The notes under the pieces: generated by a model | What the model was told of the DNA's origin: nothing | Seen by the model: only the letters and a program-made list of their open reading frames with translations | Databases searched by the model: none | Position numbers and translations under genes: made by a program | Source of the DNA: Isoetes taiwanensis | Taxonomy: Eukaryota > Streptophyta > Lycopodiopsida > Isoetales > Isoetaceae | DNA length: 64,000 bases | Assembly: GCA_021234155.1 (NCBI GenBank) | Contig: JAJEKV010000129.1 | Coordinates: 1,405,963-1,469,962 of the forward strand | Reading direction: 5' to 3' | In this document: positions 1-64,000 of the stretch, in pieces | Position numbering within the stretch: position 1 is the stretch's first letter | How the letters are laid out: each line of letters opens with the position of its first letter

Positions 1-144
1 GTGTGGTACTGTCCCTTTGTTTTATTCCTAATTCTTCCAACATTCTCCTTGTCCATACAATTTCCTTGGCTGCCAATGTTGATGATGTATACTCTGCTTC
101 AGCTGTGGATAACGCTATGGAGGATTGTTTTTTACTTCTCCAGC

Positions 145-1143
145 TTATAGGTCCTCCCCTAACATGAGCAAATATCTAGAAGTTGATCTTCTTTCATCTG
201 GATCACCACACCAGTCAGCATCACAATAATCTATTAAATTCAGATTGTCTGTAGAATATTCTATTCCAATATCTTTTGTCCCCTTTAAATACCTGAGAAC
301 TTTCTTAGCTGCTAACCAATGCTGTTTTCCTGGATCATGATTGTACCTACTCAAAACATTGACTATATAGCTGATATCTGGCCTAGTATTATTTGATATG
401 TATAGCAAACTTCCAATTAATGGCATGTATGGAACCTTTTCCATTTCCTTTACTTCTCTTTCAGTTTGTGGACACATTTCTTTCGATATTTTGCAACCTG
501 GCAAGATTGGTGCCTTAACAATATTGCAATCCTCCATATTAAATTTCTCTAGTACTGTCTCTATGTATTTCCTTTGAGATAGATATATTTTTCTGTTTTT
601 CCTGTCACGTGTGACCTCAATGCCAAGAAACTTCTTTAGTTCTCCCAGATCTGTCATCATAAATCTCCTTTTCAGCACATCTTTGCAATGGTTTAAAATT
701 GTCAAATTATGTCCTGCCATCACACAATCATCTACATACAATCCTATTATACAATGCTTTCCCTGTTCCTAAAAAATATAGACATTCCCATCATGATCAA
801 GTTTTCTGAATCCCTGATCCATCAAGAAAGAATCCATGCATTTATACCATTCCCTAGGTGATTGTTTTAATCCATATACTGCCCTGTTTAATCTCCATAC
901 CTTATTTTCCCCTTGCTCATAACCTGGAGGTTGTTCCATGTATATTTCTTCATCTAACTTTGCATTCAAGAATGCAGTATTTACATCCATGTGATGTAGT
1001 TCATAATCTAGTGCATTTGCCATAGAAATGATCATTCTAATACTTGTCATCTTCACAACAGGTGAATAAGTCTCATCATAATATTCCTCTTCTTTGAGTA
1101 AAGCCCTGTGCCACAAGACGAGCTTTATGCTTGGGATTCCCAT
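145..1143 (-). pseudogene. Copia reverse transcriptase/RNase H with one in-frame stop
   Basis: This is the polymerase and RNase H part of the copia polyprotein, which copies element RNA into DNA. The upstream part (769-1143) carries the conserved NTAFLNAKLDEEIYMEQPPG and YGLKQSPREWY blocks. The downstream part (145-741) opens with the YVDD catalytic motif, then GSLLYISNNTRPDI and the RNase H CDADWCGD block. The two parts share one frame and are separated only by a TAG codon at 766-768, so a single nonsense mutation splits them. RNase H runs off its usual end near base 145. The family call is certain; loss of function is inferred from the stop and the frameshift upstream near 1150-1210. Confidence 0.93.
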
Positions 1144-1213
1144 CTGCCCCTATTTTCAACTTGTATACCCATTTATTTCCCACCACATTTTTATCTTTTG
1201 GTCTTTCTACAAC

Positions 1214-2552
1214 TTAATAAGTCTCAGTCCTTTTAAATGAGTCTATTTCATCATTCATGGCTTGCTTCCACTTTTGGCAGTCTAGATCTTTGACTGCATC
1301 ATCAAAACTTTCTGGTATACCTGTTTCTAAAACCATTAACACTTGTTCAATATTTTCTCTTTTTGACTGAACCCTGACACTTTTACCATCTGGCATTCTT
1401 CCATATGCACTAAGATCAATTTGAGCCTCTTCCTTGAGTCTTTCCCCTTCAGTTTTTCTTTTCTTTAGTACCTTAAATGCATCATTTCTTGTTTGTGCTT
1501 CCTCCTGACCATTGGCTTTAATTCTGTCATCCACAGTTTCATGTTTCAGATCATGTTCATCATTTTCATCTGTATCATATCCTTTCAGCTCATTGTCTAT
1601 AGGATGTTCTGTCTTTGTAACTTCTTTATCATTCTCTGATTCAACCTTATCAATTCTTGGCTTATACAATTTTTGTTCTACAAAAGTCACGTCCCTGCTA
1701 ATAATAATTTTCTTAGTGGCTGGATTATATATTTTATAACCCTTTGAGCTTTGATCATATCCGACTAGATACCCTATTGTTGATCTATCATCAAGTTTAG
1801 ACCTTAGTTCTTCTGGTACATGCACATAGGTCAAACAACCATAGGTTTTGTATCTGTCAAAGTCAGGGATGCTGTCAGACCATAATTCTTCTGGACAATG
1901 TCCATTGATACTTATAGATGGGATGCCATTTTGTATAAGCACTGTTGTTTTCACTGCCTCCTCCCATAGGAAGTTAGGTAGACCACTATGCTTCAGCATG
2001 GCCCTAACAGCATTAAGAATAGTTTTGTTTTTCCTCTCAGCCACACCATTCTGCTGAGGGGAGTAACTACATGTAAATTGTCTCTTAATCCCCTTTTCAA
2101 TACAATATTTAACAAATTTGGAAGACATGTACTCACCTCCCCTGTCAGATCGAACACACTTGATATTTCTTCGAGTTGTGCACTCAACTTCAGCAGCATA
2201 TCTCTTGAATGCCTCAAAGGCAAGATCTTTACTCCTTTAGGCAATAAACCTGTGTTCTCCTGCTAAAATCATCAATAAAGGTTATGAAGTATTTTTTCCC
2301 TGAAATTCCAGTTACATTTAATGGACCACATAGGTCAGTGTGAACTAAATCCAGTGGTGCTTTTGCTCTTTTCTTTGCTTTACCAAAAGGTAGCCTGCTA
2401 TATTTTCCTAGCATGCATCCCATGCATGTCTCATTGTCAACTTCTTTATTATCACATTTTATCCATCCCTTCTTAACCATGTTCTGAATATATTTTATGC
2501 CTGCATGTCCCAACCTTTCATGCCAGGTATGTGTATTTGCAATAGCAGACAA
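1214..2552 (-). pseudogene. Copia integrase (zinc finger, core, GKGY-like tail), frameshifted
   Basis: The N-terminal piece at 2229-2552 has the HERLGH...CMGCMLGK zinc-binding pattern (H-H-C-C), then DLVHTDLCGP and FITFIDDFSRR with core acidic residues. The C-terminal piece (1214-2128) has SPQQNGVAERKN, which includes the last catalytic glutamate, then FLWEEAV and the YKTYGCLTYVHVP region of copia integrases. An overlapping frame at 1993-2244 covers the missing middle, so at least two frameshifts interrupt the core. The acidic, lysine-rich linker towards RT (about 1400-1650) is typical of copia polyproteins. Confidence 0.92.
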
Positions 2553-3000
2553 ATTTATACTGCCGACACATTAAGGATTCAATCCAAATAAATTGCCAAC
2601 TCTTTTTCCAAGAAACCTTAATTTATTTCCTTCAAAGATTTTACATTCAAGTTGCTCAAATACAACTCTGAATCCCATGTCTACTAACTGGGAAATTGAA
2701 ATAAGATTTCTCACTAATGAGGGAACACAAAGAACATTTCTTAAATTCACTATTTTTCATCTAGGTCAAAAAGCTCCAGAACGCCAACATTTTCAATTTT
2801 TTATAAGCTTCCATTTCCAACTTGAACATTTCCTCCTTTGCTTTCATTGCAATCCTTCAAGTATTTAGAAGAGCATGTTATCGATTTTTCAGCTCCACTA
2901 TCTATAATCAGCAAATTATCATCAGTCTTGTTATTAGAAACATCATAAACTTCAGAATTTCTTACCTCCTCATTTTCTTCTGGACTGTCTTCTTCCAGAC

Positions 3001-3540
3001 TTACTCCTCAGCAACATTTGCCTCATAATTTGGTTTTCCAGTCCTCCCTCTTCCCCTGCCTCTAAAACCTGATCCTCTGCCTCTACCCCTTCCCCTTGTA
3101 CTTGCATTGTCTTTAGGAGTTGAGCAGGAGGATGCAATATGTCCTCTCCCTCCACAATGATAACAGGTTATTTCCCTTGACATAACAGGACAATCAACCT
3201 TTAGATGCCCATATTTGTTGCAATTAAAACATGGTCCAATTTTCCCTCCATACCACCCTCTTGTTTGCTTTTGTTTTCACCCTTTCCTTTAACAAACAGT
3301 ACCTGAGCATTTTCATTCTCTCCCAATACCTTATTTTGCTCCAGTTCTATTTTCAACATTCTTTCTGCTTCCATCTTAGTTCTAGCAATAGTTCTCATAA
3401 ACATGGAAATATTACCTAGACTTGAGCAAGCCCTAGACATTGTAACACTTGCTGTTGCTGAGTATAAGCTACTCCAGCTCCCAAATTCGAGCGTGCATTC
3501 CCTCCATATCTGTATTTCTAATTTTACATTTAACACGTCA
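3001..3540 (-). pseudogene. Copia Gag remnant with CCHC zinc knuckle
   Basis: The 3001-3183 frame contains CYHCGGRGHIASSC, a retroviral-type CX2CX4HX4C nucleic-acid-binding knuckle, followed by a GRGRGRGSGFRGRGRGR arginine/glycine-rich stretch typical of copia Gag. The next frame (3201-3536) reads as the alpha-helical UBN2-like Gag region, with MLKIELEQNKV and similar charged helices. The frames differ, so Gag is frameshifted. Between 2560 and 3000 the protease region is too decayed to place a catalytic DSGA-type motif with confidence. Confidence 0.8.
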
Positions 3541-3867
3541 TATTTCCTTTGAAAATGTTAACAATGGTTGAACCATTTAACAACCATTGAAAAACCTAGG
3601 TATGACAACATGTTAACCATTGAGGTTATGACTTCCCCTTTTCTGCTTTTAAACCTAGCTTACCAATCATGTATCTTCCCAAAGATCTTCAACATGTGCA
3701 TCACCTAATCAACCCTAAGATCTTTATACAATAGTTGTACAGTTTGTATGCTGCATATTTTCACTGTCTTTTATTATGAGGTGAATAGAAAAACGATGTT
3801 CTTGTTACACGAAGGGCTTTTAACTATACGATGATCCATCAGCACGAGGCCTTCAGGCAGTGTCTAC
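3541..3867. other. Unassigned stretch left of the ParB-like gene
   Basis: AT-rich sequence with no open frame of note. It could hold the start of copia Gag or a worn 5' LTR, but no TG...CA boundary or primer binding site was recognised. Confidence 0.4.
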
Positions 3868-6153
3868 ATGCAGGCATTGAAGGATAAGGAAGATGCAAGT
3901 TCTAGAGGCAGGGACACTACAGAAGTCACAGCAGATCTTAGAAGTGATGATGACAAGGCTAGGCAGTTAGAGGCGATGAGCAAGGTAAAAAAAATATGCT
4001 GACAAGTATCCATTGGGCCTTAGCTTCACCCATCCCGTCCACGTCGATAGGCTTTTCAGTTCCATTAAAGCTACTTATATCAGCAGAAGGTACGATAAGC
4101 AGCACTCCTTGGAAATAGTCAACAGCATGATCAAAAATCCAGGGCAGGTACCGATGCCGGTTGATGTAGTGCCTTACAATACGAAGACGAGGAAGGTACT
4201 GATGTGGAACAAGCTGGATGACTTCATCAACAACCTTGACGTACATTTCATGATAATAGATGGGCAGCACTCAATAGAGGCTCAAAAGGTTCTGATTCGA
4301 AAGGCACAGAATACTGGAAATCAGCTATTCTATAGGTTGTACTCGGTCAGAAGCTGCCGGTTCCTAAGCGGCTCAACAACTCCTGCCGAGCTAGCCGAAA
4401 TCAGTGCACTTCTTAACAACATGGGAAAAATGTTTATGTACAAAAGGCAACTCTTTTTTCCCACGCCTTTTGTTTGGGTATTTGCAAATCGCGCGAGGCG
4501 TGATTTGCCTATTCAGAAACGCGATACGTCAGATCGCGCTTGGTGCGATTTCCCTTCTATTTTGAAATCGCGTCAGGCGCGATTTGCATATTCAGAAATG
4601 GGAGTGCTTCAACTAGTCAAAGCATTCTCTTTTCAGAAAAGGCAAATCGCGTTTGGTGCAATTTCCCTTCCATTTTGAAATCGCGTCAGGCGCGATTTGC
4701 ATATTCAGAAACGGGAGTGCTTCAACCAGTCAAAGTATTCTCTTTTCAGAATCGCGCCAGGCGCGATTTCCCTTCCATTTTGAAATCGCGCCAGGCACGA
4801 TTTGCATATTCAGAAACGAGAGTGCTTTAACCAGTCAAAACATTCTCTTTTCAGAATTGTCGTTAACCTGGAACTAACAAATTTATTTTTTGCAGCTCCT
4901 ATATAGAGCAATTGCGGCATGCTCGTAACCAATGGATAGAATATGGAAAACCTATGTCGACTAGACAGGTTCAGTCCAAAAGCGTCGAATTCAAATTGCT
5001 AGAAAGGACTAATTGTCAGACTATAATACCGGACAAGAGTAAGAGCACCAGGTCGAAGAAAAAAAAAGGAGATGAAATGGGAGATGCTTCCGAAGCCCCT
5101 ACTATATCCAAGGATGCCTGCAAGATAATATTTGCCTCTGACCAGATCTAGGATAAATGGAATGAATTCTGGAATGCCTATGTGGTGAAGAAGTTGCCTG
5201 ATTCACAAGGCATATTTCCTCCTGTTGACACATCAATATTCCATGTCACAGAGATGAGGAAGGCCCAGGGATTAGTCGATGAAGAACTGATCTCGTTTCT
5301 GGACAGGTGCATCGGAAAGGAAGTCCTTTAAAAGAAAAGTTCTGCAGCGAAAGACAAGGTATCATTTGAAGACGCCTGCGACCAACTGAAAAATATTCGA
5401 GTACTCAAGAAGGCAGTTGGATAGGAATTACAAAGGCTTACAGGAGAGTGGTCATTGTCGGAGCTAGGACCAATGCAAAAATACAATATCTCCAACAATG
5501 ATCTCGAGAAGTATGTTTTTTGGTCGAAAGACTTTGTCAAACAACAGAAATCGAAAAACGTTGCACATCTACGTGGGCTTCACACGAAAGTGGCATCCGA
5601 CTTGAAAACAAAAGTTGCGTTAATAAAGCAGACCCTGAAAGAAGAATCCACTTTCTTTTACCAAGTGTCCACTGGTTTTAAGTGTGCAATGCCAGACGTG
5701 GATAAAGGACCACACGATATCACTCTTTTCGTCCTTGATAGCCGAGGCACCAGATGGTCGCTTGATGACTATAACACCTTCTACAATACATGTGGTGGTT
5801 TTACGACAGAAATGCATTACACGATCGTCACAATTTGCCTCTCCGACATGTCCTATGCGTATGCTCTATCTGCTGCAAAGGATTTAGAGTGCGTTAAAGT
5901 GATACGGCAAGCACAGAAAGTAAAATCTCCCATGTGTTAATCATTATGATAGCCATGATGGATGATAAAGAATATGAAAGGCTTAAGAAGAAACCAGAAG
6001 GCAAAAAACTTGCATGGCAGTGCTATCAGCTCGATGAACCTCTTATGCAAAATGTCTTCTATCTTGAGCAAGCTACTGAAGATAAGGGAAAGGGTGTGTT
6101 AGACTTGGAATAGCTAGAATTGGAAGAGGAAGATGAAGATGAAGAAGAAAACT
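3868..6153 (+). pseudogene. Transposon-type gene with ParB-like DGQH motif, broken
   Basis: A plus-strand gene can be followed from an ATG at 3868 to an acidic tail ending near 6153. The first part holds YPLGLSFTHPVHVDRLF and, about 70 residues on, IIDGQHSIEAQ, which resembles the DGQHR/DGEHR signature of ParB/sulfiredoxin-fold proteins. The second part (4897-5940) begins just after a good splice acceptor (TTATTTTTTGCAG). It is in one frame but carries three stops: TAG 5149-5151, a TAA near 5329 and a TAG near 5422. An A8 run near 3990 breaks the frame upstream of LGLSF. The C-terminus has a run of aspartates and glutamates. I do not recognise the family; the ParB-like label is motif-based only. 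Multiple stops argue for a dead transposon or endogenised gene. Confidence 0.5.
4480..4870. repeat. Tandem hairpin repeats inside the apparent intron
   Basis: About three to four imperfect units of roughly 100-110 bp. Each contains AAATCGCG, a 4-5 base spacer such as TCAGG or CCAGG, then CGCGATTT, an 8 bp-arm hairpin. Units share TTTGCATATTCAGAAA and the phrases AGTGCTTCAACCAGTCAAA and TTCTCTTTTCAGAA. The block lies between the two coding parts of the ParB-like gene and ends 30 bases before a canonical acceptor, so it is best read as intron sequence. Arms stay paired although the bases in between vary. Confidence 0.75.
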
Positions 6154-6204
6154 AGGCGAACCCTTTTCTTATGGAGCACATTAAGTATGAGCTCCTACGG
6201 CACA

Positions 6205-9200
6205 TGTGACGTTCCAGGGAAATATACGCTATAAATACGTATATTTTTGGGTCCATCACTATACAAGTCTACTTCGTAGCCTTGTATACCTTAGGAATTG
6301 GCATGGGTGCATATCTAAGTTAAGTATATAATTTAGATAACCTTAGGATAAGGCCCATGTTCCACATGGCCTTTTCCTATTTGGCAACCGCCACATGGCC
6401 ATATCCCATTGGCGCCACGTGTCATCCCATGTGGACCCTAACCTATATTAACCTAAACCCTAACCCTAGACCTCTTTTCCTGGCCCTAACACCCTGGGAA
6501 CCTTCTTCGCACTCAAAACTCCGTTTCGAGCGCGTCGTTTGCTGTGGCATAGCCTAGTGCAGCAGCCCCCAGAGTGCGTGTATGATCTTGGAGTGAGCGC
6601 GGCTTCGACCACTTCGAGGACCATGGAGACGCCAGGAATGGGAGGGAGCACTTCAGAAGCAGATATTTGGAGTAGTGTTCTTAGTAGTTCATCTGGAAGT
6701 TAGCACTCCAGATAAGTTAGTATTTCGTATCTAGAGTAGAGCCATCCTAGAACCCTGATTCAACATCTTGAACCCTAATTAAGGAACCCTAACTGTAAGT
6801 TAGATATGTATGATTAGGTTAGATGTTATTCTGATGATTATCATGATTTGAAGTTTTCTGATGATGGTTGATCATGGTTGCTCCTCTTGTATTGGGAAGG
6901 GGAGTAGAGACATAGTAGCCTTACTTAGTAATGCTCCTAGTTAGACCCTTTAGTTCCTATTATTATGCGGCCTGCGCATAGGAACCCACCGGGCTACGGG
7001 GGCTATGGTGTGAATCAGCACTACATAACGGGGCTAGGGGAGATACGGAGGGAGGGTCCCTACTGAGCGTGGCTACTGGGGACCCCATAGCGTGCTAGGC
7101 TTAGGCATGTTGCCCTGCCTCTCAAGAGCTGCAGGTGTTGGCCTGGCTCTTGTTTTAGGGGGTTAAGTCGGGGACGGATCGTGTGCCACCACGATTCTCT
7201 AGCCGCCCATGGAACCTTTAGACTCTGGGAAGGGGAGATGCAACCCTTCCTGCCTCAACGGACCGGGGAGATGCAACTCGGCGTAGTCTTGATGGGTGAT
7301 GCCATGGGATTGCATATCTGGAAGGCTAGAGTCACGACAGAGCCCGATCTAGCCCATCTGCAAAGTATGCACAGGAGGGGCGGATGGAGTGGCCAACCCT
7401 AGCCATTGTCTATAGCCAGCCCCGCCATTGTTATGACTCGATCTGCTCTATCTTGAGGCCTAGCCGTCAGTCTACCTCCCGATGAGTTCGAGCCTTGGGT
7501 AGGAGCTCTCATGTTTTATGGCATATGTTTATCTCTGTTGTAGCTATGGATATGTGGATGTGCTACCTTTCGAGGTAGTATGGTGTATTGTTATTGCTAG
7601 TTCTGACGTTGTTTATGCTTCCGCTGTGATAGGGGCCCATAGGGGAAGGGCGTGCAAGACACCTTTGTGAAGTCCCCTACTTCTTATACGATGCACACAT
7701 CGTATCAGAAGGTGGAGCATTCCCCCTAACAGCCAAACTAGCAGGGGCCATCCACCTGACACCACTCCTAGTGGAATGAGCCAGCAAGGGAAGAGTGGAT
7801 GTGTCATTCACCCGTCTCCCTTCGGGTCGACCTATCTGCGGAAGCGTGAGTAAACATGAGCACATAATACAATATCAATACAATCACCTCGAAGGGTGAA
7901 CACTTCATAACATCATCAATAACATCAACATGAATGAATACAGCAAAAGGGGAAATCCTACCCAAGGCTCAGACTCAAGGGGGATGACTGACGGCTTGGG
8001 CCTCCAGAAGTCATTGCAAACAGAATTCATGGCAAATGGATTTGGCTGGCATAAGAACATGGCTTAGGGTAGTCCACTCCATCCGCCCCTCCCATGCACA
8101 CTTTGCAGAGTAGGTTGAAAAGTATTGGGACCTGACCGTAGTCTGCCGGGTGAATAGCCAGAGGAGCTACTGCTACTGGGTTGCATCTCCCCAGCCCCGA
8201 TGAGGCAGGAGGAGGGTCACCTCCCCTCCAGAGGCATCCATGCCCATTCCAGGCAGCTAGAGGGCCACTGCCCGTATTCGACTTAAACTCAATGGAAGGT
8301 GACGCATCACCCCAGGAGTGTCGAGCTCATGCCTTGCCCATACTCAGTGACAAGCCATGAAGCCTAGCCCGCATAGACCCCCGATAGGCCTTACTACCAG
8401 AGGGGTCAGTCCGTGATGGGACAAGTTCCTACTTGTCAACCGGTCCAGCCCCGCCACCCACAACCAGGCGGGCTCCTGTGCACGGGCCGTAAATAATTGG
8501 GAACTAGTAGGCTATCTAGGATCATCTGCTACACAGCTTTAGGCGTCTACCCCCCTTCCCAATACATGGAGGCCACAGAGTGAAATACATACAACATCAC
8601 AGAACTGAAACAGAGAATATCATCAAATCTATCTATCTAAACATCTAGAGTTAGGTTCCTTTATTAGAGCTTATGATCTCGGGACCTATAAGGCCTCTAG
8701 GGCTGAACTAACATACTAACCCAGCCTATTGCCTAGCCCAAAGGCGGCTTTGCACAACAGAATAACTAGAAACCTGGTCCTTGACCTGCTCCTGATCCTC
8801 GGAATGCATCATACCTCTGATCCTGCTGAAGACTGCTGCTACTCGATGATCTGTTGTGCAAAGACGGCTTTTCAGAGCCGAGCAATGCAAATTGGGGTCT
8901 TGACTTGGCCGAAATGGCTCAAGAGAACCCTGAATTCGAGAGAGGAAAGGAGCTCTAGGAAAAACCCTAAAATGCAAAGGGAAAAAAGGTTTAGGGTTTA
9001 AGGGGAAAGCTCTTTTATAGAAACCCTTAGGGTTAGGTTAGAAATTGGCCAAATGGGATTTAGCCATTTGGCAATGGGGTCCATGGGGTTTATAATTGTG
9101 TATGTTTATTTAACATGCACAACATTCAATGTTGCCCCCTAGGTGCAACCCTTGCCCCCTAGGTGTAACCCTATACGTCTCGCAAGTACATCATCCGTGG

Positions 9201-9265
9201 TATGTACGTGTGGCGTGGCAGTATAATATACATATTCGGATCGTATATTATGCTGGAACGTCACA
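6205..9265. repeat. Head-to-head pair of gypsy-type LTRs forming a 3 kb inverted repeat
   Basis: The block begins TGTGACGTTCCAG and ends CTGGAACGTCACA, an exact 13 bp inverted match. The left half (to about 7700) resembles the reverse complement of the right half: the 'cctacccaaggctc', 'ccactccatccgcccct' and 'gttgcatctcccc' words of the right half all occur inverted near 7200-7510. A small hairpin, ATACGATG-CACA-CATCGTAT, sits at the centre (about 7687-7706). The halves are diverged, so they are two related LTRs rather than a recent fold-back. No matching 5 bp direct repeats flank the block. Confidence 0.65.
7725..9265 (-). mobile_element. LTR of a minus-strand Ty3/gypsy element
   Basis: A closely matching copy lies at 30295-31829, so this is a dispersed LTR of about 1.54 kb. 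Read on the minus strand it starts with TG at 9265. Immediately before it (minus sense, 9266-9290) is the purine-rich phrase AAGGTGGGGACAA. This is the position and composition expected of a polypurine tract next to a 3' LTR. Minus-strand integrase C-terminal coding follows to the right, which supports this being the 3' LTR of that element. Confidence 0.75.
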
Positions 9266-10413
9266 TTGTCCCCACCTTGACTTGATGCTGTCCTCAGCAA
9301 CACGTGTCTCCCCACCTTGGAAACCTGCATATCCTGCAATCACATTTGATATATATACAATTTTACAATATAATTACCTCAATGTAACATTTAAGTTTTA
9401 ATTTCTATAACACATCCTAAGGGAGTCTTTCACCCTCTTACTTTATCATCTATTATTCACAAAATTTTATAGCTTACACCATTATTATTATTAACATAGT
9501 TCCAAAATTTCCTAAAGGTTCCACATTGTTTTCTTACAACACATTGTGACAAAATTATGTGTTGCAAGTCTTCGCAGTGTGACCTTCCTCCCGTAGACTC
9601 TCCTATTGGCCTGCAGGTCCAACACTACGCTAGAATACGTTTAATTATTATAAGGGTTGGTTATTAGGGAACCACCCATTAATTACAACTACATGAATGC
9701 AAGGCATATCTCCCGGCATAGGAAGATTATGTTCCTTCCATCGTGGCCGTGGAGACAGCGCCCTATCATGCCTAGGATGCCAGCCTACACCTTTAGTTGC
9801 CTGAGGCGTGGAGGATAGGGTCCTTCCCGTATTTGAGCGTGAAGGATGGGGTCCTCCCCGTAGTAGGCATTGACCCAAGCTGCTTTCCTATCAATGCATG
9901 CCTGAATGACCTCTTATCTCTCAAGGTCGTCTACTTCTGTGGGACGGAAGTAGACTTTTTAATCTACCTTCCACTCCCTATCGGGTCGGTGTCGACTATT
10001 TCGGTGACGAGCCGACCTTTGCATTGCTCCATAAGTTGTGGGTACTGCTTCTCAAGATCTATTTGTAGTGCCCACGTAGCGTCTTCCACTGGTAAGTGGG
10101 ACTAGGTATTGGAGAATTGAGATCTTTTTGTCTTCTTATAGGATCTGACAAGAAGAACCCCTGGAACAATCTCAAGGTGATCGTCCATTATTTCTAGTAA
10201 CTTTTGTGTCTCCAATACTTCCTCTGGATTAGGAGTGCATTTCTTTAGGGGACTTACTTGGGAAACACTATAGATCTTTAAGTGTGCTGGCAGGTCCAAC
10301 TTATAGGATTGGTTACCTACTCTTTTGGTTACCCTGAATGGTCCAGCGCACCTTGGAGCAAGCTTCTTGCAATTGTCGATGCAGAGCTTCAGCAATTGTC
10401 CCCTAATCGCCAA
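9266..10413 (-). pseudogene. Ty3/gypsy polyprotein 3' end (integrase C-terminus, chromodomain-like tail)
   Basis: The minus frame at 10102-10413 reads KLAPRCAGPFRVTKRVGNQSYKLDLP..., then HLKIYSVSQVSPLKKC. This is the GPF/Y module that closes gypsy integrases. Further on (about 9970-10100, shifted frame) LPVEDATWALQIDLEKQYPQL resembles the chromodomain-end 'EATWE' block, which targets integration to modified chromatin. A frameshift or stop separates the two. The rest down to 9266 is decayed. The element's reverse transcriptase should lie to the right but is not recognisable. Confidence 0.8.
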
Positions 10414-12600
10414 TGTTGTAATCGCCGATGCAGAGCTTCATCTATGCAATTGTCGATGCCGAGCCTCTTGCTGCTAGAGGATATCTTCGTTCTTCCTCCA
10501 CCAACTGTTGCATGTCGGCTAGCATGCATTAACGTCTTAAATAAACATTATAGTCTTGGACCCCTGCATGATCCTACTGGACTTCCCTTAATGCATGCAA
10601 TTATATTACCTAACGGTAATATTTTTATACTAACATTATAGTAGTATTGGATATATTGCTTCCAATAGTATTATATTTAACTAACTGTTATATGATAACT
10701 TTACAACCTTTAAGATATGTCATCATACAAATATCGAGGCAATACTTATTTTGAAAAGTATTTTAATTATTTATCATATGGCTAGGGTTTATATCATCGG
10801 ATCCAAGTGTTGAGCGCGTGACTCTCGCTCGCTACTTGGTTGGTGATGTATCAACCTTACATGTATATGCTTTATAGTTGCTATACTTATGAGAAGATAG
10901 ACAAATTCTTATTATATTTGTCAGGACCCTATGAAGGTTACTTAAATGCCTTTGGAAGGAATTACATCCTTGCGAAGGTTTAACTAAGATTTTATGTAAT
11001 TATTATCTTACTTTATCTCGATACTGAGATACCTACACAAGACAAAACTATCTATGCAGTTATTATGAACATATAATTTATCAACAAGACATTAAAGCTT
11101 ATGATACATGCATGATAGTATACTTAAGATTATATAATTTATGTAGTTATACAGGGTTCACAACCCTGAATAATTTAATTAAGAGCTAGGCTACTAGCTC
11201 ATTCCTAGATGCGAATGCAAGCAATAGATCATGGCGTAAGAAAATTATACTTTTCCCATCATGCATTCTATCTACACTTAGATGCAAAGCCTCTCCCCAC
11301 CTTAGTTGTCGAAGGCTAGAATACATCTCCCCATTAAGCCGGTGTCGACTAATTTGGAGACGACTTGGCCGTTGTATTGCCTCCATTAATTCGCTCCCCC
11401 GCTTTGGTGCAATTGGCTATCGCGTCAGTCTTGCATGCTGAAGGACACATAGACATTAAGCATCTATCCATCTTACACTCTATCTGCTTTGGCTACTTGC
11501 GGAACGAACTCTATTCTAAGGGTCGGCTAATTTGATGGCGATTCAATCCCTAAGATGTAGGTAGGTTTTGAGCCCCCACTTTCTTCATAAGAAAATGGTC
11601 CTACACCTCAATGTATCATATCCCCTTAATTGATGTTGTCATAACATCTCAGCTATTCTATCTACCTTAAGAGGTTATATGTTTCTTATCTAACACATTA
11701 ATTTACTAGCCTTAGCTAACATATTTAATCATCTATGATGGATGCAGCCATCATGTTTAACATATCTATCCCTAAGCGATGAGTTATTGAATTATTTAGA
11801 ACAATTCTAAATTGCAAGGTTTTATCATCATGACAATTCCTTTTGCCTCAAAAGACTATGTGATTAATGTACTTATTTTTTTGATATACCTTTCATGTAT
11901 TATTCAATTTTATATTCTAAATATCCCCCTTTTTTAGTTATTTACTCTCTTGGAATATTCTTATCAATTGAATTGATGTCATCATAACAAGTTGGCCAGA
12001 CTTGTTAGATTACTTCTTTTCATTCGATTGGATTATTCCTTGGAGGTACTAGCTTTATACATGGTCAACAATTATCCTAGTAATGATTCCTTCTTAGCGA
12101 GGTGATCAATCTCACCAAGTGGTTTCAATATGTTGGATGTCTGTTAACAATCATGTATAATTTTAATTACTCCTATGCATTTCCTTCCCAATCGTTGACG
12201 CTTAGCTCAACTTGGGGCAATCCTTTCGCGAGAAAATCTGGAAATGCCTTCCAATCTCATTATGGATGTTATCATCCATAAGCCTATCCTACTCGACTAT
12301 ATGATCGTAGCTCCTCAATCTTGGTCGCATCTCATCCACTCGTTGCCTTCTTGAAGCAGCAAGGTAACGTTATTTCGAGTTGCTCCTCCTCGATGTAGAG
12401 TCCAACTTTCTTCATTAGAGGCTTCCCATTGCTGGTGGTTTTGATGGCGTAGTTGACCACTTGAAATCTTCTATGTTACTTCCCAAAAGCCTGAAGGTGG
12501 TTTCGTTGAGAAACATCCTCCACGTTGAATTCTTCATCTTGGTGGCTAAAGGATGCCTCTAGATCCGATATTGTTGTGCCAACTCCATCCTTCGAGTCCT
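10414..12600. other. Gene-free AT-rich stretch
   Basis: No convincing coding frame on either strand; short ORFs only. It lies where gypsy integrase core and reverse transcriptase would be expected on the minus strand, but no YVDD, catalytic D/E or RNase H motif was found. Either the pol core was deleted or it has been worn beyond recognition. Confidence 0.5.
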
Positions 12601-15574
12601 GTAGCATGTTGATAGACAAGTGTTGAGGATGTTGCTGGCTTCACGCCTTCCAATTGTCTGGCATCTCTTTTCTTTGATCTGTTATACTGTGAGAGAGAAG
12701 GAATAACAAGGGAAATTATGCATGCGAGGCATATAGCTTATACTATTATGATTACAAATTCTGTTAAAGCTATTAGGCCCCCTTAGTGTCTCCCCTCGAG
12801 GTGCACACGTACTCCATGGCATTGTTGTCGATGTTCCTCCTAGTGCACTGGTGTTGAAGATCTATATCCTCCTATTTGTACGTCAGCTCATGCTCGATTG
12901 GTTGATGCTTCGTCGTTCCGGTCTGCTTCTTAATCTCGTTCTTGGGCAATAATTGCTTCCCCTTCACAATGTTTGAAGATCTTTGGAGGTGCCTCTTGAA
13001 ATTGTGCGCAATTTCTTTGGCTACAATCGTAAGGAGTTGTTCTCTTCGTCCGTTGCCTTTCGAATCGTCGATCCTTGGGTTCGTGAAGTTGCATGCGAGT
13101 TATCGTAGCTTGGTGAGGTTTCTAGCTGATTCGTCGATTCTTTGGCTCGGTTCTCCTAATCGCTTCTCCATCTGGCATGCATGTTATAAACATCACCAGT
13201 TAAGGCTCCTCAGTTGGCTCGTTGATGTCGGGTCGTCCCGAAGAATTCCTCGACGTCTACTAGCTTGCGGTCGTGGTCGTAGTTTCTGAAGATGTCTGGT
13301 TGTTCCTCCTTGTTGTTGAGGACACTCGTGTCATTAGTGTTGCTACTGCCACAAGAGGTGGAGTTGCATCCCAAGGATGTCGTCGTGCAAGCCTAGATGG
13401 TGCAGCGTTAGGGATCTTGACATGACTGGCATTATGTCTCATCTTGACATTGTGCTGGACGAGCGATCTTCTACTTGAGGCCGCTTCTCGAAGTATCTGG
13501 AGTTGAAGCTTGGCTTAGGCTCTGGTCTTCTCTCTCTCTACTTGCTCTTCCATTCGAACACTTGCTCTTGGCTATACCTGTGGTTCTTTTTTTCATCCTT
13601 TGGCAGTCGAAGTGATGGAGTTTCTTGACGCAAATGCTAAACCCTAAAACATGATCCTAAACTCATGTTTTGTACTATGTGTGAACACCCGATATCTATG
13701 ATAGACACATATATATAATTATATTGGGATTTTAATTCATCCACTTTTCTAATTTATAGAAGAGGATATGCTTAAGTGTTTATACTCCTTTAGGATTTTC
13801 CCTCCTCCAATCACGTTTGATTCTTCGGTTTTGCTGCATCTTCCTCGTTCTGCTTGACTCCGGGGTTCCTTAAGGTGTTGCAACTGTAGTTGACCTTCGT
13901 GTGTGATCTGAGGTCGTTATTCCAAGTCGCGGAGAGCGTTCCTCGATGTGAACTCTTGAGTTGAAAATGCCCCTCCTTAATGTGTTTACCTGTCATGTGG
14001 AGTGCTGTGACTGCTCAGCGTCCGTACATGCAGTGTGTCGTTACAAGGTTGAAGATGTGTGGTGCCATTGATTGCTTGAGTACGATCACCTGGTTGTTGC
14101 AGTCAGGCATTCTTGCATGTCTTCGAAGCTCTGAGCTAGCGATCGTCGGGTAGACAGTGTCATTTCTCGGCCGTTTGAATTTCTGAGTGCGACTCCTGTT
14201 GCTCAGATTTTACTTCGTTGTGAGATGCCTCCCCTATGCCTGGGAATGTTGTCGTCTCCATTGCACATGCCACCGCTCCTTCGAGTTGCCTTTGAGTAGT
14301 CTGTGGTTGTTGGCTAGGTCGGCTCCTCCGTCCTTCTGGTCGGGTCCACTCGAGTCTTGAACTACTTGACTAAGGTGCTGGAATCATCCTTCCTTGGGTT
14401 TGCAGGCGTTTCTGGATCTGGAACTCTTGTTCGTACCGACTATCCTCTTCCTCGATCTTGCCCTTGGTGTTGATATATGCCTTCAAGTCGGAGATGTGCC
14501 TTCCCTATTATGTGTTTCCTCTCTTTCCTTGATTATGATCCCCTATTTTTGAAATTGATGAAGTCATTATTGTCTTCTTACTAGGGCAAGGGGCCTGGGA
14601 GCTCGTCATATCTGGACTTGGATGTTCTGCAGTTGTCTAGCGTTGTTGCGCCTTTTGTTGATGTTGCCCTTATCCTGTTCGGCTTGTGATGCTGTCGAGG
14701 TGCTGGGTAGGAGCGCACTCGTTGTTTTCCCTCTGATTCGCATCCGCTCCTGGATCGCTAAGAACTCCTCCTCTGTATGTCACTCTTGCTGAGCCATCAT
14801 CTGCCTGATGCCGGTGTAGGCTTATATATTTGTTGATGATTGGCCAGTGTACGTCTGGGCCTCCCTTATGCTGATGTGAAAGTCATGTGTTTCCCGGTTG
14901 ATGAAGTCATCAAGGTCCAGTTGTTGACGTAAGAGATGTAGGAGCTCATCTATCCTGTCGCCCCTGTCCTTGCACTCTGGGAGGTTCTTGATGTCGTGGA
15001 GACTTAGGTACGCCTCTCCTTGGATGATTACTGGGGTTGAGCTTGTGATGCCTAGCCCAAGTGGTGGAGTTGTCCTTGCTGCTCTTAATCCCTCCTCGAA
15101 GCTCGGAAGGGCCTTCTCTGCTTGTTGCCTTTCTTGAGTGTCGGGTCGACGTCACTGATGTCCTCCATGTCCGACCCACGTCCTTCATCTTCCTCCTGCT
15201 CTTTCCTCTTGTATTCCAGAAGCATCTGCTCTTCTTCACCTGCTGCCATGGCCATAGGCTCAATATCTAGGGGTTGGACAGATGGTTCCCCTATCTGGGT
15301 CTGGGCTCTATTGGATAGGAAAATAGCTATAGCTGCGGTGTATTAGAAGTATCTCCTCCTATTTACAGCTACGGACATATAATTGGGTAAGCGGCTAGCC
15401 TTATTTTCTAGGTATTTGTCTATCTTGGGGATGTCCTACAGAGCTGTATGAAGGGCTATGCTTGGAGCAAAGTATCCTATGCAAGGGGGAAGTTCTACTA
15501 GAGAAGGACCTATCTTTGCATGGAACTCAGCCCTGATGTCCTGGTAATAGGGAGTAGCGTTGATGGTTGCCATG
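12600..15574 (-). pseudogene. Decayed Gag-like retroelement frame
   Basis: On the minus strand a protein frame can be followed from an ATG at 15574 (MATINATPYYQDIRAEF) with in-frame TAG and TAA near 15430-15340. It continues as EPMAMAAGEEEQMLLEYKRK and DMEDISDVDPTLKKGNKQRR. Further left come helical charged stretches such as LPECKDRGDRIDELLHLL and IREAQTYTGQSS. Composition and position resemble a retrotransposon Gag N-terminal region, but no zinc knuckle was seen. It may belong to the gypsy element whose 3' end is at 9266-10413, or to an unrelated insertion. Fine reading left of 14300 is unreliable. Confidence 0.4.
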
Positions 15575-15865
15575 ATGCTAGAGCTGCTGGGGATATCAAA
15601 CAGATGAAAGAGCGCCTCTGGGAGCTGAAAAATCGGACTTGGAGCGAGGAGCAAAGGTGTAGGATGCAAATGAGGGTTGTGGTCTACTTATAGGCAAAAC
15701 CCTAATTTTTGGGAAATTTTAGGGTTTGGGAGAACCTATGATTCTAAGGTATTGCTATGCAAAAGACAGGCTAATCATGTTAAAGAGTACATTCTAAGGA
15801 TCCTATTGCAGCAAATTTCGTCTAATTGGAGAAAGTTAGGACAATTTAGAACAATTTTAGTGTGA

Positions 15866-16338
15866 CCACTCACACAGTGCCGAGGAGCAAATTCGAGCAT
15901 GGGCAGATTTGGTCTGGGCGCACTCTGTGAGGGGTGGGGCCTTATTTGGGTCGAAGATGATGCAAAACATGCAAACTAAGGATAGAATCCTGCATATCTC
16001 GTCGAGATAGGTCGGATTGACCCTTACTTGCCTCATTTGGACAAGTTTTGGCCTAGTTTTGGGGTCGACCACTCACACAGTGCGCCAGGATCAAATCGGA
16101 TCCTGAACGGATTTGGTCTGGGCGCACTCTGTGAGGGGTGGGGCTCCATTTGAGTTTGGGTTAATTTCTACAAACTAGGGGTCAAATCCTACTAAACAAG
16201 GTGAGCTGAGTCGAATGGTGCCCTTACTTTCTGCATTTGGCCAAGTATTGGCAAAGATCAGTGGTCGACCACTCACACAGTGCGCGAGAGGCTAATCCGA
16301 GAATGACTGATTTGATCCTGGCGCACTCTGTGAGGGGT
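15866..16338. repeat. Three hairpin units spaced about 200 bp apart (left array)
   Basis: Units at about 15866-15938, 16069-16138 and 16269-16338. Each starts CCACTCACACAGTGC and ends GCGCACTCTGTGAGGGG, near-complementary arms of about 17 bp. The inner part also pairs, for example CCAGGATCAAATC with GGATTTGGTCTGG. The spacers (about 130 bp) are loosely alike, so the true repeat unit is about 200 bp. Two related units occur at 25814-26098. Confidence 0.85.
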
Positions 16339-16679
16339 GGGGCCAGAAACACTGAGTTTTGCTCCAATTTTGGTAGATATCATTAATACAACCTAATTAC
16401 TTATAGCTTTACACGTTAACATGATCAAAACATAAATTTGTATTTACAAAAAGTTGTGTATTTACGATAACTAGCAATCTTTTTTCTGCTATGAGCTCGT
16501 GGATGTTGCAACCGAGTGCTTGATAGTCGAGAAGGTTCTTCATGCAGATGATTAACGTATGTCTTCCATTCGAACAAGGTGACCTAGCAAACGCACTAAT
16601 GACCTGTGGTGCAATTGCAGATTCCTTTTCCAAAAACACGTAAATTCGGCATTTTAGCCATTTTTTTAAAAAAACAAGC

Positions 16680-17000
16680 CCATAAAACGCAGTGAGCCTA
16701 AAAAAAGTCCACATTTCGAAGACAAGCAGGTTTTCTTGGTTTTGGACAAAGTAAGAAACACACTTTTTGGAGCACCAAAATGCAAGCTGAAAAGAGAAAA
16801 GTCTATGCGCATAGAAGACGATCCTTATTAAATTATATTTTTTTTAAAACGCGGTGAGCCTAAAGAAATCCACATTTCGAAGACAAGCGGGTTTTCTTGT
16901 TTTTAAACAAAGTAAAAGACAAACTTTTAGACCATCAAAATGCAACCGAAAAAAGAAAAGCCTATCTTGGCGCATAGACATGGCGATCATTAATGGAATA
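16680..17000. repeat. Two tandem ~165 bp subterminal repeats
   Basis: The phrases AAAACGCAGTGAGCCTAAA, CCACATTTCGAAGACAAGC and CACCAAAATGCAA occur at about 16684-16830 and again, with small changes, at 16850-17000. Each copy ends in a palindrome of the TATGCGCATA type. They lie just inside the left end of the 8.8 kb element, as subterminal repeats do in several DNA-transposon families. Confidence 0.75.
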
Positions 17001-17127
17001 TATTACATTTAAAATAGGGCACATAGAATAAAATGTTTAACTTTTGGACCAGAAATTTTAAATATCAAAGGAACATCCTTTGCAGGTATTTCCTCATCGA
17101 TTCGAGAACCTTGCAGGAGACTTAGGC

Positions 17128-19910
17128 TTAGTAGCTTCTAGATTTTCCTCGGACTTCGGTAGGAACTTCTTTGTGTGACCTTAAGTGGATCTTGGCCGGG
17201 GAATCAATTCGACATAGTCGGCTTGATCGTCGGTGTTCGGTAAGAGGAGGCCGCAGGCTACGAGCGATGGGAGAAGGCGGAACACCATCCTTATCCTTGA
17301 TCCCAAGTTCCTGTTTTTTCGTCCGGCAAAGGCGTGTAAAGGCCCGACCGTGACTTGATGTATGCTCTTGCATCTGCGTCGGCGTCAATGGCTCTGTGAT
17401 TCGCGGCCCATACGTAATGCACAAGCTAGCGTGGTGCGGACCACGAAAATCGTCAAGCGACCCAATCTCCGGGTTGCGAGAACATGTCGAGCGTGTTAAT
17501 TAGTCTCGAGGCTTACGGTAGGGATTGACAATCGTCCACTGGTGAGCCCGGGTGCGTAAGCTTTTGTAAAGGCTGGCGGGCATTGAAAAGCATTGCGAAA
17601 ATCCCATGCGGTAGTGTTATAGTGCATTTGGCTTCTCTGCTTGAATCGCTATGGTAGCCTATGTGAATCTGCTCCCCACCGTTGACAAGTCTAGCACCAC
17701 CACCTCCCCTAATATTCGTCTTTAACACAAAAGAAAGGAAACACTTTTGTATTAAGCTATGCCGCATGGAGAAAACAACTAGGCGCTTACCATATGGCAG
17801 CCTCGTAACCCAGCCTTGCGATTGGGTCTTCATAGCGCTTGCACCATACCGGCCTGGTTAGTGGGTGGAAGGCGACAATCCTCGAGGCGGGCGGTGTTTA
17901 TCTTAACAAACCTTCCCAAAAAGAATCAAACTCGGCGTGCGTAAATGGTGAGTCATCACCCGCGGTTTGTCGAGCAACTTAAACCCGTAAGGTATGTCGG
18001 CAATGCACAAGGAATAGTTGCGGGTCTCAAAGTGTGGTCGAGTTTGACACAATTCCACGATACACGATAAAGACAATTACGGCCAAACATATCAAATCTT
18101 TCAAACTTCGGAAGGCACCAAACTCTGCTTTCGGCTTCTTGAGACTTTTTTCAGCTTTGGCTCCTCCTTAGCTAGCGGACCATGTTCAAAAGCCGGTGGC
18201 ATGGGGTCTTTCTTTTACGAAAGCCGAAAAATTTGTAAGAAACAAAGCGGCGGCTCCCTCACTCGTGCTATGCGCGCATAGCATGGGAGTGAGGGACAAT
18301 CAATGCTATCGCGGCGCATAGCACTACCACAAAGATCCCTCAATCACATGCTATCTTGGCGCATAGCACACCAAAAGCGAATACCTTAACTCAAGCGGCA
18401 AGGAGGAGAAAGAAATGACATACCCGGTTGGTAAAGTTGGTGGCATATTGATTTATTTTTCGTCGAGGACCACGTGGGGTATAATTCCGCACCTTCTCCC
18501 GGTTATCGCATGATTGAGGTGAACCATTATTTTTATTCGCGGCCGAGTGCACAATCTTTTTGGCTGCAAAGCGTTCCAAGAGGTTAATAACAAACATTGG
18601 AAAAACGTGAGTGTGTAATGTAGGCTTCTTGTTTAAATTCTCTCTGCATCTCTTCGAGTGAGCTGTTTATCAACAACCTTTTGCGGGGACCTCACAAACT
18701 TTGTCAACATTTTTTAGGCCTTGCATTTCCATGAGAGCCATTATACCCATATCCTTTTGCTTTGCGGGTTCATTTTCTTCCTCTTGGAATCCGTTGACTT
18801 GCCTTTAGTTTTTAAAGTGCCCTCGGAGAACATGTCAAAAATTTTTTTCTTGTAGCTCCCGGACCTAACATAGAAAACAACAAGCATGTTAAAAAATATT
18901 TAAGAGCCATCTTGGCGCATAGCCAAAGGCGAAGGTCGAGAGAAAATACTTACCGTCCATGACGGAAAGCTAACTGAAAATAATTATCATATTTTACAAG
19001 AGATGCTCGGCATCGAGGTGGAAATAAGTTAAGGCGACTTTCGGTGGCGCCTTTGTTCTTTTAAGGCGGTCTGAGCACGGTCATCCTTAATATCTTTCTC
19101 ACCTTGGTGCTCACGAGCGGAAGAGTTCATATTCCTTGTGCATGAATTTAATTTTATCGTGAAGCTCATACTCATCCGATACTCATTGTCCACGTTGTGG
19201 CTCATTGCAAGCAGCTTTGCCTCGGTCAAGTGACACCCGTAAACAAAGGCAAAGATTTGTGAGAAGCGGTGCTCCTTTGTTTCCTTGTATAGCTGTCTTC
19301 TTGCCTTGAAAGCTGTGGGTGCCCCTAAAACATAGTATTTGTAGTTCTCGTCCTCTTCCTTAACAAAGCGGCTCCTTATCATTGCCTGGGCGGGATCAAC
19401 TATACATATATGTGGGGCTATTCTTTGCATTGACTTTGTCTCTTATTCTTTCTTTCGGTCGCGGTTAAGTGGCCCTTTGTAAATTTTCTGGACTTGCAAT
19501 TGTCTTACACCTTGCTTTCGTCCTTAGGTGCAAACTTCACCACAGTCCTGAGAGAGATGCATGATGCGGGTACCACGACATCTCATTTCGATTTCCTCGA
19601 GCTTCTTAGATGCCATGTCCTTCTCCTTAGTTGCTATCTTAGGTGCGGTCACGGCGGCAAAAGCTTGCTTAAGGGCCTTTTGGCGGCTTTTGAGAGTGGA
19701 GGCTTCGGTGGTTGTAACCAGGCCAGCCTTGTAATAATTTCTCTTTCCTTTCTTTTTAGGTGGCTCCTCCTCTTCCTCCTCTACATCCTCCTCTACATCC
19801 TCCTCTTGATTTCCTCTACTTCTTCCTCCTCTTCCACATCTTGACCAAGGATGCAAAGTGGCTCCCGTTGCTTTAGAAAGGGGTAAGTTTTGGAGCAGAG
19901 GGCATTGCAT
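17128..19910 (-). pseudogene. Left, minus-strand gene remnant of the 8.8 kb element
   Basis: Several minus-strand frames look protein-like. The frame at 19524-19910 has a glutamate run followed by PPKKKGKRNYYKAG, a likely nuclear-localisation patch, then a lysine-rich helix. The frame at 19029-19430 contains YKYYVLGAPTAFKARRQLYK and HRFSQIFAFVYGCHLTEAKL. The frame at 17128-17424 gives a basic, proline-rich C-terminus. Stops and gaps between them could be introns or damage. I do not recognise the family. Its direction is opposite to the right-hand gene, suggesting a two-gene transposon. Confidence 0.4.
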
Positions 19911-21394
19911 CTTTCAATAATTTAGGAACAGAGGCACTAGAAGTTAAAATAGGATCCTTGCACAATAGCGGGTCCTTCAAAATGGTGACAAGATCACGGA
20001 AAGTAACATTTTTTAAGCGCCAAGAAGAACATTAAAGTTTCTTAGGCTATGCGGCGCATAGACAATACCCACAATCTTTGCTTTCATTCGGGCTGAATGT
20101 AACCTGCATGTCCTCGGGAGGCGGACGGTGAGCTTAAAGAAATGGGGTCCATAGAGAGTAAACATGTTGAGCCCCTTAGTCGTTGTGGTGCAGTTAATAT
20201 GATACATCTAGAAGAGCTCGGTATCTATTAACTGCCACATCTCTTGAAGCTATCAACTCTTTGGATTCTTTACCAAAAGCTGTCACAAAATGCAGATACA
20301 AAAAACGGGCTGTTCCTCTAACAAGTAGCCCACTGCTGGTCCTTACAAAAATAGGAACCGTCCTCGGTGATCATGAATGGTGTAGGTGCATCACCCGCCG
20401 GTTGATTCTTAGCCTTTGTTGACTTCCTCTTCTTGGCGGCTTTTACGGGAGGAGCACGCCGAGGATTTTTCTTGGTTCTACAAGGCGGAAAAAACATATT
20501 AAAAAGGCGCTAGAAAATGCACAAGCGGATCTAACATTGGAAAGGCCTATGCGCGCATGGACTCCCGCAAGTGAAAAACATTATGCCTATGCGCGCATAG
20601 ACAATGGCAGATAGAAAAGGTAAATGCCTATGCGCGCATAGACAAGGGTTGCTAAAATGTTGGTGCCTATGCGGCGCATAGACAATACAAGAAGAAAAAA
20701 CAATATGCTGTGTGGCGGCGCCAAAAACAATAATAAGAAAAACACGAGAATGCCTATCTTGGCGCATAGACTATGAAAAAGAAAAAAAACACTAAATGCT
20801 CTTGCCCAAGAAGAAATTCGGCAAACAAGATGTCCAAAAAGCTAAAATCAACTATCTTGACTCTAACCAAAAGACCCTAAGCGGGCTACATTTGGTATAA
20901 AATTTCTAACAAGTCTTGTAAAAGCGCTCTTGGCTGAGATGTTTACATTACCTTCCACTGTCATGTTTGGCGGCGCTATGCGAGAACTCTATGGAGATGC
21001 TCTGATTCGAAGCGGAAGAGCAAATTTCTAGGCGGAGGTCGGCGCCTTGGAGTATCGTCTGTATGTGCAAATGCCTCCATATGTTTTCGTATTTATATTG
21101 TGTTAGGTACTTTGCTTTTAGTCTATGAATTCTTGCATACACATCTAGTTTTGGTTGCGGGCATTGGCTTGTGGAGATAATGTCTAATATTTTGTAATGT
21201 TTCTTGGTTGTGTGGCATCTATTTTTATTATTGAAGTATCGCACATAGACATATTTTATCCTGTCTATGCGGCGCATGGGGTGTATATTACGTTATGCTA
21301 GCTGCTTTTCTATCTTGGCGCATGGGCATGTAGACTTGCGAGTTTGAAGGGGAGGGTTTAATGGCTGAAACAAGTCACTCTTCCTTGTGCGGCA

Positions 21395-24300
21395 ATGGAA
21401 GCGGCGGCCGAAGGCGATTTTACTTCAAGTCCACACCCTGTTAATGTGGCAATATTGACTTCGTGGTCGTTACAACACACCCACACCCGGTGGGTGGCGA
21501 TGAAGAACTGCCGATCGCTTCTCCCGGATGCTACCTCCTCCACACCATCTCCCTCCCCTTTACACCCTCTTTGCGTGTGTCTACCTCTTTTCAAACTCCA
21601 TCTCCAAAACACATTTCTGACATTCGTTGGTTTTCAAAACACCCTCCCCGCCACAATCACGAAGTATCTTCTCCTCTTCCCCTACTCAGCGTACTCACTC
21701 TATTTTTGATACTCCTTCACCTCTCCGGGAACTACACGAATCGTTGCAATATATTGTAGATTCTGCGGAGGCGTGTCTTTGCGTCTTCTTGGCCCTTCTT
21801 TTTGAGAAAGGGCTTACGAGGAAGACCTTCAAGTTCGAAAGAAAGTCGAGAACATTATTTCTTTGACGGACACGGCACTTCCGTTGAGAGGCGACAAGGC
21901 TGATGACCCCCGTGTTTGAAGGCGTGCGGTTACGCAATCTGAAAGACCTACCACCGGACCTTTGCTTTCGGAATAAAAAGTCTGCCGTGAAAAACCCGTC
22001 TGGCCGATGCGAAAAGATTTAAGAGGATCCACGGTAAAAGCTTTTAGAACTGTTATCTTGGCGATTGATGGGGCTATCTTACATGAAAATTTGAGGAGCC
22101 CGAATTCTTTGTAAAAAAAAATGCTTCTGAGGCCTTTACATTTTCGTCTTTAAAGAACATAAGACAACGGTTTTTGTCAATGTCGAAAGGTGATCAAGAG
22201 TTGTACTTGGCATCTGATTGTAAGGCCTGAAGTTGGAGACAATTTTCATACTATGTTTTGAGCAACACGATTGTGCCAACTTGCTTTTAAAAGAATACAT
22301 GCCATTGGAAGTAAATAAGCATGTCAAGAGTGCAAAAAGGTTAGAGCGGGGAATCCGTGCATTGATGACTATTCACACCCAAAGAAAGTTGTCGGTATGT
22401 TTGCCTAGAAGCAAAAGCTTGGCTGGTAGGTTTCTTTGACTCTAGCGTGGCGACTTCCAAGCAGTCGTATATCATCGTGAGCGGTATTACTAAGAAGGAA
22501 GTCTACGGCATGTACAAGGATCTTTTCGAGTTCAAGTCGGAAGTTCATATCCTATTCCTACTTCTTGAGGTTGTGGAAGCAAGAATTTAATCTTGTTAGG
22601 ATTCGAAGAGCCTGATTTTCGATTGTGTACTATTTGCTCCACATTAAAGGAAAAAGCGATCAATGGCAAAGGATATTCTAGAAAAAAGTACGTCCCTTTT
22701 CGTCTAATCCCTTCTCGTTAGCCGCGACTAGAGACATTGTCTTATGCGGCCATATACCGCGGCTATTTAGTCTTGAGTTTGTCTGTAATGCGCATAGCGG
22801 GTCTTTTTAATCTTGTAGTACTTCGCTGCAGGTCTCTTCAATCTTGTAGATCGCCCCTTCCCCGGTAGCTCTCGCCTATGCGGCGCATAACCTGCGTCTA
22901 CAAAAGCTTTTGCAGTTCTGTGGAGCCTTCGCATTTGCTTCAAAGGTCTTGACAAGCTTTGCCTATCTTGGCGCATACCGCGGCTACAAAAGCTTAGCTC
23001 TGGGATTACGTGGAGCCTTCTTTGTTGCTTCAAAGGTCTTGACAAGCTTTGCCTATCGCACATACCGCGGCTACAAAAGCTTAGCTGCAGTTACGTGGAG
23101 CCTTACTATTGCTTCAAAGGTCTTGACTAATGTCTTAATTGCGGATCGAGATAACTCAAGAGTTGCAAGTTCACGAGAGAGGCTCAAGCCTTGGAGAAAG
23201 AAGCTAGCAAAACATAGAAAGAAATCTTTGGAGAGGCCACTTTCGAATATATATGCGTGGTGGTAGGCGGCATGGACCAAAAGAAGACCTCACTTCCCCA
23301 TTTTGTAAATGTTCCAAAGGATTTAGATGAATCCGATTTTTGAGGCTTCATTTGGTTGGGGCGATGATCTTTCATGGTGTTTATGCGGTCGCGAGTATTT
23401 TTGACCTATCCAAATATACGGCGATCCTAACCTCACGGTGACAATACTAAATAAGATTTTCTTTGGCAAAGGAGAAGTTGCCTCGGTGTTGTACTACGGT
23501 TAGACAATACTACTAGAGAAAATAAAAACCAAGTTTTATTTGCTTATTTGCTTAATCTTTGGTCGGTGGGTATCTTTCGAAAGGTCAAGGTTGGTTTCTT
23601 ACTTGTGGGCCACACCCATGATCGGATAGAACAAATGTTATTGATTTTTACTGTGCGGTTGCGAAGGAAAAAAGCATTTTGTCTACACTCCTTGTGCGGT
23701 GTGATTGAGCAAGCATACAATCCGACTCGGTTTGCCGAAGTGCTTAGCGAGACTTTTGATTTTCGTGAGTTTGTTTTCCAGCGTCATGGTGATCTGAGGT
23801 CTGCTATCCATAAGTTGAATAATTTGACATTTCAACATCATGTAAAATTTTTTCTCAAGGGCGGTAAAAGCACAACTTCAAGGGAAGTACTTTGTCACCT
23901 CCCAAACTTGGCGACTGAGGCAGGCCTACAATATTTAAAATATGTTCTGAAACTAAGGTAATGAGAAGGGCTATTCGTGACCCAGCGAAAAGTGCCGTAG
24001 ACTACCTGAGAAAAGAACAAGGACAAAAATCCCGCCGTCTCAGCGACCAGCATGGAGAAAAGTATAAGGTCGGGTTTTAAGTACTTGATTGAGGAGGACA
24101 AAGGCTGGTGGGAGAATTTCTTTTCAATAATGCGGGGATGTAACTAAATCCCTCCTTGACATCTCTCACGGAAGTTGCTTTTTGTTGGCTGGTACTCAAG
24201 TTCATCCCCTTGTTGAGGCGGATCAAGGAATTGCAAAAGGGTTCCGTGTTACGCGATCTTGAAATCAACAAGGAAACGATCGTGTAATGTACCCTCGAGT

Positions 24301-24856
24301 AGGCGTGCCTTGAAAAAGAACCAAGGCCAAACTCGGAAAAACTTGCGGTTGTCTAAGGGGATGCTTATAGCTGTACCTTCGGCCCGATGATGACGAAAAG
24401 CGTCCTTTACGGATTGCGCGGGTTAAGGACATTGTACTCAAAGACAATCTCCCTCCGGTAGTGAAAGTTCCTTTGATGCGCCACTAAGGATCTGAGATCC
24501 TTTTGCTGGTCGGTATGATCTGTGATAATTCCTTTCAAGAAGGTAGGGAAAGCGATGAATAAGAATCACATGGACAATGACGGACTGAGCGAAACTCAAG
24601 TCTTTGGCTTATGATTTTACTCTCAAGGTTGATAACGAGGGCTACGTCGCGACAACGGTTAACTTCTTTGAAGTCTTTCTGCGAAGATAGTGAGACGAAG
24701 GTTCGGGATGAGGGCGGTGTTCCGGTTAGCTCTTGACCACTTCAAGTGACAATGAGGAGAGTGGCAACGAGGGCGATGGTGGCGAGTGCGAAGGAGTTGA
24801 CGAGTATAACGACATTCCTAATCCTGCTCTTCTCAAAGGCCGTAAACTTCTTGTAT
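21395..24856 (+). pseudogene. Right, plus-strand transposase-like gene remnant (VGHTH motif, DUF7869-like)
   Basis: The clearest part is 23548-23961: FRKVKVGFLLVGHTHDRIEQM, then RLRRKKAFCLHSL and a helical stretch ending LQYLKYVLKLR. The VGHTHxxIEQM pattern resembles the 'GHTHEDIDQMF' block of DUF7869-type proteins found in transposon-like genes of plants and animals. Downstream frames end in an acidic tail near 24720-24856. Upstream (21.4-23.2 kb) frames are broken. Family assignment rests on this one motif block; whether the protein is catalytic cannot be judged. Confidence 0.45.
22880..23130. repeat. Three ~97 bp tandem repeats
   Basis: Three successive copies share CTACAAAAGCTT, GTGGAGCCTTC and GCTTCAAAGGTCTTGAC. 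Each carries a palindrome variant followed, in two copies, by CATACCGCGGCTAC. They lie inside the plus-strand gene remnant and may be coding expansion or non-coding. Confidence 0.8.
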
Positions 24857-25813
24857 AATCTAAATGTGGGCACGTCGTTACCTCCTAGTTTTGGCTAGAG
24901 TTTTTTGTACATGTTGTACATGTTTTGTACATGCTCGCATAGCTTCTTCCAAGTTCATCCATGTTTTTTCATGTCTTGTATAAGCGCCAAATGCTATCAG
25001 ACATGTTAGTTATGTCTTGTATGTTTTTCTATTGCCTATGCGCGCATAGCACCTTGTGGTTCTTCTTGAGTAATAACAAATAGATACGCCTAGATTTGCC
25101 AATCTTGCTTTCATTTCTTGTGAAGATTTTAATGGTTCTTTAATTTTGCTAGTTTTCTTGTATTTCCTACATTTTCTTAAAAGGTGACTCCAATTTTACA
25201 GCTTGTTTGGGTGTCTACAATTCACAAAACAGCAAAAGTTTTCTAATTTTGGATCAAAAAAGGGGTGTCACAAATTCAAATTGAGGGCTGTTTTTTCAAT
25301 TGACCCCCCAAAAGTGGCAATTTTTAGGTTTTTTTTAGGGAATCTTTGAAAGATTCCTTTTTGTGGTGCAAACGCAGGTCATTAGTGCATTTGCTAGGTC
25401 ACCTTGTTTTCGATGAAGATTGTTGATAGGCCAGTTGTGCCCTGTACTACTCGCTTCGTTGGTAGAGGTGTTTGCCATAGTGCTTCCTCTCTTGGGTCTA
25501 CCTTTTCACAGTCCTCCCTTATGTTGTCTGCGCGTCGTCTGGGTCTTTAATGTCTTCAAATAGTCATGCCCTTTGCTCTTCTGTAGCTCTAGCCTTGTAC
25601 CCTAAAAGTTATTGCTTCTATTTCAAAACAAACCCTAGTTTGGAAGACAGAATTTAGGGTTTGAGCAATTTTGGTCATTTTGAGGTGGAATATAATATTT
25701 TTACCCTAATTTGAGGTCATAAATGGATTCTAGACTCTTTAATGGTCCTAACGCAACAAATTTCAGGTGATTTGGAACTGTATAGCTCAAGTTATGAAGG
25801 TTCAAAGTTTTGA

Positions 25814-26098
25814 CCAATCACATAGTGCGCCAGGATCAAATCGGATCCTGAACGGATTTGGTCTGGGTGCACTCTGTGAGGGGTCACCACTTTTTGGGTC
25901 CAAATTTTAATTTACAAGGGGTTTCTGAGTGTTTTAACATGCAAAACTAGCTAGAATCTAAGGAATAAGCTGAACTGCACTATCAGATTAGCTAAATTAT
26001 GCATCTAACTAGGTCAACATGGGTCCACCACTCACGCAGTGCGCGGGGAGCAAATCCGAGCATGGGCGGATTTGGTCTGGGTGCACTCTGTGAGGGGT
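25814..26098. repeat. Two hairpin units (right array)
   Basis: Units at 25814-25882 and 26025-26098 belong to the same hairpin family as 15866-16338. The first shares the inner CAGGATCAAATCGGATCC with the unit at 16069, and the second shares GAGCATGGGC with the unit at 15866. The sequence before the first unit (aaaccctag...caacaaatttc, about 25625-25760) also resembles that before the left array, in the same orientation. Confidence 0.8.
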
Positions 26099-26149
26099 CA
26101 CCTATTTTTGGTCAAATTTGGTTGGGTTTTTGCTAAAACTTATTATTAA

Positions 26150-29100
26150 CTTATCTTCTTATCGTGATACGAAGATAAGTTCAATTCTCAAAACCAGCAA
26201 GCAACTCACAAGGAGAGAGAAACTGAAAGAAAAGCCCCATCTGGGTGTCTCCACTAAATAATACAATGTAAAAACAAATGTCGAGAAGGTTTGGAGGAAG
26301 AGCAGGCGAGAGTGAAAGCTAAGATCAAAAGAATGATCGAGATCAGAGAGCATGAGGGCCTTACCACGACCATACCTTCAACAACACATAACCACCAAGG
26401 TAAGGAACATATTAAAAAGACGAGTAAAAGAGTAAGGTGTGGGGTGGGTGGGTGGGCAACTAGGCTAAAGGGAGAGTCGACAAGAGGAGAACACAGATGA
26501 GCTGATGAAGATGAAAAGGGAAGAAAGGGCATATGAAGGAGTGGCATCATAACTACCAAGTGAGCCTAACTAGCTATTGGCAATGGTTTCGAGAATTACA
26601 CTTATCTTCTTATCGTGATACGAAGATAAGTTCAATTCTCAAAACCAGCAAGCAACTCACAAGGAGAGAGAAACTGAAAGAAAAGCCCCATCTGGGTGTC
26701 TCCACTAAATAATACAATGTACAACAATGCTGAAAAACAGAGGCAGAAAGTCTAGGGGCTTAGGGATTGAAGAGCTATAATCCACGGCAGGAGATACTTA
26801 TAGTAATTGTTGAAAAGGAAAACCATTGTTGCAAGGCTGGAAAAGCATAATTCTACAGGAATATTGAAGACAAATTCCGTACTTGACAACACCTCATCAT
26901 AGTAGTGGTAAAGGCTAAATAATCACCAGCTCTAAGAATGAGGCCAAGCAAGCCAATAGCCCTTCCATATATATCAATAAATCTACAAAGGCACCAAAGC
27001 TAGTAAACGGATCTCCATTTCAAGCAACTCATCATCACCATCCATGGCATTCCCAGAGAATCCCAAATTATCAGTCAGGCTTTTAAAATTCAGCTAGGGA
27101 CCAAACAGGCAATAACACCTCAAAACATCATCAAATCTGATGGTATCATAGCTATGGACATCCTACAAATCAAATAACTCATTAACACCATGCATGGCAT
27201 TCCAAAAGCATCCTAAATTCCTGAACAAAATGTCTACAAATAGCAAGGAAAGTCTATGTATTCAATATCACAAATTGCAAAGCAAATGCGAGAAAGGGGA
27301 AACGTGGGAGGACAATCAACATATATCGACTTTATGAAAAACCTAGCCATACTGCTTATACATCCACAAAATGCCCAAGTGTCGTGCATAAAACAGAGGA
27401 GGAAAGGAGTTAATAAAAACAAGCTGTTTGAGCAAGATATCAAAGGACTACATGGGAGAACAACAAGGCAAGAGTAATGGCGTCAAATAACATTATTACA
27501 ATTTAATCAAATGTTATGCAACAGAAGGCAGATCTGAAAGGAAAGGTGTCAAGTAATCTCCATAATATTAGCAAATTCTGACAATGTCCCTCAAACAAGT
27601 CTACATACTCAAAACTTCTCACTACACAATTTTGAAATGGCAAGATGAGAGAGACAACATAGTAAAAACATGGAAGACTTAAATAATGGAATGGTCTATC
27701 ACAAGTTAAATAGAATTTGAGGACATTGGAAGGATATGTCTAAAGGGCAGGTATCCAAGACGTGTCAGGAAATAAGTATAATCCACATAACATCCATATC
27801 ACCCAACTCTCATAATGACAGAAACTATCCACAAACTCTAGGCACTCAACCCCATCGAATGAAGCATGAAGCTTCTAGAGCCAATAATGACTTACAATAA
27901 CAGATCAAATTGGACTATAGTTAGCCATTTTTATTTGTCAACCTAACAAGTCACACCACTGTCTAAGCATGACTAAAATATGAACCATCCATTCCTTCCA
28001 TTTCTCGTAGGTAGAACTAGACGAAATGAGATGGCTTAATTGGACAAAATATACTATTAATTAAGAGAACTAGACTATGCCACCATGATCTTAAAGTCGA
28101 ATGCAGATATCTACCCTTCTGAGAGGCCATGGTAAAAGGCATGATATTTGGTCAATGGTCGGATTAACAAATGCAAAGAGATAAAATTCGATATAAGTGA
28201 ACCATACAAAATTAATACGTCCATCATTCAAAGCTAGAACTTCCACTATAACAAGATCAATAATTGTCCTACAAATTGGAAAAGAAACAAGGAGATTCTA
28301 TTCTAAGGCAAGTGCACATTTGTTGAAGAGCAGATTGGTCAATATCCAATGTGACAAGGCATACGATATTGATTTTACCAAAGTAAGCATCAAACATGAC
28401 AAGGTTCCAGCAAACGATTCAACACAAATTCATCACCTGTCCAGTACAATGAAGGTTACTACTCCAAACAAGTCTATAATATCCAACACAAATTCCATCA
28501 CCACTTCAGTGATTCAGTCCTTGCACACCAGGATTGACTAGAAGATTACTAGTATCATAATGACAACAAGATTGCTTAGATGATCTCATCTATCCCAACC
28601 ATGAAGCATGCCACAGCCGAGCAACAAGGAATACCGTGGCAGAGGCAAGGTACACCTACCAAAGAATGTAAAGAAATTATTATAGAAAAGGAAAAGGGGA
28701 TAATTTGCTTATCTGAATACTGCCTCCAGAACTTGCCGCTAATTCTACTCAGCACACAAAGCATGAGACTTATGAGGAACACCTTCAATACTTTCAGTAA
28801 CTAGATGCCGGAGTGTGCATGAAAAGCTGGTATCCAAATCTACTGCTGATGCGTGCATTGGCGTTGCCACTCATGCCACATACATTATAATCCCTGTCAA
28901 AAACTTGTCCAGAATGGAGAAACGGCTTGAACACCAGGTCTGCTCTTGGTAATCCTGCATACACTTGTTGATCCAACATGTCACCAAAATCTATGTTCTT
29001 CTTGCGCATAAAGCAATGAAATAGAAACATCTATGTTCTTCTTGCGCATAAAGCAATGAAATAGAACTGCATGAAGGACTCCTGGTCTGGATTGCAAGGA

Positions 29101-30160
29101 GCACCCAAAAGTGCATAGATGGAAACTCATATCGCATAGCATCCCTTATCTGGAACTCTGGCACCAAAATATCCTATTCTGTGCAATAAGTAGAAGTGCT
29201 GAAAATCACAAGTCCGTATAGAGTAATAGATCTCAAAATAGATTGGTTGAACAAGAAACCAATGTCAAAAAAAATCAGGACAAGAGTCTTGAGCGTGGAG
29301 ATGTGCAAATAATGCCTAATGCCACAGTAATCACAACAACCACTCTACTCCAACACGCTCAATAAGAAGCCTAACGAATGCATCGAGAAAGGAATAACCG
29401 GCAAATCTGACAACCAGCAAAGAGACAAAGACCCAACTTGAGAAAACTGCTGCACACACTGAAGAATCGGCCCTGAACTGGCCAACAGATCCTTGACCAA
29501 GCCTGATGCCAACAAGTCTTCCAGCAAAGCAATGATTAACAAGAAACTTGAAAGATGAAAAAATAGAAAAGGCTTTGCACCACGGCTGGAAAAAGAGACA
29601 GAACGGCTGTAGAAAATAGAAGGGATCCAAAACTAGTTTGCCTTTATCAAATGGCTCTGAGAAACCACACATAAAAAACCTGGCAGTTTAGAATCAGAAG
29701 CAAAAGTAAGGAAGCTGGAGCCCAACTAGAAACCTGCTGCACAGGATAAGAAAAAATAGGGTTCGCTGCACGCCACAAGAATCGGTCAAAACCAAATATC
29801 TGTACATCTCTCTAACTAACGCACCGTAAACTTCTAAAAAACATCCCCTGCAGTGGCGGTACAAGCAATCACCCGTCAAAGAAGGAAACGGAGGAAATGG
29901 AAATAGCTTTCTCGAAAAGAATGGAAAACCAGAAGCACGGGATTCAAAAACAAATTCATAAAGCTTAAAGGAACAAGAATCGTGAGAAGCTATAGACAAC
30001 GGTGGGCAACTAGGCTAAAGGGAGAGTCGACAAGAGGAGAACACAGATGAGCTGATGAAGATGGAAAGGGAAGAAAGGGCATATGAAGGAGTGGCATCGT
30101 AACTACCAAGTGAGCCTAACTAACTATTGGCAATGGTTTCGAGAATTACACTTAGCATTA
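26150..30160. repeat. Unequal tandem duplication, no recognised gene
   Basis: A 120 bp segment starting TCTTCTTATCGTGATACG occurs at about 26155 and 26606. A 150 bp segment (gggcaactaggctaaaggg ... gagaattacactta) occurs at about 26450-26602 and 30003-30153. The order is start-end, then start-long middle-end, so two units of 0.45 and 3.55 kb lie in tandem. Each start holds a hairpin, CTTATCTTC paired with GAAGATAAG. A 40 bp tandem repeat lies at 28985-29064. I find no recognisable protein in 26700-30000. Confidence 0.65.
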
Positions 30161-30294
30161 ACCTATTGCTGCACTAGAAATTGGAAAAAAATTTCCCCAA
30201 TTTTCGAGGTTCTTGCTTGGGTGGTTGTTCCCAAGACTGAAAGTCTAATGTTAGTCCTAAGGGAAATGGTCAGTGCTCGATCTTGGTCTCCCCT

Positions 30295-31829
30295 GATAGA
30301 CAAACTGGCAGGGGCCATCCACTTGACACCACTCCCAGTGGAATGAGCCAGCAAGGGAAGAGTGGATGTGTCATTCACCCATCTCCCTTCGGGTCGACCT
30401 ATCTGGGGAAGCGTGAGTAAACATAAGCACATAATACAATATCAATACAATCACCTCGAAGGGTGAACACTTCATAATATCATCAATAACATCAACATGA
30501 ACGAATACAGCAAAAGGGGAAATCCTACCCAAGGCTCAGACTCAAGGGGGATGACTGACGACTTGGGCCTTCAGAAGTCATTGCAGACAGAATTCATGGC
30601 AAATGGATTTGGCTGGCATAAGAACATGGCTTAGGGTAGTCCACTCCATCTGCCCCTCCCATGCAGACTTTGCAGAGTAGGTTGAAAAATATTGGGACCT
30701 GACCGTAGCCTACCGGGTGAATAGCCAGAGGGGCTACCGCTACTGGGTTGCATCTCCCCAGCCCCGATGAGGCAGGAGGAGGGTCACCTCCCCTGCAGAG
30801 GCATCCATGCCCATCCCAAGCGGCTAGAGGGCCACTGCCCGTATTCGACTTGAACTCAATGGAAGGTGACGCATCACCCTACGAGTGTCGAGCTCATGCC
30901 TTACCCATACTCAGTGACAAGCCATTAAGCCTAGCCCGCATAGACCCCCGATAGGCCTTACTACCAGAGGGGTCAGTCCGTGATGGGACAAGTTCCTCCT
31001 TGTCAACCGGTCCAGCCCCGCCACCCAGGCGGGCTCCTGTACACGGGCCGCAAATAATTGGGAACTAGTAGGCTTTCTAGGATCATCTGCTACACAGCTT
31101 TAGGCCTCTACCCCCCTTCCCAATACATGGAGGTCACAGAGTGAAATACATACAACATCACAGAACTGAAACAGAGAATATCATCAAATCTATCTACCTA
31201 AACATCTAGAGTTAGGTTCCTTTGTTAGAGCTTATGATCTCGGGATCTATAAGGCCTCTAGGGCTGAACTAACATACTAACCCAGCCTATTGCCTAGCCC
31301 AAAGGTGGCTTTGCACAACAGAATGACTAGATACCTGGTCCTTGACCTGCTCCAGATCCTCGGAATGCATCCATGCCTCTGATCCTGCTGAAGACTGCTG
31401 CTACTCGATGATCTGTTGTGCAAAGACGGCTTTTCAGAGCCGAGCAATGCGAATTGGGGTCTTGACTTGGCCGAAATGGCTCAAGAGAACCCTGAATTCG
31501 AGAGAGGAAAGGAGCTCTAGGAAAAACCCTAAAATGCAAAGAGAAGAAAGGTTTAGAGTTTAAGGGGAAACCCATTTTATAGAAACCCTTAGGGTTAGGT
31601 TAGACATTGGCCAAATGGGATTTAGCCATTTGGCAATGGGGTCCATGGGGTTTATAATTGTGTATGTTTATTTAGCATGCACAACATTCAATGTTGCCCC
31701 TAGGTGCAACCCTTGCCCCCTAGGTGCAACCCTATACGTCTCGCAAGTACATGTCATCCGTGGCATGTACGTGTGGCGTGGCAGTATAATATACGTATTC
31801 GGATCGTATATTATGCTGGAACATCACAA
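30295..31829 (-). mobile_element. Second copy of the Ty3/gypsy LTR
   Basis: This closely matches 7725-9265 in the same orientation, including the words for AGGTCGACCCGAAGGGAG and the terminal CTGGAACATCACA. To its right, minus sense, the sequence is again purine-rich (GGGAAGGGGACACGAAGG), matching a polypurine tract. It may be a 3' LTR whose internal part is lost, or a solo LTR. The mate of the left half seen at 6205-7700 is absent here. Confidence 0.8.
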
Positions 31830-31980
31830 CCTTCGTGTCCCCTTCCCGCACTAGGGATACCCTGGAGTGCGGGATAGACGGAGGGCCCGTGCGGTCGAAG
31901 GACCAGATGGGGGATTTCCTACGGAGTGTACAGCCGGACGCCGTATATTTTGTAGGGAGCGTCACAATGGTATCAGAGCG
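31830..31980 (+). mobile_element. LTR 3' end plus initiator tRNA-Met primer binding site
   Basis: The stretch ends GGGAGCGTCACA (CA at 31965-31966) followed by A and then TGGTATCAGAGCG at 31968-31980. This is the typical plant LTR-retrotransposon primer binding site complementary to initiator tRNA-Met. It is in plus orientation, so it marks the end of a different 5' LTR whose start has been lost, possibly to the neighbouring LTR. No Gag frame follows; the next coding sequence is the histone-like gene 555 bases on. Confidence 0.75.
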
Positions 31981-32534
31981 ATGTTCTTGGTTGACCAAGA
32001 ACTAGCACTGACCATGCCTCTAGTAAGTAGTCTAACATGCCTAATAGGGTGTGGAATGAAAATTCCCACCATGGAACCTCGAAAATAGGGGGAAATTTTT
32101 TCTCCTAGGTAGTGGGCCCGTAAGAATAGGCTAAGTTATTAGATGGGGAGGGGGGGAGGGGGAAAGAATGAGTCAGATTAATATTCTAGTAAAATTGGAG
32201 TGGAAAATATGCATCAGCATCAGATTTCACCCAAAACGGGTCGAAGAATCATCCCCCAAGTGAAGAATGGCGCAAATTCATAATTGACACTTCAAACCAT
32301 TAGGAAAAATTTGAACTTCATAGTATAATACATCATTAATCCTATACTAATAAATAGGTATACTGAGATAATTAATAAGGGCGCTAACTAATAGGGCTAT
32401 TAATGGTAGGAGAATATTCCCTAGAGCATCTTCCTTTTTAAATATCTTCTTGCCACCCCATTTCCCCCTAACCTTGTCTAAACCTTCCTCCTTGATAATC
32501 AGCTTAACCTAATCCGTTTTCCTGACCGTAAGAT
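31981..32534 (+). promoter_or_regulatory. Upstream region of the H3-like gene
   Basis: AT-rich, with no gene. A TTTTTAAATATC stretch at about 32427-32440 could act as a TATA element some 95-105 bp before the ATG at 32535. A pyrimidine-rich tract (ccccatttccccctaacc) follows. A G-rich run lies at 32142-32163. The promoter role is inferred from position only. Confidence 0.3.
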
Positions 32535-33692
32535 ATGGCGCGCACCAAATGCATTGCCAGGAAGTTTAGCCCAAGGCGCACATCCTCCATGGCGGCCCGG
32601 TGTAGTCCAGGGCAAGAAGATCCCCAGCATCTTCTGCCCAGGGGGAGGGAGGAGTCGTCCGGCTCGGGGCGACACTTTCCCCACGCCTCGGGGAGGAAGC
32701 CGTGAGCGGCTCCTCCGTGGAGACACAACGGACGGGCCGAGATCGGCCCACTTTGGTCCATTGTCGACCAAAAGAAGGAGCAGCGGCCGGCCTGAGGAGA
32801 AGCGCGAGGAGCAAGAAGCCAGCCAGCTGAAAGGTAAACAGCAACGGGCCACCAAGAGCACGAGGTTGGCACCTCGAGCAAGAAGAAGGGCAAGAAGAAA
32901 GTGGCGGAATGGCCCGAGGAGAGCGCCCAGAGGAAGAAGAGGAAGAGGGAGAAGGAGGCAAGAAGGAGGGAGAAAAGGTCCAAGAGGGACCAGGACTGCC
33001 CAAGGGGGACGGTCCACATCGAAGAACCTCGTCGGGACCCCACCGACGAGGAGGAGGAGGAGGAAGAAGAAAGCAAGGAGGACGGGCAGGAGCAAGAGGA
33101 GCCCGTGCAAGACGCGGGGGAGCCATCAGACCCCAACGCTCGCCCACCCTACCCCAAGTGGCCCAAGCCACCAAAGGTGGTGAAGAAGCAGAAGGTGGGC
33201 GAGCGGGAATTCACGCTCAAACAAGATCGTGAATTCCAGCGTCGCAAAAAGGTGTACCAAGAGTACCTACGCAGATGGAAGAGGTACAATGATTGGTACT
33301 GTAAGCAGAATGTACAAAAGTACGTTAAGGGTGGGCGGCCGAAGAACCAGACCAAGTTGCCACCACCAAGACCGGAGCCACCAAAGAAGGTGCAGCACGG
33401 GCCCAACTCTAGGCATGCCTGTGTGTTCCGGGAGATTAGGCACTTCCAGCAGTGCACTAATCTCCTCATCAGGAAGGCGTCGTTCGAGCGGCTCCTTCGG
33501 GAGATTATGCAGGAGTTCCGGACGAACTACAGGGTGACACGCCTAACGGTCCGAGCCCTGCAGGAGGCAGCGGCAGCGGAGGTGACCCAACTTTTTGAAG
33601 AAGACAACCTCTATGCGATCCACGCCAAGCGGGTGACAGTCATGCCAAAGGATCTGCACCTGGCGAGGAGGATCCGCAAGGAGAAGCCCTGA
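32535..33692 (+). CDS. Highly divergent histone H3 variant with very long N-terminal tail
   Basis: The C-terminal 92 residues are an H3 histone fold: [52 protein letters not shown] and TNLLI resemble plant CENH3, whereas the short loop 1 and the MPKD...LARRIR end resemble canonical H3. The 32901-33692 frame gives 263 residues: acidic runs, basic [18 protein letters not shown], then an aromatic patch ([15 protein letters not shown]). In the same frame, an ATG at 32535 opens [12 protein letters not shown], keeping the ARTK and ARK of the H3 tail. Three in-frame stops (32703, 32793, 32835) separate the two parts. A GT-AG intron at 32702-32878 (GTGAGC...CTCGAG) would join them in frame, about 326 residues, though its acceptor lacks a pyrimidine tract. 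GC content is far above the flanks. Identity as an H3-fold protein is strong; the exon model and function (centromeric or other) are inference. Confidence 0.75.
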
Positions 33693-33867
33693 AGGCCTCC
33701 AATTTTGTAAACTATATAAATATAAGCTTTTCCCTGTATATTTTACTCATTATCTATAAAAGTCCTTTTTCTCTGTAAATTAACCTCTTCCTTGATATGA
33801 TAGTATTATTGTATGAATTAAATGTGAGTAGAATCCTTTGTATCATAATTAAAGTACTAAGAATTGT
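33693..33867 (+). terminator. 3' region of the H3-like gene
   Basis: After the TGA at 33690, TATATAAATATAAG (about 33713-33727) and TTGTATGAATTAAATG offer plant-style near-upstream and far-upstream polyadenylation elements. No poly(A) tract follows, so the gene is not an obvious processed retrocopy. Confidence 0.3.
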
Positions 33868-34396
33868 TTAATTAGCATAAAATTTTAGCATAGAAATCAA
33901 ATTTGACTCAAAAATTGGCCAACCCGGGTGAGTATGCGCCAAACGCCCTTCAAGAAGTAAATCTAAGGAGTGACTTGCACAAGGCGTCCAGCAAATGCTT
34001 GAATATTCTTTTTCAAGGTAATTCAGCCCCATGCTTTTACAATTAGATCTATTATCTGTTATAACTTGGACAACATTCTCTGGCCCAATTTCCTCTATTG
34101 TTCTTTGTATCTCTTTGAAGATCAATCTGCCTGTAATTTTATGACCATCCTTTGAGCAATCAACTGCACGATGGAAAATGGTGCCCATGCAATATCATGA
34201 TATAAATAAAATGTCTTCGGCTTCTATCTGTCCATCCATCTGTAATAATGGAGCATCCATACTTAGTCCACTTTTCTTTGATTGGTTTCAATTCTTCACC
34301 AACTATCTCTATCTCTTGATCTAATTCTTCTTGCCTCATTTTATTATATCCGACTCCCTTCCATGGTGTACTAATTTGAGATACTGCTTTGATCAT
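33868..34396 (-). pseudogene. hAT transposase, DUF659 region (3' part of a split copy)
   Basis: Two minus frames join here. The first has KEKWTKYGCSIITDGWTDRSRR, the DUF659 'SDGWTD' block with the first catalytic aspartate of hAT transposases. The second has ENVVQVITDNRSNC and YSSICWTPCASHSLDLLLE, the second aspartate block and the CxxH region. A frame break lies near 34165-34190. The C-terminal dimerisation domain is missing to the left. Together with 35718-35960 it formed one gene before the LINE inserted. Confidence 0.85.
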
Positions 34397-35717
34397 TTGT
34401 CTGAAGAGAGTAGGAATAAGTTGTCAGCAATCTTGGATACATTGAAAGCCTCACAGATTCAACTTCAACAACAATTGCCCCCAGATGACGTATTTTACCA
34501 GTCTAACTTACAGAATGTAGTTCAAGCTTCTGGTATTCCTGTGGTTGAAGTGGATCATCAAGCTCATATTAAGTGTGCTGAGAACTTATCTTCTTCTGTA
34601 GTTCTTGGTATTTTACTGGTGGCTATTTAGATTTCTCATGATTTCGTGTTTGGTTATCTCGGCTTTTGAGACGCCTTCAACTTCCTCCTTTTCAATCCAT
34701 CAAGTTGTTGGCAAAAAACTTTGTTCTTATTATGTTTGAAAGTAGTGATGCAGTGGATTCTTTGGTATCAAGAGGGATTGATCCTCTCGGTGGGGAATAT
34801 ATACCAGTATTACTCTCCTGGCTTTACACCAAATATGGTTCATTCATTAAAGATGCCTTACTGGTTCTCGTTACCTAATCTTCCTCCTGATCTAATGGCT
34901 CATCAATTTCTAGTTGCAATTGCAACAGGGACTTGGGGTTCATATCTCACACTCCATCATGAATGGTCCAAGGATTTGTGTTTCTATGCCAGTAGACTCG
35001 CCTTTACCAGATTGTATAGTTGTGAAGAGTGGGCCTTGGTATAAGAAGTTGGATCTTAAGCTTCTGAATGGTCCAGAATTAGCCCGTTTGTTTCCTGATA
35101 AGGAAGCTTTTGCTAGCTTTTGTCGATATAATCGTGCATCTCAGGTATCTGTTCAACTTTCTTCTCAGGTTCAAGCCCCGGTTGTTGTTTCTTCATCTAT
35201 TCATGATCAACCTTTGTCGGTTGCTTTGCATCCCTCGGCTATGGAAGATGCTCTGCATATAGTTCCGATGGTGCCTTCCTTAGCACCATTAGCTGCAGCT
35301 GTAGTTCCTACTTCTCTACACGTTGTTGCTTCTGCTCCTCATGCTTCTGAGATTGTTATGGCTGATAGTCCTAATCTTCAGTACGCTAAAGAGTCATGGC
35401 AACAGGTCAATTGGAAGAAGGCAGCGAGGAAGAAGTCTGTTACGTCATCTCATGAGCCTATCCTACCTCGTACTATTCAGTGGCATGATAATTTGATGTC
35501 TGTTGATGATCATCTCAATGTCGCAGACCATGTTGATGGTGATGAGGCCATTAAATGCCTCAAGGTGGCACAAGGAGTATGATTATATACTGTGTATGGG
35601 TGGTTTTGCTTAGTGGACTATTTTGTCCTCTTGGTTTTGAGTCCCATGTCACAGGTCCCTTGTATGTATCTTGATTTTCCTTGATAATAGATTGTCGTCC
35701 TTCAAAAAAAAAAAAAA
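34397..35717 (+). mobile_element. Poly(A)-tailed LINE ORF1-only copy
   Basis: Plus-strand frames give FESSDAVDSLVSRG..., then LPNLPPDLMAHQFLVAIATGTWG, then ICVSMPVDSPLPDCIVV. Together these match the DUF4283-type RNA-binding ORF1 of plant L1-like LINEs. Two frameshifts separate the pieces. The last frame runs to a stop near 35582 and is followed by a short UTR and 14 A residues (35704-35717). There is no endonuclease or reverse transcriptase, so this is an ORF1-only copy. It sits exactly between the two halves of a hAT transposase. A clear target duplication was not seen. Confidence 0.75.
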
Positions 35718-35960
35718 TCTTCCATTGCTTGGTGCGTAAGACATTGAAAGACAAATTGCACATGATAATACATCTGCGCACCTCTATCCTAGCTTGCTTC
35801 TTTTGTGCACTAACCCAACTGGCTTTACTTAATCTTCCTTGCGTTAACTTCTTTTGGAGAGGGTCCTTAACTGTGATATCTGTATTCTCGTTCCGTTTGA
35901 GGTTTCGTTCCGTTTGAGGTTTCGTTCCGTTGCGTTGCGTTTCATTGTTTTGGTGCAACC
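35718..35960 (-). pseudogene. hAT transposase, N-terminal side of the split copy
   Basis: On the minus strand this reads VKDPLQKKLTQGRLSKASW, then RRCIIMCNLSFNVLRTKQWK. The 'LSFNVLRTKQW' matches the 'LPFNVVRSPYW' block that precedes DUF659 in plant hAT transposases. Its natural continuation, MIKAVSQISTPWKGVGYNKM, is at 34396, across the LINE. Upstream, the tandem phrase CGTTCCGTTTGAGGTTT (35887-35930) replaces any BED zinc finger. Confidence 0.75.
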
Positions 35961-36968
35961 ATGGAGTTATGCAAAGTTATGGCAGATAGATATAACTAAA
36001 TGCATTTTGAGTTAATAGAGATGTGCCATTAGACTCCACTGTTGCAAATTCTACAGTGTCTCATCAGGAGTTCTTACTAGTATATACATACTAGATGATA
36101 ACTAATGTCAACGTGGCTTTTTGTTGAACAATAATGTCGAGTTAAAGAGGAAGCTTTCTAATTTTAATGGTTCAAATTTTGATAATCCAAATGTTGATGT
36201 AAGTTAATTTTGGACCTCCCAATATGTACGGAGGCATCACTTGACGACAACAATGTCAACATGACTTTTCTTTGAGCAATAACAATAACTTTGAACAATA
36301 ACAATAACCTCATGCACTTTAGTATCATACTAATTTTTTCTAATATGGGTATTTCAATTTTAATGCTTCAAGTTTTGTTAATGTAAATATCGATGTTAGT
36401 GGACACCCATAACATCTTCATGCTACTAACACTCAATATAAGAAAAAAATAAGGGGGGGCACCTGCATGCTTAACACTCAATATAGAAAATTCTAGAGAT
36501 AAATATTTCATTCCTAACATCATGGTTATACCCTCAAACCACAAACAAAAGTGTTTTTTGGGGGTTGGAAGGGGGCTGCATGCTACTTAACACTCAACAT
36601 AAGAAATTCTAGAGATAAATATTTCATTCCTAATATCATGGGTACAAAGAAATTCTAGAGATAAATATTTCATTCCTAATATCATGGTTGTACCCTCATA
36701 CCACAAACATAAGTGTTCAAAGAAAAACTCATTTAGCTACCATGTCCAAGTTTGGCATCTTAAAGCCATCATTTTGATAAAAGGAGATGATTGCTTTACA
36801 TTTTTCTACGACTTAATTCTAGTACTCATGAATCTAGCTGGGGCTAGGCCATCTGCATGCTAATTAACACTGAACATAAGAAATTCTAGAGATAATATTT
36901 GATTCCTAACATCATGGTACCTTCAGGGCACAAACATAGGTGTTCAAATGAAAGCTTGGACCTGGCAA

Positions 36969-37002
<34 letters not shown>

Positions 37003-37830
37003 CTGGCTTGCTAACATGATAAAAGCTTGCACCTTGGACACGTACTCATATTAGGATTGGTATTTTCCCTACCAACTACATATGGCTTCTAGAGCGTGCA
37101 TTGCTCTTCCAAAGTGAACTGATGATAGTGCAAAATTAGAATATTAAAGAATAGCAAACTAGGTAATACTAATGACTTGGCTGGCAAGTTGGCATACTGG
37201 ATTATACGCTTGTATCTGGTATACACACAGGATGGGAATGCATGTAACTGCAGAATGTTAAGGCCTGCAGGTGATCAACTTACAATGGCAAGGGCACTTT
37301 GCATCTTAGCAACACCTATGGCCAGACCCTGATCTACTGCCTCATCACATGATCACATGATCTTCAGTAGAAGAACCTTCGCATTCTTTCCTATAGAACA
37401 ATGACCATTTGCATCATCCCATGAAAATGCTAGAAGGAACGGGAACAATAATGCAATAAAGCTTAATTAGAACACATGAAATACCCTGCACTTAGTCTAG
37501 TCTAGACTGCATGTATGCTCTATTGCACAAAACAGGACCCAACCTCAACAGTAAACTTGCAACAGTCGACTTAACTAGTAAGCTATCGACTTAACCAACC
37601 TAACCCTAGCCTACACAACCAACATAAAGCAATAAAAAAACACCCTAGCAACAAACCTGGCAGCAGTTTAACAATGTCTGAAACCATTTGCACCTATCAT
37701 CCAACAAAAAACATATTAACTATATCAGCATATTAATTATGTCAAACATAAGAAATAAGAATTTATAGCAATATGATGTAACTCAATTAGCAAGTGCCAC
37801 ATACTCACAATAGGATTTGTTGTCAATAAG
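35960..37830. repeat. Gene-free stretch with degenerate repeats and a poly(A) run
   Basis: Four copies of a roughly 80-110 bp unit lie at about 36470, 36585, 36650 and 36865. They share AAATTCTAGAGATAA, ATTCCTAACATCATGG and CACAAACATAAGTGTTCAAA. A pure A run of about 31 bases begins near 36970. No coding frame is convincing on either strand. The repeats may be the tail of an unrecognised element. Confidence 0.7.
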
Positions 37831-37834
37831 AAAC

Positions 37835-40800
37835 CTACTTCCAACTACTTCCAATACGTTGTCTACTTTCTCTCCAAGCTCGTTGTGTTGCATTAGCTGT
37901 AGATTTCATCCATGCTTCCCTCTTCCTTTTTCTTGATAGTTCTACTAAAACAGTGTCTACACTCGGATTTGCCCTTCGTCTAGTATTTCTTTCATGTCTA
38001 GCGACCAGTCTTCTATAAAACCAGTGACTTAATTGATACAATGGTTTGGACATTGGTGTACTTCCACTCCTTTGGGTTGCTCTATGAAAGGCCATCTTGG
38101 CCTGTTTATGCAACTTCTCCATACCTTGTGTATTCGGGCGCAAGGCTTCGTGTATGTTTTTGCAAACCAAGGTCCATGCGTATGCAATATGTGGACGTAA
38201 TGCGTAACTTCAGTTTCTCCCCAAGCTGCCATATAAGCTTTCTTAAATTTTGTGACCACATCTTTGAATGTGATGGCATCCTGTGGTCTCAAGTAATGGG
38301 CCTGCAGTAAAGCATTAAGTTCAGAAAATGCATTCCAAGCATCTAATTTCTTTACAGTAGACATTGCCCCATCTGTCCTATCTTTCTCAGTTTGGACAAG
38401 TTTCTTTCCAAACTCAAAGACTCCTTTTTGCTTAGAATCCATGTTTTTCAGGAAGTGTCTGGCCTTCTCACCACCCAAGGAGACTTTGGCAGGCATTCGG
38501 ACACGCTATGCTCAGTTGATTAGACCTGATGAGCCGCTACACATGATACTGGGCACGACTTCGGTGCGCTCACTCGGATCATACATTCAGGAAGTACTGG
38601 ACTTGAGGGCTCAGATATGCCCCCAGTCAACCATTTAATCGTTGTCAGCAGTCTTATTGCTGCCACGGTTTTTCCCTCGAAAACCCTTTGGGGCGGGGGT
38701 TTTTTTAATCCGGGCAGTAATGTGACTGCTGCGCTTTTTGTATTGGGTCCCATAGGCCGATTGGTCTCCGTGGACGATAAAAACAATTCTATTCTATTCT
38801 ATTCTTCTCACTTTTGAGGTCTGATGCCAAGTGAAACTTAACTTTAAAAGAACCATGGCCATCTACCTTGAGTAGCTCTCCTGACTCGTATAATCCAATA
38901 AGTCTAGGCAACTCTGTTTGGTCAAACACCCATTTTAATACCGTGTAATTCTCTTTTTTCACTTGAAACATCACAAGCCACCACATATGTTCTTCTGACT
39001 GCACATAAAACCAACGAGGATCCCTCTTTGATTTCTTAACTTGCCCTTTTTCAAAATAATCTGAGCGAAGAGCATAATTCATTAAAACCAATGAAAAACA
39101 CACCCTTCTTCTTAAGGAAAAATATAAGCACTATATAGCCATATTCAAGCCCACCACCTAGCTGCTGTAGCACAAAACTATAGCCCTAAACTAAAGCTTT
39201 ATTAAGCATGCAAAAACTTTGCCTCACACAGCTCTCCTAAAAGCCTGCAATCATAACTAGATTACTCTTCCCTTTAAGGAATTGTTAATCACCCAAAAAA
39301 ATAAATGCACAACTAACCTCTTTTATCTCTTACATTTTACAATAAAACGGTCGCAACTTAGCAGTGCAATTGTATACCCATCCAAACCTTTCTGTCCACA
39401 ATTATCTATTATATGCACACACCATCTTATGGCACTTTTAAGTTCCAGCCAGTGCCTAAAGCAGACTTAACACTCCACCTCATCAACCAAGCTGGATGGA
39501 CTTACAATGGCAAGGGAACTTTGCATCTTAGCAACATTTATGGCCAAACCCTGATCTACTGTCTCAAACAGACCTGCAATTAACATTCACCAGCATTCTC
39601 ACCTAGCAAAGCATTCTCGCCTAGCAAGACTTCAGCCATACATCTGCATGCAGCAAAAGCCGTACATCTAACACTACAAGTCTTACTACACCAATATAAA
39701 AGTTAGCCTAGATTTGAAGATGTAAAAAAAAGCTCCAAAGAGGTTGGTTGTGTCGCATGCGTGATAAAAGACTACCATGAATTTCAGTAAAGCGTCCATA
39801 TCAAACCAGACATTGTTGTTTTGGTTTAAGCCGATGATATCACATTCATTGTCAGTAGCTTTTTTGTTCTGGATTATTGGAGTACCTGATTCAATTGAAT
39901 GCATTCCACCTAGTATGTTATTAACTGTCACATTTCTTCGCCTTCTGATACACTCCACAGTGTAAGGACGCGGCACAACCACCTTTTTTGTTCCCATAGA
40001 TTTTAGTGCATTTTGAAACGTCCTAAACAAAGCTCTATACCCAGCTCTACTAATACCTGATGTATCCCAATTAGCTTGGACATCGTCTGCATCAATCTTA
40101 GCAGAAACTTCTTTTAGAACCATTTTCATGACACTTCTTCGTAAGGAAATATTTGTTGGATCATTCAACATGAAGAGAACTTCTTCCCTTGTTGCAATAA
40201 TTTTCACAAGCTGCCCTATATTGGTTCTCACTCCCTTCTTATTTTTCTTTGTGTTAAGCACTCTTTTCATAGCATAAATTCTTCTTCTTGCCGCGCCACA
40301 ACCTGGTTTCAACTACTCAAGTGGTTTTGTTTTCTTGTTCCTCTCTCTTGGACCTAGAGGTGTTTTCTTCAATCTTTTTAGCCTTTTCTCCAAGATCTTT
40401 GCTCTGGACTGAGCTATGTTGCACTTGCTTGATAAGGTTTTCAGTTCGTTGTTAGTTTGCCCCATTACAAAATTCTGCAATAAACCATCTTGGTGCATAT
40501 GTAGAATTTCCTTCTCTAGAAATTTTATCTTGGCTTCCAATTGTTTTTTCTCTTGTGCCACTATGTTCATTTGCTGCTCACTTTCATTAATAATTCTGTT
40601 TGTGTCTTGCAATCGACAACACAATTGTTGTATATACATCTTCATGTTCTCGCAATATCCTAACAAGCCTGCTTTTCCTTCACATATAAATTTTACAAGA
40701 CCTGATACAGAGTTGAAATCAGGAAACTGACCTGTTATAGGATCTCTTGGATAAATATGTCCTCTTGCCCATATATCTGAATGCTTTGCACCCATGATTC

Positions 40801-40900
40801 TCAAAAGGTTCTCATCTAATTTGGGCTTCAATCCACCTTGTCTTCTGGACCAGCTTGGGCCATACTCTTTAGATGGCAAACACACCCGAATATCTGCCAT
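37835..40900 (-). pseudogene. Broken multi-exon transposon-type gene (coiled coil, possible DDE-like C-terminus)
   Basis: The minus-strand ORF starts at 40900 (MADIRVCLPSKEYGPSW). It holds a coiled coil at residues 90-180, meets one TAG at 40313-40315, and continues in the same frame to 39686 (DTSGISRAGYRALFRTFQNAL). Further exons follow: 39103-38820 (DPRWFYVQSEEHMWWLVMF) and 38496-38160 (HYVHILHTHGPWFAK). A frameshift near 38160 leads to the 38170-37835 frame (NTQGMEKLHKQAKMAFHRAT). The HxxxxHG...QGMEKLHK spacing recalls the C-terminal part of some transposases, but I cannot name the family. A repeat insertion at 38497-38812 splits the exons. One nonsense codon in a 404-codon frame suggests fairly recent inactivation. 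Confidence 0.55.
38497..38812 (+). mobile_element. Short insertion with (ATTCT)n tail, LINE 3'-end-like
   Basis: This block interrupts the minus-strand transposon gene. It opens with a plus frame (TRYAQLIRPDEPLHMILGTT), has a GC-rich palindrome (AAAACCCTTTGGGGCGGGGG...) and ends in ATTCTATTCTATTCTATTCTT. A simple-repeat tail after a short coding remnant is typical of 5'-truncated non-LTR insertions. Target duplications could not be fixed, so the boundaries are approximate. Confidence 0.45.
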
Positions 40901-41640
40901 TAAATATCTGGTTTAGAAGAGCTCCACGAAAATCCCCTTTCAAGGAATTGAACCTTGAATTTACCATGGAGGGAACGAGATAGCGCCATTCTTTGAAATA
41001 AATTTCTGATTCTGATAAGGTGTTTCGAACCAAAAACAACGGATTTCAGGGAGGATCCATTTGCGCTGAGATCATATCCCACCAAATACACATTATATTT
41101 TCATGCCTTTACAAAATACCCGTCAAGACCAAAACTCAAATTTTGTGACCATGTCTCTTCGCGACCGCGTTAGGTGCATTTATTTCATAACCAAGTTTAA
41201 ATTCAAATTTCGTGACCTCTTTGAAATTCAAGTTCCAAGACCATGTTAGGTGCATTTGTTTTGTGGGTTGGTAAGGTTGTTGAGTGGGGTTGTTGGGTTG
41301 TTGGGTTGTATTTTCAAATAAATATATCAAAAATGATGACATGGAAAAGTCTGTAATGTGATGTGGCATTTCTCTTAGGAGGACAAAACGAGATCTCAGT
41401 TGGCCTCTAATGTCCCACATGATCAATTAAAAAAAAAAAAGACATCATATATAAGCAATTCCATATGAGTTGCAATTGGTTTGGGTCCATGTGGAGAAAG
41501 AAATCCCTTCTCCACATGGATTTTGTTGATTGATGTTGAAAGTTTTCGTTGAATCTACCATTGTATGGGTGAAAGCATGTTGTAGTGGAACACCCTGGGT
41601 GTCCCCCCTGTCCTCCTAAAAATGTGGTGGGAGATATCAA
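40901..41640. other. Upstream flank of the transposon gene; nothing coding recognised
   Basis: AT-rich with small repeats: GTTAGGTGCATTT occurs near 41169 and 41245, and 'gttgttgggttgttggg' near 41280-41305. An end-like sequence, GGGTGAAAGCATGTTGTAGTGGAAC, sits at about 41569-41593 and has an inverted copy near 57043. Confidence 0.4.
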
Positions 41641-42006
41641 ATTTGTGGTGCGATTTTAAATGTTTGTTTGGCGCCTAGTGCATGTACTGCCCGGATTCAA
41701 TCATTTCCTGAACTGCAACAACCCGATTCCTACGCCACCCGTCCCATTCCAATTTCCTACGCCACCCATCCCATTCCAATCTCCACGAACCAATTTCTAA
41801 ACCCACGACCCACCCGGCGCCTTTCACGGAAGCACCGCGGCTATGGCGCTTAATCTGGTTGTGGATCAATCCGGTTCATATCTTCAATCATTTAATTTGG
41901 AAGCAAATCTGCCACGGGTAAGAGAAAGAGAACTCGAACAAAACGGGATCATAAAAAAGGCGCCAAAGGAAAAGACAAAGGGAAGCTAAAGAAGAATTAG
42001 CAAAAA

Positions 42007-43391
42007 TTGCAACAGCCGGAGGGAGGATCCACGAGAGCGGCCTCTACCAGGCGTCGGATGGTATTAAAATTGTTATCTTCATTTCATAGCACCACTAAAG
42101 GCTTGTCTAACAGCGATAAGAAAGAGGTTTTACTAGATTATCTGCAGGATGACACAATGGACAACGTACTTGGCTTAAGAGCTGAAAAGATTTGCAAGCC
42201 AAGAGCATTGTGGTCAGCAAACCTCGGGGCTTCCATTCAACTTGTGAAGAAGTCTAACAGCAATGACGGTTTAGCGACCAAGAGTAGTTGCCTTGCTATG
42301 GCGCAGTAAGAGGAAGCATTAATACCGAAAGTGCTAATCCGGTCGATTGCTCGGGGTTTTTGGTAAACTGCTGGGTGTTCATCCTAGGAATCTTACCAAA
42401 GCAAAATTGAAGAGGGAAGAGATAGAGTTAGAAGAGCAGATGCAATTCCCAATTCTGTCATAGAACTTGTGCAACAATTTTGGACCGAAAACAGTAGGGT
42501 CTCTCCAAATGCAAAGGATGTTAAGTTCAGAAGATTGGAGCGAAATGTAAGAGAGGATCATGCCACTCACCATCCGGAAGAATCACAGGTTATTTCATTT
42601 CTTCATCTTCACCACATTTTTTATTGTTAATGTGGTATGTGGTTAGTGATTGCTTGTGATATGTGGTTCTTTGTGGTTAGTGATTGCTTGTGGTGTGTGG
42701 TGCCTATTAATGCTGTGATATATGATATGTGCTGCCTAGTGTGGTGAGGCACGTGGTGTGAAATAAATCTTTGTCAATATATGCTTTGTGGTGCCTAGTG
42801 TGGTGAATAACATGGTGTAAAATACATCTTGTAATATATGCTATGTGGTGCCTAGTGTGGTGAAAAAATATGGTGTAAAATAAATGCTCTAAATATACGC
42901 TTTGTGGTGCCTAGTGTGGTGAATAACATGGTGTAAAATAAATCTTTGTAATATATGCTATGTGGTCCCTAGTGTGGTGAATAACATGGTGTGGTGTCTA
43001 GTGTGGTGCCTAGTGTGGTGCCTAGTGTGGTTAAAAATATGGTGTAAAATAAATGCTGTAATATATTCTATGTGGTGCCTAGTGTGGTGAATAACGAGAT
43101 GTAAGATGAATGTCTGTAATATATGCTATGTTTAATAGAAATCTCCTTTGTTTAATTGTGAGGGGTGAAAGTGACACAGAAAAAATTACATTAAGGATGG
43201 ATGAGAATGGGACAGAGAATCATTGGAAATCTGTCACATCAAATGCAAGGTCAATTATTCAAAAGCTGGTTGTGCAGGAAGCATTGGGGGAAAACCATAA
43301 ATCTAGTTTTGCATGCAGACATTGGCTTATCACAATCCAGCTATGGCGGAAGAAAACAGAAGGAGGAATTTCACCCGTTCAAATGCGATAA
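42007..43391 (+). pseudogene. Unrecognised plus-strand gene remnant
   Basis: A frame at 42007-42309 reads RRMVLKLLSSFHSTTKGLSNSDKKEVLLDYLQDDTMDNVL, helical and charged. Another at 43110-43391 reads KITLRMDENGTENHWKSVTSNARSIIQKLV. Both look protein-like and lie either side of the GTGGTG repeat block, which could be an intron. I do not recognise the family. The 42380-42590 stretch also has a usable plus frame. Confidence 0.3.
42600..43110. repeat. Tandem GTGGTG-containing array
   Basis: At least seven degenerate units of about 60 bp share ATGTGGTGCCTAGTGTGGTG, AATAACATGGTGTAAAATAA and TGTAATATATGCT. Plus-strand GTGGTG dominates. On the far side of the CACTA element, blocks at 51400-51720 and 55450-55870 are rich in the complementary CACCAC. 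Confidence 0.85.
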
Positions 43392-44215
43392 GATCGGTAG
43401 GACCTATCTTTGGAGCAAATAAACCAGGAACAGAGGCGGATATTAGAGGAGCGGAGGACCCATGAATTCGAGGTATTCTAGGCTTAAAACATAGGTTAAT
43501 TCTGATGGGCTTAAAGAATTAGAAGCCAAGGCGTTGATAGGCGATTGCCTTTCTTTGTAGTAGATGTTGTTTTACACGGATGATGTTGTTTACATGCGAT
43601 CGGGGAGACTTAACAGAATTTTGGTGCGGTAAGCGAGGGTTCTGGGGTGGTGTATGATTTCGAGGATGAGTTCTCAGCTCTCCCCAGGCTTGAGGAAGGG
43701 ATATGTTCATCCAACTAAAGCAGGAAATGATCCATGCTTCAGCCATTAAAAAGTGCTCGGGGGCGGATGCATGGAGACACAACAACTTTGAGACAATACT
43801 TTATGAATCTGTATCATAAGTGGGGAGGTAAAGCGAAGCTCATGTTTTAGTGTTCTTTGGATTACACCAACTATTCAGAAACACTTGATGAAGTCTTGAG
43901 CGTACTTGGAAGAAGAAGATTCTGAGATCTCACAATGCGAGGATCGATTGAGGCCCAAGAATAGCGTATGTCATCTCTAATGCATTTTGATAATACTAGA
44001 AGCTCAGGGTTATAGTTTTCCCTGATTTTTCTGCATACTTCATTTCATAAGAAGTATGAACTATTCTACCGGGTATGGTAGATTTCCATATGTATTTTTC
44101 TCCCTTTGAAATATAAAAACAACGTTTGCATCACCACAGCTTCACCACAGTTTTCACCACGGCTTTCACCACATATTTCACCATAATCAGCCAGGGGCAT
44201 TCACTACAAGAGAAA

Positions 44216-44570
44216 ACCTGTTTTGCGTCAGAAAAATCGTCAGAAACCCTTCACAGAATAGGCAATTGCCCAGACTCATATGGCTGACGCATATTCCGAC
44301 GTATATTCTCTGACGAAAAATCATCAGATTTTGCGTCAGAATTTTCGTCAGATCTTCTGACGCAAAATCGTCAGATTTTGCGTCAGAAGTTTCGTCACAT
44401 TTTTCGTCACATTTAGCGTCAGAATTTTCGTCATATTTTTCGTCATAATTATCATCAGGTTATTCGTCAGATCTTTCGTCGTAATTTTCGTCAATAAGAT
44501 CGTCGCAATATTCGTCATATGTATCGTCAGCATTTCATCATATTTTTCGTCAGTATTTTCGATATTTTTA
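44216..44570. repeat. Left subterminal repeats of the CACTA element
   Basis: More than twenty copies of a short motif, TTTCGTCAGA/TTTCGTCATA (core CGTCA), run in tandem with irregular spacing of 10-20 bp, plus inverted TCTGACG copies near the end. Such clusters bind the transposase in En/Spm elements. A few extra copies lie at about 47775-47835 inside the element. Confidence 0.9.
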
Positions 44571-46381
44571 ACATAATTCTATCACTAGTTTGCTAAGATG
44601 CAAGTTGAGTTGTTTAAACTGGTTTTGAACGCAAGTTGAATTGTTTAAAGTGGTTATTTGTTGCAAGTCCAGTTAACATTGAATCCATGAAAAAAGAACC
44701 TTGTACTATAAGCTCTAGTCATGTCAAATTGGTACATCTTATAAATGTTTACACAGAAGTGATATTTTGGAAGTTCTCGGTGACAAATTGATCTACCAGA
44801 GTTTTGTTGGCTATGGTAAATTTAGAATGAAGATGGAAAATAAGATGGAATATACGTATCATTATAATGCGTGGCCATTGATCCTTCTGTCAGTACTTTC
44901 CCTTTGCAAGCTGCCTAGTTGCCAAGCAGAAAAAATGAAACATACTCTTACTCTTTGACTTTGATGTGATGACTAAATCCTTCCTTGGCAAAAATACAGA
45001 AATGTACAAAAGTATTTCTTTTCTTGTATGATCTGGTTCAATGATAGAGTTTGCTTTATAAGAACAAGAGTTCGCTTCATAACTATAATACATAGTGATC
45101 TTTCCATATTTGAATCTTTCCTTTATCTGCAACAACCAGGAAGCAGTTTATTGCGTACCTCATCTTTGAGATAAATTAGACATTTCCTTATCACTTGCAA
45201 TAGCCAAGGGTTACATTCTGCAACTTGCTGATTCTTCGCACGTCCCTAGAAGGAAAACTATTTCCTCAAAAATGGTAAGTATACTGCTAATTCAGTGTGA
45301 AATATTCTTCATGGACAAATAATAAGTTATTTAACAGGTCGTCTGCAGCATTGGAAGACACATATATGGAATTAGATAAGAGTAGGATTTTATGGGATAT
45401 TTGCAGGCGGATAGAATGCGCTTACCTTCTAATGCCATCATTGCCATGGTCTCCATGCAGTTCCATGTTCTTTTTCTCCTGAAACAAGAAAAATGTCAAT
45501 AACATTAAAACGGAGGAGGAACATTAGGTTATAGTTTGAACTAGAGATAGATTTATGTACTTTATATCTTCTATAAGCAAGAGACATGATTTATATGCTG
45601 CTGGAGCTTAGCTGAATCCTTCAGTTCAACTAGATTTTAGTTTTTTATAAACAACAAAAATATAAAATTCAGGTAGCATATAAGGAGGCCTCCAGCAGAC
45701 TATCTACACTAATCAGTATCATAAAAGAGCCTTGTATTAACAAGATACCCAAAGGGTCTCCAAAAAAACCTATATAGTAAAAAATATAAGTCCAAACAAT
45801 CAGCATTTTTTTAAAGATGAATCTAGATACAGTTCGAGTGCAAAAGCCATATGAACTTTAGACATGCCTTAGTTAAAATGCTGTATTTTAGTTAAAGTAC
45901 TATATTTCTAAGGGAAAGATGCTGCCAACGATCTAACTGCAATAGGCCGCTCCAGAATGTGCAAAAATACAACTTAAAAACATCGCATTTGCTGCCCTCT
46001 GAGCCCTTCTTGTTCTTTGATCCCAATTTGAGCAGATGGAATTAAAGGCTTCTACGGCCAGACCTCCAAAGTTAATTTCTAGTAACAAATCTTAGGCAAA
46101 CCAAAAATTCATTTCACATGTTCATTATTTAAATATTAGCATCAAATCCATGGTGTCTACCCATCATTATTAGAGGATTACATGATTTCTTAATGCAAAA
46201 TTCAATCACAACTGTAGTAGAGCCACATCTGCATTAAAATACAAGTGGTGGTCTGAGCTTTCCCTGCTAAGCAGTACAGGTGAGATCATATTCAATAGAA
46301 ACTAGTATTATCACAAACAATCCGCTAGGCCCCATCATAGGTGTTACATGCCAAGGTCCTAAAGGAAAACTAATTAGAGTT

Positions 46382-46987
46382 CTAGAATATTATAATCAGA
46401 AAAGGTAGGCTTGGTACATTAATCTTTACCCCCGTAGTGTTGAAACAGAGATCCGACGTCTTGCTTGTTTTGACCTTAGGCAATGAAATGGCGGATTCAA
46501 ATGCAGATTTGATCTTATAATAAATCGTTGTAGGAGTAAACGTTGAAATGGGTATTCCTGAATCTATAACAGTGCCCCCTGAACCTGCACCATCAACTTG
46601 GAAGGAAGAATTGGAAAGCTGAAGCTTTTTTCCTCCTACGGTAATCCCCTGCAAATCTAGATAATACAGAGATGGAATAGGCCCCTCAGAAATCTTAATC
46701 GTTTTAGCTTCTCTGCTACGAATATCTGCGGCAGATCCAAAATACAAAGGGCTAGTTTTAGTAACTGCCTTTTCAAAGCTAACCAGACAGTAGGCAAATT
46801 TGTGGCCAATCCGCGCTCCAACTTGACTAGGAAAAGAAATGCTGTAATTATCAAACCCTACAATGCCTGAAATCAGATCTTCCCAGACTGCATCAGGGCT
46901 TATAAAGTGGCACTCCCTAAAATAAGGTAGTAGTAGCTGCATGTACACACTATTGATCAAAGCCTGTATGAGGGCAGTGTCAGACAA
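46382..46987 (-). pseudogene. Captured plant aspartic-protease (A1) fragment
   Basis: The minus frame encodes about 200 residues of the middle and C-terminal lobe of a nepenthesin/CND41-type A1 protease. Visible blocks are GIVGFDNYSISFPSQVG, KFAYCLVSF, SPLYFG, YYLDLQGITVGGKKL, and GGTVIDSGIPISTFTPTTIY. The second catalytic motif is DSGI rather than the usual DSGT, and the first lobe with its DTGS is missing. The frame ends in a non-homologous tail at an apparent breakpoint near 46400. It lies inside the CACTA element, so it is best explained as host gene capture. Activity is not expected. Confidence 0.8.
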
Positions 46988-48547
46988 CTAAACCTACAGC
47001 AGATCAACTTTATTACTGCAAATAGCTACCCTTATCTTGTGCAATAATCAAAGCCTTATGCCTTATTGCAACAGTGTGAAAACTAATTCTAGATTGTGAT
47101 ATAAAGCAAAAAATGCAGATCAACATGCACCAATGTGTAAGCCAAAAGACCTTAAGATAGAGTTGTTAATGGCCAAACACAAAACACAATTTGCTTCAAA
47201 GTAGGTTGGAATAGAAAAGAAGTGGCTTCCACAAGAGGCTAATAAACGTACTATATAAGAGCTCAAAAAATGCATCTGCATCAAAATTATTCTGATCAAC
47301 AGGAGAATATACTAGTCTAATATCTTTACCTCTAACGCAACTGCAGAAGGGAGTATGCCAAATGGGATAGAAAGAGGTTGCGGATGCTGTTCAGAATTCT
47401 CAAAGTTCACCCACCAGTGTTGAAAATCTTAAATCTGATGGGGCATAAAATGTAAGATGGACCCTGGAGACAGAGGCGCCATCTCAGAATCGAAGAACAA
47501 GGAGACACCTTTCCTTAACATGCAGGGCGACCAGTTTAGCACCATTCCAAAGAATCTGTGGAAAAAATATGCCCTAGAATAACAATGCTTAGATGGTACC
47601 TCCATCATAACGCGGCGCATTGATCTGCCCTCATTGATCTGCCCTCCTGATCGCCTCTGCGCCACAAACTAATCGAAGTCGCCTCGCCAAGATGCCGTGA
47701 ACTCCGAAGTCTCGAAAAATACTAAAGTGTTTTTTAAGAAAAAAAACATATACAAAGTGAAATAGAAAAAATATATGACGCATAATGTGACGATTATGCT
47801 GACGTTTTTTCGTCACATAATAGTCAATCGTCAGAACTCAGAAGATTTGAGAAAAAAAAAGAGGGCACCGGGTTATTATGAACTTAGGGTTTTTGCTGCT
47901 AGTCTTTAGTCATATGATCTACTACAGAAACAAATTCGGATGACCAACTCAAAGGATTCCACTGACTCTGATCATGACTCCGAGTCATGAAGTACTCGAT
48001 CTTCAATGCCAATGGTTGATGACTTCTTACCTATAAGTTTTGAGCTCTCTCTCCTTTATTTTGCATCTATATCATCATAAGATGTACAAAATTCAATTCA
48101 TACACACTTGTTAGAGCGCAATTTGATCTCAAAATTTAATCCCATAGTTGTATTCTCAATGTCGAAAATATAGATAAAAAAATGAACAGATAAATAATAT
48201 CAAAGCACTCAAAATGTTCTATGCATTGAATGTGTTTAGCTACCATTTCAACCATTAGTTCATTGCAACAATGCGCCACTGTAGTATTGGGATTGACCCA
48301 AATACTGTAACTTCTTTGACCAAGCTTAAACTGCGAATTCGAATTGATTTATCAAGCTTACAGAATCACTTTGGATTCAGTATATCTATACATCTTTATT
48401 TACAGATGGTCCGGCCAGTTTTGTACCATCAACCGATCAAATCGATGTTAATATAGTTAAGATTTCCTATCAAATAAATTTTCTCAAGGTCTTTACTTTG
48501 TTCCACCTGGAAACAACTAGAATCAAATGATTAAAAATCATTTTATA

Positions 48548-48720
48548 GGTGGGACTGAGTCACGGCCCAGATCTGGGGGAGGCAGCAGTGGGGAATCTTG
48601 GACAATGGGCGGAATCCTGATCCAGCAATATCGTGTCGGTGAAGAAGGGCAATGCAGCTTAGAAAGCTCTTTTGTTGAGTGTGCAATTATGACAAGACTC
48701 GAAGAAGCAAGCCCCGTGTA
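48548..48720 (+). pseudogene. Mitochondrial-type 18S (SSU) rRNA fragment, NUMT-like
   Basis: The stretch reads GGGACTGAGTCACGGCCCAG, then GGAGGCAGCAGTGGGGAATC, TTGGACAATGGGCGGA, ATCCAGCAATATCGTG and AGACTCGAAGAAGCAAGCCC. These are helices around position 300-480 of bacterial 16S. The wording (ATCTTGGACAATGGGCG, ATCCAGCAATATCG, GTGAAGAAGGGCAATGC) fits the plant mitochondrial gene and not the plastid one. It is about 173 bp, diverged at several conserved sites, and lies inside the CACTA element. It is therefore nuclear-inserted organelle DNA carried by, or inserted into, the transposon. Confidence 0.82.
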
Positions 48721-49469
48721 GGAGATTGCCCTAACCAATGTTAAGCTCTGTCTTGGCAGTGCGGGATGAGGGGGGATGATGGTAAGTGCCTTGTTGCCGG
48801 CATACAGGAAAAAGCCACAAGCATAAGGAAAAATTGTTTCCAGCCAATGATACGCTAACATTTTAAAGAGGCGCAGAAGCCATAAAATAAAATGCACATT
48901 TCCAAGTCATAGCCCCATAGGAATAATACAACTTGCATTATTTGGTCTCTAGCAAATACCAAGCCATTAGAAATGCTAGTTTTTAACGAATTTAAATTCA
49001 CAATGGTTATATTCATCACATCCACTAGCATTTAAAAAAGGCAGTGAAGCTAGAATTAGGTCCAACCCATTACAAGTTGAGCAGGGGGGCTTGAAAATGA
49101 TTTTTTGGATGAGGGTTTGATGTCCAATGAATATGAATCAAAATTTTATCTTAAATTGAGTTCAAAGATGTATGCATTTCACACAATTTATTTCTTGCAA
49201 GAATCATAATGGATTTCCAATATATACTGGTTTTGCTTTCATCAATTTAGTGCCAACCTTCTCCTTATTTAATTATCCTTTCAAAAGCCAAGACGACATT
49301 ATACAATTTACCTCATGTAACTATTCGATGTGTTTGACGTATAAGATGTTCTATATCTGATATGTATATGAGCATTCCTTATTCCTTTAGTATGTATGTA
49401 GTCTTCGAACTCCTAGAAATAAATGTGGGACCCTGTAATGTTGGCTTAAAGCTAAAAAATGCCATGTCA

Positions 49470-49959
49470 AGTATTCTGACGAATATTCTGATGAATACAT
49501 TGACGAAAAAATCGTCAGAACTTTCGTCATACTTTCGTCAGCATTTTCGTCATTTTATTCGTCAGAAACCTTCGTCAGCTTATTCGTCAGATTTTACGTC
49601 ATATATTTCGTCAGATTTTTCGTCACAAGTTTCGTCAGATTATACGTCACAAATTTCGTCAGCAACTCTATGCGTCAATTTTTTCATCAATTTTTTCGTC
49701 AGAGTTATCATCAGATTTTGTGTCAGATTACTCGTCAGATTTTGCGTCACCTTTTTCGTCAGTTTTATCGTCACAATTTTCGTCAGAATATACGTCACAA
49801 ATTTCGTCAGCAAATTTATACGTCAGATTTTTCGTCAAATATTATCGTCAGTTTTTTCGTCAGAGTAATCATCACAAAAATCGTCAAAAACTCACTGGAA
49901 AAATCCATAAGATTTTTCTGACGCATTTTTTGACGCAGAACAGGCATTCTCTTGTAGTG
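49470..49959. repeat. Right subterminal repeats of the CACTA element
   Basis: About thirty copies of TTTCGTCAGA-like units, mostly in the same plus-strand sense as those at the left end, with TCTGACGCATTTTTTGACGC just inside the right terminus. Spacing is about 15 bp, longer than a helical turn. Confidence 0.9.
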
Positions 49960-50204
49960 ATTGACCATTTTTTGACCCGGTCAGAAAATGGAATGGCTCT
50001 CAGATTCCTGATAGTATCTTGACTGATTTTGGTGACAGCAATATATGGATCCCAAATTAGGTCCCTGAATTGATATGAAAGTATTAGGAAAATCCACTTA
50101 CTGTGGCAATTGTGTAAAGGGTACTGTATAGATACTTTTATGAATATAAAGAAGTTTCTGTTTTGCATTCTCATTTTTTATGCTTCAGTTACAGAAATTT
50201 GTAC

Positions 50205-50610
50205 TTAGGCACTAAGGCCTGTGGTATCTGTTTTTAGAAACAGGCCTGTGGTAAAACAGAATTAGAAATTTACACAAGGCACAAATTTACACAAGACACA
50301 AAGCCATTACAAACTATTTTCTGGATTAAACAAAAGGCACAAGGCCTGGATTACAGTCGGCACACAAGGCCATCATATGTTAAAACAGAAGATACCAGAA
50401 TACTTCAGAATTAGAAATTTACACAAGGTTCAAAAAGGCACAAGGCCATCATATATTCAAAAAGGCACTAAGGCCATCATATATTACAAAAAGGCACTAA
50501 GGCCTGTATCACAAGGGATGAGTTCACAAGGGAGAGAGATCAAATGAAGGCACTAAGGCCTATATACCATCTGTTTTTCAAAAAAAAATACAAAGGCACA
50601 AAAGGCCTGT
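50205..50610. repeat. Degenerate AAGGCACAAGGCC repeats
   Basis: Around twelve irregular copies of AAGGCAC(A/T)AAGGCC(T/A) with ATCATAT or TTTACACAAGG between them. No coding potential. They lie next to the CACTA right end, outside its target duplication. Confidence 0.75.
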
Positions 50611-50747
50611 AGACTAACTTGATCAAAAGAAAAAAAAAGGTGGCACAGCCGGGACTTCAAGCTTCATCTGTAAGAAAAAGTGAAGAAAATTAGTTTAGAA
50701 TACATAAAAGAAAGCAAAAATTTAATGCATGCATGCTACTTACTCTG

Positions 50748-51181
50748 TAGAAAATTTTGGAGTTCCCAAAAAACTTCATGTTCTTCTTCGTCTTCTACCT
50801 CTTCTTCTTCTTCTTCTTGGTCTTGTCTTATTTCGATTCGTTATCGAGAATCTTGGGAATCAAATTGATCATCGAAGAAGCTTCATCAGAGGAATCGAAA
50901 TTAGAGGAGGATTCCACCTCTTCTGAAAGCTCCGAAAGATCTTCAGAGCTTTCAGAAGAGGTGGAATCAAGCTCAGAGCTCTCAGGCTCAGGGCTCTCGG
51001 GTACTGGGCTCTCAGGTTCGGGCTCCAGCAAATGGTAATTTGGCCAAGATCCTATTTCATAACTGGCCATCACCTGTGCCAAAGGAATTGAAAGCAGTTT
51101 CCGGCGCTTAGGGGAGGGAGAGCGAGAGCGAGAGGGAGAGGGAGAGGCTGGAGGGAGAGGCGGGCGGCGGCCGACATACAT
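50748..51181 (-). CDS. Possible first exon of an unrecognised acidic/serine-rich protein
   Basis: From an ATG at 51181 the minus frame gives MYVGRRPPLPPASPSPSRSR, SPSPKRRKLL, then an acidic EPEPESPVPESPEPESSE region. It stops near 50828, but a neighbouring frame continues with a glutamate run (EEEEEEVEDEEEHEVFWELQ) to a strong GTAAGT donor near 50750. A TATA-like TTTATAGG lies 35-40 bp upstream on the minus strand. No downstream exon was identified. It might instead be low-complexity sequence; the (CTT)n run favours caution. Confidence 0.3.
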
Positions 51182-51399
51182 TGGAAGGAATTGGACGATG
51201 CTTCTCCTTCACGACCATAGCCTATAAAGGCTGGCGTGAAATTAATTTCGTAGGCTACGATTTTAGGATTTCGTACCATTAGCATCTTTATTCCTAAAGA
51301 TTTTTTTTTTATTGAAGGTTTATTCCTAAAGATTTAGTAGGCAACTAATAATAACCTCGAAAGGACCATTATTTTATTTTATTTTCATGAATAGCTCCA

Positions 51400-51720
51400 A
51401 CATGCCACCTACGATGCACCACATGATTCACCAAATGCACCACATGATTCACCACATGCACCATTTGCATCACCAAACATGTTGGTCAATGGTTGTCAAA
51501 CATGTAACAAAGGTCATGTAAAGGCTCAAGCATGCCAAGGTGGCTCAAATATGCCACCTAGGCTCCAACATGCCAAGGTGGCTCAAACATGCCACGTAAG
51601 CTCCAACATGCCACCTACGATGCACCACATGATTCACCACATGATTCACCAAATGCACCACATGATTCACCACATGCACCATTTGCATCACCACATCTAT
51701 CACGACATGTAACACCACAT
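51400..51720. repeat. CACCACATG-type repeat block
   Basis: Direct repeats of CACCACATGATTCACC, AAATGCACC and ACATGCCAAGGTGGCTC. A segment (CTCCAACATGCCACCTACGA) occurs at 51388 and again at 51602. The motif is the complement of the GTGGTG array at 42.6-43.1 kb. Confidence 0.7.
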
Positions 51721-52112
51721 TGTCATGAATCTTTGAATACATCAATTTCTTCTGGAGATTTGAACTCCACCAGAGTGTTGCTCTGGTCAGCCAGAAAAGT
51801 CTATTGTATACAATAGTATACAACAATGTACATTAGAGTGTCAATGAAAGAATAGGTTACAAGAATAACCTCTTTGGTTACAATAATACAAACATGTGAT
51901 TACAAGTAAAGATCTATTGATCTGTCAACCTCAGCTTCATTACTACAGCAACTGTGCTTCACAACATCAATCATCATTCTGCGCGTGTCCAACAGCTCGC
52001 AACTAGAAATTGGTACACCCTGCAACAAACATATCAGGCCTCACATTGGATGAGTAATACCTTCAAATTCTGAACTCACCTTGCATTGGGATAGTATGTC
52101 CAAGTCTCGCAT

Positions 52113-52563
52113 TCAAGAGCCACAACTTTCTTTACAAAGACACATATAGCGAGGACCACACGACCAGCAATCGACCGAGTGGGGAACTTGTAATTTTCTT
52201 GTGTATAGCTTTATGGTGCTTGGGAATTTTGTGTTTGCATCCTCAACAAAACTCATGACGGGCTCGGAGCCCTTGTACATTTCTAGGGTCAAAATGGTAC
52301 ACACTGGGCCGACATTTAACCGGGTGACCTCCAAGACCTACAATGACATACATTTGTCGGTCTTTCTGCGATAACATCTTTGGCGAGAATGGTACATTCG
52401 AAATTGCAAGTTGAGGGTGCAACAGCGGTTTGTCCTTTGAAGCAAGCTCGTTCGACGGTAATGTGTAAATGAGCGGATCCATGAAATGGAACCTCTCGTT
52501 CCATGTCATGCTTGATGCGTAATTGGTGCATACACCGCCAAAGTCCAAGGTCCGGTAAAACAA
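52113..52563 (-). pseudogene. Possible Ulp1-like (C48) cysteine-protease fragment
   Basis: Two overlapping minus frames together read KDRQMYVIVGLGGHP, SVYHFDPRNV, then KLQVPHSVDCWSCGPRYMCL. The last block has the V-P...DCxxCGPR shape around the catalytic cysteine of Ulp1-type proteases, which some plant MULE elements carry. The expected HW before the catalytic histidine is not intact, and a frameshift lies near 52320. The assignment is tentative. Confidence 0.3.
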
Positions 52564-52905
52564 GATGATTTAAGAAATAGAAGACTTCAAATCTGAGTTG
52601 TTTATATTAAATTACTAACCTCATGAAGAAATGGACTATCCTATCACCGAACCAATCCCTACTTTTCTCCAATATTACGATTGCCTCTTGATCAAGCACA
52701 AGAGGCTCTGGCGTCCTTTAAACACTTCAAGTGGCAAGTGTTACGGTGGGATGTGCGCTCTTAACACTGCAAATCCCCTCGTCTTTGGTGGTGTAAGTTT
52801 ACATTCAGCAAATGGAAGATCATTGAAAACCTTGAGGAACATTGAAATAGCCAAGAAATGAACAATTGAAGTAAAACTTTGTTTATATTAAAAAGTCAAG
52901 AGAGG

Positions 52906-53600
52906 TTACATCATATACACAATAATACTATTTCTAGGCTTTAGTTCTATGTTTTTCATCATATTAATACAAATTTGACTCTCGAGTGTCAAACATATTG
53001 AAGATACATGTTGCTTTCGACATAACTTTGCACATTCCACGCCTTCAAAGAACCCCCGAAGCCAAACCTTTAGATCATTCATGAGGAAATTGCCATCTAC
53101 TCTGTCAGGGCTCCAGCTGTTTGGATAGATCATGGTGTTTGGCGCATTGAGGTACCCTTTGTATCTGGCGTCATCAATGAGAAGCACGTTCTCTTTTGTG
53201 AAACCACGAAATTGTCAGTAGACCTTTTTCAGTGCTTCAAAAAAATTGGCTTTTTCTTGTTAAATAAATTTGTGTTGGTGCGGTGATCCCGACTCCATAT
53301 GAACTTGAATTTGTCCTTGTGTTTCATCAATGCTCCCTTAACTATGACTCTCAAGTTTTGAGCTGCGCAGGCTGGACCAAAGTGCTATATGAAAATTCGA
53401 CCGCACCAATCTATGAACTCGCCCAACCGGTCTAGTTACTACGAACTTGGTTACGTTAAGTGTGATCAAGCGCACATCATCTTCTTTGGCGGTGGGTAGT
53501 AACTCACTCTTGTCATAGCTTCTACCCGAACTCCATTGTAGTAAAAACAAGCGAGGATTGGGCTTAACCTTGTAGTCTTACGCATGGACGAGTTGGTGCG
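52906..53600 (-). pseudogene. FCP1/SCP-type HAD phosphatase fragment, frameshifted
   Basis: Minus-strand frames, read in order, give KFVVTRP, then FHIALWSSLRSS, then MKHKDKFKFIWSRDHRTNT and KKPIFLKH, and finally ENVLLIDDARYKGYLNAPNT with MIYPNSW. This matches the order in FCP1/NLI-interacting phosphatases (the RPGxxEF region, 'vgiWSSa', 'FxWDQ', 'LLIDDSPYKALxNPPNTAIFP'). The nucleophile DLDGT/DLNGL motif that should come first is not visible. At least two frame breaks and stops occur. Such proteins normally dephosphorylate the RNA polymerase II C-terminal domain; this copy cannot be assumed active. Confidence 0.6.
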
Positions 53601-53789
53601 TGGCTGGAAACTTCGCCTCAAACATTTCTTGGTGCGGTGGAAACTTATGCTTCAGCATCTATTCGTGCAGGGATGGAAACTTCTGCTTCAGAATGTCTTG
53701 GAGGTGTCTTTTGCTTGGAATTCTGCTCTTGCTTTTTCTCTGAGACACTTCCAGCTGCAAAAATTTAACAGATTCGGTAACTATATGGG

Positions 53790-54242
53790 TCAAATTAAAA
53801 AGAAGACAGGCACAAAAGGTTGGAAGTTACCTTGTGACTTACATTCACGAAACGATTTGTTCAGATCATAACCTGATGCATCTGCTGATTTGGCAGATTG
53901 GTGTGGAGCATGACTTAATGCATCTGTTGATCTGGCAGATTCTTGTCCAGTTGGAGCACCTATTGGAGCTTGACTTGATGCACCTACTGATTTGTTGACA
54001 TCTACTGATTTGTCCGACTTCCTGTAACCTGATGCATCTTCTGATTTGCCCGAGTTTCTATCTGTGTCTAATGCTTTCGAAGGGGTGTGAGTGTCTTGTC
54101 CCCCTAACTGACCACATTGTACATCTATATCTACAAAGTAGGGATGAAGAAGTAAGCTACATATCCCAATTGCATCAAACAAGACTTGGTTACCTTTGAG
54201 GGTAGAAAATAATTCCCTTTTTGGTGTGCTAGATGGACTCAC
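53790..54242 (-). CDS. Serine/aspartate-rich frame, possible upstream exon of the FCP1-like gene
   Basis: A 150-residue minus frame with repeated KSxDAS/STDAxS phrases (SGKSEDASGYRKSDKSVDVN, SARSTDALSHAPHQSAKSAD). It reaches a GGTAACTT donor near 53829 in frame. The repeats are about 18-24 residues apart. Direction and distance allow it to be an exon of the phosphatase gene, but this is inference. Confidence 0.35.
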   Translation of the reverse strand: MSPSSTPKRELFSTLKGNQVLFDAIGICSLLLHPYFVDIDVQCGQLGGQDTHTPSKALDTDRNSGKSEDASGYRKSDKSVDVNKSVGASSQAPIGAPTGQESARSTDALSHAPHQSAKSADASGYDLNKSFRECKSQGNFQPFVPVFFLI

Positions 54243-54391
54243 ATAGTCATTGCCACCCGGTATGAACAGTTAGACTGAATTAGTAAAAGCGGCACCATGC
54301 TCGCAAACACGGAATTGAATCACAATTGATTGTAACTATGCTTTGGTTTGTTTAACTAAGCTCCAGACTTTTTTACTCTCTTTACGATGTT

Positions 54392-54610
54392 CCTGTTTTT
54401 ATATATCTAAAGTGTCCCCTAAAATGAGCGAGCGATCTCATCCCAGGGGGCACTTTAGATACACAAAACAGGAGAAGCAAAAGAGACTAAGCCAGCCAGG
54501 ATCTTGTTTTATGTCGGGCTTACTCCCTTTTCGAGTTTCCTGCTTGAGGTATCTAATTCGCCATCTGAGTGAGCGATGTCATCCTAGGGGGCAAATTAGA
54601 TCGATAAAGA
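54392..54610. repeat. Two hairpins with conserved loop and changed arms
   Basis: The first (54405-54460) pairs ATCTAAAGTG with CACTTTAGAT and extends with CCTGTTTT/AAAACAGG. The second (54551-54601) pairs ATCTAATT with AATTAGAT. Loops share TGAGCGAGCGAT or TGAGTGAGCGAT, then TCATCCyAGGGGGCA. Both are followed by GAGACTAAGCCAGC. The stems differ but still pair. Confidence 0.7.
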
Positions 54611-54699
54611 AAACGAAGGAGACTAAGCCAGCTTACTCTCTTTTCGAGCTACCTATAAGTGCTCACTGTAAAGTGCCTCAAAGTAGCTTGAAGTTGCTT

Positions 54700-55440
54700 T
54701 TGATCCTCCCTACTCACACCTAAGGCTTGTACCCATCTTTGTAGAAAATTCATGACGACAATTCTCAATGCAAGCGGTGATTACAAATCCCGCAAAGTGA
54801 AGCATAAATTTGTCAATGAGAATACAATTATACTAAGCACTTCAGGGAATTTTGTTATGAAGTACCTCAAGAGGTCGAAAGCGGACATGGAAGATGGTAT
54901 TGGTGATTTGCATTGGGCAATCAAAGTTGGTAGTGGTTTCCCCATCCCTTTGGAGGATCTTGCCACAGAATGGACGACCACTACCATAATCTTCGGCCTT
55001 ATCAAGGTGCGGAAGTAGTGGATCCAAGACAAATAAAGGAAGACGGTCCTTGCAAGATGAAACCTCTCTAACCTTGGTTCCAAAGCACTTTCACGTTTGT
55101 TGTGTAATGCGCTTCCCCGGCCGACAGCCAGATTAAGCTCCTCGATTTTTGTGCGCTCAAGTTACGGTAATAGTTCCTTCATTTCGACCTCGTATCTTGG
55201 CATATAGCCCGAATACCGTCCGCCGCGACTTTGGTTTATCCTTAATCATTCCTTCCCATTTTTTAAATCTTTATTCATCTTCTGATGCCCGGAACTCAAG
55301 TTTTTGAACCTTCATTTGTAGCACCTGCAGTTTTGATCACAAGTTTGCAACCTTGCCTTACACTGAATCACTTCGATCTTGTAGAGTTGATCCATTCTCC
55401 CGGTGTCTGTTGAATTCATCCGGAAAGTAATCCAAGGTTA
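54700..55440. other. Gene-free stretch
   Basis: Open frames exist on both strands at 54752-55083 but none resembles a known family or shows a clear coding signature. No repeat or terminal structure was recognised. Confidence 0.4.
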
Positions 55441-55449
55441 GTACCGCAT

Positions 55450-55870
55450 GACACAATGAGACACCACTTTACACACCACAAATTCCATCATGACAAACTT
55501 TGCACCACAAATGGCGTCATATTCACCACATGTGGTGTGGCATGTGGCACAAAACTGAGTCCACATGCCACACCACATATGGCACCACAATGCACCCAAG
55601 GCACCACATATGGCAATCCATTACTTCGCACCACAAACGGCGTCAAAGACCCCACATGTGGTGCAAAATGTGGATCCATAGTGGTGCCACATTAGACACC
55701 ACATGTGGCACCACAATGCATGAAGGCACCACATCCAGGGGGCATCCACCACCCTATATGTGGCGGAGATGGCGTGGTGCAATATTTAGCGCAGTTAGAT
55801 TGGCACCACATATGGCGGACAATCCACCTTATTCACAAGTATCACCATATCTAACATCACATATGTATGA
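55450..55870. repeat. CACCACATGTGGCACCACA repeat array
   Basis: About fifteen degenerate units of CACCACAtATGGCACCACA, many containing the palindrome CCACATGTGG or CCACATATGG. Period is about 25-40 bp. The composition mirrors, in complement, the GTGGTG array at 42.6-43.1 kb. Confidence 0.85.
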
Positions 55871-56126
55871 CACTAAGTATAGAAACATATAGAAGCCAAT
55901 TCACTATTGAGAAAAGGTACCACGTTTGGTACTATATGTGACACTACATATCTTTGAAATTATCCACCACAACTTCGAAATTATCCACCACAACTCGAAA
56001 CTAGCAAAGCACAAATTTCCTACACATAACTTACAACACACCCAAATGAAGAAGTAAGTGGTGTAATTGATTGTTCAAGCTTGCTAGACCTTCTTTGGAA
56101 AATAACAGGTTCAATATTAAATTGCA

Positions 56127-56729
56127 TCATATGGTGGTTCCGGAAGAAGAGGGTTGAAAAGTACCTATTTTTTCGATTGATTTTCCCGAGATTCTTCTTA
56201 CGACTTTAGGAGGCTTGAATTGTGGCCTAGTCATTTCAAGAGAGGAAGCATCATCGTGGCGGTTGCTCGCTTCCTCACTATTTGAAATGCTTGCATGCTT
56301 CCTCTTACGTTGGTGCGAGAGGCTTGGACCCTTTTTTTCTCTTAACTGTTGCCGAAACTCAACTAGTTTATTTCTTTTCCTTTTGTGTGAAGGTAATACG
56401 CAATGACCATAGTCCGTGAGGCCATGCCTCCCGAGGCACACTTCACGCCTCGTGATTTTTTTTTTGTAAAGGCACATAAATTCATTATACCTCTCCTTGC
56501 TCATATTCTTCAACCTTTGCATGATGAAACAAAACAATATTCTAAACAACAGAGAATCATGGGCATCCCCGAATCTAGAATGCAACCCACTGTAATTGGA
56601 TTTTCCTAATACTTTCGGTCCCCAAAGCGGACTCGATTTCTTCTTGTGTGGCGTAATGCTTTTTCTTGCACTGTACATTTCCTTGTAGGTGTATCCCGTG
56701 GCATTCAAGTCCGGTATGATCAGAGCCAT
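56127..56729 (-). CDS. Unrecognised 200-residue basic protein, possible first exon
   Basis: A clean minus frame from ATG 56729: MALIIPDLNATGYTYKEMYS, then HKKKSSPLWGPKVLGK. It is followed by a helical middle (LFCFIMQRLKNMSKERYNEF), then two basic patches (SHKRKRNKLVEF, SHQRKRKHASIS) and a serine-rich end. A run of eight or nine T on the plus strand near 56457 encodes lysines and is frameshift-prone. No known domain recognised. Basic patches suggest a nuclear protein. It may be the start of a gene running left towards the phosphatase fragment. Confidence 0.4.
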   Translation of the reverse strand: MALIIPDLNATGYTYKEMYSARKSITPHKKKSSPLWGPKVLGKSNYSGLHSRFGDAHDSLLFRILFCFIMQRLKNMSKERYNEFMCLYKKKITRREVCLGRHGLTDYGHCVLPSHKRKRNKLVEFRQQLREKKGPSLSHQRKRKHASISNSEEASNRHDDASSLEMTRPQFKPPKVVRRISGKSIEKIGTFQPSSSGTTI

Positions 56730-56814
56730 TTCGTGATCGATCTTCTTGCCAGAAATCAGAAATGGTCTTGCCGGATTAAGGGAGCGTGATCAGAGTTTTT
56801 GAGAGAAAATGAAA

Positions 56815-57741
56815 ATTCAGAATCAGAAATGGTCTTGCCGGATTAAGGGAGCGTGATCAGAGTTTTTGAGGGAAAATGATCGTGTACGTTGCTGAATAAG
56901 CCTGAATAAGACTGAAAGGACAAAATTTTGAATAAGTAATCATGTGTATTTTTGAAAAAATAACTCCCTCTCCCACTACAAATTCGGTAGTTCCCAAAAC
57001 ACTTAGCACCCAAAAATGTGGTGCTAAAATGCACGTTTTTGTTCCACTACAACATGCTTTCACCCGTATACGTTCGTGTCATTCATGTCACCAGTTTTTG
57101 TTGAATCTACCATTGTATTTGTTCATTCACGTTAATTTCTTTGCTGAAATTTTGTGAAAGCCATCGGATGCATGATTCAAAGCATGAAGTGCATTTTCAA
57201 AGTTGGGTCTATGGCATTGTCATGACTATATTAAGATACTGAGTGTTCTAACATACTTAGTTAGAATGTGTCGTCACCGATCCTTGCAAATGTAAATTTA
57301 GAATTTTAATGTTGCAAACGTAAAATTAGAATTTTAATGTGATTTACATCCTCATTAGCACTGCCCTTTTCCAAATTGCTCGTTGTTTATAGAAATCATT
57401 TCTTGCTTTCTAAAGTGTTATTATTATGCTTCCAATATACATTAAACATTGTTAATACTTCATCTGTAAGTAGTAGAATTTACAACTGTTGTCCTTGTTT
57501 TTCTATAGCATGAACGTCTGACATGATGGCACGTTCATGTTATCAAATGGTAAAACACATTTCTATTGACTACATTTAAGTTAGTTAATTGGGTAGTCCA
57601 TGCAAAATCGTGAAAGTGTCTTCTATAAACTTCATCCAAAGTAAGAAAGCATGCTACTATTTGCATGCATTTGGATGAAGAAACTCATGATTTTGAAGCA
57701 TTTCACACCTTTGCAGCTACTATTTCATAAGGAGAATTTTC
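56815..57741. other. Spacer with an inverted end-like sequence
   Basis: A 60 bp duplication, CAGAAATGGTCTTGCCGGATTAAGG, occurs at 56756 and 56824. Further right, TTAGCACC/GGTGCTAA form a hairpin at about 57003-57027, followed by GTTCCACTACAACATGC and CTTTCACCC at about 57043-57067, the inverse of 41569-41593. The remainder to 57741 is AT-rich 3' flank of the permease gene; nothing else is recognised. Confidence 0.5.
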
Positions 57742-59397
57742 CTATAGAGAAATTCCATTTTCAGAAACAGAATGACTAGTCGCATTCTTCAACTTCCAAC
57801 GTCGGTACGCGAGCGCAATCCAGTCTCCAAGATGGAGAGCAATGTATGAGCATATACCACCAATAAGACCATAAGCAATGGAGTATGTCAAAGGCATAAG
57901 GACCATGGTGAGAAAGGCAGGAATACCCTCTTTCATGTCCTCCCAATCAATTTCTTTAACAGATTTCATCATGAGCAAACCAACAAGGATCAGGGAAGGA
58001 CCAACTCCCCATGGTGGAATGGAAGCTAACAGAGGAGTGAAAAAGAATGCTAAAAAGAAGTAAAATGCAACAGTCAGGGAGGTTAAACCAGTCCTACCTC
58101 CTTCTTTTATACCAGTTGAGGATTCTATGAATGTAGTAACTGGAGATGTTCCCAGAACTGAACCAATTACTTTGGCTGTGGCATCACTCATGAATGCAAA
58201 GTATTGACCTTCAAAGTTACCCTCTTCATCCATGAAGCCTGCAAATTTAGCCATTGAGTAAAGGGTTCCTGTGGTATCTAAAATATCCACATAAAGAAAA
58301 GTAATCAAAGCAACCCACAATTCACTAGTGCCAAAAGCACTAAAGCTGAGAGCACCTGCAGTGCTTTCAATCGTATGAACATCTACAACTTTCTTGAAGT
58401 AGGCATAAGAAGTATTTCCCTGCTCAGTGTCAGGAAAATATGTTACTGCTGTTCCTCTAAACCAAGACACTCCTGTAACAAATACTATTCCATATATCAT
58501 AGCGCCTTTTATATTCTTGATCATAGCATAACCTATGATGAGAAATCCTACCACACCTAGCCAAAATGTTGCACTTTCCATTCTGTGGCTAAGGCATAAA
58601 ATATCTCCTGATACTGTGCCCCCTGGCATCAAGGTAGTTGTTCCATTAACAGTGTAAACAGGAGCAACTGCTGCCTTATATTTGCTAGGACAAGCACCCA
58701 ATGTAACCAGGGTTGATGAACTATAACCAATCAAGCCCACTCCTTCACTGGATTGAAGTCCAATAAAAGCCAAATACAGTCCAATTCCTGCAGAAGTTGA
58801 AGTTCTAACAGGTTTTGGGATCATTTTCGCGATTTTAGTTCGAAAACCCAAGGCAGCAAGAAGCAGGAATATTAATCCCTCAATAAAAACTGCAGCAAGA
58901 GCATTTTGATAATTAATGCTTCCAGATCCATGATATCCTACAACTGTATATGCAAAGTATGCGTTCATGCCCATGCCAGGTGCAAGGGCCACGGGCAAAT
59001 TGGCAAAGACCCCCATGATAAAGCATCCAATAAGGGCAGAAGCAGCTGTTGCAACAATGAGATCCTTCTTTGTTTTATCAAGGCACTGAGTATAGCCTTC
59101 ATTAACAGGAGTAAATTTGCATTCAGGGCCAGGCCTAACTAGATTTAGAGTTGTGCCATTACTGCTTAATCCATGACACTGATCAGCAGAAATAGATGGC
59201 ACATTACAGACTGAAAAACAATCCTTGACGCTGCAAGTACCACCAGAATCGCTCAGAATACTGGCATTAACTACCAGAATGTAAGCCATGGTCAAGAAAG
59301 TAGCTGTTCCAGCGCGAACTTCTCTAGTGAAATTGGTATTTCTAGATCTGAGCTTGAAATATTTACCGACAAAGCTGCTGCTTACTGCCTCGTTCAT
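57742..59397 (-). CDS. AZG1: AZG1-like adenine/guanine permease (NCS2/AzgA family)
   Basis: A single uninterrupted 551-codon frame, start ATG at 59395-59397 and stop at 57742. It encodes a polytopic membrane transporter that imports adenine and guanine, and in plants also cytokinins, by proton symport. Family marks are [20 protein letters not shown] at residues 24-43, [60 protein letters not shown] and [19 protein letters not shown], which lies in the substrate-binding half. About twelve to fourteen hydrophobic segments are visible. A plant-type cysteine-rich loop ([10 protein letters not shown]...C) follows the first segment. Length fits plant AZG proteins, and the sequence looks nearer AZG1 than AZG2. 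No intron, no damage: the only clearly intact host gene here. Confidence 0.96.
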
Positions 59398-59620
59398 CTT
59401 GGATTAGGTTGCTCTGTGTGAGTATAGAATGCTGAAAGTGTGAGTAAGATGTGTCGGGTGTGTATAGGAGATGATGTCCATGTGGTTGGTGGATGGCTTG
59501 CACAATTGATGCAAGTGTAGAGCTTGTTGGAATTGTTTTTCAGGTAGTTGTAGAGAAAGAGGATTAAATAGGGAACATGATGGGTTGGATTGCGTGGTTG
59601 GATTAGGTTATCACATTTTT
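59398..59620 (-). promoter_or_regulatory. Promoter and 5' leader of the AZG1-like gene
   Basis: On the minus strand TATTTAATCC at 59561-59570 is a TATA-type element about 165 bp before the ATG, followed by a pyrimidine-rich CTCTTTCTCTACAAC initiator-like stretch. This implies a leader of roughly 130-140 nt without an intron. Position and spacing support the call; no specific regulator site is claimed. Confidence 0.5.
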
Positions 59621-61742
59621 AGTGTTGCATTGTTTGTTTGGTGGAGTTAAACAATGAGAATATAGATTAAGGCATTTATTATTTTGCATGTTAAACGGTG
59701 AGAATAGTTTTTGCATTTATTAGTTTGAGTGTGGATGTCGTGACATGTAGAGGCTTGCAATTTAATGATTATATGGACTATGAAAATCCAGCTAAAAGAA
59801 CCAGAGCAAGAGAATCTGTGATTATAAAGGACGAATGTGCTCATGCAAAGAATTCAGTTGGAAGGTATTATTATGTAGATATGCATGTAATAGGAATCAA
59901 CCCTTACGTTCTGCTTCATTTTATATTCTAATATAATATAGCAGTGGCAAAGGCATTACATTTTGAATTCATGTCAGTTGTCTTCTAATGTAGTATGGGG
60001 ACTGTCAGCACAGTTGACGCAATACATTGTGACGATAAAAGCACCAAAAGTTGCTGCAGCAATCCTGCCAGATGTTTTGACCGGGGGCATTGTTGCTAAA
60101 GCTGGTCTAAGGCCAGATTTCAGTCTTTGGACAGCAAAGGATGACATTCTTTTAAAGCTGCAATGGAAACACGTTATTGTTTTTCATGAAGCAACCTAAT
60201 GGTTCTGAGTTAATGCAGCCTCTTTATATATGATCCAATTAAAGAACTGCAAGGGCAATGGCGTGCCCTCCTATGTAAACCAGAACTTTCTGAGCAGGCA
60301 GCTCTGCATACGGCAGAGATAGAGGGCTACAATGGGTCCAGTTCAGATTTAAGAATTCGAGGAAGCAAAGATACAGAACGAATAGTGTCCATTATCACCA
60401 TTACAAAGGACAAAAGCTTATGGAAGCTGAAAGGCTTAGCAGTCAGGCATTAGAAAATGGAAACAGATAAAAACAGGATGATGCCGAAATAAATGAGGCA
60501 TGACGAGGTTTCGTAATCTTTAAGTCTAGTATCAAGCTGCAACTATTGTCAAGATTGTAAGAAAAGTTGATCTACACAGAATCATAAAAACACATTATAC
60601 ACTGCTTTAGAAAAGAGCAACGCAATATGATTTGTCAACCAATGTTGTATAGAACCACTACTTTGTAAGCATGGCAAAAAAATTGCAAATATGTGTTGTC
60701 CAAGAGTATCGCCTCATCAATATCACACGTTCATATCCCATTAGCACCATATGTGCTGCCTTAATGCCTGTTGCACTGTGTTGACATACTCTGCTGGGAA
60801 TTGGTGTAGGGTTGCCAAGTTGTAAGAAGTTCCTTTCAAAGGGTACTGCTTTCCTTACACCAGAAGCATTATCCAAGTCCAACAACCCAATCAAATCATT
60901 GGCCTGTAAAAAAAAACTTTTAGATACATTCTATCACTTTGCAAATGGTCCTAACCGTGGAGATAGAATATACAGATGTAAAATTGAAAAATCGGATTGC
61001 AATAACACTGTGTTTTGGTCATACGAGTTGATAGCTCGTCATCTTGCTTAGTCAACAGATGCTAAGAATTCTCCATAAGTTGAATGAAATCTGACCTCTC
61101 AATATGTCATTAAGCTAGATGTCTGATTGTAGACCATATATGCCGCTGCATAAGGCATTTCAACATGATAAACACAAGCTGGCAATTATTGAAATGATTA
61201 AACTCTTCATGGCATGCACCTGATGACCTGATTAGTAAATTCTCCATAGTTGGCTTTGGCATTTCTTATCTTCAATACCTATGGAAACTTGCATAAACAA
61301 CCACGCAAATCACCCTATATACATGTGCTAGTCCCGACATGCAAAAAATAGCGCGTTAGATCGTAGCAGACATATGCCAGCAATCCTCCGCCATACGCCG
61401 TAGCTTTCAACGGGTAAGGATACATAGGCCGGGATTCCATTACTCATTATTTTGTGCGGCAGTTTATTTCCTAGCCAACCACCGCTTGACATTTCAATAA
61501 ATAAAACGTTGCGGTGTTCCATTGTTGCCGGAACATGGGGACGTGGATTTTATTTTCATTCTACCGGATGAATTTCTACAACCGGGGAGAATCCCCCGGT
61601 AGAAGGATATCTGGAGTGGCGCTTTCCAAAAGAGTGATGGCGCCAAGGTTCGTGAGCCCAGCATGGCACCAAATTCTTTGTAGAAAGAGAGAAATTTTCC
61701 TAGTATCTGCCATTCTTCCTTTTCTTCCTTGAGCGCTTCACG
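59621..61742. other. Gene-poor spacer between AZG1-like and trihelix genes
   Basis: Plus frames at 59698-59931 and 59963-60199 are open but resemble no family I know. From 60200 to 61500 there is no convincing gene, RNA or repeat. The 61530-61742 stretch is the 5' flank of the trihelix gene, with a GGGAGAATCCCCC hairpin near 61586. Confidence 0.45.
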
Positions 61743-63545
61743 ATGGACTCAAACTCATCAAATTCTTCCAATTCCACTTCTCCTGTGTTCTTCAATCCAT
61801 CTGCCTTCATGGCCACACCAAATTGGGGTTCTTGGATGAGTGCTGCTCATCCAACAAGTGCTGCAAGTTCTGCCATTGGAGAATCTCCAAATAATATTAA
61901 TGGTGGAAGAATCCCTCCTACATTCCTTGGTGCTGGAGGCCCAAACATTTTCACTTCAGGGTCACCAAATATCGTGGCAAGAGGTTTGCCAACATCTGTA
62001 CCATCTCCACTTGGTGGAGAATCCATTATGATGTATAATGCAATGCCCTCTTGCTCCTATTGCTCTTAACACTATGACAGGAATAATGTCTACTCCTGCT
62101 GCTGCTACTCTTGCATCAAAGAAAAAGCGAGGCAGGCCACCAAAGGAGGATGGAGTTAAAAGATCAAAGCATAAACCAGTGGTGAAGATTAAAGAAGATG
62201 AAGATGATGCTGAGAAGTCCAACAAGCTAAGATGGGAAGATAAGTGGACTGTTTCTCTTATCCATTTACGTTGCGAGATGCAGGAAGAATTTTCTAAACC
62301 ACCAAAGCAAGGGGTGAATTTCAGTGTTGATTTTAGTGGCTATTTATCGCAAAATTGCTATATTTTTGGATTTTGGAGAATTTTGCCACTATGTTTAGTA
62401 GGCTTCCTTTAGTAAGAATACGAGATTAATTCGCCAAATTTTTTTGGAAAAGCCTACCCTCTTCTACCACATTCGCCAACTATATGAACTTAGTGAAGGA
62501 ACTTTTTCGCCTATCTATCAATAATCTCAATTCTTAAATCTCTAACAAATCGCCTACTTAAAAACCATTGAGTTACCAATTCCATATAGCCATGGAGTAT
62601 AGAGGTGAAGATTTTGAATTCTAATTTGTGCCATACTTATGCCTTAATGCATGATAAAGCCATGCCATTTTATGTCTTTACCATGGGATATTGAGAAAAT
62701 AGTACTCTCAGATACAATCACCAAAACAAAATGGGAGCTTACAACATTAGTTAGTGGCACTTATCTATGTCATTGTGTTGCACTTGTGACATCAATGATG
62801 TGGTAGGATTTTAGACCTCACCACAAGTACTACACACATACTTTAGTGATTAACATTTATCGCCATATGCACTACACAAATTCTTGAATGGGTAAAATTT
62901 ATCGCCTTCCAAAAAAAATTTGAATCTCAAATTATCGCCAGAATAGTTATATCCAGATTACGATATAGTGCCACTAAAATCATCACTGGTGAATTTGTGG
63001 AGAAATCTCCTAATAAAGCTTGTTGCACAACACCCTGACTTCAACAAAGATCAAGAGGCATGTCGCAAACGTTGGAATTTGCTCTTCAAGGTCAGATTTC
63101 CTTTCTTTTTTATATTTTACTGCCTCTCTTGATAGATTCTTAATACTTGTAGGAATACACTGTTGATAAGGCATGGAATGCTATCTCTGGTAACGGTCGT
63201 CGAGGAGGCTGTTGGTATGAAATGATTGATGAGTATATGGGTACTCGTCCCAACATTGTAAAGGCTGTACATGGAGGATCCATTTCTTCTTCAGATGATG
63301 ATGAAGTTCCTCAGGAAACTCAAGATTCTTCTCCAGAGCTAGTGCAGGTTGTGAAGAATGAAAAGCTTCAGGATGACTGCCCAAGGAATAGGATTAAAAC
63401 AGAAGCAAAGAAGACTTTGTTGCTAAACGAATTGAGAACTGGAAGGAAGGAGTTGCTAGAAGCATTTGGAGAATGGGAAGCGAAGAAATTGCAGGTTGCC
63501 GAGGACGTGAAGAGCCTGCTTGGCGAATTAGTGAAGAAACTTTGA
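61743..63545 (+). pseudogene. Trihelix/Myb-SANT-like DNA-binding protein gene, disrupted
   Basis: The start MDSNSSNSSNSTSPVFFNPS opens a serine/asparagine-rich tail. It is followed in another frame by an AT-hook (KKKRGRPPKEDG), which binds AT-rich minor grooves. Then comes a trihelix domain: LRWEDKWTVSLIHLRCEMQ, VNLWRNLLIKLVAQHP and EACRKRWNLLFKEY, ending WNAISGNGRRGGCWYEMIDE. The C-terminal helix is ELRTGRKELLEAFGEWEAKK. Exon 1 ends inside the domain, where a 667 bp MITE splits the codon run at 62321. Skipping it and one target copy restores frame at 62997. A short 62 bp GT-AG intron (63091-63152) precedes the last exon. A frameshift near 62045 also breaks the N-terminal part. Such proteins are transcription factors or the Myb-like partner of Harbinger transposons; both remain possible. 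Confidence 0.75.
62314..62996. mobile_element. hAT-type MITE (62322-62988) with 8 bp target duplication
   Basis: The target duplication GTGAATTT is at 62314-62321 and again at 62989-62996. The element starts CAGTGTTGATTTTAGTGGC and ends with its inverse at 62970-62988, with one mismatch in 19. An 8 bp duplication with CAGTG ends is the hAT signature. It is 667 bp, AT-rich, has no transposase and repeats 'atcgcca/cgccaaatt' words. It interrupts an exon of the trihelix gene, so the insertion postdates a coding state of that gene. Confidence 0.92.
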
Positions 63546-64000
63546 AAGCAGCATTCTTAAGCAGATCAAGCCTGAACTGTATGCAGAAAAGATCAGGGCT
63601 AGTGTCAATGTTGGTTGCCTGAACTAGTGTCAATGTTGGTTGTTTGTATTATGTCATCTATATAACAGTAAAAGATTTGCACTGCTGTCCTATGTGTATT
63701 TGCGCTGTCCTTAGTGATGTTTGTAAGGATGCTAGTGATGCAAGCAATTTGAATACTGCCCTGCACAGAAAATACAAGCACAACAGCATGCAATTGAAGA
63801 AAATCCTCCATGTAGGATATGCAATTAGGCTGAAAACTTATCTGTATGCTGTTTTCAGAAGTAACACTTACAACATGTGTAGTGGAAGCCACATTAACGA
63901 TTTTAGATCAAGCACATCCACGTCATTAAGCTTCTTTCCCTTCATGTCCTCTCCACCAAACAGGATTAAACAGACCCTGCTCGTGTCACACTTTGACCAG
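63546..64000. other. 3' flank of the trihelix gene
   Basis: Contains a short direct repeat, GAACTAGTGTCAATGTTGGTT, near 63596 and 63621. No gene, RNA or mobile-element end recognised up to the window edge. Confidence 0.4.

Follow-up and report, generated by a model that had tools for sequence, protein, structure and literature searches.

The window, a 64,000-nucleotide stretch of the Isoetes taiwanensis genome (contig JAJEKV010000129.1), contains on its forward strand an open frame of 284 codons (32838-33692) with a histone H3 fold at its C-terminal end. In the same frame, an H3-like start of the MARTK type lies upstream at 32535, preceded by a leader, a primer-binding site (PBS) and the end of a long terminal repeat (LTR). 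The H3 fold is real, but the sequence that encodes it does not belong to the host's own histone genes. Very probably, it is a truncated and decayed copy of a Ty3/gypsy chromovirus that carries an H3-fold ORF between PBS and gag, and in whose relatives this fold is under purifying selection. Elements like that in the window are called type 1 here, and two further kinds in the same genome type 2 and type 3. The features of the locus are as follows.

7723-9265, minus strand: second LTR copy matching 30290-31828 (95.7% identity)
9973-10525, minus strand: remains of the C-terminal/chromodomain part of an integrase, between the two LTR copies (tblastn with the L021 integrase, E 2e-49)
14798-15411, minus strand: remains of a second ORF without Pfam family, between the two LTR copies (tblastn with the second ORF of L018, E 5e-14 and 2e-10)
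30290-31828, minus strand: oppositely oriented LTR belonging to a second, related chromovirus (match to 7723-9265; leader resemblance)
31829-31967, plus strand: 3' end of the type-1 5' LTR, the remaining LTR being absent from the window (homology to L007 and L008 from 31829; ends GTCACA before the PBS)
31968-31979, plus strand: primer-binding site TGGTATCAGAGC, presumably of the initiator-Met type (exact match)
31980-32534, plus strand: retrotransposon leader from PBS to H3 ORF, common to other copies
32535-32702, plus strand: opening part of the H3 ORF, ending ahead of its first in-frame stop (start shared by 7 of 12 type-1 copies)
32703-32837, plus strand: continuation of this ORF, interrupted by three in-frame stops (a mark of decay rather than an intron; relatives are collinear across it)
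32838-33389, plus strand: acidic, basic and aromatic tail, open frame (codon periodicity)
33390-33692, plus strand: H3 histone fold and stop codon (Pfam 3.3e-25; 58% identity to canonical H3)
33693-33947, plus strand: element sequence 3' of the H3 ORF (homology to other copies stops at 33947)

On its left side, the type-1 copy is interrupted by the LTR at 30290-31828, which abuts inside its 5' LTR, and on the right a hAT DUF659 fragment (33946-34345, minus strand) begins where the type-1 homology ends. The minus-strand element is a relative of the H3-bearing clan, because remains of the second ORF and of the chromodomain integrase lie inside it; tblastn detected no H3 remains in it. Its leader is resembled by the first ~120 bases of the type-1 leader. 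Since the DUF659 fragment adjoins the locus, capture by a hAT transposon was also considered, and was rejected for want of convincing terminal repeats with duplications.

The H3 fold and its tail

A reading of the letters alone, hereafter the original prediction, had placed an H3 fold at the C-terminal end of this frame. The Pfam Histone match (3.3e-25) bears this out, as do the PDB matches: all 60 listed of 175 are H3s, the best being canonical H3s. The prediction had further described a mixture of CENH3 and canonical traits. The motifs it named (REIRHFQ, TNLLI, a canonical-length loop 1 and MPKD...LARRIR) are all found in the fold, but an affinity to CENH3 is not supported. Identity of the fold to canonical H3 is 58-60%, against 46-47% to four hand-typed CENH3/CENP-A sequences. 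Among 23 diagnostic columns, defined as those where the hand-typed Arabidopsis and rice CENH3 agree and differ from H3, the window equals plant CENH3 at 2 and H3 at 11. The extended loop 1 that is a CENH3 trait is absent from the window fold, whose loop has the length of canonical H3. Together with the tree described below, the loop and the diagnostic columns led us to reject a CENH3 origin. Changes in the fold avoid sites invariant among H3 and CENH3 proteins (6 of 33 such sites changed vs 32 of 58 elsewhere; Fisher p 0.0008).

About 190 residues lie ahead of the fold in the open frame, in agreement with the long tail that had been predicted. The tail is coding-like: codon-position GC periodicity is strong in both tail and fold, and in each case none of 1000 dinucleotide shuffles reaches it. 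The predicted rise in GC is also confirmed, at 0.58-0.60 in the ORF region vs 0.39-0.42 in neighbouring 500-base bins. Third-position GC is 0.73 in the tail, 0.78 in the fold and 0.33 in a neighbouring transporter gene, and the CpG observed/expected ratio falls from 0.71 across the ORF to 0.33 directly behind it, the transporter having 0.27.

A database search with the whole frame gave 2683 matches at E <= 0.001 with no close relative among the best 120, and a search with the fold gave 7187 matches with identity of at most 64% among the best 120. Tail residues 86-200 had no database match at E <= 10. The AlphaFold2 models are of low confidence (mean pLDDT 64.8 for the window protein and 63.4 for its fold) and not good enough to build on, and a fold search with the first of them returned no match at E <= 0.001. 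A giant-virus origin was rejected after scans of viral contigs with the window fold or with the metagenome protein P0083 yielded nothing; another viral contig scan found two distant loci at 35-38% identity.

Several database proteins deserve mention in their own right. The metagenome H3s P0083 and P0162 resemble type 1 in their MARTK-type start (MALTK in P0162), a Trp/Tyr-rich tail insert and loop 1, where their NYRVTPGTV agrees with the NYRVTRLTV of the window at 7 of 9 positions (next best among the fetched proteins, 3 of 9). They differ in being 174-175 aa long and otherwise near canonical, and their grouping with type 1 is weakly supported (86/61). P0103 (ENA, 290 aa) combines a long acidic and Ala-Pro-Lys tail, not homologous to that of the window, with a stretch of H3 fold like the window's. 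Finally, P0087, P0095 and P0100 resemble H4-H3 fusions, with an H4-like first half and H3 in the second.

Decay of the reading frame in the window

The predicted in-frame H3-like start at 32535 is well founded: a match to the H3 N-terminus at 8 or more of 10 positions is reached in none of 2000 mononucleotide shuffles. Between this start and the open frame lie in-frame stops at 32703, 32793 and 32835. Neither 32535-32702 nor 32706-32834 shows codon-position GC periodicity, the observed level being attained by 308 and 1118 of 2000 mononucleotide shuffles, respectively. The original prediction had assumed an intron here. However, all 73 frame-keeping single-intron models scored negative with a plant splice matrix, and the intron reading was dropped because related copies are collinear over the stop-bearing stretch. 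In one of them, L018, 222 uninterrupted codons lead from MARTK into the tail before a frameshift occurs; hence no intron is needed in the ancestral ORF, and the copy in the window has decayed.

Two further resemblances were set aside. A KQLATK-like match in another frame lacked significance, its best score being attained by 47 of 300 shuffles, and an H3-tail likeness after MARTK (SPRR..AAR) was suggestive at most (128 of 5000 residue shuffles; 13 of 2797 20-mers of the window).

Architecture of the type-1 elements

The 1.66-Gb host genome holds at least 40 distinct type-1 copies including that in the window (40 of 1717 candidates scored). They were found with a 594-base query (33099-33692), whose 41 rows include the window and one second partial row beside another copy; the other copies listed are 83-91% identical to the query at the DNA level. 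Homology between the window and these copies runs from 31829, within the LTR, to 33947, and thus takes in the LTR end, the PBS, the leader and the ORF. The PBS is exact in six of seven related loci checked. In 10-kb stretches around ten further copies, the shared unit takes in ~1.6 kb of LTR upstream and several kb downstream.

The window copy is truncated before gag, and its relatives show what follows. L018 and L011 show the order LTR, PBS, H3 ORF, tandem-repeat stretch, a ~370-aa ORF, gag, protease, reverse transcriptase (RT) and RNaseH, and this order goes on to an integrase with a chromodomain (Pfam Chromo 1.7e-10, in L021). The gag-pol domains recognized in the relatives are Retrotrans_gag, Ty3_capsid, zinc knuckle, protease, RT, RNaseH and integrase H2C2, and a Ty3-type gag with the order protease-RT-RNaseH-integrase occurs in L011, L018, L021, L037 and L047, the last two belonging to type 2.

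LTR pairs were found in two of four elements tested. The pair of L011/L021 is 95.4% identical over 804 columns, and its right LTR starts with TGTGACG behind a purine-rich tract, as does the left LTR; the pair of L020/L026 is 93.3% identical over 1379 columns and bounds an element of ~15 kb. Within the stretches fetched, L018 had no LTR pair and L017 had just a 157-base LTR piece. At the ends of the two elements inspected, no target-site duplication was demonstrated.

The start, MARTKC.A(R/K)K (MAHTK in L012), is present in 7 of the 12 type-1 copies examined. None of the 12 is open from start to fold, so that the window copy and the other 11 are all broken; in the seven start-bearing copies, the first stop comes after 42-222 codons. 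As a separate observation, the 40 scored copies cluster, with five neighbour pairs within 1 Mb vs 0.93 expected, a value reached by 7 of 5000 simulations that ignore contig ends. The second ORF between H3 ORF and gag measures ~370-386 aa (5277-6392 in L018; 4000-5160 in L037). It is homologous between types 1 and 2 (23% identity, E 1e-11) and matched no Pfam family within its cut-off.

Host H3 genes and further H3-fold elements

With canonical H3 as query, the host genes appeared as 15 matches, each covering all 136 residues at 96-98% identity. Canonical host H3 measures 136 aa and has no introns, and the window locus is not of this kind. Ten of the host genes were fetched and give one and the same protein, carrying A31-Y41-S87-L90; according to the accessible part of PMC4357034, A31-Y41-(S/Q)87-L90 is the H3 signature of non-flowering plants.

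In addition, at least 135 H3-fold matches occur at 71-86% identity (150 of 9022 candidates scored). Among these 135 non-canonical matches, 51 have open frames of at least 400 aa and 6 have a stop inside the match. Ten loci were fetched, picked for long frames or high identity. Nine of them are type 2 and encode one protein type, ~404-418 aa where the start is present, with an MA(I/N)(T/I)K start and a C-terminal H3 fold that is 86% identical to host H3; the three sequences listed depart from host H3 at 11-13 of the 92 fold positions. The ORF is open from the start in eight of the ten fetched loci; the remaining two are open, but their 5' side is cut or different. The tenth locus, L046, is type 3: its fold is 88% identical, and its N-terminal region is 44% identical to type 2 over 281 columns. 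Pfam Histone scores are 3.3e-41 and 1.2e-41 for type 2 and 4.6e-40 for type 3.

The sole type-2 element read through to the integrase is L037 with its continuation L047, the other eight loci having been fetched around the ORF alone. It contains, in turn, PBS, H3 ORF, second ORF, gag, protease, RT, integrase and chromodomain (Pfam Chromo 2e-08 in L047). The ORF order is thus equal in types 1 and 2, and their pol regions are 65% identical over 548 columns. Because the type-1 and type-2 tails are not alignable, a single capture of H3 is not proven.

Selection and phylogeny of the fold

Among nine type-2 copies (36 pairs, median dS 0.55), dN/dS of the fold is 0.031, with a pairwise range from 0 to 0.049, in a sample that was picked for long frames or high identity and not at random, which biases intactness and perhaps dN/dS. 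The type-2 N-domain has a value of 0.077 and the linker 0.27. For type 1, dN/dS of the fold is 0.125 (five of 12 copies, 10 pairs, median dS 0.46), calculated from copies in which the frame is open and the end motif intact. Excluded were L015 and L016, whose end motif is changed or cut, and L006, L012, L014, L017 and L020, which offered no suitable open frame or from which none was taken. These low values mean that the elements have kept the H3 fusion under strong purifying selection, and selection has maintained the H3 fold as their first ORF. The original prediction had named dN/dS near 1 as the mark of a decayed H3 copy with a random tail. Decay fits the window locus with its three stops, but family values of 0.125 and 0.031 are not near 1. 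Likewise, the lineage-specific H3 variant that it proposed does exist, with an extraordinary tail, but it belongs to a retrotransposon and not to the host gene set.

Between element and host H3, synonymous divergence has reached saturation, which indicates that the capture is old. In the tree, type 1 groups at 100/100 and type 2 at 96/92, neither of them with the hand-typed CENH3s, of which the two from plants split from all other rows at 100/100. The tree leaves undecided whether types 1-3 stem from one capture or more. An earlier tree form with the window as the sole element sequence was discarded, as it gave a long branch without a reliable place. I124L is common to all six sequences listed, and S87L and Q125H are common to the window and type 3; this is weak evidence because some of these changes recur in unrelated H3s, e.g. 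P0137.

Possible roles of the element H3

How would a retrotransposon come to carry a histone and what could it gain? An ancestral element may have captured a host-type H3 coding sequence, of which the MARTK..ARK start and the fold survive in type 1, and the H3 tail of the captured copy would then have been replaced or interrupted by new sequence. The product may pair with host H4 and enter nucleosomes, as suggested by the almost complete retention of the fold in type 2. Its foreign N-terminal part would alter what the tail offers and could change or mark chromatin to the benefit of the element, through resistance to silencing or by flagging sites for the chromodomain integrase that the element itself encodes. 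We hold such a chromatin mechanism tentatively, as a possibility somewhat short of even, with incorporation into nucleosomes together with host H4 as its most likely form. If true, a transposon makes part of the host chromatin, beyond reading it. Integration targeting and escape from silencing through the element H3 become directly testable.

A more specific version concerns the ARK motifs. Type 1 keeps the H3 start ARTKC.ARK (ARTKCTARK), and the type-2 linker has ARKS or ARKT in 4 of 9 copies and AHK(S/A) in 5 of 9, ~50-56 residues before the fold. The element could thus write its own chromatin address, with the H3 fusion deposited together with host H4 at the element or at favoured target sites and the integrase chromodomain reading the ARK motifs. 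We consider this unlikely; if true, the self-written address would be a self-made integration target or an anti-silencing mark.

Alternatively, the H3 protein may act in the particle or on the cDNA, through condensation, nuclear import or nucleosome-like packaging before integration, and not in host chromatin. The tails are basic, the ORF belongs to a particle-making retroelement, and viruses encode histones that wrap their DNA (available part of PMC9145170). The conservation of nearly the whole type-2 fold argues the other way, suggesting contact with H4 and host chaperones as in host nucleosomes, and we give action in the particle a small chance.

Less credit is due to the view of the H3 ORF as passive cargo, a piece of host sequence acquired by transduplication and without a role for the element. 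Transposon gene capture is common and the type-1 copies are broken, in line with the fungal case, where hAT DNA transposons of Dothideomycetes captured H3 and, in Pseudocercospora, truncation affects 90% of the H3-like copies and inactivation by RIP is described (accessible text of PMC6710886). A passenger is nevertheless quite improbable, given a type-2 fold dN/dS of 0.031 at dS ~0.55, an ORF whose place is kept in families with pol just 65% identical, and frames of at least 400 aa in 51 of the 135 non-canonical matches with internal stops in only 6. A host-encoded H3 variant or atypical long-tailed CENH3 gene beside retrotransposon debris is barely credible: the CENH3-like REIRHFQ and TNLLI, a bias of the changes towards sites that vary among H3s and CENH3s (p 0.0008) and long CENH3 tails elsewhere (170 residues in Cyanidioschyzon and more than 520 in Dictyostelium, in the part available of PMC9145170) would suit it, but only 2 of 23 diagnostic columns, the unextended loop 1 and the 100/100 tree split oppose it, and the dispersed copies that share LTR end, PBS and leader with the window, with gag-pol after the H3 ORF in L011 and L018, are the very findings that refute it.

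Comparison with known systems

The elements described here have gag, protease, RT, RNaseH, integrase, chromodomain, TG...CA LTRs and an initiator-Met-type PBS in common with chromoviruses, but add an H3-fold ORF and a second ORF upstream of gag. No chromovirus carrying a histone ORF is known to us, nor any retrotransposon in which a core-histone ORF is maintained. Constraint on core histones is among the strongest seen in host proteins, and chromoviruses read histone H3 via the integrase chromodomain; an element that also encodes an H3 therefore unites writer-side with reader-side pieces. Plant LTR elements such as Ogre/TAT also have an additional ORF between PBS and gag, to which no function is assigned and which, to our knowledge, is without a histone fold.

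Three other systems bear partial likeness. As in the fungal hAT elements, a host H3 coding sequence was probably captured here and amplified by a transposon, but those are DNA transposons, whereas here an LTR element carries long open H3 fusions under purifying selection (compared with the accessible text of PMC6710886). Giant viruses likewise encode their own core histones in a mobile or viral genome, some with extended tails, but they are DNA viruses, unlike the LTR elements here (available part of PMC9145170). CENH3 and the H3 of plant generative cells are also divergent H3s with an altered tail, as far as covered by the part available of PMC3380720, but these are host genes, and the window has a canonical-length loop 1 and agrees with CENH3 at 2 of 23 columns. 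For annotation, H3-like gene models in the Isoetes taiwanensis genome can be transposon ORFs.

Other features of the window

Away from the H3 locus, the window contains a 553-aa single-exon open frame of the xanthine/uracil permease family (Pfam) at 57742-59403 on the minus strand. Related TCGTCA-rich tandem repeats with units of 12/24 bases occupy 44320-44561 and 49512-49864. Pieces of a Copia-type retrotransposon (RVT_2 and integrase) lie at 145-2236 on the minus strand, and a DUF7869 fragment, probably derived from a mobile element, lies at 23455-23961 on the plus strand.
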